Of a stretch of DNA of 64,000 nt, positions 1-64,000 are shown one piece after another. The position numbers and the translations under genes were made by a program. Source of the DNA: Paraburkholderia sp. (lineage in GTDB: Bacteria > Pseudomonadota > Gammaproteobacteria > Burkholderiales > Burkholderiaceae); assembly GCA_004322045.1 (NCBI GenBank), contig SCRN01000014.1, positions 124,001 to 188,000 of the forward strand, given 5' to 3'. Each line of letters starts with the position of its first letter. Position 1 is the first letter of the stretch. The notes under the pieces are model-generated. The model was not told where the DNA came from. It did no database searches and worked only from the letters and a program-made list of their open reading frames with translations.

Positions 1-1962
1 CGCGCCGCGGTAGTCCAGCGAGACGTCGAAACCCCATCTGCGAGTCGCCTCGGAATGCGCCGCTCGCAGGCCTTCGAGTTCCTGAGCAGCCTCGCCCTGT
101 GCCGAAGCGGCCTTTAGCTGACGCTGGTCCTGACCTCGAACAGGTGGTTGCCGATAGGCCGTGCTCGAACGTTCGGGAAGGGGAACGGGAACGGGAACGG
201 GAATGGAACCTGAAGCCGAGGCTGGCGCGAGCGCGTCGATCGCGCGCTCGAAGTAGCGCGCCGACTGCGCGTCGCGATCGGCCGCTGCCGCGGCATAGCC
301 GGCGTCGGCGAGCGACAGCCCGGCCAGCTTGCCCTGCGCGTCGGCGTGCTCGAACGCGGTCAACGCGCGCGCATCGTCGCCCGCTTGGCGCGCGACGTAG
401 CCTGCCTCCAGCGCGGGCAGCGAGTCGAGCAAGCCGTCGTCGATCAGCCCGCGTGCTTCGTGAGTGGCCTCACGCGTCTGTCCCGCCTCTTCGAGCGCGT
501 TGATCAACGCCGCGCGGTGCTGTGCACTCTCGGGCGCGGCCGCCACCGCTTCGCGTGCATAGCGCACGGCTGCGCGCTTATCGCCCCGTCCGCTCGCGGC
601 GTCGCGCGCACGGCCCGAAGCAAATGCAGGATCGGCAGGCCATACGTCGCAGCTCGCACCGAAGTCGGGATCGTCCTCGCAGTCGGCGATGGGCCGCACT
701 GCGCTTAGCGCCGGTGCCGTCATGCTTGCGTTGCGCAGGAGCCTGCGCGCGCGGCCAAGCCGCTCTATGACGAGCGCATCGGTATCGTCGCCAAGCGGCG
801 GCATCGCCGAGAGCCTATCGAGCGCATGCTGCGCCCTGCCTTGCGCCATCCATATGTCGGCCGCAATCGCGCGCGCGCTGTTCCGTGTGGAGCGGGTGGC
901 GTCTTCGCGGTGCAAGGCCGCGTCCAAGTCTGCGTCGGCGGGTGCGAGACGTTGCTGCTCGGCGCGCGCGAAGGCGCGAAAGACAAACGGCAGGACTTCC
1001 GTGTCGTCGTAAGCGATGGCGTCGCTGGCCGCTTGCTCGAGGCCGGCCCAATCGCCGGCCGCAATCAAAGCGTCGAACAAAGCGACGCGATAGTCGATGT
1101 TGTCGGGGGCATAGGCCACCGCTTCGCGCGCCGCGGTGGTGGCCTCGCTCAAGCGTGCGCCTTGGCGTGCGGCGAACGCACGGTGCGATGCCTTGGGCGC
1201 CAGGCCATTGCCGATGAAGGTGCGCCGCAGCCTGAGGTCATCGCTATCGCCGAAGCGTTGCACCGCTTCGACATCGGCCTGCCATGCGAGCGCGTCGCTG
1301 CCGGCCGCGCTTGCCGAATCGATCAGCAACAGACGCAAACGCAGCACGTCGGGCCGCGCCGCGATCGCGCGCTGCGCGTCTTGCACGGCGTCGGCATAGC
1401 GCTTCTCGCCGTAGGCGCGATACGCCCGCTGCGCGGCTTCGAATGCTTCGCCCGTCAAGATATCGCCCGGAGCGCTCGGCGTGCTCGACGTGCTCGGCCG
1501 CAGCGCGGGCGGCTTGGCCGTCGCAGCGACCGCGTCGATTTGCGCTCGGCGCTTGATCAAGGGGCGACGTGGCCCCAAATCGCCGATCGCCTGACCGAGC
1601 GCGGCGCTCGCCGCGGCATAGCGGCGCTGGGCCGCGAGCGCATTGGCTAGCAGCAATCTAAGCTCGAGCACGTCGGGGCGCTGACGGATCGCCTCTCGCG
1701 CGAGCGCTTCGGCCTGTCGATAGTCGCGCCGTTCGAACCCGGCGTAGGCTTGTTGCGCCACGCGATAGGCCGCGCCGCCCAGCGCCGGCGGTTCGACGTC
1801 GCGCTCGCTCGCGTGCCCCGCCGCTGCCGCGAAGGCGACATAGACCAGACAAGCCTGGGCCATACGCCGCAGGCGCACGGCACGACAGAGCGGCAACATC
1901 GAGGTTCGCGCCGCGCGCGCCACGGCCGCCGTGGGTTGATGAACGTTCACGTCGCGGTTCAT
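1..1962 (-). CDS. nfrA: NfrA-like TPR outer-membrane protein (phage N4 receptor family), C-terminus beyond window
   Basis: The frame stays open from ATG at 1962 to the window edge, giving 654 residues with no stop. The start overlaps the nfrB stop as ATGA. The N-terminus has a basic stretch and a hydrophobic export segment (AQACLVYVAFAAAGHA). The rest is alanine-rich helical repeat sequence typical of TPRs (for example YRQAEALAREAIRQRPDVL near residues 65-85, and a second similar block around residue 150). In E. coli, NfrA is the outer-membrane component that exports the N4-receptor glycan made by NfrB; its TPR part lies in the periplasm before a C-terminal barrel. Here the barrel end would lie outside the window. 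A Val-Pro repeat sits near residue 590. The identification rests mainly on the neighbouring nfrB and wecB plus the TPR pattern, so NfrA is a family-level call. Confidence 0.75.
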   Translation of the reverse strand, partial: MNRDVNVHQPTAAVARAARTSMLPLCRAVRLRRMAQACLVYVAFAAAAGHASERDVEPPALGGAAYRVAQQAYAGFERRDYRQAEALAREAIRQRPDVLELRLLLANALAAQRRYAAASAALGQAIGDLGPRRPLIKRRAQIDAVAATAKPPALRPSTSSTPSAPGDILTGEAFEAAQRAYRAYGEKRYADAVQDAQRAIAARPDVLRLRLLLIDSASAAGSDALAWQADVEAVQRFGDSDDLRLRRTFIGNGLAPKASHRAFAARQGARLSEATTAAREAVAYAPDNIDYRVALFDALIAAGDWAGLEQAASDAIAYDDTEVLPFVFRAFARAEQQRLAPADADLDAALHREDATRSTRNSARAIAADIWMAQGRAQHALDRLSAMPPLGDDTDALVIERLGRARRLLRNASMTAPALSAVRPIADCEDDPDFGASCDVWPADPAFASGRARDAASGRGDKRAAVRYAREAVAAAPESAQHRAALINALEEAGQTREATHEARGLIDDGLLDSLPALEAGYVARQAGDDARALTAFEHADAQGKLAGLSLADAGYAAAAADRDAQSARYFERAIDALAPASASGSIPVPVPVPLPERSSTAYRQPPVRGQDQRQLKAASAQGEAAQELEGLRAAHSEATRRWGFDVSLDYRGA
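175..204. repeat. Degenerate GGGAAC hexanucleotide tandem repeat inside nfrA
   Basis: About five head-to-tail hexamers (GGGAAG, GGGAAC three times, GGGAAT). On the coding (minus) strand they give a short VPVPVPVPLP run. Because the unit is six bases, copy-number change keeps the frame and only alters the length of the Pro-rich linker. Confidence 0.85.
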
Positions 1963-4139
1963 GCACTCGCCCCCGACAAGCCGCCTAGACGGTGCTGCTC
2001 ATCGACGACGCGCTCGATCGCTTCACGCGAAACGACGCCGCGCGCGACCATGAAATCGCCGATACGACCATGGCGGTCGGGATGGTACTCGGTCAGGGCT
2101 GCTTCGAACGCTTGCCGGCGCACGAACCCGCGCTCGATGAGCAAATCGCCGATGAGCGGGATGCTGCGCAGCGCCCAAGCATGCGGTTGCGGTTGCGGTT
2201 GCGGTTGCGTGTTTGCTCCCGGCGCATCGTCCAAGCCCCCGCGCAGCCGCCTGAGGCCGAATGCGATCTCGCCCTCGCGCACGATCCTCTGCTGCACGCT
2301 CGCGCCGATTTGCGCTTGAAGCTGCGCGAGCAAGGCGTCGCCGAGCGGGCTCGCCGTCAAGACTACCGCGCGCCCGGCCGCATCGACACCTTGCGGCAAC
2401 ACGCGAAAGCGAATGATCGTCTCGAGCGGCAATTGCTCGCGATGGCGTTCGAGCGCATCCGCATCGAGCACCCCGCGTTCCAACTCGGCCTGAAATGCGA
2501 TGGCTTCGGCGAGGGTCTCGTCATCGAGCCAGCCCTTGGCCATCAGCACCCGGCCGAGCGGCGCTTCGCGCGCGTGCGCCTCATCGAGCGCGCTGCGCAG
2601 CTTCTGTGCATCGATGGCCTGCCAGGAGATCAAGAGCTCGCCCAACCGTTGCCGCCTATCGACCAAGCCATCGGCGGACGGAAAATCATGCATCGTCTTG
2701 TCCCAAGCGAGCCGCTTGCCGGTCGCCACATGCACGACGAACAAACGCCAGGCGCGCGCCACGGCCAAAAAATTGATGAAGTTGGCGATCACCATGCGCG
2801 GCGCCGACAGCAAGCCATGCTCCCAGCCATATAGGCGCGTCACGAAGTACATGCGCTGCACGGCGCGCAGCGCCAATGAGACGGCATTGAACCAAAGCAA
2901 TGCGCGAAACCAGCCGGCATCGGCCAGCGCCGAGGCGGCGAACGGCGGCGCCATGCCGAGCGCATCGGCCAGGGCGAACAGCAGGAATTGGGCGACGAGG
3001 ACATAAGCGAGCATGCCGACGATCGCCGTCACCGTGCCCTTGCGATCGCGCAGCAACAGATAACGATTGGCGAGCGAACCCGAGAACCCGGTTTGACGCC
3101 ACCCTTGCAGGCCGATGCCGAGCGTCCAGCGGGCACGCTGCCGATACGCCGTGCGCAGCGTGTCGGGGAAGAACTCGCGCACGCAAAGCGGCATCGTCAA
3201 CATGAATTCGCGCATCGGGCCAAAACCGAACCAAGTCTTGCGTCGCGCGGCGAAGGTAACGGGAAAGCGTGCAAAAATCGACTGCATGCCGAGCTTGGCC
3301 AGGCGAGTGCCGACGTCGTAGTCTTCGGTGAGGCTCTCGGTGTTGAACGGTTGATTGTTCGTCTGCTCAATCAAAGCGAGCAGTGCGCGGCGCGAGAAGC
3401 ACGTGCCGACGCCGGCCGACGGCACCGCACCGGCAAGGCTCTCGCGCACGACGAGATCCTTCGCATGCCACTCGGCGAATTCGTCCATATAGGTGCCCGC
3501 GACGAGCTCGAACCAATGACGTTCGAGCGAGGCGACAGGCAGTTGAATCATGTCTTTGCGCGGCAGCAAGTAATTGAAGAACTTCAGTTCGAGCGGATGC
3601 AGGACGTCCTCGCTGTCGTGCAGCACGACGCCCGCGAACTCGATACCGCTTTCCTGTTCGTGCTTGAAAATTGCCTGGATGACCCAGTTCAAGCAATCGG
3701 CTTTGCAGGTAGGGCCGTCGTGCGGCACCTCGACGCGCCGCAACTGCCGGTAGCGGCGCCGCATGCGCTCGACTTGCTCGATCGTGCGCGCGTCGTTGCG
3801 ATAGGTGCCGACGAAGACGACATAGCGCCGGTAGTCGAGCACGCGCACCATGTCTTCGAGCATCGCCGCGATCACGTCGTATTCGTGCCAAGCAGGCACC
3901 ATGATCGCGATCGGCTGCTCTTCGCGCACATGCAATTGCTCAACGGTCAGCGCACGGTAGCGCCGTTTCACGGTGAAGTGCCGATAGATCTCGCGCGACC
4001 AGTACCAGAGATCGACGAACAAATCGTCGAGGCTCGAGACGAAGATCACAACCGCGACCACGGCCGAGAGCGCCTCGAGCGTCGTGAAATAGCGGCTCAT
4101 GGCATAGCCGCCGTACCAGTGCAGCGCGGCGAGGCTCAT
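1959..4139 (-). CDS. nfrB: NfrB-like c-di-GMP-responsive processive glycosyltransferase
   Basis: 726 aa starting at the ATG at 4139, which overlaps the upstream bcsB stop (ATGA). There is an N-terminal membrane segment (residues about 17-37). A GT2 catalytic domain follows, with DSED near 175-178, TEDYD at 271-275 and the processive-synthase motif QRARW at 334-338. More membrane helices lie around 370-470. A C-terminal MshEN-type domain begins near 498 (LGELLISWQ, then LGRVLMAKG and FQ at 550). After a QPQPQPQP linker (about 645-652) a second MshEN-like half (LIGDLLIERG, 662-720) ends the protein. There is no PilZ domain, which argues against BcsA. In E. coli, NfrB makes a ManNAc polymer from the WecB product and is switched on by c-di-GMP through MshEN; the same role is inferred here. 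Confidence 0.88.
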   Translation of the reverse strand: MSLAALHWYGGYAMSRYFTTLEALSAVVAVVIFVSSLDDLFVDLWYWSREIYRHFTVKRRYRALTVEQLHVREEQPIAIMVPAWHEYDVIAAMLEDMVRVLDYRRYVVFVGTYRNDARTIEQVERMRRRYRQLRRVEVPHDGPTCKADCLNWVIQAIFKHEQESGIEFAGVVLHDSEDVLHPLELKFFNYLLPRKDMIQLPVASLERHWFELVAGTYMDEFAEWHAKDLVVRESLAGAVPSAGVGTCFSRRALLALIEQTNNQPFNTESLTEDYDVGTRLAKLGMQSIFARFPVTFAARRKTWFGFGPMREFMLTMPLCVREFFPDTLRTAYRQRARWTLGIGLQGWRQTGFSGSLANRYLLLRDRKGTVTAIVGMLAYVLVAQFLLFALADALGMAPPFAASALADAGWFRALLWFNAVSLALRAVQRMYFVTRLYGWEHGLLSAPRMVIANFINFLAVARAWRLFVVHVATGKRLAWDKTMHDFPSADGLVDRRQRLGELLISWQAIDAQKLRSALDEAHAREAPLGRVLMAKGWLDDETLAEAIAFQAELERGVLDADALERHREQLPLETIIRFRVLPQGVDAAGRAVVLTASPLGDALLAQLQAQIGASVQQRIVREGEIAFGLRRLRGGLDDAPGANTQPQPQPQPHAWALRSIPLIGDLLIERGFVRRQAFEAALTEYHPDRHGRIGDFMVARGVVSREAIERVVDEQHRLGGLSGASA
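2185..2208. repeat. GGTTGC hexanucleotide tandem repeat (4 copies) inside nfrB
   Basis: Four exact GGTTGC units. On the minus strand they encode the Gln-Pro run (QPQPQPQP) joining the two MshEN-like parts of NfrB. It parallels the Val-Pro repeat in nfrA: both are in-frame hexamer repeats that set linker length. Confidence 0.9.
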
Positions 4140-6358
4140 CGCTCGCCATCCTTCGCCCGATGGCGGCGGCGCTCGATGCCCGCGATCGCGACGAGCGCAA
4201 TCAGAAAGGCGACGATGCCCGCGACGACGAGCCACGGCAAACGACGCGAGAAGACTTCGGCGCGCGTGCTATCGGTGACGACCTCGCCCGGATGACGCGA
4301 ATCGAACAACCGCGCCACGCCATTCGATGCGACGAGCGCAACGTCCCCGCGCACGAGGCGTAACGCGGCGGGCAATTGCGGCGCCTCGCGGCCGAGCGAG
4401 CGATAGGCGATGCCGGTGGCGCCGTTCGATTGCGCGACGTCGATCACGGCAAGCTTGGACAAACCGGAGACATCGACATAGACGCGCCCCGATGCGTCGA
4501 CGAGCTTGAGGCGATCGGCAGACCATTGCGCGCGAGCGTCCTCTTGCTGCAACGCTACGTCGGCAGCGAGGAACGGGCCGCTCGGGGCGGCCGCCGCACC
4601 GTCTTTCACGACGGCGAGCGTGGCGCGCGACGGCGCGAGCCCGGCGGCATTGGCCAAGCGTGCGAGCCGTGGCAGCGCCTCGGTTGCATCGTCGAGATAG
4701 GCCGCGGGCACGAACACGCTCGCGGCCGTGGCAAAGCGCGGCAGCATGCCGATGAAATCGTCCTCGACGGCGGCACGCGCGAGCGTCAGATGACTCGTCG
4801 GCAGCACGGCTACCGGGTAGCCTTGCGAGCGCGCCTCGCAGCCGCCGTCGGGGCGGCGCTGGAACACGACGCGCAAGACATTGGTCGGCGCGAGCGCGAA
4901 GCGCGGCACATGCGCGACGATCGTGTCGGGCTTGCCGTCCTCGCGCAGCAGCTTCGAGCCGATCAGCACACTGTTGAAATACACGGAGGCGATGTCGCCA
5001 TCATGGTGCGGCGTCGGTGCGGCCGCGAGGTCGAGCACGACTTCATCGGGAAGCTTGCCGCTGCCGGCGACGGCGGACAGATCGAAGCTCGCCTCCCAGA
5101 TGGCGCGACCGAGCACATCGAGCGTGCGCGGCTCGCCGCCCAGCGCGGACAGCGCGATGCGATCGGCGTCGGGTGCGAGCGCGTCGTCGAGACGATGCAC
5201 GACGTAGCGATCGGCGAGCCCGACCGCGCGCCAGTCGCGCGCGAGCGCTTGCGCGGCGCTCGCATCGCCGACGACGATGGCCGCTTGCCCCGGCAAATGC
5301 GCGACGCGGATCTCGCCGGCTGCGAGCGGCTGCTCGATGGGCGCAAACACCCGCGCGCGCCAAGCATCGAACGCGACTGCGCCGGCGGGCGCGACCGCCG
5401 CAATCTGCGCACGCAGCGCATCGAGCGCCGCACGCGTTTGCCCGCGCAGTGCGTCGTCGGCGATCACGACATCGGGCGCGAAGGCCTGGTGCGAGGCAAG
5501 CGTCAGGAGCGCGCCCACCGTCGCCGCGTCGGAGACCTTGACGCCGCCGCCCGCAGCAAGCGCGGCGAAGGCTGGGATCGCGCGCAACGCAGGCGGCACG
5601 TCGGCCGTATCGACTTGTGCCGTCTGGCCCACCGCGGGCCACGAGCGCGTGACCGGCGTTCGGCCTTCGCGTTCCATCAGCGCTTGCACACGCCAGGCGG
5701 TGTCGAAGGCGGCTTCGCCGACATGCTGCCCCGAGATCGCAACGACGGGCGCGAGCGGCAAGGCGCTCCATGCCGTGCGCACATCGGTGATGGCCTCGGG
5801 GTCAAAGCGATAGGAAAGCCGCGAGCCAGGCGCCACGCGCAACACGTTGCCGATGGCCGTTTGATCCGTGCAAAGCCTATCGTCGATGACCGACGCCCAT
5901 TGCAGGCCGACGCGCACGAAGCCGCTCGCCCGCGGCGCCCCGTCCACGCCGATGCTCGCTTGCGCATCGCCTTGCGCTTGCGTGAAGCTGCGCGCGAGCA
6001 CCGGCGCGCCGTCGAGCGAAACGACCAGCGTTTCGCGTCCGCCGTCGGCGTGCAGGAAGCCGCCGTCCAACTGCAGCGTCGCATCGTCGATCGGCACGCC
6101 GGCCGGAACCGGCAGATACAGCTCGTGGCGTGCATCGGGCGCCGACAGGACGAGCGGCTCGCGCACGCCCAGGTCCGAAAGCGCCACGCTGCGCGTCGTC
6201 ACGCGATGCTCGCTCAGATGACGAAAGGCGTCTGCGATGCCGGTCGCCGACGCATCGCTCGTGGCGGCGCAGACACCATGGGCGAGAACCAGGAAGGGCG
6301 CGGCGGCAAGCGCCAGGCGAAAGCGCACGGCGGTGCGCGCGGAGAGATCGGAGGTCAC
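4136..6358 (-). CDS. BcsB-like periplasmic polysaccharide synthase subunit
   Basis: 740 aa from a GTG start. There is an N-terminal signal peptide (LALAAAPFLVLAHGVCA) and a single C-terminal membrane helix (LPWLVVAGIVAFLIALVAIAG, about 705-727) with a short basic cytoplasmic tail. The length and topology match BcsB, the periplasmic partner of bacterial cellulose synthase, whose C-terminal helix docks on the catalytic subunit. The N-terminal part carries BcsB-like wording (DLGVREPLVLSAPDARHELYLPVPAG). The stop overlaps the nfrB start, so both are translated from one message. The partner should therefore be the NfrB synthase rather than a BcsA; no bcsA, bcsZ or bcsC is seen here. The start codon is weakly supported, since no strong ribosome site precedes it. 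Confidence 0.82.
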   Translation of the reverse strand: MTSDLSARTAVRFRLALAAAPFLVLAHGVCAATSDASATGIADAFRHLSEHRVTTRSVALSDLGVREPLVLSAPDARHELYLPVPAGVPIDDATLQLDGGFLHADGGRETLVVSLDGAPVLARSFTQAQGDAQASIGVDGAPRASGFVRVGLQWASVIDDRLCTDQTAIGNVLRVAPGSRLSYRFDPEAITDVRTAWSALPLAPVVAISGQHVGEAAFDTAWRVQALMEREGRTPVTRSWPAVGQTAQVDTADVPPALRAIPAFAALAAGGGVKVSDAATVGALLTLASHQAFAPDVVIADDALRGQTRAALDALRAQIAAVAPAGAVAFDAWRARVFAPIEQPLAAGEIRVAHLPGQAAIVVGDASAAQALARDWRAVGLADRYVVHRLDDALAPDADRIALSALGGEPRTLDVLGRAIWEASFDLSAVAGSGKLPDEVVLDLAAAPTPHHDGDIASVYFNSVLIGSKLLREDGKPDTIVAHVPRFALAPTNVLRVVFQRRPDGGCEARSQGYPVAVLPTSHLTLARAAVEDDFIGMLPRFATAASVFVPAAYLDDATEALPRLARLANAAGLAPSRATLAVVKDGAAAAPSGPFLAADVALQQEDARAQWSADRLKLVDASGRVYVDVSGLSKLAVIDVAQSNGATGIAYRSLGREAPQLPAALRLVRGDVALVASNGVARLFDSRHPGEVVTDSTRAEVFSRRLPWLVVAGIVAFLIALVAIAGIERRRHRAKDGER

Positions 6359-6440
6359 GATAGTTCGGGTCGGTTCGGTTCAGTGCTACGAATACTCGGA
6401 AGAAGAAGACCGGGACGATCCACCGGCTGGCGGATCGCCT

Positions 6441-6457
6441 CGATGGGCCGCCCATCG
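6441..6457 (-). other. Hairpin between wecB and bcsB-like gene
   Basis: A perfect 7-bp stem (CGATGGG / CCCATCG) with a 3-base loop lies in the 148-bp gap after wecB. No T-tract follows on the minus strand, so it may modulate read-through or processing rather than terminate transcription. The remainder of this gap shows nothing recognisable. Confidence 0.4.
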
Positions 6458-6506
6458 CGTCGATGGCGCAAACGGCCGGCGACGCAGCGGCGCGGCGGTG
6501 AGCGCA

Positions 6507-7700
6507 CTAGAGCGCCATGGCGTGCTCCAAGGCCTCGGTGGACGTCGCGTAGGGCCGCGTGAAGCTCGCGAATTCGATGAACGGGCGACCCGCGACGGCG
6601 GCGGCGATGCGCTCGGCGGCGTGGCCGTCGCCGTAGGGGCTGATCGGCTCGCACAGGGATGCGCCGTTGTTGCACCCGCCGAGCAATGCGCGCACGCCTT
6701 GAACGATCTTCTCGGTATGCGCGCCGACGAGACGCACGGCCCCTGCTGTGAGCGCTTCGGGCCGCTCGGTGACCTCGCGCATGACGAGCACGGGCTTGCC
6801 GAGCGCGGGGGCTTCCTCCTGCACGCCGCCCGAATCGGTCAGCACGATGGCGGCCCGCTGCATGAGCCGCACGAAGCCGAGATAGTCGAGCGGCTCGATC
6901 AAATGCAGGTTGGGCGTCGCGCCGATGCGGGCGTAGGCGGGGCCGCGCACGTTCGGGTTCAGGTGAATCGGATAAACGATTTGGACTTCGCCGCTGCGCG
7001 CAAGCGTGTCGAGCGCCGAGCAAATCGAGGCGAAGCCTTCGCCGAAACTTTCTCTCCGATGTCCGGTGACGAGCACGATCGGCACCGCCTCGTTCAGTTC
7101 GGGCAAACGGGCGTCCAGCCGCTGGCGCAGCTCGGGGTCGGCGTCGATGCGAGCCGCCGCCATGTAGAGCGCATCGATCACGGTGTTGCCCGTCACGAAG
7201 ATGCGCCCCGCGAGCGACTCGGTCATCAGGTTCGCCTTGGCGCTTTGCGTCGGCGCGAACATGAGATCGCTGATGGCGTCGACCACACGACGGTTCATTT
7301 CCTCGGGCCAAGGGCTCGACAGGTCGCCCGTGCGCAAGCCTGCTTCGACGTGGCCGACCGGAATCCGGCGATGAAACGCGGCCAACGCCGCGGCGCAGGC
7401 AGTCGTCGTGTCGCCATGCACGAGCACGCGATCGGGCCGCTCCTGCGCGAGGATGTCGTCGAACGAGAAGATCAAGCGGGAAGCGAGCCCGTTGAGCGTT
7501 TGATTGGCCGTCATCAACGCGAGGTCGTAGCGCGGACGAATATCGAACAGTTCGAGCGCTTGCTCGAGCATCGATCGGTGCTGACCGCTCACGCAGACGA
7601 TCGACTCGAGCCCCGGTGTTTTATCCAATGCTTTGATGACGGGCGCCATCTTGATCGCTTCGGGACGCGTGCCGAAAACGGACATGATTTTTGTTGCCAT
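6507..7700 (-). CDS. wecB: UDP-N-acetylglucosamine 2-epimerase (non-hydrolysing)
   Basis: 397 aa, full length for the family. The N-terminus carries the hallmark VFGTRPEAIKMAPVI. Other family blocks are VSGQHRSMLEQAL, VHGDTTTA, HVEAGLRTG, TGHRRESFGEGF and DSGGVQEEAP. The enzyme interconverts UDP-GlcNAc and UDP-ManNAc in the cytoplasm. It is the first gene of the wecB / bcsB-like / nfrB / nfrA transcription unit, so it probably supplies UDP-ManNAc to the NfrB synthase. A chromosomal copy serving other surface sugars elsewhere cannot be excluded. The ribosome site before ATG at 7700 is weak (GGGGA). Confidence 0.93.
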   Translation of the reverse strand: MATKIMSVFGTRPEAIKMAPVIKALDKTPGLESIVCVSGQHRSMLEQALELFDIRPRYDLALMTANQTLNGLASRLIFSFDDILAQERPDRVLVHGDTTTACAAALAAFHRRIPVGHVEAGLRTGDLSSPWPEEMNRRVVDAISDLMFAPTQSAKANLMTESLAGRIFVTGNTVIDALYMAAARIDADPELRQRLDARLPELNEAVPIVLVTGHRRESFGEGFASICSALDTLARSGEVQIVYPIHLNPNVRGPAYARIGATPNLHLIEPLDYLGFVRLMQRAAIVLTDSGGVQEEAPALGKPVLVMREVTERPEALTAGAVRLVGAHTEKIVQGVRALLGGCNNGASLCEPISPYGDGHAAERIAAAVAGRPFIEFASFTRPYATSTEALEHAMAL

Positions 7701-8203
7701 TGTTGATAATCCCCGATCCGTTCAATGCTTTATGCGTCGCCGAATAAAGATAGTTTTCGCGCACGATGCGTCGTGCGCATGCCGTGCGAATACAACCATT
7801 CGATGAAGCCGTGACGAATGCCGGCGCTTGTATCGGCGCCGGGCGGGGCGCGGTTCACATCACAGATCGCAATCGCGCCGAGGGTGAATTTTCCGAATTT
7901 CTGAGACTCGGCTTGCAAACAATCGTTATCCCTATAACCAAACAAACGTTAAGACGTATGACGCCTGGCGGGCAAACGTTTTCGCAGTTTTGATTAACTC
8001 GTCATCCGCATTTAGCGGCGAGTGTCACTCTAGGGCGACACTGCCGAAAATCAAAAATTGCGATTGATTCACCGACGCCACGGTCTTACGAAAAGCATCG
8101 CGCATCCGAAGACCATTGGACGGACAGGCACACTAGATCGTTAGGCACGACGCGCCGGTCGAGTGTCTTGATATACTCGCTGAGTGTATTTTGGGAGGGC
8201 CAC
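7701..8203. other. Intergenic region upstream of wecB (probable promoter region)
   Basis: About 500 bp without a credible gene, less GC-rich than the flanks. It must hold the promoter for the minus-strand wecB locus and the one for the plus-strand DUF4160 remnant. An inverted repeat AGTGTC-N10-GACACT lies at 8021-8042 and could be an operator. No convincing -35/-10 or -24/-12 pair was found for wecB. Confidence 0.4.
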
Positions 8204-8464
8204 GTGCCAACAATCAGTGTATTTTTTGGCATCGTCATCAGCATGTACTGGCGAGATCACAATCCGGCGCACTTTCACGCCCGGTAAGCGGACTTCGAGG
8301 CCCTGATCCGCATCGACACGTTGGAAGTGATTCGGGGATCGCTGCCGAAACGGGCGCTCGCGCTCGTGTTGGAATGGGCGTCGGAACACCGCGCCGAACT
8401 CAACGAGGATTGGGAACTGTGCCGCGCCCTCGCCGCACCGAAACCCATATCGCCCTTGGAGTGA
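8204..8464 (+). pseudogene. DUF4160 family gene broken by an in-frame TAA
   Basis: Reading from GTG at 8204, preceded by a GGGAGGG ribosome site, gives PTISVFFGIVISMYWRDHN and then PAHFHAR. A TAA follows at 8285-8287, and then in the same frame ADFEALIRIDTLEVI, SLPKRALALVLEWASEH and ELNEDWELCRAL up to TGA at 8462-8464. Both halves match the DUF4160 family, whose usual text at the break is HFHA-x-Y-x-x-(Y/F)EAL, so one base change from a Tyr codon (TAT/TAC) to TAA explains the stop. The rest of the frame is intact, suggesting a recent loss. The downstream DUF2442 gene starts 5 bases later. Confidence 0.85.
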
Positions 8465-8469
8465 CCGTC

Positions 8470-8727
8470 ATGATTGCATGGAGCGTAACCACGTTGAAGG
8501 TATTGCCCGGCCATCGACTAGAGGTGTCGTTTGCGGACGGCGTGCGAGGCGTGGTCGACATGTCGCGGGATAATTTCAGCGGCGTCTTTGCCCCCTTGGC
8601 CGATGAAGCGTATTTTGCGCAGGCAACGATCCGTGATGGGGTGGTGGTCTGGCCCAACGGCGTCGATATTGCACCGGACGCGATGTATGACGAAGTACTG
8701 GGGCACAAGCCCGGGATCGCAGCGTGA
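8470..8727 (+). CDS. DUF2442 domain protein
   Basis: 85 aa from ATG at 8470. The sequence has the DUF2442 pattern: LEVSFADGVRGVVDMS, then FAPLADEAYFAQATIRDG and VVWPNGVDIAPDAMYDEV. DUF2442 genes commonly sit directly after a DUF4160 gene, and together they resemble small paired modules of unknown function, sometimes suspected to be toxin-antitoxin like. Here the DUF4160 partner is interrupted by a stop codon, so this gene may be an orphan remnant. It relies on the same upstream ribosome site region as its partner (GGAGTGACCGTC before ATG). The 250 bp after it, up to the exaC stop, contain nothing recognised. Confidence 0.85.
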   Translation: MIAWSVTTLKVLPGHRLEVSFADGVRGVVDMSRDNFSGVFAPLADEAYFAQATIRDGVVVWPNGVDIAPDAMYDEVLGHKPGIAA

Positions 8728-8976
8728 AGAAGCGAACGCCCAGACGCCACGGGATCTTTACCTCAGACAATGAGCGAGGTTTGCGTGACGCGCGGGAAGT
8801 TCCAGAGAACCGAAAGGAAAGCGGTTGAAATGACTCGATGAGTCTACCCAGCGAGCAGCTTCCACCACGACGAACTACGCCATGGCGTAGCCGTCGCGGA
8901 GAAGCGGATGCATCGTTGCCGGTTGCCGGCCCGCCTGACGCGGGCCGCAACCGTTCATGCAGTTACATACAAACGC

Positions 8977-10503
8977 TCAGAAGAACCCGAGCGCTTCGGC
9001 TTGGTAGCTCACGAGCAAACACTTCGTCTGCTGATAGTTCTCGAGCGCCTTCTTGTGCGTTTCGCGACCGATGCCCGACTGCTTGTACCCGCCGAACGCG
9101 GCATGTGCGGGATACAGGTGGTAGCAGTTGGTCCAGACGCGGCCCGCTTCGATCTCGCGACCCATGCGGTACGCGCGCGTCCCGTTGCGCGTCCACACGC
9201 CTGCACCGAGGCCGTAGAACGTATCGTTGGCCAGTTCGATCGCTTCTTGCTCGTCCTTGAACGTCATCACCGACGCCACCGGCCCGAAGATCTCTTCCTG
9301 GAACACGCGCATCTTGTTGTTGCCGAGCAGCATCGTCGGCTGAATGTAGAAGCCCGTGCCCAGATCGGGCGCCGGCGCCGTGCGTGCGCCGCCGGTCAAG
9401 CATTGCGCGCCTTCGCCGCGGCCGATATCGATATACGAGAGGATCTTGTCGAGCTGCTGCTGCGAAGCTTGAGCGCCGATCATCGTCTGCATGTCGAGCG
9501 GATGCCCCGCCTTGATCTTGCCCACCCGCGCGATGGCTTTTTCGATGAAGCGGTCATAGATCGACTCTTGAATCAGCACGCGCGAGGGACACGTGCAGAC
9601 TTCGCCCTGATTGAGCGCGAACATCGCAAGCCCTTCCAAGGCCTTGTCGAGGAACGCGTCGTCTTGATCCAAGACGTCGGCGAAGAAGATGTTCGGGCTC
9701 TTGCCGCCCAACTCGACCGTCGAAGGAATCAGATTGTCGGCCGCGGAGCGCAAGATATGCTTGCCGACGGGCGTCGACCCCGTGAACGCGATCTTCGCGA
9801 TGCGCTTGCTCGTTGCGAGCGCCTCGCCGGCTTCCTTGCCGAAGCCGTTGACGATGTTGACGACTCCCGGCGGGAACAAATCGCCGATCAGCTCCATCAG
9901 CACGAGCACCGACGCGGGCGTTTGCTCGGCCGGCTTCATGACGACGCAGCAACCGGCCGCAAGCGCGGGCGCGAGCTTCCATGCCGCCATCAGCAGCGGG
10001 AAATTCCACGGGATGATCTGACCGACCACGCCCATCGGCTCGTGGAAGTGATAGGCCACCGTGTTGTCGTCGATCTCGGAGATCGCGCCTTCCTGCGCGC
10101 GGATGCAGCCGGCGAAATAGCGGAAGTGGTCGACGGCGAGCGGCAGGTCGGCGGCCATCGTTTCGCGCAGCGGCTTGCCGTTGTCGATCGTCTCGGCCAC
10201 CGCCAGCAGCTTCAGGTTCTTTTCCATGCGATCGGCCACGGCGAGCAGCGCGTTGGAGCGCTCGGTGGTCGAGGTCTTGGCCCACTTGCGGCGCGCCGCA
10301 TGTGCGGCGTCGATCGCAGCGTCGACATCGGCTGCGCTCGAACGCGGGATCCGGCAGAACGGCTTGCCGTTGATCGGCGAAACGTTTTCGAAATACTCGC
10401 CCGCGACAGGAGGCACCCATTTGCCGCCGATGAAATTGTCATATTGCTTGCGATACGGGTACTCGACGTCCAAACCGAGCTGTTTCAGGTCAAACAGGTC
10501 CAT
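8977..10503 (-). CDS. exaC: NAD-dependent acetaldehyde/aldehyde dehydrogenase, ExaC type
   Basis: 508 aa, with an AGGAGACACGCA leader before ATG at 10503. Family blocks are clear: [21 protein letters not shown] for cofactor binding, FTGSTPVGK, the general-base motif VELGGKSPN, and the catalytic cysteine in [11 protein letters not shown]. The C-terminus has [20 protein letters not shown]. This group oxidises the aldehyde released by PQQ alcohol dehydrogenases to the acid in the cytoplasm. The gene lies downstream of the dehydrogenase/cytochrome pair on the same strand but has its own -24/-12 promoter (10564-10580) and upstream palindrome (10674-10690), so it is probably controlled by the same AcoR-like activator. 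Confidence 0.93.
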
Positions 10504-10563
10504 TGCGTGTCTCCTTCGATCATGTATTCGAAAATTCGCGGCGCCGGAGCGGCCGCCCTATCA

Positions 10564-10580
10564 GGCAACAAGCATGCCAA
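10564..10580 (-). promoter_or_regulatory. Sigma-54 (-24/-12) promoter for exaC
   Basis: The minus strand reads TTGGCATGCTTGTTGCC, matching TTGGCACG-N4-TTGCW with exact GG-N10-GC spacing. The predicted start of transcription lies about 50 bases before the exaC ATG. Confidence 0.8.
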
Positions 10581-10673
10581 CTGAAAGTCTCGGTATGCGC
10601 TATAAAAGCCGCTTCGCCGGTCGGCTTCACATTGCTTCAATTTCGAACAGTTCTGCCTCGCTCGCCTGGTGAC

Positions 10674-10690
10674 TGTCGCAATTTGGGACA
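10674..10690. promoter_or_regulatory. Candidate activator site (UAS) upstream of exaC
   Basis: TGTCGCAATTTGGGACA, a near-perfect 17-bp palindrome about 100 bp upstream of the -24/-12 element. It differs by one base from the perfect site at 19257-19273 upstream of pqqA. Confidence 0.75.
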
Positions 10691-10712
10691 GTCGCGGCGA
10701 ACCGAACTGCGT

Positions 10713-11990
10713 TCATTTCACCGACATCGAGGCCATCATCCCTTGCCCTGCGCTCAGCGGGCCGGCATTCAGCGGCGTGGTCGAGGCGCGCGCCGCGTCG
10801 GCCGTCAGCTTGGCGCTAGTCGTCGGATAGCCGTTGGCATTCAGCAAATACGCCATCAGGTCGGCGTATTCGCTGTCCTTGAGCTTTCCGGGGCGGTCGG
10901 CCGGCATGTTGGTCGCCATATAGTTATAGATGCCGCCGATGGTCAGGTGGGAATTACTTGCGGGTGCAAACGCGGCGCCGCTCAGCGCGGGCGCGGTTAC
11001 CCCTTGCAGATCCGCGCCGTGGCACTTGGCGCAGTTCGCCGCAAACAAGCGTTTGCCGTGCGCAACCTGCGCCCGGTCGAACGAAGGCGCGGCGGCGGTC
11101 GCGGTCGCGGCCGCATCCGACACTTTGACGATACGCCCGCGCATGCGAGCCGAGTCGCGCGCCTCGCGTAACAGGCCGCTGTGCGGGCCGGGAACGGGGC
11201 CATCGAGATAAGCGAAAACCGTCGTCTTCGCCCGCGCGTCTTGTATCGACGCGGGCGGCATCCAGGCTCGCGTCAGATCGGCAAGACGCCCGTCGGCTTG
11301 CATCGTGTCGAGCGCGGTGTCGACCTTGCGCTGCAACACGTTCGCCCCTGCTTTGAATGCGAAGACGAGTTGCCAGTCGGAGTAAGGCGAGTGGGTCTTG
11401 CGCACGTCGAATTGGCGGCCCGCATGCGCTTTCTCGTATGCGACCACGGCGGGATACCAAACGATTGCGCGGCCCGCGCGGCCGCTTGCCACGGCATCCA
11501 CGGTGCGCTCGGGCGTGTTCTCGAGAACGAAGCGCACGTGCTGCTCTTGCACGGCAATCAACTGCGAAGGACTGCCATAGGTCGCGGCCACGGTCTCGCG
11601 CGGTGCGATCTCGGATGCGCCGGAGGCCGTGCCGACGCTAACGTAGCTCGCGTTTAAATAGCCTCGCGAGAACAGCATCTTGCCGTCGGAAGCATCGGCG
11701 GCGTGCGAGCGCGGAAAACCCGCGATCACATCGCAGTCGCGGCCGAGCGTCGCGTGCAGTTCCTTGAGCGAGACGCCGTCGTCGTCGCCCGCATCGCCGA
11801 ATTGAACGAAGGTGCTATCGATGCCGGCCGCTTTGAAGGTCTCAGTCGCCACGAGCTTGTCGAGCGCCGCGGATGGGCTGCCCTTGAACGTGCAGATGCG
11901 GACGGGAGAGGCAGCCGCGCTCGAAGAAAAGAAGGCGAGAGCCGCGGCGACCGATACGGCTGCCGCGCCAAAATTGAAGTGCGTGTTCAT
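10713..11990 (-). CDS. Periplasmic binding-protein / cytochrome c fusion (XoxJ- plus XoxG-like)
   Basis: 425 aa from ATG at 11990. There is a signal peptide (AAAVSVAAALAFFSSSAAA). Residues about 30-270 resemble a family-3 solute-binding protein (RICTFKGSPSAALDKL, CDVIAGFPRS, VWYPAVVAYEK). Residues about 305-390 form a cytochrome c domain with CAKCH at 320-324 and a possible axial Met in NMPADRPG. It follows the PQQ dehydrogenase gene by 100 bp on the same strand, so it is likely the periplasmic electron acceptor. In classical xox or mox loci the cytochrome (G) and the MoxJ/XoxJ binding-like protein are separate genes; here they are one polypeptide. Upstream in-frame codons overlap the dehydrogenase gene and look non-coding, so the later start is chosen. 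Confidence 0.85.
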   Translation of the reverse strand: MNTHFNFGAAAVSVAAALAFFSSSAAASPVRICTFKGSPSAALDKLVATETFKAAGIDSTFVQFGDAGDDDGVSLKELHATLGRDCDVIAGFPRSHAADASDGKMLFSRGYLNASYVSVGTASGASEIAPRETVAATYGSPSQLIAVQEQHVRFVLENTPERTVDAVASGRAGRAIVWYPAVVAYEKAHAGRQFDVRKTHSPYSDWQLVFAFKAGANVLQRKVDTALDTMQADGRLADLTRAWMPPASIQDARAKTTVFAYLDGPVPGPHSGLLREARDSARMRGRIVKVSDAAATATAAAPSFDRAQVAHGKRLFAANCAKCHGADLQGVTAPALSGAAFAPASNSHLTIGGIYNYMATNMPADRPGKLKDSEYADLMAYLLNANGYPTTSAKLTADAARASTTPLNAGPLSAGQGMMASMSVK

Positions 11991-12090
11991 GATGGTGCTT
12001 TCGAAAAGCGCCGCGCCGCATGCGACCGCCGTGCCTGGCAGGCGGTCGCGGCATGAGCCTAGCGGTTGAGCGCGGTAATGAAGTGACCGA

Positions 12091-13818
12091 TCAGCCGTGG
12101 TGCAGGGCGAAGACGTACAGCGTTCCGCCGCGGGGCACCTTGTCGGCGATCTTCGCCATCGGGCCGCCCCAGATCGGGTTCGCGCCGCCGTAGCCGGCGA
12201 GCACGGCGACATACTCTTGCCCGTCCGCTTCGAAGATGGCAGGCTGCGCGACGATGCCGCTCGCCAGTTGCGGGCTCTTCCAGAGCACCTTGCCTGTCGC
12301 CGCATCGAACGCATAGAGGTGGCCGTCGAGCCCGCCGCTGAACGCAAGGCCGCTTGCCGTGCTGGCCACGCCGCCGTTCCAAGGCATCTTGCTCCAGTGG
12401 CTCCACACCTTCTTGCCGGTGTTCACGTCGATGGCTTGCAATTCGCCGTAGCCATGGCTACCCGGCTCGGGCTTGATTTCGAAGCCTTCACCGAGGTACG
12501 GCAAGCCTTCCATGTAGCTCACGGATTTACCCGACAAGCTCATGCAGGCGTGCAACGACGGCACGAACGCAAGGTGCCGCTCGGGATCGTACGAAACCGA
12601 CCACCAGTTCTTGCCGCCGAGGAAGCTCGGGCAGGTGTTGATCGTCGTGCCGACGTTCGGGTACTTCGACTTGTCCTCGATCGGATCGCCCTCGCTCGTG
12701 TAGCCGGTGACCGACGTGGCCTTCACGAATGCGTTCGCATAGATGAGCTTGCCCGTCGTGCGATCGATAGCGTGGAAGAAGCCGTTGCGGTCCGCATGGA
12801 TGATCGCGTCGTAATCCTTGCCGCCGTACTGAATGTTGGCGAGGATCGGCGTATTGACGCCGTCGTAGTCCCACGTGTCGTTACGCGTGTACTGGTAATG
12901 CCACTTGATGTCGCCCGTCTTCGGGTCGAGCGCGAGCAGCGAATCGCTGTACAAGTTGCTGCCCGGGCGCAGCGAAGCGAGCCACGGCCCCGGATTGCCC
13001 ACGCCCCAGTACAGGGTCTTGGACGCCGGATCATACGTGCCCGTCAGCCAGGACGCGCCGCCGCCGTGCTCTTGCATGCCGTCGGGCCAGGTGTCGCCGC
13101 CTTTCTCCTTCTGCGAGGGAATCGTCACGCGCTTCCAGAGCACATTGCCATTGTCCGGATCGAGCGCGGCGATGAATCCGCGCGCGCCGTATTCGCCGCC
13201 AGAGTTGCCGACTACGATCGCGCCGTCGATCGCGAGCGGCGCGAGCGAAAACGCATAGCCGACACCGGGATCGAACATCCGCTTCCTCCACGCCACGGCG
13301 CCCGATTGCGCATCGAGCGCGACGACCTCGCCATCGAGCATGGCGATATAGACGTTCTTGCCGTAGAGCGCGACACCGCGATTGACCACGTCGCAGCAAG
13401 CATTCTTGAATGCCTCCGGACCCAGCTTCGGTTCGAACTTCCACAGCGCCTTGCCCGTGATGGCATCGAACGCGTAGACGTTGTCTTTAGGAGTGCTAAC
13501 GAACAGGTACCGGCCGTTGACGATCGGTGTCGCTTCGAAGCCTTGCTGCAATTCGGCGGGGAACTTGTAGGTCCAAGCGACGCCGAGCTTGCTCACGTTG
13601 GACGGATCGATCTGCTTGGCCGGCGAATGCGACTGGCCGCTGTACGTGCGGTAGTAGGTCAGCCAACCGGGATCATTCTGCGCGCCTGCTAACCGGTCGA
13701 AGGTCACCGCCTCATAGTCCGCAGCCGCGATCGATGGCTGCGACGTGAGCCCGACGGCCGCGATGGCTGCGACGGCGAGCGCCGCGCGGCCCCAGGCCGA
13801 AACTGAACGTCTCTTCAT
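12091..13818 (-). CDS. PQQ-dependent alcohol dehydrogenase, probable lanthanide type
   Basis: 575 aa from ATG at 13818, preceded by AGGAGA. There is a signal peptide (AALAVAAIAAVGLTSQPSIAA). Eight-bladed propeller blocks are seen, such as GKALWKFEP and GYGGANPIWGGPMAK. The vicinal Cys pair is C141-C142 (NACCDVVNRG). Metal and catalytic candidates are E209 (GGEYG), N275 (GNPGPW), D317 and D319 in NDTWDYDGVN. In the methanol/ethanol dehydrogenase family the second Asp, two residues after the catalytic Asp, marks rare-earth enzymes (XoxF, ExaF, PedH); calcium enzymes have Ala, Ser or Thr there. The enzyme oxidises primary alcohols in the periplasm with PQQ made by the nearby pqq genes. Substrate range cannot be told from sequence. 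Confidence 0.92.
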   Translation of the reverse strand: MKRRSVSAWGRAALAVAAIAAVGLTSQPSIAAADYEAVTFDRLAGAQNDPGWLTYYRTYSGQSHSPAKQIDPSNVSKLGVAWTYKFPAELQQGFEATPIVNGRYLFVSTPKDNVYAFDAITGKALWKFEPKLGPEAFKNACCDVVNRGVALYGKNVYIAMLDGEVVALDAQSGAVAWRKRMFDPGVGYAFSLAPLAIDGAIVVGNSGGEYGARGFIAALDPDNGNVLWKRVTIPSQKEKGGDTWPDGMQEHGGGASWLTGTYDPASKTLYWGVGNPGPWLASLRPGSNLYSDSLLALDPKTGDIKWHYQYTRNDTWDYDGVNTPILANIQYGGKDYDAIIHADRNGFFHAIDRTTGKLIYANAFVKATSVTGYTSEGDPIEDKSKYPNVGTTINTCPSFLGGKNWWSVSYDPERHLAFVPSLHACMSLSGKSVSYMEGLPYLGEGFEIKPEPGSHGYGELQAIDVNTGKKVWSHWSKMPWNGGVASTASGLAFSGGLDGHLYAFDAATGKVLWKSPQLASGIVAQPAIFEADGQEYVAVLAGYGGANPIWGGPMAKIADKVPRGGTLYVFALHHG

Positions 13819-14008
13819 GTATGTCTCCTGTGTCGGCGCAAGTCGTTGCTTCGCCAATCGGTCGCAACTCGTGCATCGGATCGAGCTGCGACCCTGTGCA
13901 ACGCACTCGGGCCGCTCTCATGCAAGGCTTGGTTGGTCGATTTATCGCGGCGCGCATTACTCGAGTCATGTCGCTCGATATGCGAACATTCGCCGCGGGC
14001 CACGCTGA

Positions 14009-14025
14009 CGCAAGTCATATGCCAT
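14009..14025 (-). promoter_or_regulatory. Sigma-54 promoter for the PQQ dehydrogenase operon
   Basis: The minus strand reads ATGGCATATGACTTGCG, with exact GG-N10-GC spacing. It drives the dehydrogenase and fused cytochrome with a leader of roughly 180 bases. Confidence 0.75.
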
Positions 14026-14082
14026 CGCTTCGAAATCCTGTGCCCATGGGCTTGCGCCGTCGCGCGCATGGATCGAAGCCGT

Positions 14083-14096
14083 TGTCGCACGCGACA
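14083..14096. promoter_or_regulatory. Candidate activator site between divergent promoters (compact form)
   Basis: TGTCGC-AC-GCGACA, with the same half-sites as the pqq and exaC palindromes but only two spacer bases instead of five. It lies between the minus-strand promoter at 14009 and the plus-strand promoter at 14259. Confidence 0.5.
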
Positions 14097-14144
14097 GGAC
14101 GCCGCCGCGATGCGTTCAAATCTGAAACAGATTCGGCCAGCCGG

Positions 14145-14161
14145 TGTCGCGAAACGAAACA
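14145..14161. promoter_or_regulatory. Candidate activator site between divergent promoters
   Basis: TGTCGCGAAACGAAACA, a 17-bp site of the form TGTCGC-N5-GAAACA. The second site upstream of pqqA (19278-19294) has the identical outer parts. Confidence 0.6.
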
Positions 14162-14258
14162 CCCGAGTGCACACGTCGACCGGCGATCGACCCGTAACGC
14201 CTGCGCCGATCAAGCGATGTCAGATCGAGCATGACCTTACCCGATCGATTGCGACCCA

Positions 14259-14275
14259 TTGGCACGGTTCTCGCG
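14259..14275 (+). promoter_or_regulatory. Sigma-54 promoter for the small gene and TonB receptor
   Basis: TTGGCACGGTTCTCGCG has a perfect -24 box and GG-N10-GC spacing. The -12 box is slightly off (TCGC for TTGC). The ATG at 14337 follows the predicted start by about 50 bases. Confidence 0.7.
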
Positions 14276-14336
14276 TTAGAGTGTGCGACGCCGCCAGCAT
14301 TGACGGCACAATGAGACGCGGCGCTGGGAGGACATC

Positions 14337-14564
14337 ATGAGACGGTTGCGGATGGTGGTGGACAAGTGGCTGGCGCCTGCGCCCGAGGCATCGATCCGCG
14401 TCGAGCGCTGCGCCGCCGGCTCCCAGGGCAAGCATCGCGTCCGCGTGCAGGTGGACGGGCCGCGCGGCACGACCGCCCTGTACTTCTTCCGCCACGACGA
14501 CGGCGCGTGGTATGTGTTCCCCCCGGAACAAAGCGGCGTCACGATGGGTGTACGGGCGGCGTGA
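14337..14564 (+). CDS. Small conserved-looking protein upstream of TonB receptor
   Basis: 75 aa, not recognised. A GGGAGGACATC leader directly before ATG supports translation. It has a basic N-terminus (MRRLRMVVDKWL), then VRVQVDGPRGTTALYFFRHDDGAWYVFPPE, which looks like a compact beta-rich soluble domain. No signal peptide or membrane segment is seen. The stop is only 3 bases before the TonB-receptor start, so the two are probably translated together from the -24/-12 promoter at 14259. Its place in the alcohol-oxidation island suggests a link to that pathway, but no function can be assigned. Confidence 0.7.
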   Translation: MRRLRMVVDKWLAPAPEASIRVERCAAGSQGKHRVRVQVDGPRGTTALYFFRHDDGAWYVFPPEQSGVTMGVRAA

Positions 14565-14567
14565 CGC

Positions 14568-16985
14568 ATGATGCGCGCTCGTGGTTCTTCAGTTCGTGGT
14601 TCCTCAGCTACCGCTTCGCTGCATCGCGGGCGTGCCCTAAACCGACGCAAGCGCGCAGGCGGGCGTCTAGCGACGGCTGCGTTGCTGGGATTAGCGTTGA
14701 CGTATACGGCAGCCAAAGCGCAAACGCCGAGCGTGATCGAGCCGACTAGCCCTGCCGCCCCGAATTCGTCGAATTCGCCGAACGCACCGAACGCACCGAA
14801 CGCGAACGCAGCCGCGAACCCTAGCGTCACGCTTGCACCGATCGTCGTGGTCGGCACGACGCCGCTCCTGGGCGTCGGCTTGCCGCTCTCACAGGTGGCG
14901 GCGAACGTGCAGATCGTGCGCGCCGCGCAACTCGACGCGCAGCATCGCACCACGCTCACCGATTTCTTCGAGAAGAACCTGCCGAGCGTGAGCATCAACG
15001 AGGCCCAAGGCAACCCCTATCAGGTCAACGTCAACTATCGGGGCTTCATCGCCTCCGCGTTGCTGGGCGCGCCGCAGGGCTTGTCGGTGTTCCTCGATGG
15101 CGTGCGCATCAACGAGCCGTTCGGCGATGTCGTCAACTGGGACTTGATCCCGCAAGCGGCGATCGACACCATCGAGCTGATGCCCGGCTCGAATCCGACC
15201 TTCGGCTTGAACACGCTCGGCGGCGCGCTCGCAATCACCACGAAAAACGGCAGGGACTACCCCGGCGGCGAGGCGCAAATCACGGGTGGCTCGTGGGGCC
15301 GCAAAACGGCCGAAGTGCAGCAGGGCGGCAAGCTCGGCGACCATCTGGACTACTTCGTGACCGGTAACGCCGCGAACGATAACGGCTGGGCGCAAAAGAA
15401 CGCGAGCCGCGTGCGGCAGGCCTTCGGCAAACTGCGCTATACCGACGCCGATACGACGCTCGCGCTGTCCGCGGGCGGCATCGACAACAACCTGCTCGGG
15501 ATGCAGACGATTCCGCGCTCGTTTCTCGGCGACCCGCGTCAACCCTATACCTTCCCCGATCAAAACCTGAACCACGCCGGCTATGTGACGCTATCGGGCG
15601 AGCACGATTTCAACGACGCCGTCCGGCTGAGCGGCACGGCTTACTATCGCCGATTCGTCAACAGAAACATCAGCAGCAACAACAACGCGAACTTCGGTGA
15701 AACGCTGCCCGACGGCTCGATCAATACGCCGCAAGCCACCAACGTCGATTCCACCGTCGCGACCGACAGCTACGGCGCGAGCCTGCAACTGACGTTGCTC
15801 GGCAAGCTCGGCGGCATGGACAATCAACTCGTAGCGGGTATTGCCGCGGATTTCGCGAACTCGCACTACACGTCGGCGTCGCAGGACGCCGTTTTCACGG
15901 CCACGCGCGCAGCGATCGGCATCGGCGGCTTCACGCAGCGCGTCAATGCGAAAACCCGCGACGCCAATCTCGCGTCGTACCTGCAAGACACGCTTTCGCT
16001 AACGAAGCAATGGGCGCTGACGCTTTCGGGCCGCTATGACTGGGCCAAGAAAACAATCGGCGACGAGAGCGGCAAACAACCGCTGCTCGACGGCAGCCAT
16101 GTGTTCTCGCGCTTGAACCCGGCGATCGGCGTGACCTGGCACCCGGCGCGCAGCTTCACGGCCTATGCCACTTACAATGAAGGCATGCGCACGCCCACCG
16201 CGATCGAACTGGCCTGCGCCGATCCGAACGCGCCCTGCTCGCTGCCGAACGCGTTCATCGCCGATCCCGCGCTCGCCGCGGTCGTCTCGAAGACGTACGA
16301 GGCCGGGGCGCGCGGCAAAATCGGCGCCGCAACGAGCTGGAGCGCCGCGCTGTACCGCACGACGCTCGTCGACGACATCCAGTTCATCAGCGCCCCGGCC
16401 ACTGCCCAAGGGTACTTTCAAAACGTGGGCAAGACGCGCCGCCAAGGCATCGAGCTTTCCGGGCGCTCGCGATTCGGGCCGCTCGGCGTCGCCGCGAGCT
16501 ACAGCTACATCGACGCCACCTATCGCTCGAGCTGGGTCGAGAGTAGCCCCAGCAATTCGACCGCGGACGGCAACGGCAACATCGTCGTTCACTCGGGCGA
16601 CAAGATCCCCGGCATTCCCGAGCACACGGTGAAGCTGCGTCTGGACTACGCCGCCACGCCAAAATGGACGATCGGCGCCAACGCGACTTATCGCGGCGGG
16701 GTGTACGCCCAAGGCAACGAGAACAACGCCGACCCGAACGGCAAGATCGGCGGCTACGTCCTGATCGACGTCGATACGGCCTACCGCATCACGAAGCGCT
16801 TGCAGGTGTTCGCGACCGTATCGAACGTGCTGAACAAGCGTTATGCAAGCTTCGGCGCGCTCGGACAAAACTTCTTCAACGGCCCGAACCACACCTTCGA
16901 CGGCTCAGCGCCCGTGAACGAAGCGTTCGTCGGGCCGGGTGCGCCCAGGGGCGCATGGTTGGGCGTGCGCTATGCGTGGGATTGA
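14568..16985 (+). CDS. TonB-dependent outer-membrane receptor
   Basis: 805 aa from ATG at 14568. There is a long basic leader and signal segment ending near AKAQ (about residue 52), and then a low-complexity NSPNAPNAPNAN stretch. A TonB-box-like APIVVVG follows, then a plug domain (DGVRINEPFGDVVNWDLIP, PTFGLNTLGGALAITTKNG). The C-terminal half is a beta-barrel ending in VRYAWD with a terminal aromatic region (F-G-A-L, W-L-G-V-R-Y). Such receptors import scarce ligands: iron chelates, PQQ, or lanthanide chelates. Being divergent from a predicted lanthanide-type PQQ dehydrogenase and sharing its regulatory region, it is a good candidate for rare-earth or PQQ uptake; that is inference from context only. 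Confidence 0.9.
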   Translation: MMRARGSSVRGSSATASLHRGRALNRRKRAGGRLATAALLGLALTYTAAKAQTPSVIEPTSPAAPNSSNSPNAPNAPNANAAANPSVTLAPIVVVGTTPLLGVGLPLSQVAANVQIVRAAQLDAQHRTTLTDFFEKNLPSVSINEAQGNPYQVNVNYRGFIASALLGAPQGLSVFLDGVRINEPFGDVVNWDLIPQAAIDTIELMPGSNPTFGLNTLGGALAITTKNGRDYPGGEAQITGGSWGRKTAEVQQGGKLGDHLDYFVTGNAANDNGWAQKNASRVRQAFGKLRYTDADTTLALSAGGIDNNLLGMQTIPRSFLGDPRQPYTFPDQNLNHAGYVTLSGEHDFNDAVRLSGTAYYRRFVNRNISSNNNANFGETLPDGSINTPQATNVDSTVATDSYGASLQLTLLGKLGGMDNQLVAGIAADFANSHYTSASQDAVFTATRAAIGIGGFTQRVNAKTRDANLASYLQDTLSLTKQWALTLSGRYDWAKKTIGDESGKQPLLDGSHVFSRLNPAIGVTWHPARSFTAYATYNEGMRTPTAIELACADPNAPCSLPNAFIADPALAAVVSKTYEAGARGKIGAATSWSAALYRTTLVDDIQFISAPATAQGYFQNVGKTRRQGIELSGRSRFGPLGVAASYSYIDATYRSSWVESSPSNSTADGNGNIVVHSGDKIPGIPEHTVKLRLDYAATPKWTIGANATYRGGVYAQGNENNADPNGKIGGYVLIDVDTAYRITKRLQVFATVSNVLNKRYASFGALGQNFFNGPNHTFDGSAPVNEAFVGPGAPRGAWLGVRYAWD
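14762..14809 (+). repeat. Short tandem repeat (GAAYKC-type 9-mers) in the TonB-receptor linker
   Basis: Consecutive units GAATTCGTC, GAATTCGCC, GAACGCACC and GAACGCACC, followed by two GAACGC units. They encode an Asn/Ser/Pro/Ala-rich spacer between the signal peptide and the TonB box. It is another in-frame linker repeat like those of nfrA and nfrB. Confidence 0.75.
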
Positions 16986-17136
16986 GGCGGTGCGCCGGGT
17001 GAGCCGGGAGCCCTCGCCCGCTCGCCGGAATGGGGATAACCCCCGATACCGCCCGGCAGCCGCCGAGTGCATCGTACGAAATAGGCGCTCCCTAGACATG
17101 TTCTGACTGAAGCAATCACGCGGCCGGTGCGGCGAT

Positions 17137-17153
17137 CTGGCGCAATTCTTGCT
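17137..17153 (+). promoter_or_regulatory. Sigma-54-like promoter upstream of the activator gene
   Basis: CTGGCGCAATTCTTGCT, with GG-N10-GC spacing and a perfect TTGCT -12 box. It ends 55 bases before the chosen ATG of the activator. No TGTCGC palindrome was found upstream, so control of this element is uncertain. Confidence 0.55.
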
Positions 17154-17208
17154 CTTATCGGTGACCGAAAGTGTAGGCCACGTGCCGACGCTCGCCCCGG
17201 AGGAGACA

Positions 17209-19209
<2,001 letters not shown>

Positions 19210-19244
19210 GCCAGGGCCGATTCGTCCCGCTCGCGCGTTGCACC

Positions 19245-19260
19245 GACAGTACACACTGTC
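19245..19260. promoter_or_regulatory. Inverted repeat next to the pqq activator site
   Basis: GACAGT-ACAC-ACTGTC is a perfect inverted repeat overlapping the first bases of the TGTCGC palindrome at 19257. It could be an additional half-site arrangement for the same activator. Confidence 0.45.
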
Positions 19261-19273
19261 GCAATTTGCGACA
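19257..19273. promoter_or_regulatory. Candidate activator site (UAS) upstream of pqqA, perfect palindrome
   Basis: TGTCGCAATTTGCGACA is a perfect 17-bp palindrome about 150 bp upstream of the -24/-12 element, a normal distance for an enhancer-binding activator. Confidence 0.8.
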
Positions 19274-19277
19274 CCCC

Positions 19278-19294
19278 TGTCGCCGAATGAAACA
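19278..19294. promoter_or_regulatory. Second candidate activator site upstream of pqqA
   Basis: TGTCGCCGAATGAAACA (TGTCGC-N5-GAAACA). Its centre is 21 bp from that of the first site, so both lie on the same face of the helix. Confidence 0.65.
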
Positions 19295-19422
19295 GTGTCC
19301 GTCGCATGATGGGCCGGAGCACGCACCGGCCCGCCCTAATTCCCCCACGAGCCGCCTGCGCGAATGTGTCGCCCCTCCTGGCCGACCGAGTTCATCGCAT
19401 CGCGTCGTGTTCGATCCCACGC

Positions 19423-19439
19423 TCGGCATACCCCTTGCT
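19423..19439 (+). promoter_or_regulatory. Sigma-54 promoter for pqqABCDE
   Basis: TCGGCATACCCCTTGCT, with GG-N10-GC spacing and a perfect TTGCT -12 box. The predicted start of transcription is about 60 bases before pqqA. Confidence 0.75.
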
Positions 19440-19510
19440 TAATCGATGCGACCGCAACGAACGCTTGCGGTTGAGCTTGCTCACCGACTCGATCAAACAA
19501 GGAGACAACC

Positions 19511-19585
19511 ATGCAGTGGACTACCCCGACTTATACCGATCTGCGCTTCGGCTTCGAAATCACGATGTACATCGCCAACCGATAA
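19511..19585 (+). CDS. pqqA: PQQ precursor peptide PqqA
   Basis: 24 aa ([20 protein letters not shown] then IANR), with a good GGAGA ribosome site. The Glu and Tyr that are cross-linked to make PQQ are in EITMY (E16 and Y20, spaced E-x3-Y). The peptide is the substrate of the radical SAM enzyme PqqE with its chaperone PqqD. It is the first gene after the -24/-12 promoter and is followed by a strong hairpin, consistent with higher expression than the enzymes downstream. Confidence 0.97.
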
Positions 19586-19598
19586 GGAGCCGGCGAGC

Positions 19599-19632
19599 GC
19601 CGCGCATGAAGACGATGCTCTTCGCGCGCGGC
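19599..19632 (+). other. Intercistronic hairpin between pqqA and pqqB
   Basis: A two-part stem: GCCGCGC pairs with GCGCGGC outside, and GAAGA with TCTTC inside around a 6-base loop. Placed right after pqqA, it may stabilise the short pqqA message or partly stop read-through. Confidence 0.6.
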
Positions 19633-19651
19633 CACTCCCGAGCGCATCGCC

Positions 19652-20575
19652 ATGTTGATTAAGGTTCTTGGTTCCGGCGCCGGCGGCGGTCTGCCGCAAT
19701 GGAACTGCAATTGCGCCAACTGTTCGCAGGCGCGTGCGCGCACGGGGCCGCTCAAGCCGCGTACGCAGTCATCGATAGCCGTGAGCGAGAACGGCGACGA
19801 TTGGGTGCTCGTCAACGCATCGCCCGACATCCTGACTCAACTGCGCGCCCACGCCGAATTGCAGCCTGCTCGCGCGCTGCGCGATAGCGGCATCGCCGCC
19901 GTCATGCTGTGCGATGCGCAGATCGATCACGTGACGGGTCTGCTCATGCTGCGCGAGCGCACGACACCGCTCCCGCTTTATGCGACGCAGCCCGTGCTCG
20001 ACGATTTGTCGAGCGCGTTGCCGCTCGTTCCCCTGCTCTCCCACTACTGCGGCGTCGACCAGCACGCGATCGTGTTGGGAGAGCCGTTCACCATCTCGCC
20101 GCTCACCGGTTTGCGATTCACGGCGATCGCGATCGACAGCGCACCGCCGCCCTACTCGCCGCATCGCGGCTCGCCGGTGACGGGCGACAACGTCGCGTTC
20201 GTGATCGAAGATGTCGCCACCTCGGCCACGGCGTTTTACGCGCCGGGACTTGCGCGCACGTCGCCTGCGATCCTGGCGGCGATGCGATCGGCCCAGCTCG
20301 TGCTCGTGGACGGTACGTTTTGGACCGATACGGAGATGATCGATCTAGGTCTATCGAGCAAGCGCGCGGCCGAGATGGGACATCTCGCGCAATGCGTCGT
20401 CAATGGCGATCCGGGCATGATCGAACTGCTCGACTCGCTGCCGAGGGCCTCGCGCAAAGTGCTGATTCATATCAACAACACGAATCCGATTCTCGATCCT
20501 CGTTCCGATGCCTACGCGACCGTGCGTGCGCACGGCATCGACATCGCCGAAGACGGAATGGAACTGCAGGTATAG
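19652..20575 (+). CDS. pqqB: PQQ biosynthesis protein PqqB
   Basis: 307 aa, full length. The N-terminus [19 protein letters not shown] and the following CNCANC cysteines are typical of PqqB. The fold is metallo-beta-lactamase-like, with the family text [20 protein letters not shown] and [10 protein letters not shown]. PqqB is an iron-dependent hydroxylase that acts on the excised Glu-Tyr precursor in the cytoplasm. It lies 66 bases after pqqA and 2 bases before pqqC. Confidence 0.97.
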
Positions 20576-20577
20576 CC

Positions 20578-21297
20578 GTGAACGAGACCTCGCTTACCCC
20601 GCCGCTGCACGACACGCCCTGGACGCACGAACAATTCGAAGCGCAATTGCGCGCGCTCGGTGCTGGCTATCACATCCACCACCCTTTCAACGTGCGTCTC
20701 AATAGCGGCCGCTGCTCGCCCGATGAAATCCGCGGGTGGGTCGCAAACCGCTTTTATTACCAGATCAACATTCCGCTGAAAGACGCGGCGATCATGTCCA
20801 ATTGCGACGATCGCGCCACCCGCCGTCGTTGGGTGCAGCGCATTCTCGACCACGACGGCTATGGCGACGACGCGGGCGGCATCGAAGCATGGGTGCGGCT
20901 GGCCGAAGCCGTCGGCATCGAGCGCGATCGCTTGTGGTCGTTGTCGCAGGTGACGCCTGGCGTGCGGTTCGCCGTGGACGCCTATGTCAACTTCGCTCGG
21001 CGCGCGCCTTGGCAAGAGGCCGTCTGTTCGTCGCTGACGGAAATGTTCGCGCCGCAGATCCACAAGGACAGGCTCGCAGGCTGGCCCGACCTCTATCCTT
21101 GGATCGCCGCGCCGGGGCTGCAGTATTTCCGCAGCCGCATTCCGCTTGCCCAGCGCGATGTCGAACATGGCCTTGCGGTCACGCTCGACTACTTCAAGAC
21201 GCCCGCTGAGCAGCGGCGGGCGCTCGACATACTTCAATTCAAGCTCGACATTCTCTGGTCGATGCTCGATGCGATCGAACAGGCGTATTCGTCATGA
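20578..21297 (+). CDS. pqqC: Pyrroloquinoline-quinone synthase PqqC
   Basis: 239 aa from a GTG start two bases after the pqqB stop. The haem-oxygenase-like fold is shown by [21 protein letters not shown], followed by [20 protein letters not shown] and RILDHDG; HHPF, RFYYQ and the later EMFAPQIH contain the conserved active-site residues. PqqC carries out the final cofactor-free oxidation and ring closure giving PQQ. The stop overlaps pqqD (ATGA). Confidence 0.97.
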
Positions 21298-21584
21298 CCT
21301 ACTCCAACGCCTGCAACGCCGCCGGAGGCGCGCCGCTGCGCCCGCGCCTTCGCCCGATCTTTCGCCTGCAGTGGGAAGCGGCGCAGGATTCGTACGTGTT
21401 GCTGTATCCGGAGGGGATGGTCAAGCTCAATCCGAGCGCGGGCCAAATCCTCGTGCGATGCGACGGCACGCGCGAGCTCGATGAAATCATCACGGAGTTG
21501 GAAGACCTGTTCAACGCTTCCGACCTCGCGCCCGACGTCTATCGGTTTCTCGATCACGCGCGCCAACGCGGCTGGGTCGACTGA
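21294..21584 (+). CDS. pqqD: PqqA-binding chaperone PqqD
   Basis: 96 aa starting in a 4-base overlap with pqqC. The family pattern is [20 protein letters not shown] then [14 protein letters not shown] and later [14 protein letters not shown]. PqqD is a small winged-helix-like RiPP recognition element that presents PqqA to PqqE. The pqqE gene follows 23 bases later as a separate ORF, not as the pqqCD or pqqDE fusions seen in some species. Confidence 0.96.
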
Positions 21585-21607
21585 CGAGCCCTATCGATCG
21601 CACCGCC

Positions 21608-22726
21608 ATGAACGAGACCGCTTCTCCTTCGCCGCCGCTGTGGTTGCTGGCCGAACTCACCTATCGGTGCCCGCTTCACTGCGCGTTCTGCTACAACCCA
21701 GTGGACTTCGCGAGTCATGGCCCCGAGCTCGATACCGATGCATGGCGGCGCGTCATCACTGAAGCACGCGCGCTGGGCGCGGCGCAGATCGGTTTTTCCG
21801 GCGGCGAGCCGCTCGTGCGCGACGATCTCGAAGTGCTGGTGGCACATGCGCGCGCGCTCGGCTACTACACCAATCTGATCACTTCCGGAGTGGGGCTGAA
21901 CGAAGCGCGCATCGCCGCATTGAAGGATGCGGGCCTCGATCACATTCAACTGTCGTTTCAGGATTCGACGCGCGAGCTCAACGATTTCCTTTCGAGCACG
22001 CGCACGTTCGAACTGAAGCGCAACGTCGCGCGCTTGATCAAAGCCTATGGGTACCCGATGGTGCTCAACTGCGTGCTGCATCGATTCAACCTGCCGCACG
22101 TGGCGCAGATCATCGAAATGGCGCTCGATATCGGTGCCGAATACCTCGAGCTTGCCAACACGCAGTATTACGGTTGGGCATTGCTCAATCGAGATCAACT
22201 GATGCCGACGGCCGAGCAATTGCGCGAGGCCGAGGATACGGTCAATCGATATCGAAAGCTCGCCGGGGACCGCTGCAAAATTCTATTCGTCGTCCCGGAC
22301 TACTTCGAACAGCGCCCGAAAGCCTGCATGAATGGCTGGGGCTCGGTCTTTCTCGGCATCGCGCCCGATGGCGCTGCGTTGCCTTGTCATGCGGCGCGGT
22401 CGTTGCCTGGGTTGGACTTGCCCAATGTGCGAGACGCCTCGGTCGCCGACATCTGGTACGAGAGCGCGGCGTTCAACGCATTCCGGGGCGAGGATTGGAT
22501 GCGAGAACCGTGTCGAAGCTGCGACGAGCGCAGCGTCGATCACGGCGGTTGCCGGTGCCAGGCGTATCTGCTGACGGGCGACGCGCGTGCCGCCGATCCC
22601 GTCTGTTCGAAGTCGCCCCATCATGGCGAAGTCGAGCGGGCGGTCACGCTCGCACGGCGCAGGCCCGGCGGCGAAGAGCGCCCGCTTTTGTTTCGGAGCA
22701 TGGCGGCTTCGCGCGGGCGCAATTAG
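21608..22726 (+). CDS. pqqE: Radical SAM PqqA cross-linking enzyme PqqE
   Basis: 372 aa. The radical SAM cluster motif CPLHCAFC is at residues 21-28. FSGGEPL follows as the SAM-binding loop. The C-terminal SPASM region holds auxiliary-cluster cysteines ([32 protein letters not shown]). PqqE forms the Glu-Tyr carbon-carbon bond in PqqA. It is the last gene of the pqq operon; the minus-strand reductase gene converges on it 48 bases downstream. A pqqF-type peptidase is not seen in the window. Confidence 0.97.
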
Positions 22727-22773
22727 CGCGGATTAGCGCCCGGCTTTCGGATTTCGGCTTTCCGAAGGTGCCG

Positions 22774-23760
22774 TCACCACTGGTGATGGACATAGGGCGC
22801 GATCTTCTCCAGATACAACGTGCGCAGCGCGGCCATCGCGGCATCGGTCAGCGGCGGCAAATCGCTCGCCACATTGTTGGCCTTGGCCTGCTCGGGGTTC
22901 TTGGCCCCGGGGATCACGGTCGTGACGCCCTCGTTCATCAGGATCCAGCGCAGCGCGAACTGCGCCATGGTCACGCCTTGCGGAACGAGCGGCCTGATTT
23001 CGTCGACGGCCTTGAGCGCGATGTCGAAGGGCACGCCCGCGAACGTCTCGCCTTTGTCGAACGCCTGTCCCTCCCGATTGAAGTGCCGATGGTCGTCGGC
23101 CGCGAACGCCGTATTCGCCGTCATCTTGCCGGTCAGCAGGCCGGACGCGAGCGGCACGCGGACAATCACCGCGATCCCTCTTGCACGCGCCTCGCGCAAA
23201 AACAGATCGGCGGGACGCTGCCTGAACACGTTGTAGATCACCTGCACCGACTTGACGCCGGGGTATTCGATCGCTTTCAGCCCCTCCTCGACCTTTTCCA
23301 CCGAGACGCCGTAATGGCGGATCTTCCCCGCTGTCACCATGGCGTCCATGGCCTCGAACACTTCCGGCCGGTAGTACACCTCGGTTGGCGGGCAATGCAG
23401 TTGCACGAGATCGAGACAATCGGTGTCGAGGTTCGTGAGAGACCGGTCGACAAACGCGTTCAGATTCGCCGCGGTGTAGCCTTGCGCCACATGCGGGTCG
23501 AGCCGGCGGCCCGCCTTGGTTGCGACGAAGGGCTTCGGCCCGCCGCGTTCTTTGAGCACGGCCGCGATGATGCGCTCGGAACGGCCATCGCCGTAGACAT
23601 CGGCCGTATCGATGAACGTCGTGCCGCTATCGAGCGCCGCATGCAGCGCCGCCTTCGCATCGCTTTCCGACACGTCGCCCCACGAGCCGCCGATCGCCCA
23701 CGCACCGAAGCCGATCTCCGAAACGAGTTGCCCTAGGTTGCCAAATGGCCGTTGATTCAT
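22774..23760 (-). CDS. Aldo/keto reductase
   Basis: 328 aa from the ATG at 23760 (MNQRPFGNLGQLVSEIGFG), which has a GAGGAAAG ribosome site; the longer upstream frame has none. AKR features: FIDTADVYGDGRSE with the catalytic Asp and Tyr, FVATKAG with the Lys, DLVQLHCPP, and the NADPH-binding tail VIPGAKNPEQAKANN. The physiological substrate is not evident. It is 13 bases from the upstream SDR gene and probably co-transcribed with it under the divergent LysR regulator. Confidence 0.9.
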   Translation of the reverse strand: MNQRPFGNLGQLVSEIGFGAWAIGGSWGDVSESDAKAALHAALDSGTTFIDTADVYGDGRSERIIAAVLKERGGPKPFVATKAGRRLDPHVAQGYTAANLNAFVDRSLTNLDTDCLDLVQLHCPPTEVYYRPEVFEAMDAMVTAGKIRHYGVSVEKVEEGLKAIEYPGVKSVQVIYNVFRQRPADLFLREARARGIAVIVRVPLASGLLTGKMTANTAFAADDHRHFNREGQAFDKGETFAGVPFDIALKAVDEIRPLVPQGVTMAQFALRWILMNEGVTTVIPGAKNPEQAKANNVASDLPPLTDAAMAALRTLYLEKIAPYVHHQW

Positions 23761-23773
23761 TGTCTTTCCTCTT

Positions 23774-24547
23774 TCAAGGCATGAGTTGCCCGCCATTCAC
23801 TTCGATGATCTGGCCGGTGATATACCCGGACAGGGCGGGAGAAGCGAGAAACAGGAACGCACCGACGCACTCCTGCGGCGAGCCTTCTCTTCCCATCGGC
23901 ACCGACGCGGTTTGCTGCGCAAGCAGCTCCGGCGGCGTGTATTTGTCGTGGAACGGCGTCTGGATGAGACCAGGCGCCACTGCGTTGACCCGGATGCCGT
24001 CGTGCACGAATTCCTTGGCATGACCGCGCGTCAGACTACTGACAAAGCTTTTCGAGGCGCCGTACAGCACGGCGCCGGCGCCGCCTCCCGTGCGTGCAGC
24101 CACCGACGAAGTGTTGATGACATACCCTGAGGCCGCCTTGAGAAATGGATGGGCCGCGACGGTTGCCTCCCACACGGAGCGGGCGTTCAGATTGACCACT
24201 TCATCGAAATGACCGGGTGGCATTTGCGTCGACGCAATGCGCCCCAGCATGCCGCCGGCGTTGTTGATGAGGCCGTCCAGGCCGCCGAGCATTTGCGCCG
24301 CGGCCTGCACGAGGCGCGATGCAGCGCCGGGCTCGCCCAAGTCGCCTCGAATCAGGTGAATGCGCTCAGGGCATTCGGCGCGCAGCCCTTCAGCGGCCGC
24401 CTCGCTCCGGTTGAAGTGCGCCACGACATGCGCGCCTTGCGCCGCGAATGCGTGGGCCACCGCGGCGCCGATTCCCGTCGACGCGCCCGTGACGAGAACC
24501 TTCGTGCCGTCCAAATCGCTGATCCGCATGTGCTCGAAGTTAGGCAT
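23774..24547 (-). CDS. Short-chain dehydrogenase/reductase
   Basis: 257 aa from the ATG at 24547, chosen for its AGAGGAAA ribosome site over a longer frame. Classical SDR signs: the cofactor motif TGASTGIG near residues 20-27, NNAGG, the catalytic Ser in INTSSVAA, YGASK with Tyr and Lys, and a C-terminal GQIIEVNGGQLMP. It is an NAD(P)-dependent oxidoreductase of unknown substrate. It lies divergent from the LysR gene with a T-N11-A box between them, and upstream of the aldo/keto reductase. Confidence 0.9.
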   Translation of the reverse strand: MPNFEHMRISDLDGTKVLVTGASTGIGAAVAHAFAAQGAHVVAHFNRSEAAAEGLRAECPERIHLIRGDLGEPGAASRLVQAAAQMLGGLDGLINNAGGMLGRIASTQMPPGHFDEVVNLNARSVWEATVAAHPFLKAASGYVINTSSVAARTGGGAGAVLYGASKSFVSSLTRGHAKEFVHDGIRVNAVAPGLIQTPFHDKYTPPELLAQQTASVPMGREGSPQECVGAFLFLASPALSGYITGQIIEVNGGQLMP

Positions 24548-24640
24548 ACGTTTCCTCTGAAAAGATTCGCTCACCGGTGGCAGGCGTCGCACGTTGCCAG
24601 CATGGCATCGGCTAGGAGGCAAATGATTGCACGGCGTAGA

Positions 24641-24655
24641 ATGAACCGGATTCAT
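24641..24655. promoter_or_regulatory. LysR-type operator (T-N11-A palindrome)
   Basis: ATGAACCGGATTCAT, inside the larger inverted repeat AATGAA-N5-TTCATT. It lies between the divergent SDR and LysR genes, the usual place for an LTTR binding site. Confidence 0.65.
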
Positions 24656-24678
24656 TGGCCTATTGAATGGCATTCACC

Positions 24679-25611
24679 ATGAGCAAAACGGATCGGATCG
24701 ACTTCGCGGATCTGAAGTCTTTTCTAGCGATCGTCAGGTGCCGCAGCTTCAAACTCGCCGCGATCGAACTGGGGCAAACGCCGTCGGCCGTCAGCCACGC
24801 CATGCGGCGACTCGAAAATCGCCTTGGCGCAAAGTTGCTCAACCGAAGCAGCCGATCGGTGTCGGCCACCGCGGCGGGGCGCGATCTGGCGGGGCGGTTG
24901 GAGGACGGGTTCAATCTCATCGGCTCGGCGCTCGAAACGTTCGAAGCGCCCGGCACGGCGCGACTCGGAGAAATCCGTTTGAACGTATTCGCGGATGCAG
25001 CGCATTTGTTGATCGCCCCGGCATTGCCCGAGTTTGCGCGCCTGTGTCCCGACGTGCGCTTGACGGTGGTCGTCGAGAACAGGCCGATCGACATTGTGGC
25101 CGAGGGTTACGATGCGGGCGTGCGCTACGGGCACTACGTCCCTGAAGACATGGTGGCGGTGCCGCTCACGGGGCCGCAGCGATGGGTCATGGCGGCCTCG
25201 CCGGACTATCTCGAGCGACACGGCTCGCCGCGCAGTCTCAAGGACTTGGCCGGCCACACGTGTCTTCAACTGCTGCTCGGCGACAACTCGAGCTACCGAT
25301 GGGAGCTCAATGATGGCGGCGAGGCGCGCCGCCTGCGGGTGCCCGGCTTACTGACGATCAACGACACCGCGACGACGATCAGCGCATGCAAGGCTGGCTT
25401 GGGCATCGCATATGTGCTCGAAGCTCGCATCGCCGCTGAATTGGCGCGGGGGGAGCTGCGAGTCGTGCTGGAGAAGCACGCGTTCGCCGAGGACCCGTTT
25501 CATATCTATTACAGCAGCCGCCGTTACAAGCATCCGGCGCTGATGACTTTGATCGATATCGTACGTCGACAGCAGTCGCTTCCGAAGCTGCCGAGGGATG
25601 CAGGGCGCTGA
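24679..25611 (+). CDS. LysR-family transcriptional regulator
   Basis: 310 aa from the ATG at 24679; an in-frame ATG at 24667 is equally possible, since neither has a clear ribosome site. The HTH is at the N-terminus (DLKSFLAIVRCRSFKLAAIE, followed by TPSAVSHAMRRLENRLGAKLL). The effector-binding domain follows, with ADAAHLLIAPALPEF and ending in YYSSRRYKHPALMTLID. It is transcribed away from the SDR/AKR pair and most likely controls it. The inducer is unknown. Confidence 0.9.
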   Translation: MSKTDRIDFADLKSFLAIVRCRSFKLAAIELGQTPSAVSHAMRRLENRLGAKLLNRSSRSVSATAAGRDLAGRLEDGFNLIGSALETFEAPGTARLGEIRLNVFADAAHLLIAPALPEFARLCPDVRLTVVVENRPIDIVAEGYDAGVRYGHYVPEDMVAVPLTGPQRWVMAASPDYLERHGSPRSLKDLAGHTCLQLLLGDNSSYRWELNDGGEARRLRVPGLLTINDTATTISACKAGLGIAYVLEARIAAELARGELRVVLEKHAFAEDPFHIYYSSRRYKHPALMTLIDIVRRQQSLPKLPRDAGR

Positions 25612-25633
25612 TGGCCGGTTTGTGCCGGCCATC
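25610..25633. terminator. Bidirectional hairpin between convergent genes
   Basis: A perfect 9-bp stem GATGGCCGG / CCGGCCATC with a 6-base loop, right at the lysR stop and 22 bases from the stop of the beta-helix gene. There is no T-tract on either side, so termination is only probable. Confidence 0.5.
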
Positions 25634-25654
25634 CGAGACGGTCTGGATCCGCGC

Positions 25655-27259
25655 TTACTGCTCGTACGCCCCGATGTCGATGTTTGCTCCCTGAACCCGC
25701 GGGTTGCCGGCAAAGTCGACGGTGCCCACCACCGACGACCCGAGGTTGATTCCGGCGCTCACGGCAGGCGAGCTTGCCCCCACACGGAAATTGGGGCTGG
25801 TTAAGCTCATATAGAGCGGATTCGCGAACGAGGAATGGCCGTCATTGGCGGAGATCGAACGATAAGCCGGGAGTCCCGTGATCGACGCACCCTTCCAATA
25901 CCAGGCACTGGCGGCTGCCCCGCCGGTGGAGAAGTACACGTTGTAATCGGCGTCGACATCCGAAGAACTCGTGATCCCAGTGACGAACTGGTTCTGCGCA
26001 CCTTCATACACGATGTTGTTCTTGAAGACGTTGTTCGTGGAGAAGTACTGGATCTGGAACTCGCCCGAACCCGTGTTCTGCGTGTCGTTGTTGTAAAGGG
26101 AGTTGTTGACCAAATCGCAGTGATCCGTGCCGCCTCGGCTGGAATCGTATCCGCCGATCGTGAGGCCCGACAGGTTGTTCGCGTAGATGAGGTTGCTGCG
26201 AACGGTCACATAGCTGCTGAGCTTATTGGCGTGCTCGCTGGCTACCTCCACACCGAAGTCGACGTTATGCACGACGTTGCGTTCGATGGTGACGCGCGTG
26301 CAGCCGTCGCAGTAGATGCCGTCGGCGCCATAGGAATTGCCGTAAGCCGGATTCCCATATGACGTGATGTTGTAGACGGTGTTGCCGCTGATGGTGCCGT
26401 CGCGGGCCAGGTCGGTGGCCGTGCTGCTCGAAACGCCTTCGAATCCGATCGCGGCGATGCCTATGTTGTTGGTGTCATGGACGACGTTGTTCGTGATCGT
26501 CCAGTTCTGGACGTTGCCATCGACAGTGAGCGACTCACTCGATCCTAGCGTGAGGTGATCGATCTGATTGCCGTCGATCGTCAGTTGGCTGATGGCGCTC
26601 GTCGCGTTGCTGCCATAAGCCGCCAGCCCCATGGCGTTTGCGTTCGTGCTCCGCGCAGTATTCGCGATGTGGTGGATGTGGTTGCTCAGGATTTGGATGT
26701 TGGTGCTGGCTCCGGTGATCCATACGCCGAGGGGAACCCGGGCTGTGCTGGCCGTGGCGTAGTTGCGGATCTCGAGTCCTACGATCTTGATGTAGCTTCG
26801 GTCGATGATGTTGAAGAGCCCGCTCTGTCCCGAAGGCGGGACCAAGCCAGTCCCGTCGACGATGGCGGTTTCACCCGGATAGTTCTGGAACGTGATGTAG
26901 CCGCCTGAGGCCGAGCCGGAAACATTGACGGTGACGGACTCCTTGTAAGTCCCCCCGCGGACGTACACGGTATCTCCGGCGCGCGCCGCGTTGGCCGCGT
27001 GTTGGATGGTTCGCCAGGGGGAAGTGCTCGTGCCGGGGTTGGCGTCGTTCCCGCTCGTCGCGACATAATGTGCAGACGCCACCACGCTTGCTGAACTCGT
27101 GTTTGGGCTGGCGCTTGAACTGGCGCTACCTGAGCTGCTCGAGATACTGGCGGCACTGCTACCGCTCGTTGCGACATCGGACGTGGAAGAGCCCCCGCCA
27201 CAGGCAGCCAAAGAAGCTGCCAGAGCCACGGAAATCACCGTGAACGGACGCATCGACAT
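25655..27259 (-). CDS. Right-handed beta-helix lipoprotein (pectate-lyase-like fold)
   Basis: 534 aa. It has a lipoprotein signal with lipobox LAAC (residues about 16-19) and GGGSS after it. A Ser/Ala/Thr-rich linker runs to about residue 60. From HYVATSGNDANPGTSTSPW and IQHAANAARAGDTVYVRGGTY onward, a series of short repeats such as GLEIRNY, NQIDHLTL, ITNNVVHDTNN, ISGNTVYNI, IERNVVHNVDF and VRSNLIYANN marks a parallel beta-helix. This fold holds many extracellular polysaccharide lyases and glycosidases; no specific catalytic residues can be assigned. The anchor suggests an outer-membrane or surface location. Low-GC, Asn-rich wording differs from its neighbours and hints at transfer. Confidence 0.85.
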   Translation of the reverse strand: MSMRPFTVISVALAASLAACGGGSSTSDVATSGSSAASISSSSGSASSSASPNTSSASVVASAHYVATSGNDANPGTSTSPWRTIQHAANAARAGDTVYVRGGTYKESVTVNVSGSASGGYITFQNYPGETAIVDGTGLVPPSGQSGLFNIIDRSYIKIVGLEIRNYATASTARVPLGVWITGASTNIQILSNHIHHIANTARSTNANAMGLAAYGSNATSAISQLTIDGNQIDHLTLGSSESLTVDGNVQNWTITNNVVHDTNNIGIAAIGFEGVSSSTATDLARDGTISGNTVYNITSYGNPAYGNSYGADGIYCDGCTRVTIERNVVHNVDFGVEVASEHANKLSSYVTVRSNLIYANNLSGLTIGGYDSSRGGTDHCDLVNNSLYNNDTQNTGSGEFQIQYFSTNNVFKNNIVYEGAQNQFVTGITSSSDVDADYNVYFSTGGAAASAWYWKGASITGLPAYRSISANDGHSSFANPLYMSLTSPNFRVGASSPAVSAGINLGSSVVGTVDFAGNPRVQGANIDIGAYEQ

Positions 27260-27511
27260 GCGTGCTTCCTTATTAGGATGAGTTGTGGGAAGTGCGCGCG
27301 CGGGCGTCCGCGCGTTGGCACAGGATAAACGAGCTGTGTGAACAGTGCGGTACGAAAGGATAGAAAGTTGTGAGGATTTGTCACAGCGCGGGGTGGGCTA
27401 CGGTCCAAGAGCAAGCTTGCCCACGACTCACTACAATAGCGGGCAATTCGCATGTTCCCAGCCGTTGGCCATAAGCGCCGGCGGACCGTTGCCGCCGCTT
27501 CCGACGCCGTG

Positions 27512-28735
27512 ATGACTCCCGATATATCCGACCGCATTGCCGCTATCGCGCGGCGCCCGAACTCGCCTCGCTTCCTGCTGTTTCTGATTTGCTTGTTCTC
27601 GTCCGCGGGACAATTGGCGATCGACATCTACGTGCCGGCGCTGCCCGCGATGGCGCGCTACTTCGGGACGTCGCCGCAGGCGATCCAATCGAGCGTGTCG
27701 AGCTATATGGCCGCCTACGCGCTCGGGCAACTGATATTCGGGCCGATCGCCGACGCCTACGGACGCAAGCGCGTGCTCGCCTTCGGACTCATCGTTTACA
27801 CGATGGGTTGTGCGTTGTCGCTGGCGGCGCCGAACCTCGAAACGTTCATCCTCGCCCGCTGCCTGCAGGGCTTTGGCATCGCGGCGACGAATCTGCTGGC
27901 GAAGGCGATCGTCACCGATTCGTTCTCGGGCCAAGCGTTGATGCATGCGTTCACCTACATGGCAACCGCTTGGGGGCTCGCGCCGATCATCGCGCCGGTA
28001 ATCGGTGCGCATCTGCAAACGTGGTTCGGTTGGAAGTCGTGTCTGGTTTTCTTGCTCGTTTATTCGCTGGCCATGTTGGGCGTACTCTGGCGCTATCGTG
28101 AAACGCTGCCGTCACCGGTGCACCTCGAGCCGCGCACGCTGTTGAAGAATACGGCGATGGTGCTGTCGAACCCGGTATTTCAAAGCTGCTTTCTTGCACA
28201 AGGGCTTTGCTACAGCATCCTGCTCGTTTTCAATATCGTCGGGCCGTTCATGGTGCAGAACACGCTGCACCAACAGCCGACGTTTTTCGGCTATCTGGCC
28301 CTCGGCATTGGGTTGATGTACTTCCTCGGCGGGCTGTCGAATCGTCTTCATGGCCCGCGATTGCCGAGTGCGGAAACGCGGCTGCGCGTCGGCTCGCGCG
28401 TGATGGTGGCCGCATCGATCGTGATGGTCGCGCTCGCGTTGACAGTGGGGCTGCGAGTGTGGACGCTCGCCGTGCCGGTACTCGTGATGGGCCTGTGCGC
28501 GGGAGCGATGTACCCGACGCTGATGGCGAAGGGTAACTCGTTGTTTCCGCATATCGCCGGTTTGACGAGCGCAATTCTCGGCTGCGCGTTGTTGCTCGTG
28601 TCGTCGGCCATGATGGCGCTTGCGGGCTTTGTGTCCATCCATGTGCTGCTGCCGCTCGCCGTGTTTTTCCTGTTGCTCGCGATTACCGTTGTCGTGATGG
28701 TGACGAAGCTGTTGCGGTATTTGGGGCAGGTTTGA
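27512..28735 (+). CDS. Bcr/CflA-family MFS drug efflux transporter
   Basis: About 407 aa from the ATG at 27512 (MTPDISDRIAAIARR); an in-frame start at 27452 would add 20 residues, and neither has a clear ribosome site. Twelve hydrophobic segments are visible. The Bcr/CflA signature is present in LAIDIYVPALPAMARYF and the loop-2 motif GPIADAYGRKRVLAFG. A short tail VTKLLRYLGQV ends it. Members export drugs such as bicyclomycin and chloramphenicol or metabolites such as cysteine with proton exchange. It stands alone, so the substrate is open. Confidence 0.9.
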   Translation: MTPDISDRIAAIARRPNSPRFLLFLICLFSSAGQLAIDIYVPALPAMARYFGTSPQAIQSSVSSYMAAYALGQLIFGPIADAYGRKRVLAFGLIVYTMGCALSLAAPNLETFILARCLQGFGIAATNLLAKAIVTDSFSGQALMHAFTYMATAWGLAPIIAPVIGAHLQTWFGWKSCLVFLLVYSLAMLGVLWRYRETLPSPVHLEPRTLLKNTAMVLSNPVFQSCFLAQGLCYSILLVFNIVGPFMVQNTLHQQPTFFGYLALGIGLMYFLGGLSNRLHGPRLPSAETRLRVGSRVMVAASIVMVALALTVGLRVWTLAVPVLVMGLCAGAMYPTLMAKGNSLFPHIAGLTSAILGCALLLVSSAMMALAGFVSIHVLLPLAVFFLLLAITVVVMVTKLLRYLGQV

Positions 28736-28829
28736 GCGCGCCCGAGTTTCCGCCGAAATGTGGCAACATCCGCGCACGGCTCATTCAATAAGAGCGCGCG
28801 CAACTACGCCTATCTGACGGGGGATCGGC

Positions 28830-30128
28830 ATGCCTGTAAAAATCTTGCAGTGCGGATATATGTCCGGGGACACCTATGCCGCGGCCGCTTTACTGGCGGC
28901 CGACACGACGGCCCGAATCATTCTGGTCAAGGATACGAGGGCCACGGGCCAATACGCCGATAAGAGCGGCTTGATCCAAAAGATCTACGGCGAAAGCGGC
29001 GTCATGGGGCGTGTCCATGTGTTCGACATCACGTCCGGTGATCTGCGCGTAAACGATTTTTGGCAACTTTATAAAGACGCCTACGCGACACATAGGGCGG
29101 CGCCGCAGCGTGGTCCCACCAACGCGAGCAAGCTCTATTACGATCGGATGCCGGTCGGCTGGCCGCGATCGATCACTGCCGTCACGGGGCTGCTCGCGTC
29201 GAAGTGGGAGACCGACCCTGACGGCACGAGTGCAGCTATCGCCATCGCGTGGAAGATCGGCAAGCTACCCACCGAGCAAAAATTTGCTTTGTACGGGTAC
29301 ATGGGCCGCAAGTTTCAAAAGAATAATTTCGACATCAAACCCAACATTGTCGTGTTGTGGAGCCGACAAAGCGGCAAGCGCGGCGGCGCTCACCCCGAAC
29401 TCGATTCGAGCTATGCGGGCATTCGCCAACTTGCGCGAGCGTTCATGGCTTACGGCAAACCTGTAACGGTGTTGCTCGCCGGCGACGAGCGCAACGACAA
29501 GCTGAATGATTTCGCGAACCTGCCGGGCATGGACGACGTGATCAGCGTATCCGACATGTGGGAAGACCCGGTCTGGAAAGAGCAGTTCGGCAGCGCGAAG
29601 TTTCTCGCGCAATTTGCCTTTTATAAGTATCTGGCGGAGGAGTACAACGTCATTCACATCGGCATGCGCAGCGGGATGCTCGAATCGATGGCACTGCTCG
29701 GCATGAAGACCTTCTATCTCGAAGGCGCCGGCTCCGGCTCGTCGGGGCGGATGGTTGGATTCAGCAAGGCCGGCATCACCTATTCCCGAATTGTCATCGG
29801 CGAAGCCCCTGGCATCACGGGCCGCATTTCCGAGCAGCGCAAGCTCTATACGAGCGAGGTCCTGAACGAGCGCATCGACCAGCGCGCCCGCGTCCATTGG
29901 GACCGCAATGGCTTCTGGGACCTTTTCGGAGATTCCGATTCGTCCAACTGGGCGGCAGTCAGTTACGCGAAGGCCGATCTGCTCGGGAGCCCACGTCGGG
30001 ATTCGTCATATTACCGGACCGATCAATGGGCTGAATTGGCGAAGGATATGGCTAGCATGCGTGGCTTTACCAAGAAGGACGTGACCAATATTTTCGATGC
30101 GGTGGGACCGCTGCTTAAAGACGCCTGA
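28830..30128 (+). CDS. Unrecognised 432-aa cytoplasmic protein, possible GT-B-like fold
   Basis: No family is recognised. GGGGATCGGC precedes the ATG. There is no signal peptide or membrane segment. The N-terminus (MPVKILQCGYMSGDTYAAAA) looks like the first strand and helix of a Rossmann fold. The middle holds NIVVLWSRQSGKRGGAHPEL, and the later YNVIHIGMRSGMLESMALLG followed by MKTFYLEGAGSGSSGR resembles the nucleotide-sugar site layout of GT-B glycosyltransferases. The C-terminus is polar and ends FDAVGPLLKDA. Composition is lower in GC than neighbouring housekeeping genes. It stands between an MFS gene and an orphan antitoxin next to a tRNA, a typical accessory setting. A nucleotide- or sugar-binding role is only a guess. 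Confidence 0.75.
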   Translation: MPVKILQCGYMSGDTYAAAALLAADTTARIILVKDTRATGQYADKSGLIQKIYGESGVMGRVHVFDITSGDLRVNDFWQLYKDAYATHRAAPQRGPTNASKLYYDRMPVGWPRSITAVTGLLASKWETDPDGTSAAIAIAWKIGKLPTEQKFALYGYMGRKFQKNNFDIKPNIVVLWSRQSGKRGGAHPELDSSYAGIRQLARAFMAYGKPVTVLLAGDERNDKLNDFANLPGMDDVISVSDMWEDPVWKEQFGSAKFLAQFAFYKYLAEEYNVIHIGMRSGMLESMALLGMKTFYLEGAGSGSSGRMVGFSKAGITYSRIVIGEAPGITGRISEQRKLYTSEVLNERIDQRARVHWDRNGFWDLFGDSDSSNWAAVSYAKADLLGSPRRDSSYYRTDQWAELAKDMASMRGFTKKDVTNIFDAVGPLLKDA

Positions 30129-30324
30129 TTCTGCGTTTGGATGTTCGGTGAAGTCGGGCGGGAGATAAGCCGCGCAAGGTTTGGCGCACTCGACGGTTGT
30201 ACGGCTATGCGAGCCGACGGGCGACGCGCCTGCCACAAGTCGACCATGCGGCGCTGAACATTCGCGAGTGTGAAGATGGACGCCGTATCGGCGCTGAACC
30301 GGCGCATCAACTGAGGAGGCTATT

Positions 30325-30582
30325 GTGGAGCAAGGTGCTGTCTTCAAAAGCAACCGCAGCCAGGCGGTACGCCTGCCGAAATCCGTAGCGTTTCCTGACA
30401 ATGTGAAACGGGTCGACGTGGTGGCCGTCGGCCGCGCACGCATACTCACGCCCGCTGGGGAGTCATGGGATAGCTGGTTTGACGGGGAAGGGGTAAGCCT
30501 CGATTTCATGTCCGTTCGCGAGCAGCCTAGCGATCAGGAACTGGAAATCAGCGGGCACCCCCGTCAGCGAACTGAGAATTGA
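30325..30582 (+). CDS. vapB: VapB-type antitoxin without a visible VapC partner
   Basis: 85 aa from a GTG start with a strong GAGGAGG ribosome site. The N-terminal SpoVT/AbrB (MazE-like) DNA-binding domain reads GAVFKSNRSQAVRLPKSVAF then PDNVKRVDVVAVG, typical of VapB. The segment WDSWFDGEGVSLDFMSVREQ matches the usual toxin-binding tail. VapB proteins normally end just after that and overlap vapC; here the tail runs on as LEISGHPRQRTEN and the next 210 bases hold no PIN-domain ORF. It is therefore probably an orphan or decayed module. Confidence 0.85.
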   Translation: MEQGAVFKSNRSQAVRLPKSVAFPDNVKRVDVVAVGRARILTPAGESWDSWFDGEGVSLDFMSVREQPSDQELEISGHPRQRTEN

Positions 30583-30796
30583 TCAGTGCCCAGGCTACTC
30601 GGATTGCAGTTGCACTGCGCAAAGTCCGCTTGAACGAGCTTCGCTCCGCTAACCGATCAGCGCCATCGTTTGGTTGGCTCCCGGGAGGTTGTCAAACCGC
30701 CGGATCGTGCCAAGCACAGCAGTCGCACTTGCGCGGAAAAACAGCGAGACGCAAATCGCGCTGACGCAATGCCGGCCACTGAACTGCGAAAAAATA

Positions 30797-30872
30797 TGGC
30801 GCGCCCGGCTGGGATCGAACCAGCAACCCCTGCCTTCGGAGGGCAGTACTCTATCCATTGAGCTACGGGCGC
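30797..30872 (-). tRNA. tRNA-Arg (anticodon CCG)
   Basis: 76 nt on the minus strand with an encoded CCA end. Acceptor GCGCCCG pairs with CGGGCGC. The anticodon arm is CTGCC-CTCCGAA-GGCAG, giving anticodon CCG. The T arm is GCTGG-TTCGATC-CCAGC. Its 3' end faces the orphan vapB and the unknown gene, as expected if an element had once inserted there, though no integrase or duplicated tRNA end was found. Confidence 0.96.
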
Positions 30873-31241
30873 TAAGACATGTTGGCGCGAGAGTGGAGAG
30901 TGAAACGAGAAACCGCAGCGCCAAGCAAGACCGAAAGCATACCTGTTTTCGCCTAATGCGTCCACCGCGCCCCGCCCGGCGCGGGCCTGCCCCATCGCGC
31001 GCACATACCCGCAGCGCCCCTCCCATCACCCCCACCGTTACCGCCCCACTAAATCAAGCCCGGGTAAACGCCGCCCCCGCGCCGCGCGCGGCGCTCGCCG
31101 AGGCCAAAACGTTGCGTCTATAATCGTCCGTGTTTTGACCGAATTAATTAAGTCGTTGCCGACTTAGCGGTTTAGGTTTTTTAGCTGTTGCCGTCGCGCT
31201 GTACCGCTCACCAACAAAATTCCCCGGGAGACGAGACAAGC
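30873..31241. other. Intergenic region upstream of the dihaem cytochrome c gene
   Basis: No gene is seen. A perfect -10 hexamer TATAAT at 31119-31124 lies about 120 bases before the cytochrome start but lacks a good -35 at the right distance. An AT-rich run follows (31138-31155). Confidence 0.4.
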
Positions 31242-32117
31242 ATGAGCGAAGCACCACACGGAGCCCCGATCAAAACGCCCGGCCAGTTGATCGCCGCGGT
31301 CGTTGCGGCGTTCGCCGTTCCAATCGTCGTCATCATCCTGCTGGCGTTTTACGTCAACCAGTCCGTGCGCACAGGCGCCGGCACCAACGGCCTAGCCGAC
31401 GCCACAGTCGCCAGCCGCATCGCGCCGCTCGCCCAAGTCACCGTCCGCGATGCCAATGCACCGCACGTGTTCAAGACCGGCGAAGAAGTGTTCAAGGCCG
31501 TATGCACCACCTGCCATACGCCAGGCGCTGCCGGCGCACCCAAATTCGGCAACAATGCCGATTGGGCGCCCCGCATCGCCCAAGGCTACGACACGCTGCT
31601 GCACAACGCGTTGACCGGCAAGAACGCCATGCCACCCCGCGGCGGCACGAGCCCCGATGACTACAGCGATTACGAGATCGCCCGCGCCGTCGTCTACATG
31701 ACCGATCATGCCGGCGCGAATTTCCCCGAACCGGCCGCCCCCGCATCGGGCGCCGCCGCCACCGAAACCGCGGCCGCATCGGCCCCGCAAAGCGCCAGCG
31801 CCGTCAACGACCAAGCCGCAGCCGCCATCGCGGCATTGCCGAGCGCACCGAGCCCCGCATCGTCGAGCGCGGATAAGGCACAAGCCGGCAAAGCGCTCTA
31901 CACGCAAGTCTGTCAGGCGTGCCACGCCGCTGGTGTGCTGGGTGCGCCGAAGTTCGGCGATAAGGCCGCATGGGCGCCGCGCCTGAAAGACCCAATGGAC
32001 GTGATCTATAACTACGCCCTGAACGGAAAAGGACAGATGCCGCCCAAAGGCGGCTCCAGCGCATCCGACGACGACGTCAAAGCCGCCGTCGACTACATGG
32101 TCAGCGCCGCGAAGTAA
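31242..32117 (+). CDS. Membrane-anchored dihaem c-type cytochrome (c5 type)
   Basis: 291 aa from the ATG at 31242 (MSEAPHGAPIKTPG), behind a GGGAGACGAGACAAGC leader. One N-terminal membrane anchor (LIAAVVAAFAVPIVVIILLA). Two similar cytochrome domains follow, with CTTCHTPGAAGAPKFG near residue 88 and CQACHAAGVLGAPKFG near residue 225, each followed by WAPR and a Met region (NAMPPRGG, GQMPPKGG). An Ala/Pro-rich linker joins them. It is likely a periplasm-facing electron carrier to terminal oxidases. It stands alone. Confidence 0.92.
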   Translation: MSEAPHGAPIKTPGQLIAAVVAAFAVPIVVIILLAFYVNQSVRTGAGTNGLADATVASRIAPLAQVTVRDANAPHVFKTGEEVFKAVCTTCHTPGAAGAPKFGNNADWAPRIAQGYDTLLHNALTGKNAMPPRGGTSPDDYSDYEIARAVVYMTDHAGANFPEPAAPASGAAATETAAASAPQSASAVNDQAAAAIAALPSAPSPASSSADKAQAGKALYTQVCQACHAAGVLGAPKFGDKAAWAPRLKDPMDVIYNYALNGKGQMPPKGGSSASDDDVKAAVDYMVSAAK

Positions 32118-32137
32118 GTCCGAGAGTCCACGAGTGG

Positions 32138-32169
32138 TTTAGGCCCCGAGCGTCAGCTTGGGGCCTGAA
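32138..32169. terminator. Hairpin between convergent cytochrome c and rep genes
   Basis: Stem AGGCCCC / GGGGCCT with a 12-base loop, flanked by TTT on the left. It lies 20 bases after the cytochrome stop and could serve the minus-strand rep gene as well. Confidence 0.5.
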
Positions 32170-32279
32170 CGCCTGAGCCATGCGCCGAAGGCGAACCGCC
32201 GCGACAAGCACCGCAGGCAGCCACGACCGCGCAGCCGCCACAAGCCCTTCGGCCGGTCCACCCGCAAGTCCCATCAACC

Positions 32280-34370
32280 TCAAGGCTTCTGCAACAGCGC
32301 CTTCAGGCTAGCAAGCCGATCCTTCGGCGTCATCGGCGCCTCTTCGGCCGTGGGCGGCGGCGCTTCGTCGAGACCCATCTCGGGGATGAAACGCGACGGC
32401 TCGCACACCACGGTCTCTCGCGCCCGCTTGCGCTTCTTGCACCAGTTCAAATGCAAGCTTCGCTGCGCGCGCGTGATCGCCACGTACATCAAGCGTCGCT
32501 CTTCCTCGATGCGTGCATCGTCGATCGGCTCGTCGTCGGCGCTGCCGCGGTGCGGCATGATCCCTTCCTCCACCCCCACCAGGAACACGTGTGGGTATTC
32601 GAGCCCCTTCGATGCATGCACCGTCGAAAGCCGCACCGCATCGGGATCCTCCTCCTTGCCCTCGAGCATCGACATCAACGCCACGGTTTGAATGAGGCCA
32701 AGCAGGTTCTTGCCCGTATCGCCCAATCCGTCCGCGTTGTCGTAGCCGCTCGCCTCGCCATCCTCGGCTTGTTCAGGCTCGGGCTTGGTGCCTTTGCGCT
32801 TGAGCCATTCGAGAAACTCGAGCACGTTCTGCCAGCGCGACTGTGCCTGGCGTTCGTCGAACGTGTCGTAAAGGTAGGCCTCGTAATGGATCGCTTCCAT
32901 GAGGTCGTCGATCAGCGTGGTGGCCGGGTCCTTGGTCGCCCGATCGGCAATGCGCTGCATGAAATCGCAAAACACCCGCAGCGGCTCGACCTGCCGCGTC
33001 GAGAGCCGCGCTTCGATTCCGCCCATGTACACGGCTTCGAACAACGACACCTTCGCCTGCCCCGCAAACGAGCCCAGCGCTTCCAGCGTCGTATTGCCAA
33101 TACCGCGGCGCGGCGTGGTGATCGCGCGGATGAACGCGGGATCGTCGTCGGGGTTCGCGATCAAGCGCAGATACGCGCAGATGTCCTTGATTTCCGCTTT
33201 ATCGAAAAACGATTGCCCGCCGGACAGCACGTACGGAATCCGCTCGCGGCGCAGCACCTGTTCGAAGATGCGCGCCTGAAAGTTGCCGCGATAAAGAATC
33301 GCGTAATCGCGAAACTGCGCGCGCCGCTCGAACTTGTGCGCGGAAAGCCGAAACACGACCGATTCGGCCTCGTGCTCTTCGTCGTTGCATCCCGTCACCG
33401 TGATCGAATCGCCCATGCCATGCTCGGACCACAACTTCTTCTCGAACAGCTTCGGGTTGTTCGCAATGACGTTGTTGGCCGCAGTTAGAATCCGCACCGT
33501 GGAGCGATAGTTTTGCTCGAGCTTGATCACGTGCAACTTCGGAAAATCGCGACCGAGTTGCGCCAGATTTTCTAGCGTGGCGCCACGCCAGCCGTAGATC
33601 GCTTGGTCGTCGTCGCCCACCGCCGTGAACGCGGCGCGCGGCCCCGCGAGCAACTTCAGCAAGGTGTACTGGCACGCATTCGTGTCCTGATACTCGTCGA
33701 TCAACAAATAACGCAGCTTGTTTTGCCAACGGTCGCGCACGGCCTCGTTCTGCGCGAAAAGCTCAGCGGGCAAGCGGATCAGATCGTCGAAATCGACCGC
33801 TTGATACGCGTGCAGCGTGGCCACGTAATTGCGGTAAACGATCGCGGCCTGGTGCTCGTCTTCGTTCGCCGCGCTCGCTTGCGCCGTCTGCGGATCGATC
33901 AGCCCGTTCTTCCACAGGGAAATGATCGATTGGATCTTGCGGATGAAGCCCTTATCGGTAGAGCCAACCTGCTCTTGGATCATGCCGAAGCAGTCGTCGG
34001 CGTCCATGATCGAAAACTGCGGCTTGAGGCCCAGATGCTCGGCTTCCTGCCGCAAGATCTGCACGCCCAGCGAATGGAACGTGCAAACCGTCAACTGGTT
34101 CACGGGCACCTTCCGGCCCTCTTTGCCCGGCGTCGTCAGCGTTTTGCCTTCGAGCAACTTACCGACGCGCTCGCGCATTTCGGCCGCCGCCTTGTTCGTG
34201 AAGGTAACGGCTGCGATATGGCGGGGCTCGAAGCCCTTGTTTTCGATCAGGTGCGCGATCTTCTGCGTGATGACGCGCGTCTTGCCGCTGCCTGCGCCGG
34301 CCAGAACCAGGCACGGGCCGTCGAGGTAGCGCACCGCTTCGCTTTGCGCGGGGTTCAATCCTGCGGACAT
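32280..34370 (-). CDS. rep: ATP-dependent DNA helicase Rep (UvrD family)
   Basis: 696 aa from the ATG at 34370 (MSAGLNPAQSEAVRYLDGP). SF1A helicase motifs in order: Walker A LVLAGAGSGKT, TFTNKAAAEMRER (Ia), LIDEYQDTN (II), GDDDQAIYGWRG (III), LEQNYRS (IV), VRLSTVHASKGLEY (V) and YVAITRAQRSL (VI). The text GCNDEEHEAESVV and the length fit Rep rather than UvrD, which usually ends with a longer tail. Rep helps replication forks pass protein blocks. The longer in-frame extension up to 34460 lacks family similarity and is left out. Confidence 0.92.
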   Translation of the reverse strand: MSAGLNPAQSEAVRYLDGPCLVLAGAGSGKTRVITQKIAHLIENKGFEPRHIAAVTFTNKAAAEMRERVGKLLEGKTLTTPGKEGRKVPVNQLTVCTFHSLGVQILRQEAEHLGLKPQFSIMDADDCFGMIQEQVGSTDKGFIRKIQSIISLWKNGLIDPQTAQASAANEDEHQAAIVYRNYVATLHAYQAVDFDDLIRLPAELFAQNEAVRDRWQNKLRYLLIDEYQDTNACQYTLLKLLAGPRAAFTAVGDDDQAIYGWRGATLENLAQLGRDFPKLHVIKLEQNYRSTVRILTAANNVIANNPKLFEKKLWSEHGMGDSITVTGCNDEEHEAESVVFRLSAHKFERRAQFRDYAILYRGNFQARIFEQVLRRERIPYVLSGGQSFFDKAEIKDICAYLRLIANPDDDPAFIRAITTPRRGIGNTTLEALGSFAGQAKVSLFEAVYMGGIEARLSTRQVEPLRVFCDFMQRIADRATKDPATTLIDDLMEAIHYEAYLYDTFDERQAQSRWQNVLEFLEWLKRKGTKPEPEQAEDGEASGYDNADGLGDTGKNLLGLIQTVALMSMLEGKEEDPDAVRLSTVHASKGLEYPHVFLVGVEEGIMPHRGSADDEPIDDARIEEERRLMYVAITRAQRSLHLNWCKKRKRARETVVCEPSRFIPEMGLDEAPPPTAEEAPMTPKDRLASLKALLQKP

Positions 34371-34637
34371 CTTCGTGTGGATGGTGTAACGAGGTTGGCG
34401 GCCCGCGCCGGGGCGCATCGATGCATACAGCGGATGCGGCGCGCGAAGCCGTGAGGGCAAGTGCGCGATGTTAACACGGATGCCCGCCCAAACCGGGGCT
34501 CATGGTGGGATCGGTTCCTCCCGGCGAGCGATGCATGCCACAATGCTCGACTCTCTTGCCGCGCGGCCGGTCCGGCCCTTTTGCCGCACATCGCCGCGCG
34601 AGCCTCATTCACCTGTCGTCAGGCGGAGGAAGCACGC

Positions 34638-35717
34638 ATGGCTTCGACGTTGAAAATCGGTTTAATGGGCTACGGATTCGCAGGCGCGACGTTTCACGCC
34701 CCGGTCATCGAACATTGCGGCGCGCCGCCCGATGCCCCGGGGGTTCCCTATGCGCGCGTCGCAGCTATCGCCACCAGTCAGGCCGAACACGCCCGCGCCG
34801 ACTACCCGCACGCGGCGATCGTCGCCGATATCGACGCGCTGATCGCCTCGAGCGAGGTTCAATGCGTCGTCATCGCCACGCCGAACGACACGCACTATCC
34901 GCTCGCGGTCAAAGTGCTCGAGGCCGGCAAGCATGTCGTCGTCGACAAACCCGTCACGCTCACGGCGCAGCAAGCTTGTGCACTGGCTCGGCTCGCGCGC
35001 GAGCGGGGGCTCGTCTTCGCGCCGTTTCACAATCGCCGCTGGGACGGCGATTTCTTGACCTTGCGCGAACTCGTCGAAAGCGGCACGCTCGGCCGCATCG
35101 TTCATTTCGAGTCGCATTTCGATCGCTTTCGGCCGCAGGTGCGTGAGCGTTGGCGCGAGGAGGCATCGCGCGGTGGCGGCCTGCTGTTCGATCTCGGCCC
35201 TCATCTCATCGATCAAGCGCTCGCCCTGTTCGGCGCGCCCGAATCGGTCTACGCAAGCGTCAAATTGCATCGTGACCACGCCAGCGCGCCGGACTACGTC
35301 CACCTCCTGCTCGGCTATCCCGACAAGGAAGTTATCCTGCACGCGAGCGCGCTGGCGGCGATCGAGCCGCCGCGCTTTACCCTTCACGGCACGCGCGGAA
35401 GCTACGTCAAGTTTGGCCTCGATACGCAAGAGGACCAACTCAAAGCCGGACTGCGCCCCGGCCAAGAGGGCTTCGGCGCGGGCAACACGGCAGGCACGCT
35501 ACGTGCTCTAGAGGGCGAGCGAGAGGTCGAGCGGGCGGTGCCGACGTACGACGGTGCGTATGTCGACTTCTACCGCGCGCTCGCTCGAGCGATCGCCGGT
35601 CGCGCGGCGTTTCCCGTCACGCCGCAAGACGCCGTCGATGTCATGTCGATCATCGAACTTGCGAACGAAAGCGCGCGCGAAGGCAAGCGGCTGCCATTCG
35701 TGCGCCTTGTCGCTTGA
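34638..35717 (+). CDS. Gfo/Idh/MocA-family oxidoreductase
   Basis: 359 aa from the ATG at 34638 with GCGGAGGAAG before it. The N-terminal Rossmann motif is IGLMGYGFAGATFHAPV. The family catalytic loop is VVVDKPVTLTAQQA (DKP), and LLFDLGPHLIDQAL provides the second-domain signature with His. The order and wording match the YdgJ/YvaA-like group of NAD(P)-dependent sugar or inositol oxidoreductases. The substrate is unknown. It is monocistronic as far as can be seen. Confidence 0.9.
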   Translation: MASTLKIGLMGYGFAGATFHAPVIEHCGAPPDAPGVPYARVAAIATSQAEHARADYPHAAIVADIDALIASSEVQCVVIATPNDTHYPLAVKVLEAGKHVVVDKPVTLTAQQACALARLARERGLVFAPFHNRRWDGDFLTLRELVESGTLGRIVHFESHFDRFRPQVRERWREEASRGGGLLFDLGPHLIDQALALFGAPESVYASVKLHRDHASAPDYVHLLLGYPDKEVILHASALAAIEPPRFTLHGTRGSYVKFGLDTQEDQLKAGLRPGQEGFGAGNTAGTLRALEGEREVERAVPTYDGAYVDFYRALARAIAGRAAFPVTPQDAVDVMSIIELANESAREGKRLPFVRLVA

Positions 35718-35870
35718 GGCGGGGCGCGCCGCTCGGCAAAGCCGCCGGGTCCGCACGCCAGAGTTCGTGCGCCGCTTGTCATCGGATAGGGGGCGCCGAA
35801 CGTTGGACGTGACATGGTTCGTACGGTCGATCCCCCACGGACCCCATGCACAATCAGAAGGAGAGATGGG

Positions 35871-36269
35871 ATGCAACGCTCGATTCGCGTACTCGTTGGC
35901 TGCGCGCTGATTTCCGCGTTGGCGGCATGCGTGGCGCCGCGGCCTGCGCATAGGCGCGCCCCGCCGCCTCCGCCCCCGCCGCCGCCGGTGGTCGTGCGCC
36001 CTGCCCCGACCCCGAATCCGCACGAGGCCGACCTGGCACGGTATGCACAGGTCGATGAGCGCATCGACAGTCTGAACCACCGCATCGACGAGCGCGTCAG
36101 CCAAGGGTATTACCCGCCGCCGACAGGCAGTGCGTTGCATCATCGGCTCGATGTGATCCATCAGGAGATGCACGACATGGCGGCGCAACACGAGGGCGGC
36201 ATATCGGCTGACGAGCAGCGCGTGCTCAATCAGGAACTCGATAGCGCAGCGAGAGTGATCGGCAATTGA
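35871..36269 (+). CDS. Small proline-rich lipoprotein of unknown function
   Basis: 132 aa from the ATG at 35871 with AAGGAGAGATGGG before it. Lipobox LAAC near residue 20 is followed by a nine-proline run and VVVRPAPTPNP, likely a periplasmic spacer. The C-terminal part (ARYAQVDERIDSLNHRIDERVSQGYY, split by short polar stretches) looks helical, with heptad-like spacing. Function unknown. A rho-independent terminator follows at 36305. Confidence 0.8.
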   Translation: MQRSIRVLVGCALISALAACVAPRPAHRRAPPPPPPPPPVVVRPAPTPNPHEADLARYAQVDERIDSLNHRIDERVSQGYYPPPTGSALHHRLDVIHQEMHDMAAQHEGGISADEQRVLNQELDSAARVIGN

Positions 36270-36304
36270 CGTCGAACGAAGCGGCACGGACTCGCTTCGA
36301 TAGC

Positions 36305-36340
36305 AAACGCGGTGGCGCCCTCAGGCCTGCCGCGTTTTTT
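36305..36340 (+). terminator. Rho-independent terminator after the small lipoprotein gene
   Basis: Stem AAACGCGG / CCGCGTTT followed directly by a T-run (TTTTTT). This is the clearest intrinsic terminator in the window. Confidence 0.85.
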
Positions 36341-36420
36341 GTCGACTTTTCCGTGCTCGTTCATTGGACTCACGAGCGGGCGGTCGATCACCCCGCCTTG
36401 GAACGCGTTCGTGCGAAGGC

Positions 36421-37053
36421 TTAGCGGCGCGCCTGCGTCGCCATCCGGACAGCCAGCCCGGCCAGCACGGTGCCCATCAGCCAGCGCTGCACCGTGACCC
36501 AGCTCGGCCGCGTCGCCAGAAACGCCGCAATTGAACCGGCCATCATCGCGACCACCGTATTGACGGCCAGGCTAGCCGCGATTTGCAGGCTGCCGAGCGT
36601 GAGCGACTGAGCGAGGACGCTGCCGCGGTGCGGATCGATGAATTGCGGCAGCAGCGACAGGTAGAGCACGGCGATCTTCGGATTGAGCAGATTCGTCACG
36701 AGGCCCATCACGAATAGCTTGCGCGGGCTGTCCGCGGGCAAATTGCGCACTTCGAACGGCGAGCGGCCGCCTGGCTTCAACGCTTGCCATGCAAGATAAG
36801 CCAAGTAAAGCGCACCACCGAGCCGCAGCACGTCATAGGCGAATGGAACAGCCAGTAGCAACGCAGTGATGCCGCATGCCGTGCTGACCATGTAGAAGAC
36901 GAAACCGAGCACGACGCCGCCGAGCGAAATCATGCCCGCGGCCCGGCCTTGGCACAACGAGCGCGAAACGAGATAGATCATGTTCGGGCCGGGCGTCAGC
37001 GCGATGCCGAGCGCGACTAGACCGAAAGCAAGCAAGGAACTGGACGTGGGCAT
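36421..37053 (-). CDS. LysE/RhtB-family amino-acid exporter
   Basis: 210 aa from the ATG at 37053 (MPTSSSLLAFGLVALGIALT), preceded by GAGGAGATGC. The family start motif ALTPGPNMIYLVSRSL is present, then six hydrophobic segments and the loop text LVTNLLNPKIAVLYLSLLPQF, typical of LysE-type translocators. It exports amino acids or similar metabolites; which ones is not evident. It converges on the terminator of the lipoprotein gene. Confidence 0.9.
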   Translation of the reverse strand: MPTSSSLLAFGLVALGIALTPGPNMIYLVSRSLCQGRAAGMISLGGVVLGFVFYMVSTACGITALLLAVPFAYDVLRLGGALYLAYLAWQALKPGGRSPFEVRNLPADSPRKLFVMGLVTNLLNPKIAVLYLSLLPQFIDPHRGSVLAQSLTLGSLQIAASLAVNTVVAMMAGSIAAFLATRPSWVTVQRWLMGTVLAGLAVRMATQARR

Positions 37054-37222
37054 TGCATCTCCTCGATAGGTAAAAGATGGCCATTCATGCCCAGGCGCGC
37101 GGCCAATTCGGTCCCGCGCTCCCCGATGGTGAACTCCATCTCGCGGCGCCAGTCGCGCGGTCCGATCGATTATTCCATGCTTCGCGCGAATGCGTCGCGA
37201 GTCGCGCGCAGCCGCGCTGTCA

Positions 37223-38305
37223 TCATGCAACAGCGGCGGCGCTGGCCTCGGATCCCAGCCGCGCCTGGACTTCGCGCATCAACCCGTCGATCCAGCGGCG
37301 CAGCAGGCCGTCGAAGCAAACGGCGGCCGTCGAGCCGGCGATGAGGCGGTAGACGTCGTTGCGGCGCACCTTGGAGATCCGCTCGGGATCGAGCCAGGCT
37401 TCGTTCTCCGCCAGCAATTTCAATGTCTCCAAGCCGATCAGGATCGGCCATAGGCAAGCCAGTCGCAGACGGATCGACGAACGCGGAATCGCGAGCGCAT
37501 AGTCGAGCGCGTCGCGGTAATGCGCGAGCGCGGTCGCCATCAGTTCGGCCAGAACCGGCTTGGCCCGCGACGATGCATCAGGCGCGAGCAGCGCAGCCGG
37601 CGTGAGCCCGTGACGCTCGAGTAGGGATGACGGCAGATAACAGCGGCCGATGCGCAGATCCTTTGCGCAGTCTCGTAGGATGTTCGTCAACTGCAGCGCT
37701 TTGCCGAAGCGGATGCCGCGTGCGACGGCCGCATCGTGCGGCGCGGCGAATGTGCCGGGCACATGTGCACAGGTCATCCTCGTCCAAAACTCGCCGACGC
37801 AGCCCGCGACGAGATACGTGTAATGGTCGAGTTCGGCCGGCTCGCGCAGCGCTTCGATCCGCCCCGAATCCTCGGCAGGGAACGTGCACAGGTCGAACTC
37901 CATACCGGTAGTCAGGGTAATGACGATCTCTCGCACCGCGGCGCGATCGGCCGGCGCGAGTTGCTCGAGTAAGCCGAGGGCCGCGGTAAGCGATTGGAGC
38001 AGGCGCTTTTCGTCGGCGAGCGCTTGCTGGCCGGCCACTTCATCGGCTACTTCGCCGATCGCGGCGAGCGTCGGCGCGCTCTTGTCGCCGCCGACCGCCG
38101 CGCGCAGCGCCAGCAGCAAGCGCAAGCGGCGCGTGGGGTCGATGAGAGAGGTATCGGCGATGGTGTCGGCTGCCCGGGCCAGCAAATAGGCAAGCCCGAC
38201 CGGCTCGCGCATCGGCCCCGGCAAAATACGCAACGTCAAATAGAACGAGCGCGAAACACTCTTGAGCAGGGGGCCGAGAAGGTCGGCCCGGGCAACGTTG
38301 GACAT
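37223..38305 (-). CDS. Squalene/phytoene synthase family protein
   Basis: 360 aa from ATG at 38305 (MSNVARADLLGPLLKSVSRS). Both Asp-rich prenyl-diphosphate motifs are present: DTIAD near residue 48 and NILRDCAKDLRIGRCYLP near 216-233. SRSFYLTLRILP at the N-terminus and FGKALQLTNILRD also fit. The enzyme condenses two prenyl diphosphates (FPP to squalene or presqualene-PP). No hpnD, hpnE or squalene-hopene cyclase is adjacent, so the pathway partners must be elsewhere. A longer frame upstream to 38845 is antisense to the EamA gene region and looks artefactual. Confidence 0.88.
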   Translation of the reverse strand: MSNVARADLLGPLLKSVSRSFYLTLRILPGPMREPVGLAYLLARAADTIADTSLIDPTRRLRLLLALRAAVGGDKSAPTLAAIGEVADEVAGQQALADEKRLLQSLTAALGLLEQLAPADRAAVREIVITLTTGMEFDLCTFPAEDSGRIEALREPAELDHYTYLVAGCVGEFWTRMTCAHVPGTFAAPHDAAVARGIRFGKALQLTNILRDCAKDLRIGRCYLPSSLLERHGLTPAALLAPDASSRAKPVLAELMATALAHYRDALDYALAIPRSSIRLRLACLWPILIGLETLKLLAENEAWLDPERISKVRRNDVYRLIAGSTAAVCFDGLLRRWIDGLMREVQARLGSEASAAAVA

Positions 38306-38439
38306 GAATCGGACGAGAAAAAAGAGGCGCACGGCTTGGGTGCGCCATTGTAGCCGCCCGGCTCGACCGCCCGCTTCGCGCCGGAAGCGGCTGGACGGCG
38401 AGGCAGGCGGGTGGACGAGCGCAGCCCCGGCCCTCCCGC

Positions 38440-39324
38440 CTATCGGGCGGACCGAGCCAAATTCGGCGCGCGCTCGGCTCCAAGCACGAGCGCGAGCCCG
38501 ATCAAGATGGCGGCCATCCCGGCGAGTTCCGACGCACGCAGCCGATTGCCGAGAAACGCATAGTCCATCAACGCCGTGACAATCGGCACGAGGTAAAACA
38601 GGCTCGTCACGTTGACCAGGTCGCCGCGTTGCACCAATCGATAAAACAGCAACTGCGCGAAGACCGAAATCACGAGCCCGAGCCAAATCAACGCAACCAA
38701 GAGCGGCGCGTCGAAGTGAGCGGCGAGCGGCATGGACGGCGCGATGGCCACACACAGTGCGAGGCTGACAGCGTTCTGCAACGGCAGCACATCGATCGGA
38801 GGTTGCTTGATCTGCTTTTGCAACAGCGCGCCGCAGGTCATACAAAGCAGCGCCGCCAGCCCAAACGCGGCGCCGCTAAAGGAGACGCTCGCCCCTGCCG
38901 CCCCCGGATGGACCACCAGCGCAAGGCCCAGCAGCGACATACCCAGCCCGGCGATGCGTCGCGCACCGTAGCGCCGCTGCGTGGCGAGCAAGGTCAGAAT
39001 CGGCTGTGCGCCGAGGATCGTTGCGAGCAATCCTGGCGTGAGCCCGCGCGAGAGCGCGAGCAGATAGCAGATCGAATACCCGCCGGTGATCAGCGCCCCC
39101 GTGAGCGCCACGCGCCAGCGCGTGCCGGGCGCGGGCAGCCATCGCCCGCGGCGTGCGCCAAACGCGGCCAGAACCGCGCAGGCCAGCGCAAAGCGCATCA
39201 ACAGGAAAGCGAAGGCGCTGGCGTGCTCGATGCCGATCTCGGCAAAAATCGCACCGCTGCTCCAGAGCAAAACAAACAGCGAAGTCGTACCGTAAGCCGT
39301 CAGTGCGGCTCGAATCGAATTCAT
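38440..39324 (-). CDS. EamA-family (DMT) transporter
   Basis: 294 aa. Ten hydrophobic segments arranged as two EamA halves, the first starting at TTSLFVLLWSSGAIFAEIGI and the second after GVAFGLAALLC-like text near residue 150. The typical ATILGAQPILTLLATQ and YLVPIVTALMDYAFLGNRL lie at the ends of the halves. Probable inner-membrane metabolite exporter. It lies 134 bases upstream of the squalene-synthase-like gene on the same strand; whether they share a transcript is unclear. Confidence 0.88.
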   Translation of the reverse strand: MNSIRAALTAYGTTSLFVLLWSSGAIFAEIGIEHASAFAFLLMRFALACAVLAAFGARRGRWLPAPGTRWRVALTGALITGGYSICYLLALSRGLTPGLLATILGAQPILTLLATQRRYGARRIAGLGMSLLGLALVVHPGAAGASVSFSGAAFGLAALLCMTCGALLQKQIKQPPIDVLPLQNAVSLALCVAIAPSMPLAAHFDAPLLVALIWLGLVISVFAQLLFYRLVQRGDLVNVTSLFYLVPIVTALMDYAFLGNRLRASELAGMAAILIGLALVLGAERAPNLARSAR

Positions 39325-39902
39325 TTGAAGACCACCTGTGCAAGGTTGCGTGAACCCCGCGAACGCTTGTCATGCGCGTTCGGTTCGCGCTCGCGGTCGA
39401 GCGCGAAGCAAAACGCGGCAGCGTTGGCGGGATGCGGGAAAGTCGGGGGTTAGACGCGCGCCTTCGGGGGCGCGGCGATACCGACTACAGCTTGCCTCGG
39501 AGGGGGAGGCGAGCCGGCTTGCACGGGTACGGCCAGGACTGCGACGGTCGAACGCGACGCGCACCGAACACCGACGTGTGCGTCGGACGTACGGTCGAGT
39601 AGGCTGCGTGTGCGCTTGGCGTTCGTCATCGATGTCGAATGGATGAAGGCTTGACGGTCAATCGGATCGAGCCGAATACGCTCGAAACCGATCCAAATTG
39701 ATCCGAATCGATCAACAAGGCTGCGGCGACGGCATCGACCGAAGCGGGAAGGACTGACCGTCCGATAGCCTACTCGCGATTGAACGACTGAGCAACGGGC
39801 GCAACGCGGATGCGATCTCGCCTTCCCGGTATGGATTTGTTGATGCTCGTGGGCCGCGGCGAGTGCCATACTGGCCACCTTCCGCCAATGTCGTCCATCC
39901 CC
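39325..39902. other. Gene-free stretch with operator-like repeats
   Basis: About 580 bp between divergently oriented genes. No credible ORF is seen on either strand. The right half has several GATC sites and the inverted repeat listed at 39698. Confidence 0.5.
39698..39715. repeat. Inverted repeat TTGATC-N6-GATCAA
   Basis: A perfect 6-bp arm palindrome with a CGAATC spacer, in a run with five GATC tetramers between 39664 and 39713. It lies about 190 bases before the DUF2784 gene and is operator-like; no regulator is next to it. Confidence 0.5.
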
Positions 39903-40301
39903 ATGCATGCGCCCATGACCGTCTTGGCCGATGCCGTGCTCCTCTTGCATGCGCTCGTCGTGCTCTTCATCGTCGGCGGGTTCGCCGCCACCTGGCTTGG
40001 CGCCGCGTGGCATTGGGAATGGGTGAGAGACCGGCGCTTCCGGTCGGTGCATCTGGCTGCCATCGGCATCGTGGCGCTACTCGCGGCACTCGACGTTCCG
40101 TGCCCGCTGACCGTGCTCGAAGGGCAGTTGCGAACAGGCCCCGCCGGCAACGAAGGGTTCATCGAGTATTGGGTCGGGCGACTGCTCTACTATTCGCTGC
40201 CGACGTGGGTCTTTACGCTCGTATATGTGTCGTTCGCGCTAGCCGTACTGCTAACGTGGCGCTTCGTGCCGCCGCGCGCGCCGCGATCCTCTCGCCGATA
40301 A
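39903..40301 (+). CDS. DUF2784 membrane protein
   Basis: 132 aa from ATG at 39903 (MHAPMTVLADAVLLLHALVV); ATG at 39915 is equally possible, since neither has a clear ribosome site. Three or four membrane helices are seen (LLLHALVVLFIVGGF, LAAIGIVALLAALD, WVFTLVYVSFALAVLL). The pattern CPLTVLE followed by FIEYWVGRLLYY matches DUF2784. The function of the family is unknown. Confidence 0.85.
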   Translation: MHAPMTVLADAVLLLHALVVLFIVGGFAATWLGAAWHWEWVRDRRFRSVHLAAIGIVALLAALDVPCPLTVLEGQLRTGPAGNEGFIEYWVGRLLYYSLPTWVFTLVYVSFALAVLLTWRFVPPRAPRSSRR

Positions 40302-40370
40302 AGGCGCGTTTGCATCGTAGGCCTGAGCTGCTAGGCCGCATCGTTTAATCTCCCTCTCAATGCGCCACCG

Positions 40371-42098
40371 CTACGGTGCGTGTTCGGCACTGCGCAACTG
40401 GCTCGCCGCTTCCTGCGCGGATTGCGCCTCGCGCCTTCTGCCCATCTCCGCGTAAAGCTTCGCCAAGTTTCCGAGCACGCGCGCATAGTCGGCGCGATAG
40501 GCGGCCGGTTGCTTCTTGGCGAGGCCGGCATACAGCGCCGCTGCCCGCCGATAGGCGCCTTCGGCTTCCGAGGGGCGGCGCGTCTTGCTGAGCAGCACTC
40601 CGAGATTGTTCAGCACGCGCGCCTGGTCGGCGCTGAACGTCCCGGGCGCGGCGCGCTCGAGCGGTTGCAGCGTGCGCAGCGCTTCGCGGTAAGCCTGCTC
40701 GGCTTGCTGCGCCCGGCCTTGCTTTCGGTACAGCACGCCAAGATTCGCCAGCGTGCGCGCCATGTCCGCCCCGTCCTGTGACGGGCTCTCGCGCGCCAGC
40801 AGGCGACGGATCGAGAGCGCTTCGCCATATGCTTGCTCGGCGTCGTCGAGCCGCCCGCCATCGCTGTAGAGGTTGCCCAGATTGTTCAGCGTCCGAGCAA
40901 GCGCGGCGCGATGGGCGAGCGCATTCTCGCGCACGAGCGCGCGTTGCAAGCCGAGCGCCTCGGCGTAGGCGCGCTGCGCATCGTCCGCGCGGTGCATCGT
41001 CGCGTATAAGACACCGAGATCGTTGAGCGTCGTCGCCAAACCGGCGCTATAGGCCGCCGCGTCGTATTGCACGAGCGCTCGCTCGAGCTTGAGCGCCTCG
41101 CGGTAAATGTCGATAGCGTCGCCCGGCCGATCGGCGTCGCGATACAGCGCGCCGAGCGCCTCAAACAAGGCGGCGACATCCGGCCCATACCGCTCCGGCC
41201 GCTCGCGCGCCAAGCCCCACGTCACGCCCAGCGCGTGCAAATAGGCCATCTCTGCGTCCTGCGGCAGCGCCAATTCCACGTACAGATGGCCGAGCCGAGT
41301 CAGTTCGCGCGCATATCGCGGCCGCCATCGGTCGGGCTTGTCCTGCGCCAGCGCCCGATAGCGCAAGGCGAGCGCCTCCACCACGGGTTGCGCTTGCTCC
41401 GGCAACTTCATCTCTTCGAGCAGATCGCCATAGAGTTCGGCGATATCGGCATCGCCCGGTTGCATGGCGTGCGCAAAGCGCATGAACGTAAGGGATCGCT
41501 TCGGGGAAAACCGCAGCCATTCGACGAGGCCCGCTTCGAAACTGCGCGAGGCGGTCAACTCGACGGGCGCACCCGGCTCGATGAGCTCCGCCGATAGCAG
41601 CGTCGAAGCGGTATCGAGGTCGAGCGCAGCGACCGCGGCTTGCGCTTGCGGCTCGAGCGGATCGTCGGTCCATATCACGCGCATCTGCCGCAGCAGCAGG
41701 CCATAGCGGGCAACCCAATTGCGCGCGAACGCGACGAAATCGAAGCCGGGCCGGCCCGCGCCTTGGGCGGCGAGCGTCAGGACGAGCGGCGCGACGCGCT
41801 CGAACGCCTGAGGCGCAACGGCAAACATGAGATCGGCGGCTTCGGCGAAAGCGACCCGCTCACGGCCCGACAGATGGACACGGCGCGCGGCACGCTCGGC
41901 ATCGAGGGCAAAGCGCGCCAGCCGCCGCGGCTCGACATCGCAACCGCGCTCGAAACGAAATCCGTGCTCGACGTCGTTGGCCGACAGCGCGGGCACGCAA
42001 ACGGGCGGCGGCGAGGCCGAGTCCGCAGCCGCCGCGCTCAACGCCGCCTGCGCCATCGCTAGGCTGGCCAGCCATCGATGCGCGCGCCGATTCGTCAT
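40371..42098 (-). CDS. Exported tetratricopeptide-repeat protein (kinesin-light-chain type TPRs)
   Basis: 575 aa from ATG at 42098 (MTNRRAHRWLASLAMAQAAL), which begins a signal peptide ending near AAADSA; an in-frame ATG ten codons earlier is possible. The C-terminal half is a run of about six 42-residue TPRs of the TPR_12 type (RTLNNLGNLYSDGGRLDDAE and close variants such as TTLNDLGVLYATMHRADDAQ). The N-terminal 250 residues are helical and unrecognised. Probable periplasmic protein-interaction scaffold; no function can be assigned from neighbours. Confidence 0.85.
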   Translation of the reverse strand: MTNRRAHRWLASLAMAQAALSAAAADSASPPPVCVPALSANDVEHGFRFERGCDVEPRRLARFALDAERAARRVHLSGRERVAFAEAADLMFAVAPQAFERVAPLVLTLAAQGAGRPGFDFVAFARNWVARYGLLLRQMRVIWTDDPLEPQAQAAVAALDLDTASTLLSAELIEPGAPVELTASRSFEAGLVEWLRFSPKRSLTFMRFAHAMQPGDADIAELYGDLLEEMKLPEQAQPVVEALALRYRALAQDKPDRWRPRYARELTRLGHLYVELALPQDAEMAYLHALGVTWGLARERPERYGPDVAALFEALGALYRDADRPGDAIDIYREALKLERALVQYDAAAYSAGLATTLNDLGVLYATMHRADDAQRAYAEALGLQRALVRENALAHRAALARTLNNLGNLYSDGGRLDDAEQAYGEALSIRRLLARESPSQDGADMARTLANLGVLYRKQGRAQQAEQAYREALRTLQPLERAAPGTFSADQARVLNNLGVLLSKTRRPSEAEGAYRRAAALYAGLAKKQPAAYRADYARVLGNLAKLYAEMGRRREAQSAQEAASQLRSAEHAP

Positions 42099-42240
42099 AC
42101 TCGCCTTCTTGTGCCGGGTGGCCGTCACACATATGAGGGACGGTCCTGGCGCGGCTGTAAGTTAGCCAGCGCACGCCCGCAGGCGGTCGCCCCAGCACGG
42201 ATGCGCCGCTTACCGCCAGCATAGGCGCATCGGCCCGCTC

Positions 42241-42289
42241 ACGCAGCACGCAGCACGCAGCACGCAGCAGGCAGCAGGCAGCAGGCAGC
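42241..42289. repeat. Heptanucleotide tandem repeat, seven copies
   Basis: Four ACGCAGC units followed by three AGGCAGC units, without interruption, in the gap between the TPR-protein gene and the ThDP-enzyme gene. It is non-coding on both strands as far as can be seen. The unit length is not a multiple of three and the copies are short, unlike a CRISPR. Confidence 0.92.
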
Positions 42290-42316
42290 GGAAGACGCGA
42301 ACGCGAACGGCGGCGG

Positions 42317-44023
42317 CTATCGCCCGGCGCTCGCTCGCGCGCGCCGGCTTTGCTCGCGAATATCGCCGAGCGTTGCCGTGGGCGTGCTCACTTCCTGAGG
42401 CACGCGAATCTCGATCAGCGCGGGCAAGCCGCTCGCCGCACAGCGATCGAAGGCGGGCAGGAAATCGGCCGTGCGTTCAACGGTTTCCCCGTGCGCGCCG
42501 AACGAGCGCGCGAACGCGGCGAAGTCTGGGTTGGTGAGGCCAGTCCCATGCGTGCGCCCCGGATAATGCCGCTCCTGATGCATCCGGATCGTGCCGTAAT
42601 GAGCGTTGTTGACGACGATGAAGATCACGTTCAGGCCATACTGCATCGCGGTGGCGAGTTCCTGCGAAGCCATCATGAAGCAGCCATCGCCAGCAAGCGC
42701 CACCACGGTGCGCTCCGGATAAAGCGCCTTCGCGGCAATCGCCGCAGGCACGCCGTAGCCCATCGATCCGCTCGTCGGCGCAACCTGCGTGCGCCATTGC
42801 CGATAGGCGAAGTGCCGATGGAGCCAGATCGCGTAATTGCCCGCGCCGTTCGTGACGATGGCGTCGTCCGGCAGCCGTGCCCGCAGTTGCGCCATGATCT
42901 CGCCCAGTTGCACGTCGCCGAGCATCGGCCGCGGCGCGCGCCACTCCAGGTAGGCCGCGTGGGCCTGCTGCGCCGCGCCCGCCCACGCCGGCGCGCCGCT
43001 CGGTTCGAGGGCCGCCAGTTCGGCAGCGATCTCGGGCATGCCCGAGACGATCGGCAGATCGGCTGCGTACACACGCCCAAGTTCTTCTGCGCCTTGATGG
43101 ACGTGCACGAGCGTTTGCTTCGTCTTCGGAATGTCGAGCAACGTATAGCCGCCTGTCGTCGCCTCGCCCAAACGAGGACCGACGACGAGCAGCAAGTCCG
43201 CATCGCGAATGCGCTGTGCAAGCACGGGATTGATGCCCAGGCCGACGTCGCCGGCGTAGTTCGGATGATCGTTGTCGATCGTGTCTTGATAGCGGAACGC
43301 GCAGCCGATCGGCAGTTGCCAGGTTTCGACGAAGCGCCGCAGATCGGCGCATGCCTGCGCATTCCAGCCGCTGCCGCCCGCAACGACCATCGGCCGCTGC
43401 GCGCGTTCGAGCAATGCGCGCAACGCTTCGATTTGCGCATGCGACGGCGAGGCGGCGATGCGCTTGAACGGCGGCGCGGCCGGCATGCGCGGGCAAGGAT
43501 CGGACAGCATATCCTCGGGCAGCGCGAGCACGACTGGCCCCGGCCGCCCCGCGCAGGCCGTATGGAACGCATGGCTGAGATATTCGGGGATGCGCCTTGC
43601 ATCGTCGATTTGCGCGACCCATTTCGCCATCTGCCCGAACATGCGCCGATAGTCGATCTCTTGAAACGCCTCCCGGTCCAGATGCTCGCGCGCGCACTGG
43701 CCGATCAGCAAGATCATCGGCGTCGAATCTTGAAACGCGGTATGCACGCCGATCGAGGCATGCGTCGCGCCGGGCCCGCGCGTGACGAGCGCGACGCCGG
43801 GCCGCCCCGTGAGCTTGCCCGTCGCCTCGGCCATATTCGCGGCCCCGGCCTCGTGGCGGCAGACAAACGTGCGAATGCGTTCCGTTTCATCGTGGAGCGC
43901 GTCGAGCACAGCGAGAAAGCTTTCGCCGGGGACGCTGAAAACACGATCGACTCCATGCGTGATGAGCGCGTCGACGAGCAATCGCGCTCCGGTCACGTTG
44001 GTGGTATCGGCGGCATTCGACAT
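42317..44023 (-). CDS. ThDP-dependent enzyme, acetolactate synthase large-subunit-like
   Basis: 568 aa from ATG at 44023 with AGGAGG nine bases upstream. N-terminal Pyr domain with the catalytic Glu in CRHEAGAANMAE. The middle domain has ALPEDMLSD. The C-terminal PP domain has GDGCFMMASQELATAMQYGL followed by VNN, the ThDP/Mg motif. The family includes acetolactate synthase, benzoylformate decarboxylase and relatives. No regulatory small subunit (ilvN/ilvH) is adjacent, so a catabolic or decarboxylase role is more likely than branched-chain synthesis. Confidence 0.88.
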   Translation of the reverse strand: MSNAADTTNVTGARLLVDALITHGVDRVFSVPGESFLAVLDALHDETERIRTFVCRHEAGAANMAEATGKLTGRPGVALVTRGPGATHASIGVHTAFQDSTPMILLIGQCAREHLDREAFQEIDYRRMFGQMAKWVAQIDDARRIPEYLSHAFHTACAGRPGPVVLALPEDMLSDPCPRMPAAPPFKRIAASPSHAQIEALRALLERAQRPMVVAGGSGWNAQACADLRRFVETWQLPIGCAFRYQDTIDNDHPNYAGDVGLGINPVLAQRIRDADLLLVVGPRLGEATTGGYTLLDIPKTKQTLVHVHQGAEELGRVYAADLPIVSGMPEIAAELAALEPSGAPAWAGAAQQAHAAYLEWRAPRPMLGDVQLGEIMAQLRARLPDDAIVTNGAGNYAIWLHRHFAYRQWRTQVAPTSGSMGYGVPAAIAAKALYPERTVVALAGDGCFMMASQELATAMQYGLNVIFIVVNNAHYGTIRMHQERHYPGRTHGTGLTNPDFAAFARSFGAHGETVERTADFLPAFDRCAASGLPALIEIRVPQEVSTPTATLGDIREQSRRARASAGR

Positions 44024-44382
44024 GTGCGGCAACCTCCTGACTATCGGGTGATGTTGTTCGAAGGAAGTGGCAACGGGGCAAAGCGCGTTGCGAGAGACGG
44101 CGCCGACAGCTTACGCCTGCGCCGGCCGCACTGTCACGGCCGAAAAAGGTGCAAAGCTGCGGCGCTGCGGCCGGATGTCGCACGACACCGCCGGCGCGAT
44201 TCTGCGAGTTTTCCTCTGCGGTGGACGGCGCCGCGCGTACGCGAAGCGCAAGGCACGCAACAATGCGTGGCGCGGTACGCCGAGGAGCGGCACATCCGCG
44301 AATGTGCGCGCGACCATTCGATTCGTCTGTCGTTCGTCGTGTAGCTCGCTGGCCCATGCGCCTTCGGCCGGCGCATGGGCAT
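44024..44382. other. Gene-free stretch upstream of the ThDP-enzyme gene
   Basis: About 360 bp. The right end holds the sdaA hairpin (44352-44380). The left part should contain the ThDP-enzyme promoter, but no convincing boxes are visible. Confidence 0.4.
44352..44380 (-). terminator. Strong hairpin after sdaA
   Basis: A perfect 11-bp stem GCCCATGCGCC / GGCGCATGGGC with a 7-base loop, two bases past the sdaA stop. No T-tract follows on the minus strand. Confidence 0.6.
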
Positions 44383-45771
44383 TCAGCACTCGACGATGTT
44401 CACGGCCAGCCCGCCGCGCGACGTTTCCTTGTACTTGGTCTTCATGTCGGCCCCCGTCTCGCGCATGGTCTTGATCACCGAATCGAGCGACACGTAGTGA
44501 CTGCCATCGCCACGCAGCGCCATGCGCGCCGCGTTGACGGCTTTGACCGCCCCCATGCCGTTGCGCTCGATGCAGGGAATCTGCACCATGCCGCCCACCG
44601 GATCGCAGGTCAGCCCGAGGTTGTGCTCCATGCCGATCTCGGCGGCGTTCTCGACTTGCCGCGGCGTGCCCCCCGTGACGGCGGCCAGGGCGCCGGCCGC
44701 CATCGAGCAGGCCACGCCCACTTCGCCTTGACAGCCCACCTCCGCACCCGAGATCGATGCGTTCAGCTTATACAGAATGCCGATTGCGGCGGCCGTCATC
44801 AGAAAATCGATGACGCCCTGTTCGTTCGCACCCGGCACGAAACGCGTGTAGTAGTGCAGCACGGCGGGAACGATGCCGGCGGCGCCGTTGGTGGGCGCGG
44901 TGACGACGCGTCCGCCCACCGCGTTCTCTTCGTTCACGGCGATGGCGTACAGGTTGATCCAGTCGACCATCGAAAGCGGGTCGCGCAGCCCCTGCTCCGG
45001 GTTGCTCGATAGCGTGCGATAGAGCTGCGGCGCGCGACGCTTGACTTGAAACGGCCCCGGAAGCGTGCCGTCGGCGTCGGGATTGCCGATGCCGCAGCCA
45101 CGCGCAACGCACGACTGCATCACGCCCCAGATCTTCAGCAAACCGGCGCGCGTTTCTGCCTCGGTATGCCAGACACGTTCGTTGTCCCACATGAGTTGGG
45201 CGATCGATTTACCGGTCGATGCGCACAGCGCCAGCAGTTCGTTGCCGGTGCTGAACGGGTGCGCCCGCTGGTCCGCCGCCTGCAGCACTTTGGTGTTGGG
45301 TGCGCCGGCGGTCACGACGAAGCCGCCGCCCACCGACAGATAGGTCGCCTCGCGCAGCACCTCGCCCGCCGCGTCGCTCGCCCGCAGCTTCATACCGTTC
45401 GGATGCTCGGGCAGCGCTTGCCGGTAGAAGGCGATCTGCTCTTTCGGGGTGAAGGCGATCTCGTGCTTGCCTAGCAGCGTAAGCCGTCGCGACTTCTGCA
45501 CGACGTCCAGGCGAGGGGCGATCGTCGATGCATCGACGGTATCGGGCGCCTCGCCCATCAACCCGAGAATGACGCCGCGATCGGTGCCGTGCCCCTTGCC
45601 CGTGGCGCCGAGCGAACCGTAGAGATCGACCTTGACCGCGGCAGTGCGCTCAAGCAAGGCGTCGCGCTCGAGCCCTTGGACGAACAGCAGGGCCGCGCGC
45701 ATGGGCCCAACCGTATGCGAGCTCGATGGGCCGATGCCGATCTTGAATAAATCGAAGACGCTGACTGCCAT
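44383..45771 (-). CDS. sdaA: L-serine ammonia-lyase (iron-sulfur type)
   Basis: 462 aa from ATG at 45771 ([20 protein letters not shown]). The single-chain layout is beta domain, then alpha domain. The [12 protein letters not shown] motif starts the beta part. Cluster-ligand cysteines are in [16 protein letters not shown] and [14 protein letters not shown]. It deaminates L-serine to pyruvate and ammonia in the cytoplasm. It lies near, on the same strand as, the glycine cleavage genes, which link glycine and serine turnover, but is not in one operon with them. Confidence 0.96.
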
Positions 45772-45824
45772 TGCTGCTCCACAAGGTAATTGTTCGAAGA
45801 GGCGTACGCGGCGAACGCAGCGCG

Positions 45825-46931
45825 TTATCTCGCCGGCAGCGGCAGGCACACGGCAAGCCAAGCCGGCGGCGTGGGCGCAAGCCGCAGCGCGACGCCCGTA
45901 TAGCGGCCCGAAAGCCGGGCCGCCAGATGAAACAGCTCGGCCCCGTCTTTCGGGTCCCATTGCCCGGCGTAGCCCGGCACGCCGGCCTCCCGGCGCTTCG
46001 CATCGAACGCCACGCTCGAATGCACGAACTCTTCGTGCGTCTTCTCTCCAAGCGCATACGGCATGAGCCAATCGAGCGCCAGTTGGAGCGTCGCGCCGTT
46101 TTGCGCGCGCAGCACGAGCCAATTGCGGTTGTGACGCCGCGCGGCGAGCGCCGCGATCACGAGCGGCTCCAAATCGTACGTCACGTAATGCAGCGCATCG
46201 CGCTCGGCGAAATCGACCGTGGCCCCGTCGGGCGCAACGTTCGCCCCGATCTGCTCGACGAACAACCGCTGCGCCGCGTTGATGAGCTTGCGATCGTCGA
46301 GCGCAAAGGCCGCCATCGCGACGAGCTTCACGCGGTGGCTCTCCCAGTTGTTGCGGTACGTGCCCGTGAGCGGACGCGGCTGTGCATCGACGCGCTCGAC
46401 GTAGCCGTTCGCGAGCTTGGCGATGAACGCGGAGGCCGCGTTGCGCGTCTTCACCGACAACGCGCTCGCCGTCATGTCGTACGCGAGGATCATCGCGTCG
46501 AAATGCGTCTCGTCGATCGGGTCGAAGCTCGGTTGATAGGTGCTCGCCCAGGCGAACAAGAATCGATCGACGAGGCGCAGGTACCGCTCGTCGCCCGTCG
46601 CCCGCCAAACGAGCGCCGCATCGCGCATGAGCGCCAGGTCTTGCTCCGCGGCGATGCTCTCGTCGTAGATGCCTTCGTGCGGCAAAGTGCCTTCAGTGTG
46701 CAGCCGTGCGAGCGGCTTGGGCTGATCGTTCAATCGCGCCGCCACGCGTTTGACGAGCCCTTGCGCAATGGGCGCGGCGCTCGTGCGCTCGCTCGTTTGC
46801 ATCGCAGGGGCCGCGCAGAGGTTCATCGCCGCGCGCGCCGAATCGACGGGGACGAACACGGCCGCGCAGGCGAACAGGCACGCCGCAAGCGATGCCCGCG
46901 ATGTCAATTTGGTGTCGGCCGCTTGCCCCAT
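45825..46931 (-). CDS. Alginate-lyase-family secreted protein
   Basis: About 368 aa from ATG at 46931 ([20 protein letters not shown]), whose signal peptide ends around DSARA. It has the alginate_lyase (alpha/alpha toroid) pattern: [55 protein letters not shown] and [18 protein letters not shown]. The NNWESH segment corresponds to the usual active-site Asn-His region. Expected to be periplasmic and to cut or bind an acidic exopolysaccharide. No alginate synthesis genes are adjacent. Confidence 0.82.
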
Positions 46932-47021
46932 CCGTCGCTCCTTCATTGGCTTGATTTCGGAGACGAATGGTAGCCCGTATTGACGACGAAGGACGCGCGG
47001 TCGCGCTCGCGGCCTACGCCG

Positions 47022-49979
47022 TTACGCGTAATCAGCCACCGGCACGCACGAACAGAACAAATTGCGATCCCCATAAGCGTTGTCCGCGCGACCCACCGGC
47101 GGCCAATACTTGCGCGCCACCAACGACGGCAGCGGATAGGCCGCCAACTCACGCGAATAGGCATGCGGCCATGCATCGGCCGTCACGACGGCCGCCGTAT
47201 GCGGCGCATGCTTGAGCGGATTGTCCTCGCGGTCGATCCGCCCTTCCTCCACGGCCCGGATTTCCTCACGAATCGCGATCATCGCCTCGATGAAGCGATC
47301 GAGTTCTTCCTTCGGTTCTGATTCCGTCGGCTCGACCATCAGCGTGCCGGGCACCGGGAAGCTCATCGTCGGCGCATGGAAGCCGTAATCGGCCAAACGC
47401 TTGGCCACGTCGTCGACCGTGATCCCGCTCGTCTCCTTGACCGGGCGCAGATCGAGAATGCACTCGTGCGCAACGAGCCCGCCTGGGCCGGCGTAGAGCA
47501 CGGGATAGTGCGGCGCGAGGCGCTTGGCGACATAGTTCGCATTCAAAATCGCGACTTCGGTCGCCACCGTCAATTGCTTCGCGCCCATCATCGCGATGTA
47601 CATCCACGAGATCGGCAGAATCGAAGCCGACCCATAGGGCGCAGCCGATACGGCCCCAATGCCGTTCTCGGCGCGGCGATAGCCCGACGAGATCTGATTG
47701 GGCAGGAACTGCGCCAAGTGCGCGCCGACCGCCACGGGGCCGATGCCGGGGCCGCCACCGCCATGCGGAATGCAGAACGTCTTGTGCAAGTTCAAGTGCG
47801 AGACGTCGCCGCCGAACTGGCCCGGCGCCGTGAGCCCGACCATCGCGTTCATATTGGCGCCATCGACATACACCTGGCCGCCGTGCGCATGCACGATCTC
47901 GCAAATTTCGCGCACGTTCTGCTCGAATACGCCGTGCGTCGACGGGTACGTGATCATGATCGCCGCCAGGTTGGCCGCATGCTCGGCCGCCTTCGCCTTG
48001 AGATCGGCAATGTCGACGTTGCCCTGTTCGTCGCACCCCACCACGACCACTTTCATGCCCGCCATATGCGCCGACGCCGGGTTCGTCCCGTGAGCCGACG
48101 CCGGAATCAAGCAGACGTCGCGGTGGCCTTCGCCGCGCGAAGCGTGATAGGCGTGGATGATGAGCAAGCCGGCGTACTCGCCTTGTGAGCCGGCGTTGGG
48201 CTGCAGCGACACGGCCGCATAGCCCGTCGCGGCGACCAGCATCTGCTCGAGCTCGTCGATCATCTCGCGGTAGCCGACCGTCTGCTCGGCCGGCGCGAAC
48301 GGATGGATCTGCGAAAACTCGGGCCACGTGACGGGCAGCATCTCCGAAGTCGCGTTCAACTTCATCGTGCACGAGCCAAGCGGGATCATCGAACGATCGA
48401 GCGCGAGATCCTTATCGGCCAGGCTACGCAGATAGCGCAGCATCTCCGTCTCCGAATGGTGACGGTTGAAAACGTGGTGCGTCAGATAGGCGCTCGTGCG
48501 CACGAGCGTCGCCGGAAGCGCGGCCGCCTCGCTCGCGCGGCCTTCCTCCTGCGCGCGGGTGAGCGCCGTGTCGAGCACGTCGACGTGCGGCACGTCGATT
48601 GCGCCCGCTGCGTTCGCGAACACGCTCAAGAGATCGGTCAAATCGGCGCGCTTGGTAGTTTCGTCGATCGATACGCCCACGCGCGTGTCGCTCACGCGGC
48701 GCAGGTTGATGCGCATGCGCTTGGCCGCGTCGTGAACGGCGGCCGTGCGCGCGCCGGTTTCGATCGTCATCGTGTCGAAGAAGGTGTCGTTCACGAGCGC
48801 ATAGCCGAGCTGCTTCACGCCCGCGGCGAGCAGGCTCGCGATGCGATGCACGCGCTGCGCAATCGTCTTGAGTCCTTGCGGCCCGTGATAGACCGCATAC
48901 ATGCTCGCCATGATTGCGAGCAGCGCTTGCGCCGTGCATACGTTCGAGGTGGCCTTCTCGCGGCGAATATGTTGCTCGCGCGTCTGCAGCGCGAGGCGCA
49001 GCGCGCTCTTGCCCTGGGCATCGACCGTCACGCCCACGAGCCGGCCCGGCATTTGACGCTTGAACGTGTCGCGCACCGCCATATAAGCGGCGTGCGGGCC
49101 GCCGAACCCCACGGGCACGCCGAAGCGCTGCGAGGTGCCGACAGCGACGTCCGCGCCCCATTCGCCCGGCGGCGTCAAAAGGGTCAGTGCGAGCAGATCG
49201 GCCGCCACCACGACATGGCCGCCCGCCGCATGCACGGCCTCGGTCAAGGCGCGATAGTCGCGCACGTCGCCGCTCGCGCCCGGGTATTGCAGCAAGACGC
49301 CGAACGCGTTCGCGGCGGCCGCTTCGTGCGCCGGCCCCACTTTCACTTCGATGCCGATCGGCTCCGCGCGCGTGCGCACGACTTCGATGGTTTGCGGCAG
49401 CACGTCGTCGGCCACGTAAAACAGGTTCGATTTGGCTTTGCCGACGCGTTGCAAGAGCGTCATCGCTTCGGCGGCCGCCGTCGCCTCGTCGAGCAGCGAT
49501 GCATTCGCGATCTCGAGCCCCGTCAAGTCGCCGATCATCTGCTGGAAGTTCAACAGCGCCTCGAGCCGGCCTTGCGAGATTTCCGGTTGATACGGCGTGT
49601 AGGCCGTGTACCACGCCGGGTTTTCCAGCACGTTGCGCAGAATGACGGCCGGGGTGTGCGTGTTGTAGTAGCCCTGCCCGATGAAGGAGCGGAACACCTC
49701 GTTCTTGTCTGCGAGCTGGCGCAGCATGGCCAGCGCCTCGGCCTCGCTGCGCGGCTCGGCGAACGGGCCGAGCGGCAGCGCATCGGTGCGGCGGATCGCA
49801 CGCGGGATCACCGCATCGATCAGCGCGGCGCGCGATTCGAAACCGAGCGCGGCCAGCATCATGCGCTGGTCCGCGCTGTCCGGACCGATGTGCCGCTCGG
49901 CGAAGGCGTCATGCACTTCGAGCGCGGCGAGCGAGAGGGGGGTGCGGTTCATCAGACGATCCGGGTGTTCGAGCTTCAT
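47022..49979 (-). CDS. gcvP: Glycine dehydrogenase (decarboxylating), P-protein
   Basis: 985 aa, single-chain type. The N-terminus [20 protein letters not shown] is the wording familiar from Burkholderia Gcv[21 protein letters not shown] and YADDV-like blocks lie in the first half. The PLP lysine lies in [20 protein letters not shown] in the second half. It decarboxylates glycine and passes the aminomethyl group to lipoyl-GcvH. It is last in the gcvT-gcvH-gcvP operon, 77 bases after gcvH. Confidence 0.97.
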
Positions 49980-50056
49980 GATAGGGCGGGGCTGGGGCGC
50001 GGCGGTTCGGCGTCAAGCATGCCGGAAGCGCCGCGCGGCAAAAACGAGAGAAAGGG

Positions 50057-50437
50057 TTAGCCTACGAGCTTCTCGTAGCCGTCGGCGTCGAGCAATTTGT
50101 CGAGCGCGGCGCCAGCGCCGAGCTTGACCTTGAAGAGCCAGCTCGCATAAGCGTCTTGGTTGACCGCATCGGGCGTATCGACGAGCGCTTCGTTGACGGC
50201 CACGACCTCGCCCGAGACCGGCGCATAGATGTCGGAAGCCGCCTTGACCGATTCGACGACGCCCACGGCGTCACCGGCCGCGAAGCTCTTGCCGACTGCC
50301 GGCAGTTCGAGGAAGACGATATCGCCGAGCGTCTCTTGCGCGTGATCGGTGATACCCACCGTCACCGTGCCGTCGGCTTCGGTTCTGACCCACTCGTGTT
50401 CTTCGGTGTATTTCAGATCGGCCGGGACGTTGCTCAT
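50057..50437 (-). CDS. gcvH: Glycine cleavage system H protein
   Basis: 126 aa from ATG at 50437, preceded by CAGGAGCAACAC. The lipoylated lysine is in [20 protein letters not shown]. This small carrier shuttles the aminomethyl group between GcvP, GcvT and the L-protein. It lies 72 bases after gcvT. Confidence 0.98.
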
Positions 50438-50509
50438 GTGTTGCTCCTGGTGAAATAGGACATGCGTTGAATTGAAAGCGTAAGGACCGAAAAACGCGCG
50501 CAAGGCCCG

Positions 50510-51628
50510 TTAGGCGGCAAGCACCTTGCCGTTGCGCACGAACGGCAGTTTTACCACGCTTGCGGGCAGCGCTTTGCCCCGAATCTGAACCTGCACGAGA
50601 TCGCCCGGCTTCACGCCTTTGGGCACACGAGCAAAGGCGATCGATTCCTGCATCGACGGCGAAAACGTGCCGCTCGTGATTTCGCCTTCGCCGTGCGGCG
50701 TCACCACGGTCTGATGCGCGCGCAGCACACCGCCGGCCTTGCCGTCTTCCTTCTGCAAAATCAGTCCGACGAAATCGCTGCGCGTGCCGTTTTGCTCGAG
50801 CGCCGCCCGGCCTACGAATTCCCGGGGGGCGGTCAGATCGACCGTCCAAGCGAGGCCGGCATCGAGAGGGGAAACATCTTCATCCATGTCTTGGCCGTAC
50901 AGATTCATGCCGGCTTCGAGCCGCAGCGTATCGCGCGCGCCAAGCCCGCATGGACGCACGCCCGCCGCTTGCAGCGCCTGCCAGAGTGCGGCGACATGCT
51001 GCGCGGGCACGATGATTTCGAATCCGTCTTCGCCCGTATAGCCCGTGCGAGCAATCGTCAGATCGCCGAAAGCGGCGTCGCTCACGCGCGCCGCGTTGAA
51101 TGGCTTGAGCGGCTCGGTCGCGCTGCGCGCCGACGGCAGGACGTGCCACACTTTGGCGCGCGCGTTCGGCCCCTGGACGGCGACGATCGCGAAATCGCGG
51201 CGCGGCGTGATCGTCACGCCGAAGCCGCGCTCGGCATTCAAACGGTTGAACCACGCGATGTCTTTTTCCGCGGTGCCGGCGTTGACCACGACCCGGAAGC
51301 ATTCGTCGGAGAAAAAGTAGACGATCAGATCGTCGATGACGCCGCCCCGCTCGTTGAGCATGCACGAATACAGTGCACGGCCCGGCGTCTGCAGCTTGCC
51401 GACGTTGTTGGCGAGCGCATATTCGAAGAACGCGCGAGCGCGCGCCCCCGTGAAATCGACGACGCACATGTGCGACACGTCGAACATGCCCGCATCGCCG
51501 CGCACGGCATGGTGTTCGTCGATCTGCGAGCCGTAATTGACAGGCATGTCCCAGCCGCCGAAATCGACCATGCGCGCATTGAGGGCACGGTGAACGGCGT
51601 TGAGCGGGGTATGTTTGAGTTCGGTCAT
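50510..51628 (-). CDS. gcvT: Aminomethyltransferase, T-protein
   Basis: 372 aa from ATG at 51628 ([20 protein letters not shown]). Typical blocks: [45 protein letters not shown] and the C-terminal barrel [20 protein letters not shown]. It releases ammonia and makes methylene-tetrahydrofolate. It is the first gene of the operon, with a 107-base leader after the tandem glycine riboswitch. Confidence 0.97.
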
Positions 51629-51734
51629 CGGGGCCTCGGCGCGCAAAGGTATAGGCGAAAACAAAAAAGGGCCATGCCGGCCGATTTACGCGCACAGCTC
51701 GATAGCTGCAATACGCGACCTATACGGTGCATGA

Positions 51735-52010
51735 CCCCTCTGTCCTCGATACCTGAGAGATTGCGCCGCCGAAAAAGATTTCCCTCTTTCAGCGCTGCGC
51801 GCGCCCCTTCGGTGGGCGGCTTGCCAGCAGGGGCGGCGTCGGAATCATGCCGCCGTGCCGTTGCGAGCTACCGCCTCTCTCCAGAGTGCGAAAAGCCGCG
51901 CGATGCGCAAGCCCTTCGACGCGGTCGGTCCTTTTGCCTGAGAGTTTGCGGGTGTGCCCCTTCGGCGGCGCCCCGGCGGGTGAAAACCCTGCCGCGAACA
52001 CGCTCTCCCG
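51735..52010 (-). promoter_or_regulatory. Tandem glycine riboswitch upstream of gcvT
   Basis: Two aptamers on the minus strand. The first (about 51926-52010) has GGGAGAGCG, the core GCCGCCGAAGGGGCA and AACTCTCAGGCAAAAGGACC. The second (about 51735-51885) has TGGAGAGAGGC, CCACCGAAGGGGCG and AATCTCTCAGGTATCGAGGAC. Such pairs bind glycine and turn on gcvTHP. Confidence 0.95.
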
Positions 52011-52259
52011 ACGCGTGCGCGAAATTTACGCGAGCGTATGGGTGTTGTCAAATGACCGCGCTTGCGAAGCGGCGATCCTGCAGCTTCGACCAAGAAGCGC
52101 TAACTTACTCTTATGCGCGATGAACTACGTACGCGCCGCACGCGTCCATAGTTAACTCATACATCGTTAACCTCGACGGGAATAGCGGCGCGCCTCTCGC
52201 TCGTCTAACGAAACGTGACGTAGTCGATTGCGCCGGCAGCAAAACAGAGGAGAAACTTC
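52011..52259. other. Intergenic region between the riboswitch and the ABM-fold gene
   Basis: No gene is seen. It should hold the gcvT promoter (minus) and that of the ABM-fold gene (plus). Two GTTAAC hexamers spaced by 9 bases (about 52153-52173) form an operator-like pair. Confidence 0.4.
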
Positions 52260-52928
52260 ATGTCGAACCGTTTCTGCTGCACCGACCCCGACATTCGCCT
52301 GTTGGCTGCGGGCCGGGTGCAGTTCGCCTCCAGCGACGCGCTCGAACGCGCGATGGAGCCGCTCATCGAACGTTCGCGCGCCGTGCCCACGGGCACCCTC
52401 GCCGATGTTTTCCGCGACGTCGATGCCAATGCCCTGCTGTTCGTCGCTGCATGGCGCGTGAACCGCTTCGAGGCGGCCGAGCGCACCATCGTCGACGCCA
52501 TCGCCCATGCAATCGAGCCGCTGCGCGGCGAAGCCACGCCGGCCTGGGTCGACGTGGCCACGCCCGCGGGCGCCTGGACCTCGGGACGCAGCGGGCCGGG
52601 CGAGTGTCTCGTGCTCGTGCGCCAGCCGCTCGAAAAACCCAACCCCGTGATCCAAACGAGCTGGATCGACCGCGTCCTGCTTGCGCTCAATGGTGACGCC
52701 GAGCCGCCCGACGGCTTGATTTCGGCGAACTTCTTTGCCACCACCGATGAAGCCACTGTGCTCAACTTCGCGCGCTGGACCAGCGCCGAGGCGCACCGCA
52801 TCGCATTGGCGCGGGGCCACTATGCACAACACGGCAGTGTCGGAAAGTCGCCCCTTTGGCAAGCCACGCGCGCGCACCCCGGCATTCGTGCCGAGCACGA
52901 AGTGTGTCGATACATGCGTGTGTCATAG
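52260..52928 (+). CDS. Antibiotic-biosynthesis-monooxygenase (ABM) fold protein
   Basis: 222 aa, with GAGGAGAAACTTC before ATG. The C-terminal part (LISANFFATTDEATVLNFAR followed by WTSAEAHRIAL) has the ABM dimeric alpha/beta-barrel wording. The N-terminal half (PLIERSRAVPTGTL, VAAWRVNRFEAAE) may be a second, diverged copy of the same fold. Members act as small oxygenases or stress enzymes, often without metal; the substrate here is unknown. It is convergent with galM. Confidence 0.75.
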   Translation: MSNRFCCTDPDIRLLAAGRVQFASSDALERAMEPLIERSRAVPTGTLADVFRDVDANALLFVAAWRVNRFEAAERTIVDAIAHAIEPLRGEATPAWVDVATPAGAWTSGRSGPGECLVLVRQPLEKPNPVIQTSWIDRVLLALNGDAEPPDGLISANFFATTDEATVLNFARWTSAEAHRIALARGHYAQHGSVGKSPLWQATRAHPGIRAEHEVCRYMRVS

Positions 52929-52933
52929 CGCCG

Positions 52934-53989
52934 CTAGACGAGCACGCCGACGCGATACTTCGTGATCTGCCGATACGGCTTGTCCGGGCGGGAGATCACG
53001 TCTTCACGGTCGGCCATGTTGATCTGATTGGGAAAGCCGCCCGCTTCGAGGCAAAGCCCGGCGTGCGCGCCATACGTCATTCCATTGCGTCCGCGCACGC
53101 CTTCCAAATAATTGCCCGAGTAGAACTGCAAGCCGCGCTGATCGGTCGATACCGTCATCACGCGCCCGCTCGCCGGCTCATAGAGCCGCGCGACCTCGCG
53201 CAGCGCCGGCCGCGACTCGCGCAGGACATAGCAATGATCGAACCCGCGCGCGAGCGAGAGTTGCTCATGGGGCCATTCGAGCCGCGCGCCGATCGGCGCG
53301 GCCTCGCGAAAATCGAACGCCTTGCCGGCGACGGCCGTCTGCCTCACGGGAATCAGGCCCTCGTCCACTTCGAAAAACGCATCGGCATCGATCGACAGCA
53401 CGTGGCCCTTGATATCGGCGCCCGCCTGCGCGGCCAGATTGAAGTACCCGTGGCTGGTCAGGTTCAGCGGCGTGGGGGCATCGGTCGTCGCGCGATAGTC
53501 GATCGTCAATTCGCCGTCATCGTCGAGCGTGTAGCGCACTTGCACGCGCACGTTCCCGGGAAACCCGGCGTCGCCCTCTTCCGAATCGAGCGTCAGCACG
53601 AGCGCGCCATCGTCTTCGCGCGCTTGCCACAGCGCGCGATGAAAACCCGTTGCGCCGCCATGCAGCGAGTTCTCGCCCTCGTTGCGATCGACGTTGTGCT
53701 CGATGCCGTCGAGCGTGAAGCGCGCGCGGGCGATGCGATTGGCCCAGCGCCCGACCAGCGCGCCCATGTACGAGGTCGCGGCCCAGTAATCGGCGGGCGT
53801 GTCGTGTCCGAGCATGATGTCGCCAAGCCGGCCCGCGCGGTCCGGAGCATGCCAGGAGACGATCGCGCCGCCCAGTTCGCTGATGGACACGCGCATGCCA
53901 TGCGCGTTGCGCAGCGTGAAAAGATCGACGGTTTGGCCATCGGGCAGTACGCCCCACGGTTCGTGCGACAACTTGGCAGTGCTCATCAT
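52934..53989 (-). CDS. galM: Aldose 1-epimerase (galactose mutarotase)
   Basis: 351 aa. GalM features: GDIMLGHDTPADYWAATSYM, ENSLHGGATGFHRALW with the catalytic His, LTSHGYFNLA with the second His, and a C-terminal CLEAGGFPNQIN with the catalytic Glu. It interconverts anomers of free sugars. Placed next to xylR and the xylose genes, it probably speeds conversion of imported xylose anomers. A 63-base gap separates it from the xylR stop on the same strand. Confidence 0.93.
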   Translation of the reverse strand: MMSTAKLSHEPWGVLPDGQTVDLFTLRNAHGMRVSISELGGAIVSWHAPDRAGRLGDIMLGHDTPADYWAATSYMGALVGRWANRIARARFTLDGIEHNVDRNEGENSLHGGATGFHRALWQAREDDGALVLTLDSEEGDAGFPGNVRVQVRYTLDDDGELTIDYRATTDAPTPLNLTSHGYFNLAAQAGADIKGHVLSIDADAFFEVDEGLIPVRQTAVAGKAFDFREAAPIGARLEWPHEQLSLARGFDHCYVLRESRPALREVARLYEPASGRVMTVSTDQRGLQFYSGNYLEGVRGRNGMTYGAHAGLCLEAGGFPNQINMADREDVISRPDKPYRQITKYRVGVLV

Positions 53990-54052
53990 AGGGACGGGTA
54001 GGGTTTGAATGTCGGGTGAAAAGGGTGGAATACGGCGCCCCGCAGGCTCCGT

Positions 54053-55267
54053 TCAGATTGTCTCTTGCGCACTCGCGCGCAGTTGGTATTCGCGCGGCGT
54101 GCACCCGAGCTCCCGGCGAAATACCGCGTGCAAATACTGCACCGATTTGAAGCCGCAGCGCACGGCGACATCGATGCTCGACACGTCGCGCTTGACGAGC
54201 AGCGCCTTGGCCGCATCAAGCTTTTGCCGCAGTATTTCCTGGTGAACGGTGCATTGCAATTCGCGCCGGAAATGCTCTTCGAGCGAGGAGCGCGACACGC
54301 CCACGTAATCGGCCACCTGATCGGTGCGGATGCCTTGGCACGCGTACTGCCGAATGAAATGCCGCGCCCGCGCGACGTAGGGGCTCGCAAGTGGCTGATG
54401 TTTCGTCGAATCGAGCACGTTGATGCCGACCGGCGGCACGAGAATCGTGCGGCCCGGGAAACGCGCGCCGTGCAGCATCTGATGCAGCAAATGCGCGGCG
54501 GTTCGGCCCATTTCCTCGGTGCCTTGGATGACCGAGGACAAGGGGATGCGCGTCAGCGTGCGCGTGAGCGGATCGTTGTCGATGCCGATGATGGCCACAT
54601 CCTCGGGCACGGGAATACCGGCGATCAAGCACGCTTGCAACAGATGCCGCGCCCGCGCGTCGGTCACGGCAATCACGCCCACGGGCTTGGGCAGTGCGTC
54701 GAGCCACTGGGTCAATTGCTCGATCGCTTGGTTCCAGGTTGGCGCGCTCGTCGATAGCCCGCGATAGATCTCGGCATCGATCTGCTCGCGCGTGCGCCCA
54801 TCGGCCTCGCGCAGCCGCGCAAACGCCAGCTCGCGTTGGTGGGCCCAGCGGTGCTCGTTCGCGGGCGGCAGGCTGTAGAGCGCGAAGTGCCTGAGTCCCG
54901 CCTCGATCAAATGGGTGTAGGCGAGCGAAACGAGCTTCAGATTATCGGTGGCGATATAAGGCACGCCCGACGGATAGTGCGAAGGATCCTCGAACGACGA
55001 ACCGACGGCCACTATCGGCAGAGGGCAGCGCGCGAGCGCATCGCAGACGGCTGGGTCGTCGAAGTCCGCGATGATGCCATCGCCGTCGAAACGCTCGATG
55101 CCTGCGAGGCGGCAGCGGAAGTCTTCTTCGAGAAAGAGATTCCAGCCCACGCGCGTGGAAAGCAGATATTGGCCGACGCCCGCGATGATCTCGCGGTCGT
55201 AGACTTTGTTCGCATTGAACAGCAGCGCAATACGATGCGCCTTCTGCTGCATGGCCGGTTTGGTCAT
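54053..55267 (-). CDS. xylR: Xylose-responsive AraC-family regulator XylR
   Basis: 404 aa. The N-terminal LacI/periplasmic-binding-like sensor domain runs to about residue 280 (HRIALLFNANKVYDREIIAG, DDPAVCDALARCPLPIVAVG, IIGIDNDPLTRTLTRIPLSS). A C-terminal AraC HTH pair follows (VADYVGVSRSSLEEHFRREL and VAVRCGFKSVQYLHAVFRRE). This domain order is that of E. coli XylR, which binds xylose. It is divergent from xylFGH and the xylose oxidation genes, so it probably activates them. No operator could be assigned with confidence. Confidence 0.93.
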   Translation of the reverse strand: MTKPAMQQKAHRIALLFNANKVYDREIIAGVGQYLLSTRVGWNLFLEEDFRCRLAGIERFDGDGIIADFDDPAVCDALARCPLPIVAVGSSFEDPSHYPSGVPYIATDNLKLVSLAYTHLIEAGLRHFALYSLPPANEHRWAHQRELAFARLREADGRTREQIDAEIYRGLSTSAPTWNQAIEQLTQWLDALPKPVGVIAVTDARARHLLQACLIAGIPVPEDVAIIGIDNDPLTRTLTRIPLSSVIQGTEEMGRTAAHLLHQMLHGARFPGRTILVPPVGINVLDSTKHQPLASPYVARARHFIRQYACQGIRTDQVADYVGVSRSSLEEHFRRELQCTVHQEILRQKLDAAKALLVKRDVSSIDVAVRCGFKSVQYLHAVFRRELGCTPREYQLRASAQETI

Positions 55268-55704
55268 CGCGCGAGCCTGGCTCTCGGTGCTGCAGCGCGT
55301 TCGTGCTCGCGCATGAGATCGTCTCCTATTGTATTGATTGCGCTCGCTCGTCGATGGCGCCGCGAGTGGCCGGGCAGCCCGCCCCGGCTGCCTTGGGCCG
55401 CCGTGCGCGTGATCGAACTAACTAATGGAACGCTACCCGCGATTCTAGGCGGGAATGCCGCGCCTGCGGGAAACGGCTCGCGCACCGGCAAGAAACGTTA
55501 GCGCCGCTGCGCAATTTCGCAATTGTGGCCGGCGCGGCCCCGCTGGCACCATGGCCGCACTCCGATAACCGGCCGCCGCTCGATGAACGGCGTGCCGGCC
55601 GGCCACCGCAGGCATCGGCCTGGGCTCGCGCGAGTCGCCGCGCGCACGGCTATTTCTAATCGGCAATACAGGCGACGCCCAATATACAAAAATGGAGTGG
55701 AGAC
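55268..55704. promoter_or_regulatory. Divergent control region between xylR and xylF
   Basis: 437 bp without a gene. It must hold the xylFGH promoter and XylR sites. A direct repeat CGCAATT-T-CGCAATT lies at 55510-55524, and a GGAGTGGAGAC ribosome site precedes xylF. No clear promoter boxes were recognised. Confidence 0.5.
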
Positions 55705-56733
55705 ATGGCATTCGCAAAGCGTCGGTCCATCTTAGGTTCGCTCGTCGCAGGCGCGGTCCTCGCGAGCATCACGCTGGCCGCACCGCTCGCGCACGCGAGT
55801 AAGGATCATCCCGTCATCGGTTTTTGCATCGACGATCTGCGCGTCGAACGCTGGTCGCGCGACCGCGATTATTTCGTCGCCGCCGCGCAAAAGCTCGGCG
55901 CGACCGTATCGGTGCAATCGGCCGACGCGAGCGAAGAGCGGCAAATCTCGCAGATCGAGAACTTGATTTCGCGCGGCGTCGACGTGATCGTCATCGTGCC
56001 GTTCAATTCGAAGACGCTCGGCAATGTCGTCGCCGAGGCCAAGAAGGCCGGCATCAAGGTCGTGTCGTACGACCGCCTGATTCTCGATGCCGACGTCGAC
56101 GCCTACATCTCGTTCGACAACGAAAAGGTGGGCGAACTGCAAGCCAAGGGCGTCTACGATGCCCAGCCCAAAGGCAACTACTTCCTGCTCGGCGGCGCGC
56201 CGACCGACAACAACGCCAAGATGCTGCGCGAAGGCCAGTTGAAGGTGCTCAAGCCCGCGATCGATCGCGGCGACATCAAGGTGGTCGGCGAGCAGTGGGT
56301 GCCCGAATGGAGCGCGGCCACGGCGCTGCGCATCGTCGAGGATGCGCTCACGGCCAACAGCAACAAGATCGATGCGATCGTCGCGTCCAACGACGGCACG
56401 GCCGGCGGCGCGATTCAGGCGCTGGCCGCGCAAAAGCTGGCGGGCAAAGTGCCTATCTCGGGTCAGGATGCCGATCTTGCCGCCGTCAAGCGCGTGATCG
56501 CCGGGACACAGACGATGACCGTCTATAAGCCGATCAAGCTGATCGCCACCCAAGCGGCCCAACTGTCGGTCGATCTCGCGAAAGGCGTGAAGCCGCAGTT
56601 CAACGCGCAGTACGACAACGGCAAGAAGAAGGTCGACACCATCTTGCTGCAGCCAACCGTGCTGACCAAGAAGAACGTCGATGTGGTCGTCAAAGACGGC
56701 TTCTATACGCAAGCGCAGCTCTCGAGCCAATAA
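55705..56733 (+). CDS. xylF: D-xylose ABC transporter, periplasmic binding protein
   Basis: 342 aa. Signal peptide SLVAGAVLASITLAAPLAHA. XylF wording: HPVIGFCIDDLRVERWSRDR, then VSVQSADASEERQISQIENL, VVSYDRLILDADVDAYISFD and GGAPTDNNAKMLREGQ. It captures xylose in the periplasm for XylGH. A strong hairpin lies between it and xylG. Confidence 0.96.
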   Translation: MAFAKRRSILGSLVAGAVLASITLAAPLAHASKDHPVIGFCIDDLRVERWSRDRDYFVAAAQKLGATVSVQSADASEERQISQIENLISRGVDVIVIVPFNSKTLGNVVAEAKKAGIKVVSYDRLILDADVDAYISFDNEKVGELQAKGVYDAQPKGNYFLLGGAPTDNNAKMLREGQLKVLKPAIDRGDIKVVGEQWVPEWSAATALRIVEDALTANSNKIDAIVASNDGTAGGAIQALAAQKLAGKVPISGQDADLAAVKRVIAGTQTMTVYKPIKLIATQAAQLSVDLAKGVKPQFNAQYDNGKKKVDTILLQPTVLTKKNVDVVVKDGFYTQAQLSSQ

Positions 56734-56736
56734 CGC

Positions 56737-56783
56737 CCGATGCGATCGCGCGGCCTGCTTGGAATGAGGCCGCGCGGCATCGG
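56737..56783 (+). other. Long intercistronic hairpin between xylF and xylG
   Basis: Arms CCGATGC-gat-CGCGCGGCC and GGCCGCGCG-GCATCGG pair over 16 bp with one 3-base bulge and a 12-base loop. Such structures after binding-protein genes protect the upstream message and reduce expression of the membrane components. Confidence 0.7.
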
Positions 56784-56815
56784 CGCCTGTTTAGTCGAAT
56801 CAAGGAACGAGACGC

Positions 56816-58387
56816 ATGGCGCAAGCACAACCGTTGCTATCGCTCAATGGCATCGTCAAGACTTTTGGGGGCGTGAAGGCGCTCGACGGCATCCACCTAT
56901 CGGTGTCGCCCGGCGAGTGCGTCGGCCTATGCGGAGAGAACGGCGCGGGCAAATCCACCCTCATGAAAATCGTCTCGGGCGTGTATCCGCACGGAACCTG
57001 GGACGGCGAAATCATCTGGGACGGCGCGCCGCTCAAGGCATCGAGCGTGCGCGACACCGAGCGCGCGGGCATTGTCATCATCCACCAGGAACTCATGCTC
57101 GTGCCGGAGCTCTCGGTGGCCGAGAACATTTTCCTCGGCAACGAGATCACGCTGCCCGGCGGCCGCATGAACTATGCGGCAATGCATCGGCGCGCCGACG
57201 AGTTGCTCCGAAGCCTGGGCATCGAGGGCATCAACGTCGCGCAGCCGGTGCTGAACTTCGGCGGCGGGCATCAGCAACTCATCGAAATTGCGAAGGCGCT
57301 CAACAAGGACGCGCGGTTGTTGATCCTCGACGAACCGTCCTCGTCGTTGACGGCGGCCGAGACGCGCATCCTGCTCGACATCGTGCGCGACTTGAAGCGC
57401 CGCGGCGTCGCTTGCATCTACATCTCGCACAAGCTCGACGAAGTCGAAGCCGTCTGCGACACGGTCACGGTGATCCGCGACGGGCGGCATGTGGAAACGG
57501 CTCCGCTCGCCGCCATGCCGGCCCCGCGCATCGTCGCTTTGATGGTGGGGCGCGAGATCACGAACCTGTTCCCGCGCGAGGCGCACGAGATCGGCGAGGT
57601 CGTGCTCGAAGCGCGCAACGTCACCTGCTTCGACGTGACCAACCCGCGCCGCAAACGCGTGGACGACGTCTCCTTCAGCGTACGGCGCGGCGAGATCCTC
57701 GGCGTGGCCGGGCTCGTCGGCTCGGGCCGCACCGAGCTCATGCAGGCGATCTTCGGCGCGTATCCGGGCACGAGCCGCGCCACGGTGCTCGTCGAAGGCA
57801 AGCCGATCGCCGTGCGCGCACCGGGCGATGCGATCCGGGCCGGCATCGGCATGGCGCCGGAAGACCGCAAAGCGCATGGCATCGTGCCGGACCTCGGCGT
57901 GGGCCACAACATCACGCTCTCGGTGCTGCGGCGCTTCGTCAAACGGGGCTCGATCGACGCGGCCGCCGAGCTCGACACGATCCACAAGTCGATGAGGCAA
58001 CTGTCGGTGCGCGCCGCGCATCCGTTCTTGCCGATCGCCAATCTGTCGGGCGGCAATCAGCAAAAGGCCGTGCTCACGCGCGTGTTGCTGACCGAACCGA
58101 AAGTGCTGATCCTCGACGAGCCGACGCGCGGCGTCGACGTCGGCGCAAAGTATGAAATCTACAAGCTGATCTTCGCGCTCGCCAAGCAAGGCATGGCGAT
58201 TGTCGTCGTCTCCTCCGAATTGCCCGAAGTGCTCGGCCTCGCCGATCGCGTGCTCGTCATGGGTGAAGGCGAGCTGCGCGGCAACTTCCTGAACGACGGC
58301 CTCACGCAAGAGGCCATTCTCACGGCCGCCATCGAACCGGCACACCGGGCCGCGGCCTTGCCCCCCAACGAAACGGCTCCCGTATGA
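56816..58387 (+). CDS. xylG: D-xylose ABC transporter, ATP-binding protein
   Basis: 523 aa with two ABC domains, as in sugar importers of the CUT2 class. First domain Walker [14 protein letters not shown], with the signature region [16 protein letters not shown] and [15 protein letters not shown]. The second has the degenerate P-loop [13 protein letters not shown], then [15 protein letters not shown] and [14 protein letters not shown]. It powers xylose import. Its stop overlaps xylH (ATGA). Confidence 0.95.
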
Positions 58388-59574
58388 CACCCGACCTTTC
58401 CTCCACTCGCCTGCGCGGCGACACCGCCCAAGGCGGCGCGGACCGCGTGCGCCAATGGTTCGCGCGCTACAAGATTCTTGCGCTGCTGCTGGCCGTCGCG
58501 CTCATTTGGTTGTTCTTTACGGTACTCACGCACGGCGCGTTCGCCACGCCGCGCAACCTGTCGAATTTGCTGCGGCAGATGGCGATCAGCGGCACGCTCG
58601 CGTGCGGCATGGTGTTCGTCATCATCGCGGGTGAAATCGATCTGTCGGTCGGCTCATTGCTCGGGTTGCTCGGCGGCATCGCGGCGATCCTCGACGCCAA
58701 TCGCCACTGGCCGATCGAAGCGACGATCCCCGCCGTCCTGGCGCTCGGCGTACTGGCCGGGGTGTTCAACGGCTGGCTATCGACCTATCGGCGCGTCCCC
58801 TCGTTCATCGTGGGCCTGGGCGGCATGCTCGCCTATCGCGGCGTCCTGCTGGGCATCACAGGCGGCGCGACGATCGCCCCCGTCTCCGATCGCTTCGTCT
58901 TTCTCGGCCAGGGCTATCTGCCGCGCCTTGTGGGCGATGCGCTCGCCCTGCTGCTGTTCGGCGTGCTCGCGTTCGTGACGGCGCGCCAGCGCGGCAATCG
59001 GCGCCGCTACGACTTGCCCGTTCCGCCGCTCTGGCAAGACGGCGTGAAGATCGTAGGCGCAGGCGCCATCATCTTTGCGTTCGTCGCGACGCTCGACAGC
59101 TACGGCGGGCTTCCGGTGCCGGTGTTGCTCGTCTTGCTGCTGCTCGGGGTGTTCACCTGGGTCGCCACGCAAACCGTGTTCGGGCGCCGAATCTACTCGG
59201 TCGGCTCCAATCTCGAAGCCACGCGGCTGTCGGGGGTCGATACGAACCGCGTCAAGCTCGCGATCTTCGCGCTGATGGGGCTCATGTGCGCATTCGCGGG
59301 CATCGTCAATACCGCACGGCTCGCTGCGGGCTCGCCGTCGGCGGGCACGATGGGCGAGCTCGACGCGATCGCGGCCTGCTTCATCGGCGGCACGTCGATG
59401 CGCGGCGGCTCAGGCACCGTCTACGGCGCACTCATCGGCGCACTCGTCATGGCGAGTCTGGACAACGGCATGTCGATGCTCGACGTCGATGCGTACTGGC
59501 AAATGATCGCGAAAGGCGCGATCCTTGTCCTCGCGGTGTGGATCGACGTCGTTTCACGCACCAACCGGCGGTAG
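58384..59574 (+). CDS. xylH: D-xylose ABC transporter, permease
   Basis: 396 aa starting in a 4-base overlap with xylG. Ten or so hydrophobic segments. Family text [20 protein letters not shown], followed later by [20 protein letters not shown], identifies the BPD_transp_2 class of pentose permeases. It forms the membrane channel with XylG. Confidence 0.95.
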
Positions 59575-59659
59575 GGAAAAACCCGAGCTTGTGCGACCCG
59601 TGTTGCGCTGCAACGCAGCCGCGCAGCGCGCGGCATTTTCTTCAACCATGGAATTTCGC

Positions 59660-60433
59660 ATGTCGTACGCCATTTATCCGAGCCTGGCCGGTCAAAACGT
59701 CGTCGTTACGGGAGGCGGCAGCGGTATCGGCGCGGCGATCGTCGAAGCGTTCGCCCGCCAAGGGGCGCGTGTATTTTTTCTCGACATTGCCGAGAGCGAT
59801 TCCGAAGCGCTCGTGCAAAGCCTACGGGATTGCGCCTACCCGCCCACGTTCCACCGCTGCGACTTGCGCGACACCGACGCGATCGAACGCGTATTTGCCG
59901 CCATCGCAGCCAAAGCGGGTGCGATCGACGTCCTCGTGAACAACGCGGCGAGCGACGACCGCCACCCGTTCGGCGCGATTACGCCCGCCTATTGGGACGA
60001 GCGCATCGCCGTCAATCTGCGGCACCAATTTTTTTGCGCCCAACATGCAGCCTCCGGCATGAAGACTGCGGGTAAAGGGGTGATTCTCAATCTCGGCTCG
60101 ATCTCGTGGCACCTTGCGCTGCCGAGCCTTTCGATCTATATGACGGCCAAGGCCGGCATCGAAGGCCTCACGCGTGCACTCGCCCGGGAACTGGGCGCGT
60201 GCGGCATCCGCGTCAACGCCATCATCCCGGGGGCCGTCCGTACGCCGAGACAGATGAAGCTGTGGCAATCGCCCGAAAGCGAGGCGAAGCTCGTCGCCGA
60301 CCAATGCCTGCCCGAGCGGGTCGAGCCCGAGCATGTCGCAAGAATGGCCTTGTTTCTCGCATCCGAAGACGGCTCGCGCTGCTCGGGACGCGAATACTTC
60401 GTCGATGCGGGGTGGTATGGAGCATCTTCATGA
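59660..60433 (+). CDS. D-xylose 1-dehydrogenase (SDR family)
   Basis: 257 aa from ATG at 59660 (MSYAIYPSLAGQNVVVTGGG); ATG at 59648 is also in frame and neither has a clear ribosome site. SDR motifs: TGGGSGIG, NNAAS, the catalytic Ser in LGSISWHL, and YMTAK with Tyr and Lys. By position between xylFGH and a lactonase it should oxidise D-xylose to xylonolactone with NAD(P)+. The closely related role on L-arabinose or galactose cannot be excluded. The stop overlaps the lactonase start (ATGA). Confidence 0.88.
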   Translation: MSYAIYPSLAGQNVVVTGGGSGIGAAIVEAFARQGARVFFLDIAESDSEALVQSLRDCAYPPTFHRCDLRDTDAIERVFAAIAAKAGAIDVLVNNAASDDRHPFGAITPAYWDERIAVNLRHQFFCAQHAASGMKTAGKGVILNLGSISWHLALPSLSIYMTAKAGIEGLTRALARELGACGIRVNAIIPGAVRTPRQMKLWQSPESEAKLVADQCLPERVEPEHVARMALFLASEDGSRCSGREYFVDAGWYGASS

Positions 60434-61314
60434 TTTCACCGGAATGTATTTGGCCGCTAGGCGCCGAACTCGGCGAGGGACCGGTATGGAGCAGCCGCGA
60501 CAAAGCTGTCTATTTCGTCGACATCAAGCGCAAGCACGTTCACCGCTATAGCACCGAGACGCGCGAGACGATGACCTGGCCCGCGCCGAGCGAGGCCTGC
60601 TTCGTCGTCCCGAGCGCGGACGGTGCGTTCGTCTGCGGGCTGCGCAAGGGACTGTATCGATTCGATGCGCACACGGGCGCCTTCGACAAGCTCAAGGACG
60701 TTGAGCGCGACGTCGCCGCAAACCGCCTGAACGACGGCTTCGTCGACCCGCAAGGCTACTTGTGGTTCGGTTCGATGGACGACGAGGAAGAGGCGCCCAC
60801 GGGTGCGCTTTACCGCGTGGGCGACTCAGGCGCGATCGAGCGCTGCGACGATGGCTATGTGATCACGAACGGCCCCGCGACGAGTCCCGATCGACGCACG
60901 CTCTATCACACCGACACGCTCGGGCGAACCATTTACGCGTTCGACCTGGACGAGCGCGGTGCGATCTCCAATAAGCGCGCGTTCATCCATGTGCAAGGCA
61001 CGGCGCATCCCGACGGTATGGCCGTGGACGCCGAAGGTTGCCTATGGGTCTCGCTGTTCGGCGGCGGGTGCATCGAACGCTATTCCAACGACGGCACGCA
61101 GATCGACACCGTCGCTTTTCCGTGTTCCAACATCACCAAGCTCGTGTTCGGCGGCGACGATCTGCGCACCGCCTATGTGACGACGGCCCTCAAGGGGCTC
61201 AGCGAGGCCAAGCGCGAACGCGAAACGCTCGCGGGCGGCTTGTTCGCGTTTCGCTCCCCGGTGCCGGGCTTGCCCCAAAACGTCCTCATGCGGGGGCTCG
61301 TGCGCGCGGCGTGA
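60430..61314 (+). CDS. SMP-30/gluconolactonase family xylonolactonase
   Basis: 294 aa from ATG at 60430, overlapping the dehydrogenase stop. SMP-30 features: GAELGEGPVWSSRDKAVYFV with the metal-binding Glu, VAANRLNDGFVDPQGYLWFG with Asn and Asp ligands, and ITNGPATSPDRRTLYHTDTL. The six-bladed propeller hydrolyses the xylonolactone made by the preceding enzyme to xylonate. The context makes xylonolactone the most likely substrate. Confidence 0.9.
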   Translation: MISPECIWPLGAELGEGPVWSSRDKAVYFVDIKRKHVHRYSTETRETMTWPAPSEACFVVPSADGAFVCGLRKGLYRFDAHTGAFDKLKDVERDVAANRLNDGFVDPQGYLWFGSMDDEEEAPTGALYRVGDSGAIERCDDGYVITNGPATSPDRRTLYHTDTLGRTIYAFDLDERGAISNKRAFIHVQGTAHPDGMAVDAEGCLWVSLFGGGCIERYSNDGTQIDTVAFPCSNITKLVFGGDDLRTAYVTTALKGLSEAKRERETLAGGLFAFRSPVPGLPQNVLMRGLVRAA

Positions 61315-61360
61315 ACGGCTGCGAGCCTCGCTAGGCTTTCATTAGGAGAACTGAACACTT

Positions 61361-63145
61361 ATGTCATCGACGCCCACTCGCCGGCTGCGCAGTCAAAACT
61401 GGTTCGACGACCCGACCCATGCCGACATGACCGCGCTCTATGTCGAGCGCTTCATGAACTACGGCCTAACGCGCGAAGAACTGCAATCGGGCCGGCCGAT
61501 CATCGGCATCGCGCAAACGGGCAGCGATCTCGCCCCCTGCAACCGGCATCACATCGAGCTGGCCGCGCGCACAAAAGCGGGTATCCGCGATGCGGGCGGC
61601 ATTCCGATGGAGTTCCCCGTCCACCCGCTGGCCGAGCAAAGCCGCCGCCCCACCGCGGCGCTCGATCGCAATCTCGCCTACCTCGGGCTCGTCGAAATCC
61701 TGCACGGGTATCCGCTCGATGGCGTGGTCTTGACCACCGGTTGCGACAAGACCACACCGGCCGGCTTGATGGCCGCGGCGACGGTCGATATGCCGGCCAT
61801 CGTGCTGTCGGGCGGCCCCATGCTCGACGGCTGGTTCGAAGGCCAGCGGGTCGGCTCGGGCACCGTCATTTGGCATGCGCGCAACTTGCTAGCCGCGGGC
61901 GACATCGACTACGAAGGCTTCATGCGGCTCACGGCCGCGGCCTCGCCGTCCATCGGCCACTGCAACACGATGGGCACGGCGCTGTCGATGAACAGCTTGG
62001 CCGAAGCGCTCGGCATGTCCTTGCCCAGCTGTGCGTCGATTCCGGCGGCGTATAGAGAGCGCGGGCAAATGGCCTACGCCACCGGCAAACGTATCGTCGA
62101 GCTCGTGCGCGAGGACATCCGGCCCTCGCACATCCTCACGCGCGAGGCGTTCGAAAACGCGATCGTCGTCGCCTCGGCGCTCGGCGCCTCGACGAACTGC
62201 CCGCCGCATCTGATCGCGATCGCACGCCACATGGGCGTCGAGCTCACGCTCGACGATTGGCAGCGCCTTGGCGCCAACGTGCCGTTGCTCGCCAACTGCA
62301 TGCCCGCGGGCGAGTACCTGGGCGAGAGCTTCCACCGTGCGGGCGGCGTGCCGGCCGTGCTGCGCCAGCTCGCGCAAGCAAGCTTGCTGCACGGCGGCTG
62401 CCTGACCGTATCGGGCCGCACCATCGGCGATATCGCGCAGGCAGCGCCCGATGCCGACGGGGACGTGATTCGTTCGTTCTCCAAACCTTTGAAGCACGGC
62501 GCGGGCTTCATCGTGCTCTCGGGCAACTTCTTCGACAGCGCCATCATCAAGATGTCGGTCGTCGGCGAAGCGTTTCGCCAGACCTACCTGAGCGAGGCGG
62601 GCGACGAGAATGCATTCGAGGCGCGCGCCGTCGTGTTCGACGGCCCCGAAGACTATCGTGCGCGCATCGACGATCCGTCTCTGGAGATCGACGAGCGCTG
62701 CATACTCGTCATGCGCGGCTGCGGCACGCTCGGCTATCCGGGCAGCGCCGAAGTCGTCAATATGGCCCCGCCTGCCGCGCTCGTGAAGCGCGGCCTGACG
62801 TCGTTGCCGTGCATGGGCGACGGCCGGCAAAGCGGAACCTCCGCAAGCCCTTCGATCTTGAACATGTCGCCCGAATCGGCGGCCGGGGGCGGGCTATCGC
62901 TGATGCGCACGGGCGATCGCGTCCGTGTCGATCTGAATGCGCGGCGCGTCGAGTTGCTCGTGGATGAAGCGCAGCTCGCGCAGCGCCGAGCGGAAGCGCC
63001 GCCGAGCATGCCGGAATCGCAAACGCCGTGGCAAGAAATCTACCGGCAGTTCGTGGGGCAACTATCGACCGGCGGGTGCCTCGAGCCCGCCACGCTTTAC
63101 CTCAAAGTGATCGAGACCCGCGGCGATCCGCGCCATTCTCATTGA
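61361..63145 (+). CDS. D-xylonate dehydratase (IlvD/Edd family)
   Basis: 594 aa with TTAGGAGAACTGAACACTT before ATG. Iron-sulfur ligand cysteines C60 (DLAPCN), C128 (TTGCDKTTP) and C201 (IGHCNTMGT) are present. GCGTLGYPGSAEVVNM and MGDGRQSGTSASPSILN are typical of the IlvD/Edd family, and MEFPVHPL fits the sugar-acid subgroup. It dehydrates D-xylonate to 2-keto-3-deoxy-D-xylonate. It lies between the lactonase and the FAH-family gene, as in Weimberg clusters. An L-arabinonate dehydratase is the main alternative. Confidence 0.92.
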   Translation: MSSTPTRRLRSQNWFDDPTHADMTALYVERFMNYGLTREELQSGRPIIGIAQTGSDLAPCNRHHIELAARTKAGIRDAGGIPMEFPVHPLAEQSRRPTAALDRNLAYLGLVEILHGYPLDGVVLTTGCDKTTPAGLMAAATVDMPAIVLSGGPMLDGWFEGQRVGSGTVIWHARNLLAAGDIDYEGFMRLTAAASPSIGHCNTMGTALSMNSLAEALGMSLPSCASIPAAYRERGQMAYATGKRIVELVREDIRPSHILTREAFENAIVVASALGASTNCPPHLIAIARHMGVELTLDDWQRLGANVPLLANCMPAGEYLGESFHRAGGVPAVLRQLAQASLLHGGCLTVSGRTIGDIAQAAPDADGDVIRSFSKPLKHGAGFIVLSGNFFDSAIIKMSVVGEAFRQTYLSEAGDENAFEARAVVFDGPEDYRARIDDPSLEIDERCILVMRGCGTLGYPGSAEVVNMAPPAALVKRGLTSLPCMGDGRQSGTSASPSILNMSPESAAGGGLSLMRTGDRVRVDLNARRVELLVDEAQLAQRRAEAPPSMPESQTPWQEIYRQFVGQLSTGGCLEPATLYLKVIETRGDPRHSH

Positions 63146-63167
63146 GTCCTCAACGCAACCCATCCTT

Positions 63168-64000
63168 ATGCATATCGACCCCGCTTCTTGTCTCCCCTCG
63201 GACCTCGATCGGGCGGTCCTCGTCGGCCGCGTCTGGCGGGGCGCGCCCATCGACGGACCGTCCGTCGTCGTCGTTCGCGGCGGCGAGGCATTCGACATCA
63301 CGTCCTGTGCCCCTACGACGAGCGACCTGTTCGATCGCGACGACGCCGCCGCGTTTGCGCGCCGCGCGCCGGGCGAATCCCTCGGCCCCGTCCAGGCGCT
63401 GCTCGCCGGCGCTGCGGGTGAGCCAGGCGCGTCGCCGCGCTTGCTGGCGCCCTGCGACGTGCAGGCGATCAAGGCCTGCGGCGTCACCTTCGCCGTCAGC
63501 TTGCTCGAGCGCGTGATCGAAGAGCAAGCGGGCGGCGACCCGGCGCGCGCAGCCGAGATTCGCGCATCGCTGCACGAGCTCATCGGGAGCGACCTCGCAC
63601 AGATCAAACCGGGTTCAATGGCCGCGCTGCGCTTGAAGGACGAGCTCAAACGCCGCGGGGCGTGGTCGCAATACATGGAAGTGGGCATTGGCGAAGATGC
63701 GGAAGTCTTCACTAAGTCGCAAGCGATGTCGGCGGTCGGCTTCGGCGCCGACGTGGGCCTGTATCCGACCTCGGCATGGAACAATCCGGAGCCTGAAATC
63801 GTGTTGGCCGTCAACGCCACTGGGCAGGTGGTCGGCGCGACGCTCGGCAACGATGTGAACCTGCGCGATATCGAAGGGCGTTCGGCGCTGCTGCTCGGCA
63901 AAGCGAAGGACAACAACGGCTCGTGTGCGATCGGTCCCTTCGTGCGGCTGTTCGATGGCGACTTCACGCTCGATGCCGTGCGCGCCGCGAGCGTGTCGCT
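63168..64000 (+). CDS. FAH-family 2-keto-3-deoxy-D-xylonate dehydratase, C-terminus beyond window
   Basis: Open from ATG at 63168 to the window end, 277 codons without a stop. The N-terminus is MHIDPASCLPSDLDRAVLVG. The fumarylacetoacetate-hydrolase-like core is visible: QAIKACGVTFAVSLLERVIE, then the block FTKSQAMSAVGFGADVGLYP and SAWNNPEPEIVLAVNATGQV, where the Glu pair of NNPEPE binds the metal. In Weimberg pathways this enzyme gives 2-ketoglutarate semialdehyde from 2-keto-3-deoxy-xylonate. A ketoglutarate-semialdehyde dehydrogenase should follow outside the window. Confidence 0.9.
   Translation, partial: MHIDPASCLPSDLDRAVLVGRVWRGAPIDGPSVVVVRGGEAFDITSCAPTTSDLFDRDDAAAFARRAPGESLGPVQALLAGAAGEPGASPRLLAPCDVQAIKACGVTFAVSLLERVIEEQAGGDPARAAEIRASLHELIGSDLAQIKPGSMAALRLKDELKRRGAWSQYMEVGIGEDAEVFTKSQAMSAVGFGADVGLYPTSAWNNPEPEIVLAVNATGQVVGATLGNDVNLRDIEGRSALLLGKAKDNNGSCAIGPFVRLFDGDFTLDAVRAASVS

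Follow-up and report, generated by a model that had tools for sequence, protein, structure and literature searches.

A predicted sigma-54 regulon for PQQ-dependent alcohol oxidation under an AcoR-like activator in Paraburkholderia

Results

Gene content of the cluster

We analyzed a 64-kb stretch of DNA from Paraburkholderia sp. (GCA_004322045.1, contig SCRN01000014.1, 124,001-188,000 of the forward strand), hereafter the window, whose 10,564-19,439 region holds a cluster of alcohol-oxidation genes. The genes in and next to this region are as follows.

8977-10503, minus strand: exaC, acetaldehyde dehydrogenase (NCBIfam NF050026, 902.6 bits, cut-off 900)
10713-11990, minus strand: periplasmic solute-binding (MoxJ/XoxJ-like) and cytochrome c protein (CAKCH at residue 320)
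12091-13818, minus strand: PQQ-dependent alcohol dehydrogenase of the methanol/ethanol family (TIGR03075, 560.2 bits against 480.05)
14337-14564, plus strand: small gene, 75 amino acids, found in L016, L017, L019, L061 and L075
14568-16985, plus strand: TonB-dependent receptor (Pfam PF00593, PF07715)
17209-19209, plus strand: AcoR-like sigma-54 activator (Pfam: GAF, AAA+ with GAFTGA, Fis-type helix-turn-helix)
19511-19585, plus strand: pqqA, 24-residue precursor peptide (by translation)
19652-20575, plus strand: pqqB (TIGR02108, 388 bits, cut-off 245), first of the pqq genes that follow
21294 and 21608, after pqqB: pqqD and pqqE, named from reading of the open reading frames

The best relatives of the dehydrogenase among solved structures were PedH-type entries, and its metal motif reads WDYD. 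The corresponding residues are WDFD in the best match, 6zcw, which we take to be PedH (entry title: quinoprotein ethanol dehydrogenase); 1flg has WDFS. The longer motif WDYDG, encoded at 12859-12873, is of the lanthanide type, and since the extra aspartate of lanthanide enzymes is present in 77 of 77 loci, the dehydrogenase is probably a lanthanide enzyme and the ethanol-oxidation regulon thus probably a rare-earth one. In excerpts of PMC5487730, an aspartate two residues past the catalytic aspartate marks the lanthanide type, including PedH of the Pseudomonas putida ped cluster with its PedE/PedH lanthanide switch, and serine is found there in the Ca-type ExaA/PedE.

The product of 10713-11990 matched Cytochrome_CBB3 and, below the Pfam cut-off, SBP_bac_3, with a weak match to TIGR03871 also below cut-off; in 76 of 77 loci the protein covered both of these parts. 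Neither Pfam nor NCBIfam gave a match to the small gene. At E 1e-15, YncD/PqqU was the sole relative of the receptor among solved structures. Identity with PqqU was nevertheless not supported: E. coli Y99, R304 and R365 align to L166, I385 and a gap, respectively, in an alignment at 24% identity that is uncertain near R304 and R365, and none of the three residues was found in 17 sequences.

The activator likely starts at ATG 17209. As the initial annotation had stated, its gene lies inside the cluster and encodes GAFTGA, at 18442-18459 (residues 412-417). A GAF domain, an AAA+ domain with GAFTGA and a Fis-type helix-turn-helix make up the AcoR layout, and all were recovered here: PF00158 at 232 bits and HTH_8 at 38 bits, which together with GAFTGA at 412 identify a sigma-54 enhancer-binding protein (bEBP), and GAF PF01590 at 54 bits over residues 68-197, which makes it AcoR-like. 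The adjoining acetoin dehydrogenase genes of AcoR in the strict sense were absent next to this activator; that layout was found at C19, beside a paralog. Three AcoR-like paralogs occur in the genome, at C9 (45% identical to the activator, near xoxF), C19 (38%, near acetoin dehydrogenase) and C10 (37%, near an operon resembling acetone/acetophenone carboxylase, below family cut-offs). The 19-kb xoxF region at C9 contained no sigma-54 element with a score of 12.5 or higher.

Sigma-54 promoters

We scanned both strands of the window for -24/-12 elements with a consensus-type matrix. The initial annotation had listed five elements with exact GG-N10-GC spacing, and the sequence contains all of them.

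10564-10579, minus strand: before exaC (TGGCATGCTTGTTGCC; score 14.8; identical in L016-L020)
14009-14024, minus strand: before the dehydrogenase operon
14260-14275, plus strand: before the small gene and TonB receptor operon
17138-17153, plus strand: before the activator gene
19424-19439, plus strand: before pqqA (matrix scan and upstream alignment)

The elements at 17138, 10564, 19424 and 14009 gave the four best matrix scores in the 64 kb, both strands included. The 14260 element ranked tenth and has TCGC where the -12 part expects TTGC; it is kept in L016-L020 and L049 as a TTGGCAY...CTCGC type, and in the upstream alignment it is not conserved in L021. In comparative regions from Burkholderia sensu lato, where a promoter was called at a score of 13 or more, elements preceded the dehydrogenase gene (adh) in 78/78 regions, the activator in 76/81 and exaC in 16/17, compared with 199/3953 random segments. 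With the GG-N10-GC spacing, conserved flanks and positions before genes, these elements have the features of the sigma-54 promoter family.

Paired enhancer dyads

Palindromes of the type TGTCGC-N5-GCGACA had also been proposed upstream of three promoters. Those at 10674, 14145, 19257 and 19278 held up, with zero to two mismatches. The one at 14083 was discarded: it is TGTCGC-N2-GCGACA, 14 bp with a spacer of 2 rather than 5, and is not conserved even in the closest relative, L016. Two conserved sites, at 10633-10649 and 14113-14129, had been overlooked. We corrected the enhancer to a 17-bp dyad, TGTNNC-N5-GNNACA, which usually occurs in pairs 21, 31-32 or 41 bp apart.

10674-10690, minus strand: exaC enhancer site 1 (TGTCCCAAATTGCGACA; one mismatch to TGTCGC-N5-GCGACA; genome pattern scan and upstream alignment)
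10633-10649, minus strand: exaC enhancer site 2 (TGTTCGAAATTGAAGCA; conserved in the alignment, 41 bp from site 1)
14113-14129, minus strand: shared enhancer of the divergent pair (TGTTTCAGATTTGAACG), conserved partner of 14145; the TGTTTCAG half is kept in L016-L020, the other half is less conserved
14145-14161, minus strand: shared enhancer of the divergent pair (TGTTTCGTTTCGCGACA; nearly invariant in L016-L020, two right-half mismatches)
19257-19273, plus strand: pqqA enhancer site 1 (TGTCGCAATTTGCGACA; perfect TGTCGC-N5-GCGACA)
19278-19294, plus strand: pqqA enhancer site 2 (TGTCGCCGAATGAAACA; 21 bp from site 1, two right-half mismatches)

Where a promoter was present, dyads were found in 78/78 adh, 16/16 exaC and 37/38 pqqA/pqqB regions, compared with 189 of 3000 control segments. 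For paired dyads the counts were 70/78, 15/16 and 33/38, respectively, against 60/3000. Promoters and paired sites were the best conserved blocks of the aligned upstream regions.

Genome-wide placement

The 17-bp site had been put forward as a search pattern for the genome. Alone, it was unspecific: with one mismatch allowed, the bare palindrome occurred at 62 places in the 6.0-Mb genome compared with 31 for a reversed control pattern, and we dropped it as a genome-wide marker; perfect palindromes numbered only two, one of them at 19257. Combined with a promoter at the right distance, the site became specific. Two enhancer-plus-promoter patterns gave eight matches in the 6.0 Mb, four of them in the cluster and one before a porin gene, compared with 0 and 1 for reversed-pattern controls. 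Since both patterns were modelled on promoters of this cluster, recovery of its own sites is not independent evidence; the sites in relatives and those before the porin and acetyl-CoA synthetase (acs) genes are independent.

Across eleven genomes of the genus, the composite patterns gave 33 matches and the controls 0. Genes behind the matches were assigned by tblastn, and 31 of the 33 preceded adh (10), pqqA (8), exaC (7), acs (4) or porin (2); a site before acs was seen in four of the eleven genomes and one before porin in only two. All ten genomes that carry the activator had one composite match or more, and none was found in G004, the genome without an activator at E 1e-200. Matches at C7 and C24, one in G009 (L152) and one in another genus (L134) had no regulon gene behind them or looked coding-like and were set aside. 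Off-spacing composite patterns, with the promoter one base too long, served as rough chance controls and gave 3, 1 and 0 matches; one reversed control gave 2.

An in-locus composite scan of the named loci and the window returned 136 matches, seven of them without an assigned cluster gene. Two of these seven precede a receptor-like or porin-like start.

The activator, its own promoter and its recognition helix

In 77 of 80 loci, no more than 10 kb separates the activator from the dehydrogenase; the remaining three loci are short (5.3-12.8 kb). Its recognition helix in the window reads SRAT (codons 19144-19155). At loci with SRNT, 174 of 281 half-sites were GCAACA; at SRAT loci, GCAACA accounted for 0 of 51 half-sites and GCGACA for 24. 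Helix and half-sites thus appear to have switched together across related species, a co-switch essentially confined to one clade (Trinickia) and to one or two events. G006, an SRAT genome whose pqqA region lies outside the 51 half-sites counted, has a GCAACA half-site at pqqA.

The activator gene has a sigma-54 element of its own, as listed above. An enhancer dyad within 230 bp of that promoter was found in only 10 of 76 regions and was absent from 66 (background 189/3000); in the window, too, no site was seen near it. Because the promoter has no close enhancer in most loci, autoactivation in the window is only a possibility.

Discussion

Conserved promoters, paired sites, genome placement and helix/half-site co-variation, all read from sequence, support the earlier proposal of one sigma-54 regulon of PQQ alcohol-oxidation genes. 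We put at roughly 0.88 the probability that the cluster is such a regulon, run by its encoded AcoR-like activator on paired dyads, with a dehydrogenase predicted to be of the lanthanide type. For activator binding, inducer, substrate, metal and co-induction, we infer the following scheme. The activator would use its GAF domain to sense an inducer that is probably an alcohol or an aldehyde, and would bind paired 17-bp dyads, whole helical turns apart, about 50-150 bp upstream of the -24/-12 element. Once activated, it would simultaneously open four promoters, those before the dehydrogenase operon, before exaC, before the small gene/TonB receptor and before pqqA, with a single site pair (14113 to 14161) serving both divergent promoters. 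A porin gene in this genome and acs in four relatives would be members elsewhere, and the enzymes, with a dehydrogenase predicted to use lanthanide, would take ethanol through acetaldehyde and acetate to acetyl-CoA.

Chance could in principle produce such elements in GC-rich DNA, and the many near-matches to the bare palindrome point that way, but conservation in dozens of species and the functionally related genes behind 31 of 33 genus matches leave this idea a negligible probability. The promoters might instead be real and served by another AcoR-like protein, that of C9, C10 or C19, with the cluster activator controlling something else. Three paralogs at 37-45% identity, whose binding could overlap with that of the activator, and the mostly missing close site at the activator's own promoter speak for this, yet the paralogs adjoin other operons, in 77 of 80 loci the activator is found close to the dehydrogenase, it is the cluster activator's helix that varies with the site, and the genome without this activator at E 1e-200 (G004) also lacks composite sites. 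We consider such a substitution unlikely.

Another system might also be mainly in control, a LuxR/NarL-type regulator plus a two-component system as in Pseudomonas, with the sigma-54 elements minor or secondary. In Azospirillum, a quinoprotein alcohol dehydrogenase is reportedly under a LuxR-type regulator with sigma-54 (Singh 2017, by title), a likeness in sigma-54 control; the partner here, however, is of the AAA+ enhancer-binding kind and has paired sites. Excerpts of PMC12997753 discuss the P. putida ped genes with AgmR and PedS2-PedR2; in contrast to the present cluster, the regulators named there are AgmR and two-component systems, and in those excerpts the sole sigma-54 regulator named is CbrB and AcoR does not appear. 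EraR and RpoN have been employed as an interacting pair (PMC12826043, in part). Against these precedents stands the finding that, in the aligned upstream regions, nothing is better conserved than the sigma-54 promoters and the paired sites, and we regard control mainly by such a system as very unlikely.

Among known systems, the activator is close to the AcoR/BmoR group (acetoin, alkane/alcohol), which is likewise sigma-54-dependent with a distant enhancer and in which BmoR is alcohol-responsive (PMC8899819, in part); the target here differs, being a PQQ dehydrogenase and cofactor regulon, and the acetoin-type AcoR copy of this genome is the separate C19 gene. A further likeness is the insect-associated region of Burkholderiaceae symbionts. 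In the portions consulted of PMC9088363 and PMC7397029, this region combines a PQQ cluster and a PQQ dehydrogenase with a Fis family regulator that is sigma-54-dependent, and many of its genes are induced in symbiosis; those portions give neither binding sites nor a regulon. The region, however, is some 40 genes long and includes RuBisCO and formylmethanofuran genes, which were not seen among the window genes scanned. In the literature searched, we found no described regulator of this PQQ alcohol-oxidation operon in the Burkholderia group.

For PQQ alcohol oxidation in a large group of bacteria living in soil and with plants and insects, the analysis supplies a defined regulon down to the positions of its enhancers. 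It also connects sigma-54 with an enzyme predicted to use a lanthanide, and the activator and its enhancers may be a natural case of joint change in specificity. A wider reading, which we hold tentatively and at somewhat under even odds, is that a sigma-54 regulon for rare-earth-metal alcohol oxidation exists throughout Burkholderia sensu lato. In it, a single AcoR-like activator would tie the predicted lanthanide dehydrogenase to the synthesis of PQQ, to acetaldehyde/acetate activation, to a porin and to a TonB receptor that may serve a lanthanide carrier, and the SRxT residue (Asn, Ala or Thr) would have re-set the DNA code, with regulon promoters rewritten to match.

With the pattern used, a further box, GGGGATAACCCCCGATAC at 17032 upstream of the activator, proved conserved in just L016-L020.

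Conserved sigma-54 promoters and paired enhancers

The cluster lies in a 5.99-Mb, 54-contig genome (the window is G000:C37:124001-188000), and its AcoR-like activator shares 97% identity with the one from Trinickia sp. Y13. Its genes and enhancers (17-bp dyads, TGTNNC-N5-GNNACA) are listed below.

Features of the window cluster; conservation refers to alignments with loci L016-L020 of relatives
exaC: family NF050026
XoxJ-like binding protein/cytochrome c fusion: binding-protein part scores below cut-offs
adh: PQQ dehydrogenase, methanol/ethanol family
14337-14564: small gene, 75 aa, without family match; heads the receptor operon in Trinickia
TonB receptor
activator: GAF-AAA+-HTH, sigma-54 type
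pqqA and pqqB: PQQ synthesis genes
10633-10649 and 10674-10690: exaC dyads, conserved blocks
14113-14129: dyad between divergent genes, one half well conserved
14145-14161: dyad between divergent genes, conserved block
19257-19273 and 19278-19294: pqqA dyads, conserved blocks

A gene for the 75-aa protein was also seen near adh in two loci from outside the genus, L061 and L075.

The initial annotation had proposed five -24/-12 elements (GG-N10-GC) placing the whole PQQ alcohol-oxidation island under one activator, and all five were present in the sequence. When scored with a consensus-type matrix, four of them gave the top four scores of the whole window, while the element at 14260 ranked tenth because it carries TCGC at -12. 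We then scored the window together with 80 named loci retrieved with the activator as query, i.e., the best 80 of 574 relatives, a set biased toward close relatives. In this set, an element scoring at least 13 was found upstream of adh in 78/78 regions, of the activator in 76/81, and of exaC in 16/17, compared to 199/3953 segments of 520 bp drawn at random from these loci. adh itself was detected in 77 of the 80 named loci; those without it (L038, L044, and L076) are all short (5.3-12.8 kb).

Aligning the window with L016-L020 showed that the conserved blocks correspond to the promoters and to paired dyads. The palindrome at 14083, previously put forward as a site, fell outside these blocks and was dropped. 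Among loci with a promoter, a dyad with at least 9/12 matches lay no more than 230 bp upstream in 78/78 adh, 16/16 exaC, and 37/38 pqqA/pqqB regions, but in only 10/76 activator regions and 189/3000 control segments. Pairs 17-45 bp apart, each dyad with at least 8/12 matches, were found for adh (70), exaC (15), pqqA/pqqB (33), and the activator (4), with 60/3000 in controls; since the motif was refined on these same loci, all these dyad counts are descriptive and not a blind test. Pair spacing peaked at 30-32 bp for adh, 31 and 41 bp for exaC, and 21-22 bp for pqqA, corresponding to roughly two, three, or four turns of the helix.

Co-variation of recognition helix and half-site

In the recognition helix of the activator (SRxT, in a Fis-type HTH), 74 loci had SRNT and seven (the window and L016-L021) had SRAT. 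In SRNT loci, GCAACA made up 174/281 half-sites and GCGACA none, with at least one GCAACA in 73 of the 74, including L049, which is named Trinickia terrae. Conversely, SRAT loci had GCAACA in 0/51 half-sites and GCGACA in 24/51. SRTT occurred in genus genomes G008 and G010, whose observed sites include GGAACA, and in a diverged second activator copy in G007. There was one counterexample, a GCAACA half-site before pqqA in the SRAT genome G006. The A and T forms fell in one clade of an unrooted tree built from the proteins without the HTH, which makes this one or two events, not many. This co-variation is a good, though not conclusive, indication that the cluster activator binds these dyads.

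Composite sites across genomes

We searched for composites of TGTY-N9-RACA followed by YGGC-N7-TTGC at 92-122 or 123-153 bp. In the 6.0-Mb source genome there were three and five matches, respectively, compared to zero and one with reversed patterns. These lay before exaC, adh, pqqA (twice), a Porin_4 porin gene (contig C52:89557), and an operon on contig C10, and on contigs C7 and C24, the last two likely by chance. Slightly tighter patterns were used for relatives. One, run on 31 genomes (11 of the genus), gave 21 matches within the genus and one outside (control 0); the other, run on the 11 genus genomes only, gave 12 (control 0). All 34 matched loci were assigned by tblastn with the window proteins, an acetate-CoA ligase (acs) copy, and the porin. 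The 33 genus matches comprised PQQ dehydrogenase (10), pqqA (8), exaC (7), acetate-CoA ligase (4; identified as NF001208, 748 bits, from one partial copy), porin (2), and two others (G009 C2:812257 and the C10 operon), while none of the regulon genes was found by tblastn at the match outside the genus. Every genus genome with the activator had at least one composite match (10/10). The remaining one, G004, had neither an activator at E 1e-200 nor a composite match, in a comparison covering the activator and the composites. We found no description of the regulon or its sites in the literature searched, which is weak evidence, as subscription papers were mostly outside it.

From its composite, the remote porin gene is a candidate member. 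It spans 6558-7936 of L128 (G000:C52:83000-96000), and upstream of it lie repeats of TGTCGCAA and a strong sigma-54 element, TGGCATGCATGTTGCA; a porin gene in G005 has a like element and repeats. The same enhancer-plus-promoter arrangement was found in the Burkholderia loci L059, before a protein with a porin-like start, and L088.

The C10 match precedes an acetone/acetophenone-carboxylase-like operon (best models below cut-offs) beside its own AcoR paralog. Here, in L127 (G000:C10:84000-99000; positions 8435 and 8551), the sigma-54 element TGGCACACCCTTTGCA is very strong and the 17-bp dyad TGTCCGGATTCCAGACA differs in sequence from those of the window; the operon and its AcoR-like gene are divergent, a layout like that of the window with another DNA code. 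No strong sigma-54 element was found in L126 (G000:C9:14000-33000). At 8642-10492 and 12877-14970, this locus carries a XoxF-type dehydrogenase (WDYDG), accompanied by a XoxJ-like gene, as well as an AcoR-like activator that shares 45% identity with the window's copy.

In G009, adh and pqqA each occur twice (L135, L143, and L153 on C1; L149, L159, and L165 on C2), and regulon-type sites lie on both replicons. Since the activator is on C2 and an exaC site on C1, one activator may serve two replicons.

The activator's own promoter

The sigma-54 promoter of the activator is conserved, yet mostly without a close enhancer. It may be driven from a distance, by a different activator, or in a manner that needs no specific site. 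In the window, the closest enhancers lie 2.1 kb away on the downstream side, at pqqA, and 3 kb away on the upstream side. Where the activator is directly divergent from adh (9/77 named loci, starts 337-972 bp apart), the adh enhancer lies between the genes, with sites listed for several, and could serve both. Unlike the window, L139 (G002), L140 (G010), and L159 (G009) have the activator close to and divergent from adh with the adh enhancer between. A box, GGGGATAACCCCCGATAC, at 17032-17049 upstream of the activator promoter, is conserved in L016-L020, but its pattern gave no match in the other loci; it is possibly the site of another regulator. As for activation that needs no specific site, PMC8899819 reports it for BmoR after deletion of its hairpin.

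Predicted function of the regulon

The targets, including exaC and, in four genomes, acs, outline a predicted route from ethanol via acetaldehyde and acetate to acetyl-CoA, with ethanol as substrate inferred from gene content. Cofactor synthesis and outer-membrane entry would also be covered. The motif WDYDG was present in adh in 77/77 loci. The best solved relative of adh is 6zcw (415 bits), which we take to be PedH. At the metal position of WDYDG, Asp is found in 6zcw, as opposed to Ser in ExaA (1flg), a Ca enzyme; the meaning of this position is taken from PMC5487730.

For the receptor, the only solved relatives at E 1e-15 were two E. coli YncD/PqqU structures. In 17 sequences, the positions aligned with the three signature residues used for PqqU (PMC12124388) carried none of these residues, which speaks against the receptor being PqqU, although at low identity this is not final. 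The receptor is possibly one for a lanthanide carrier.
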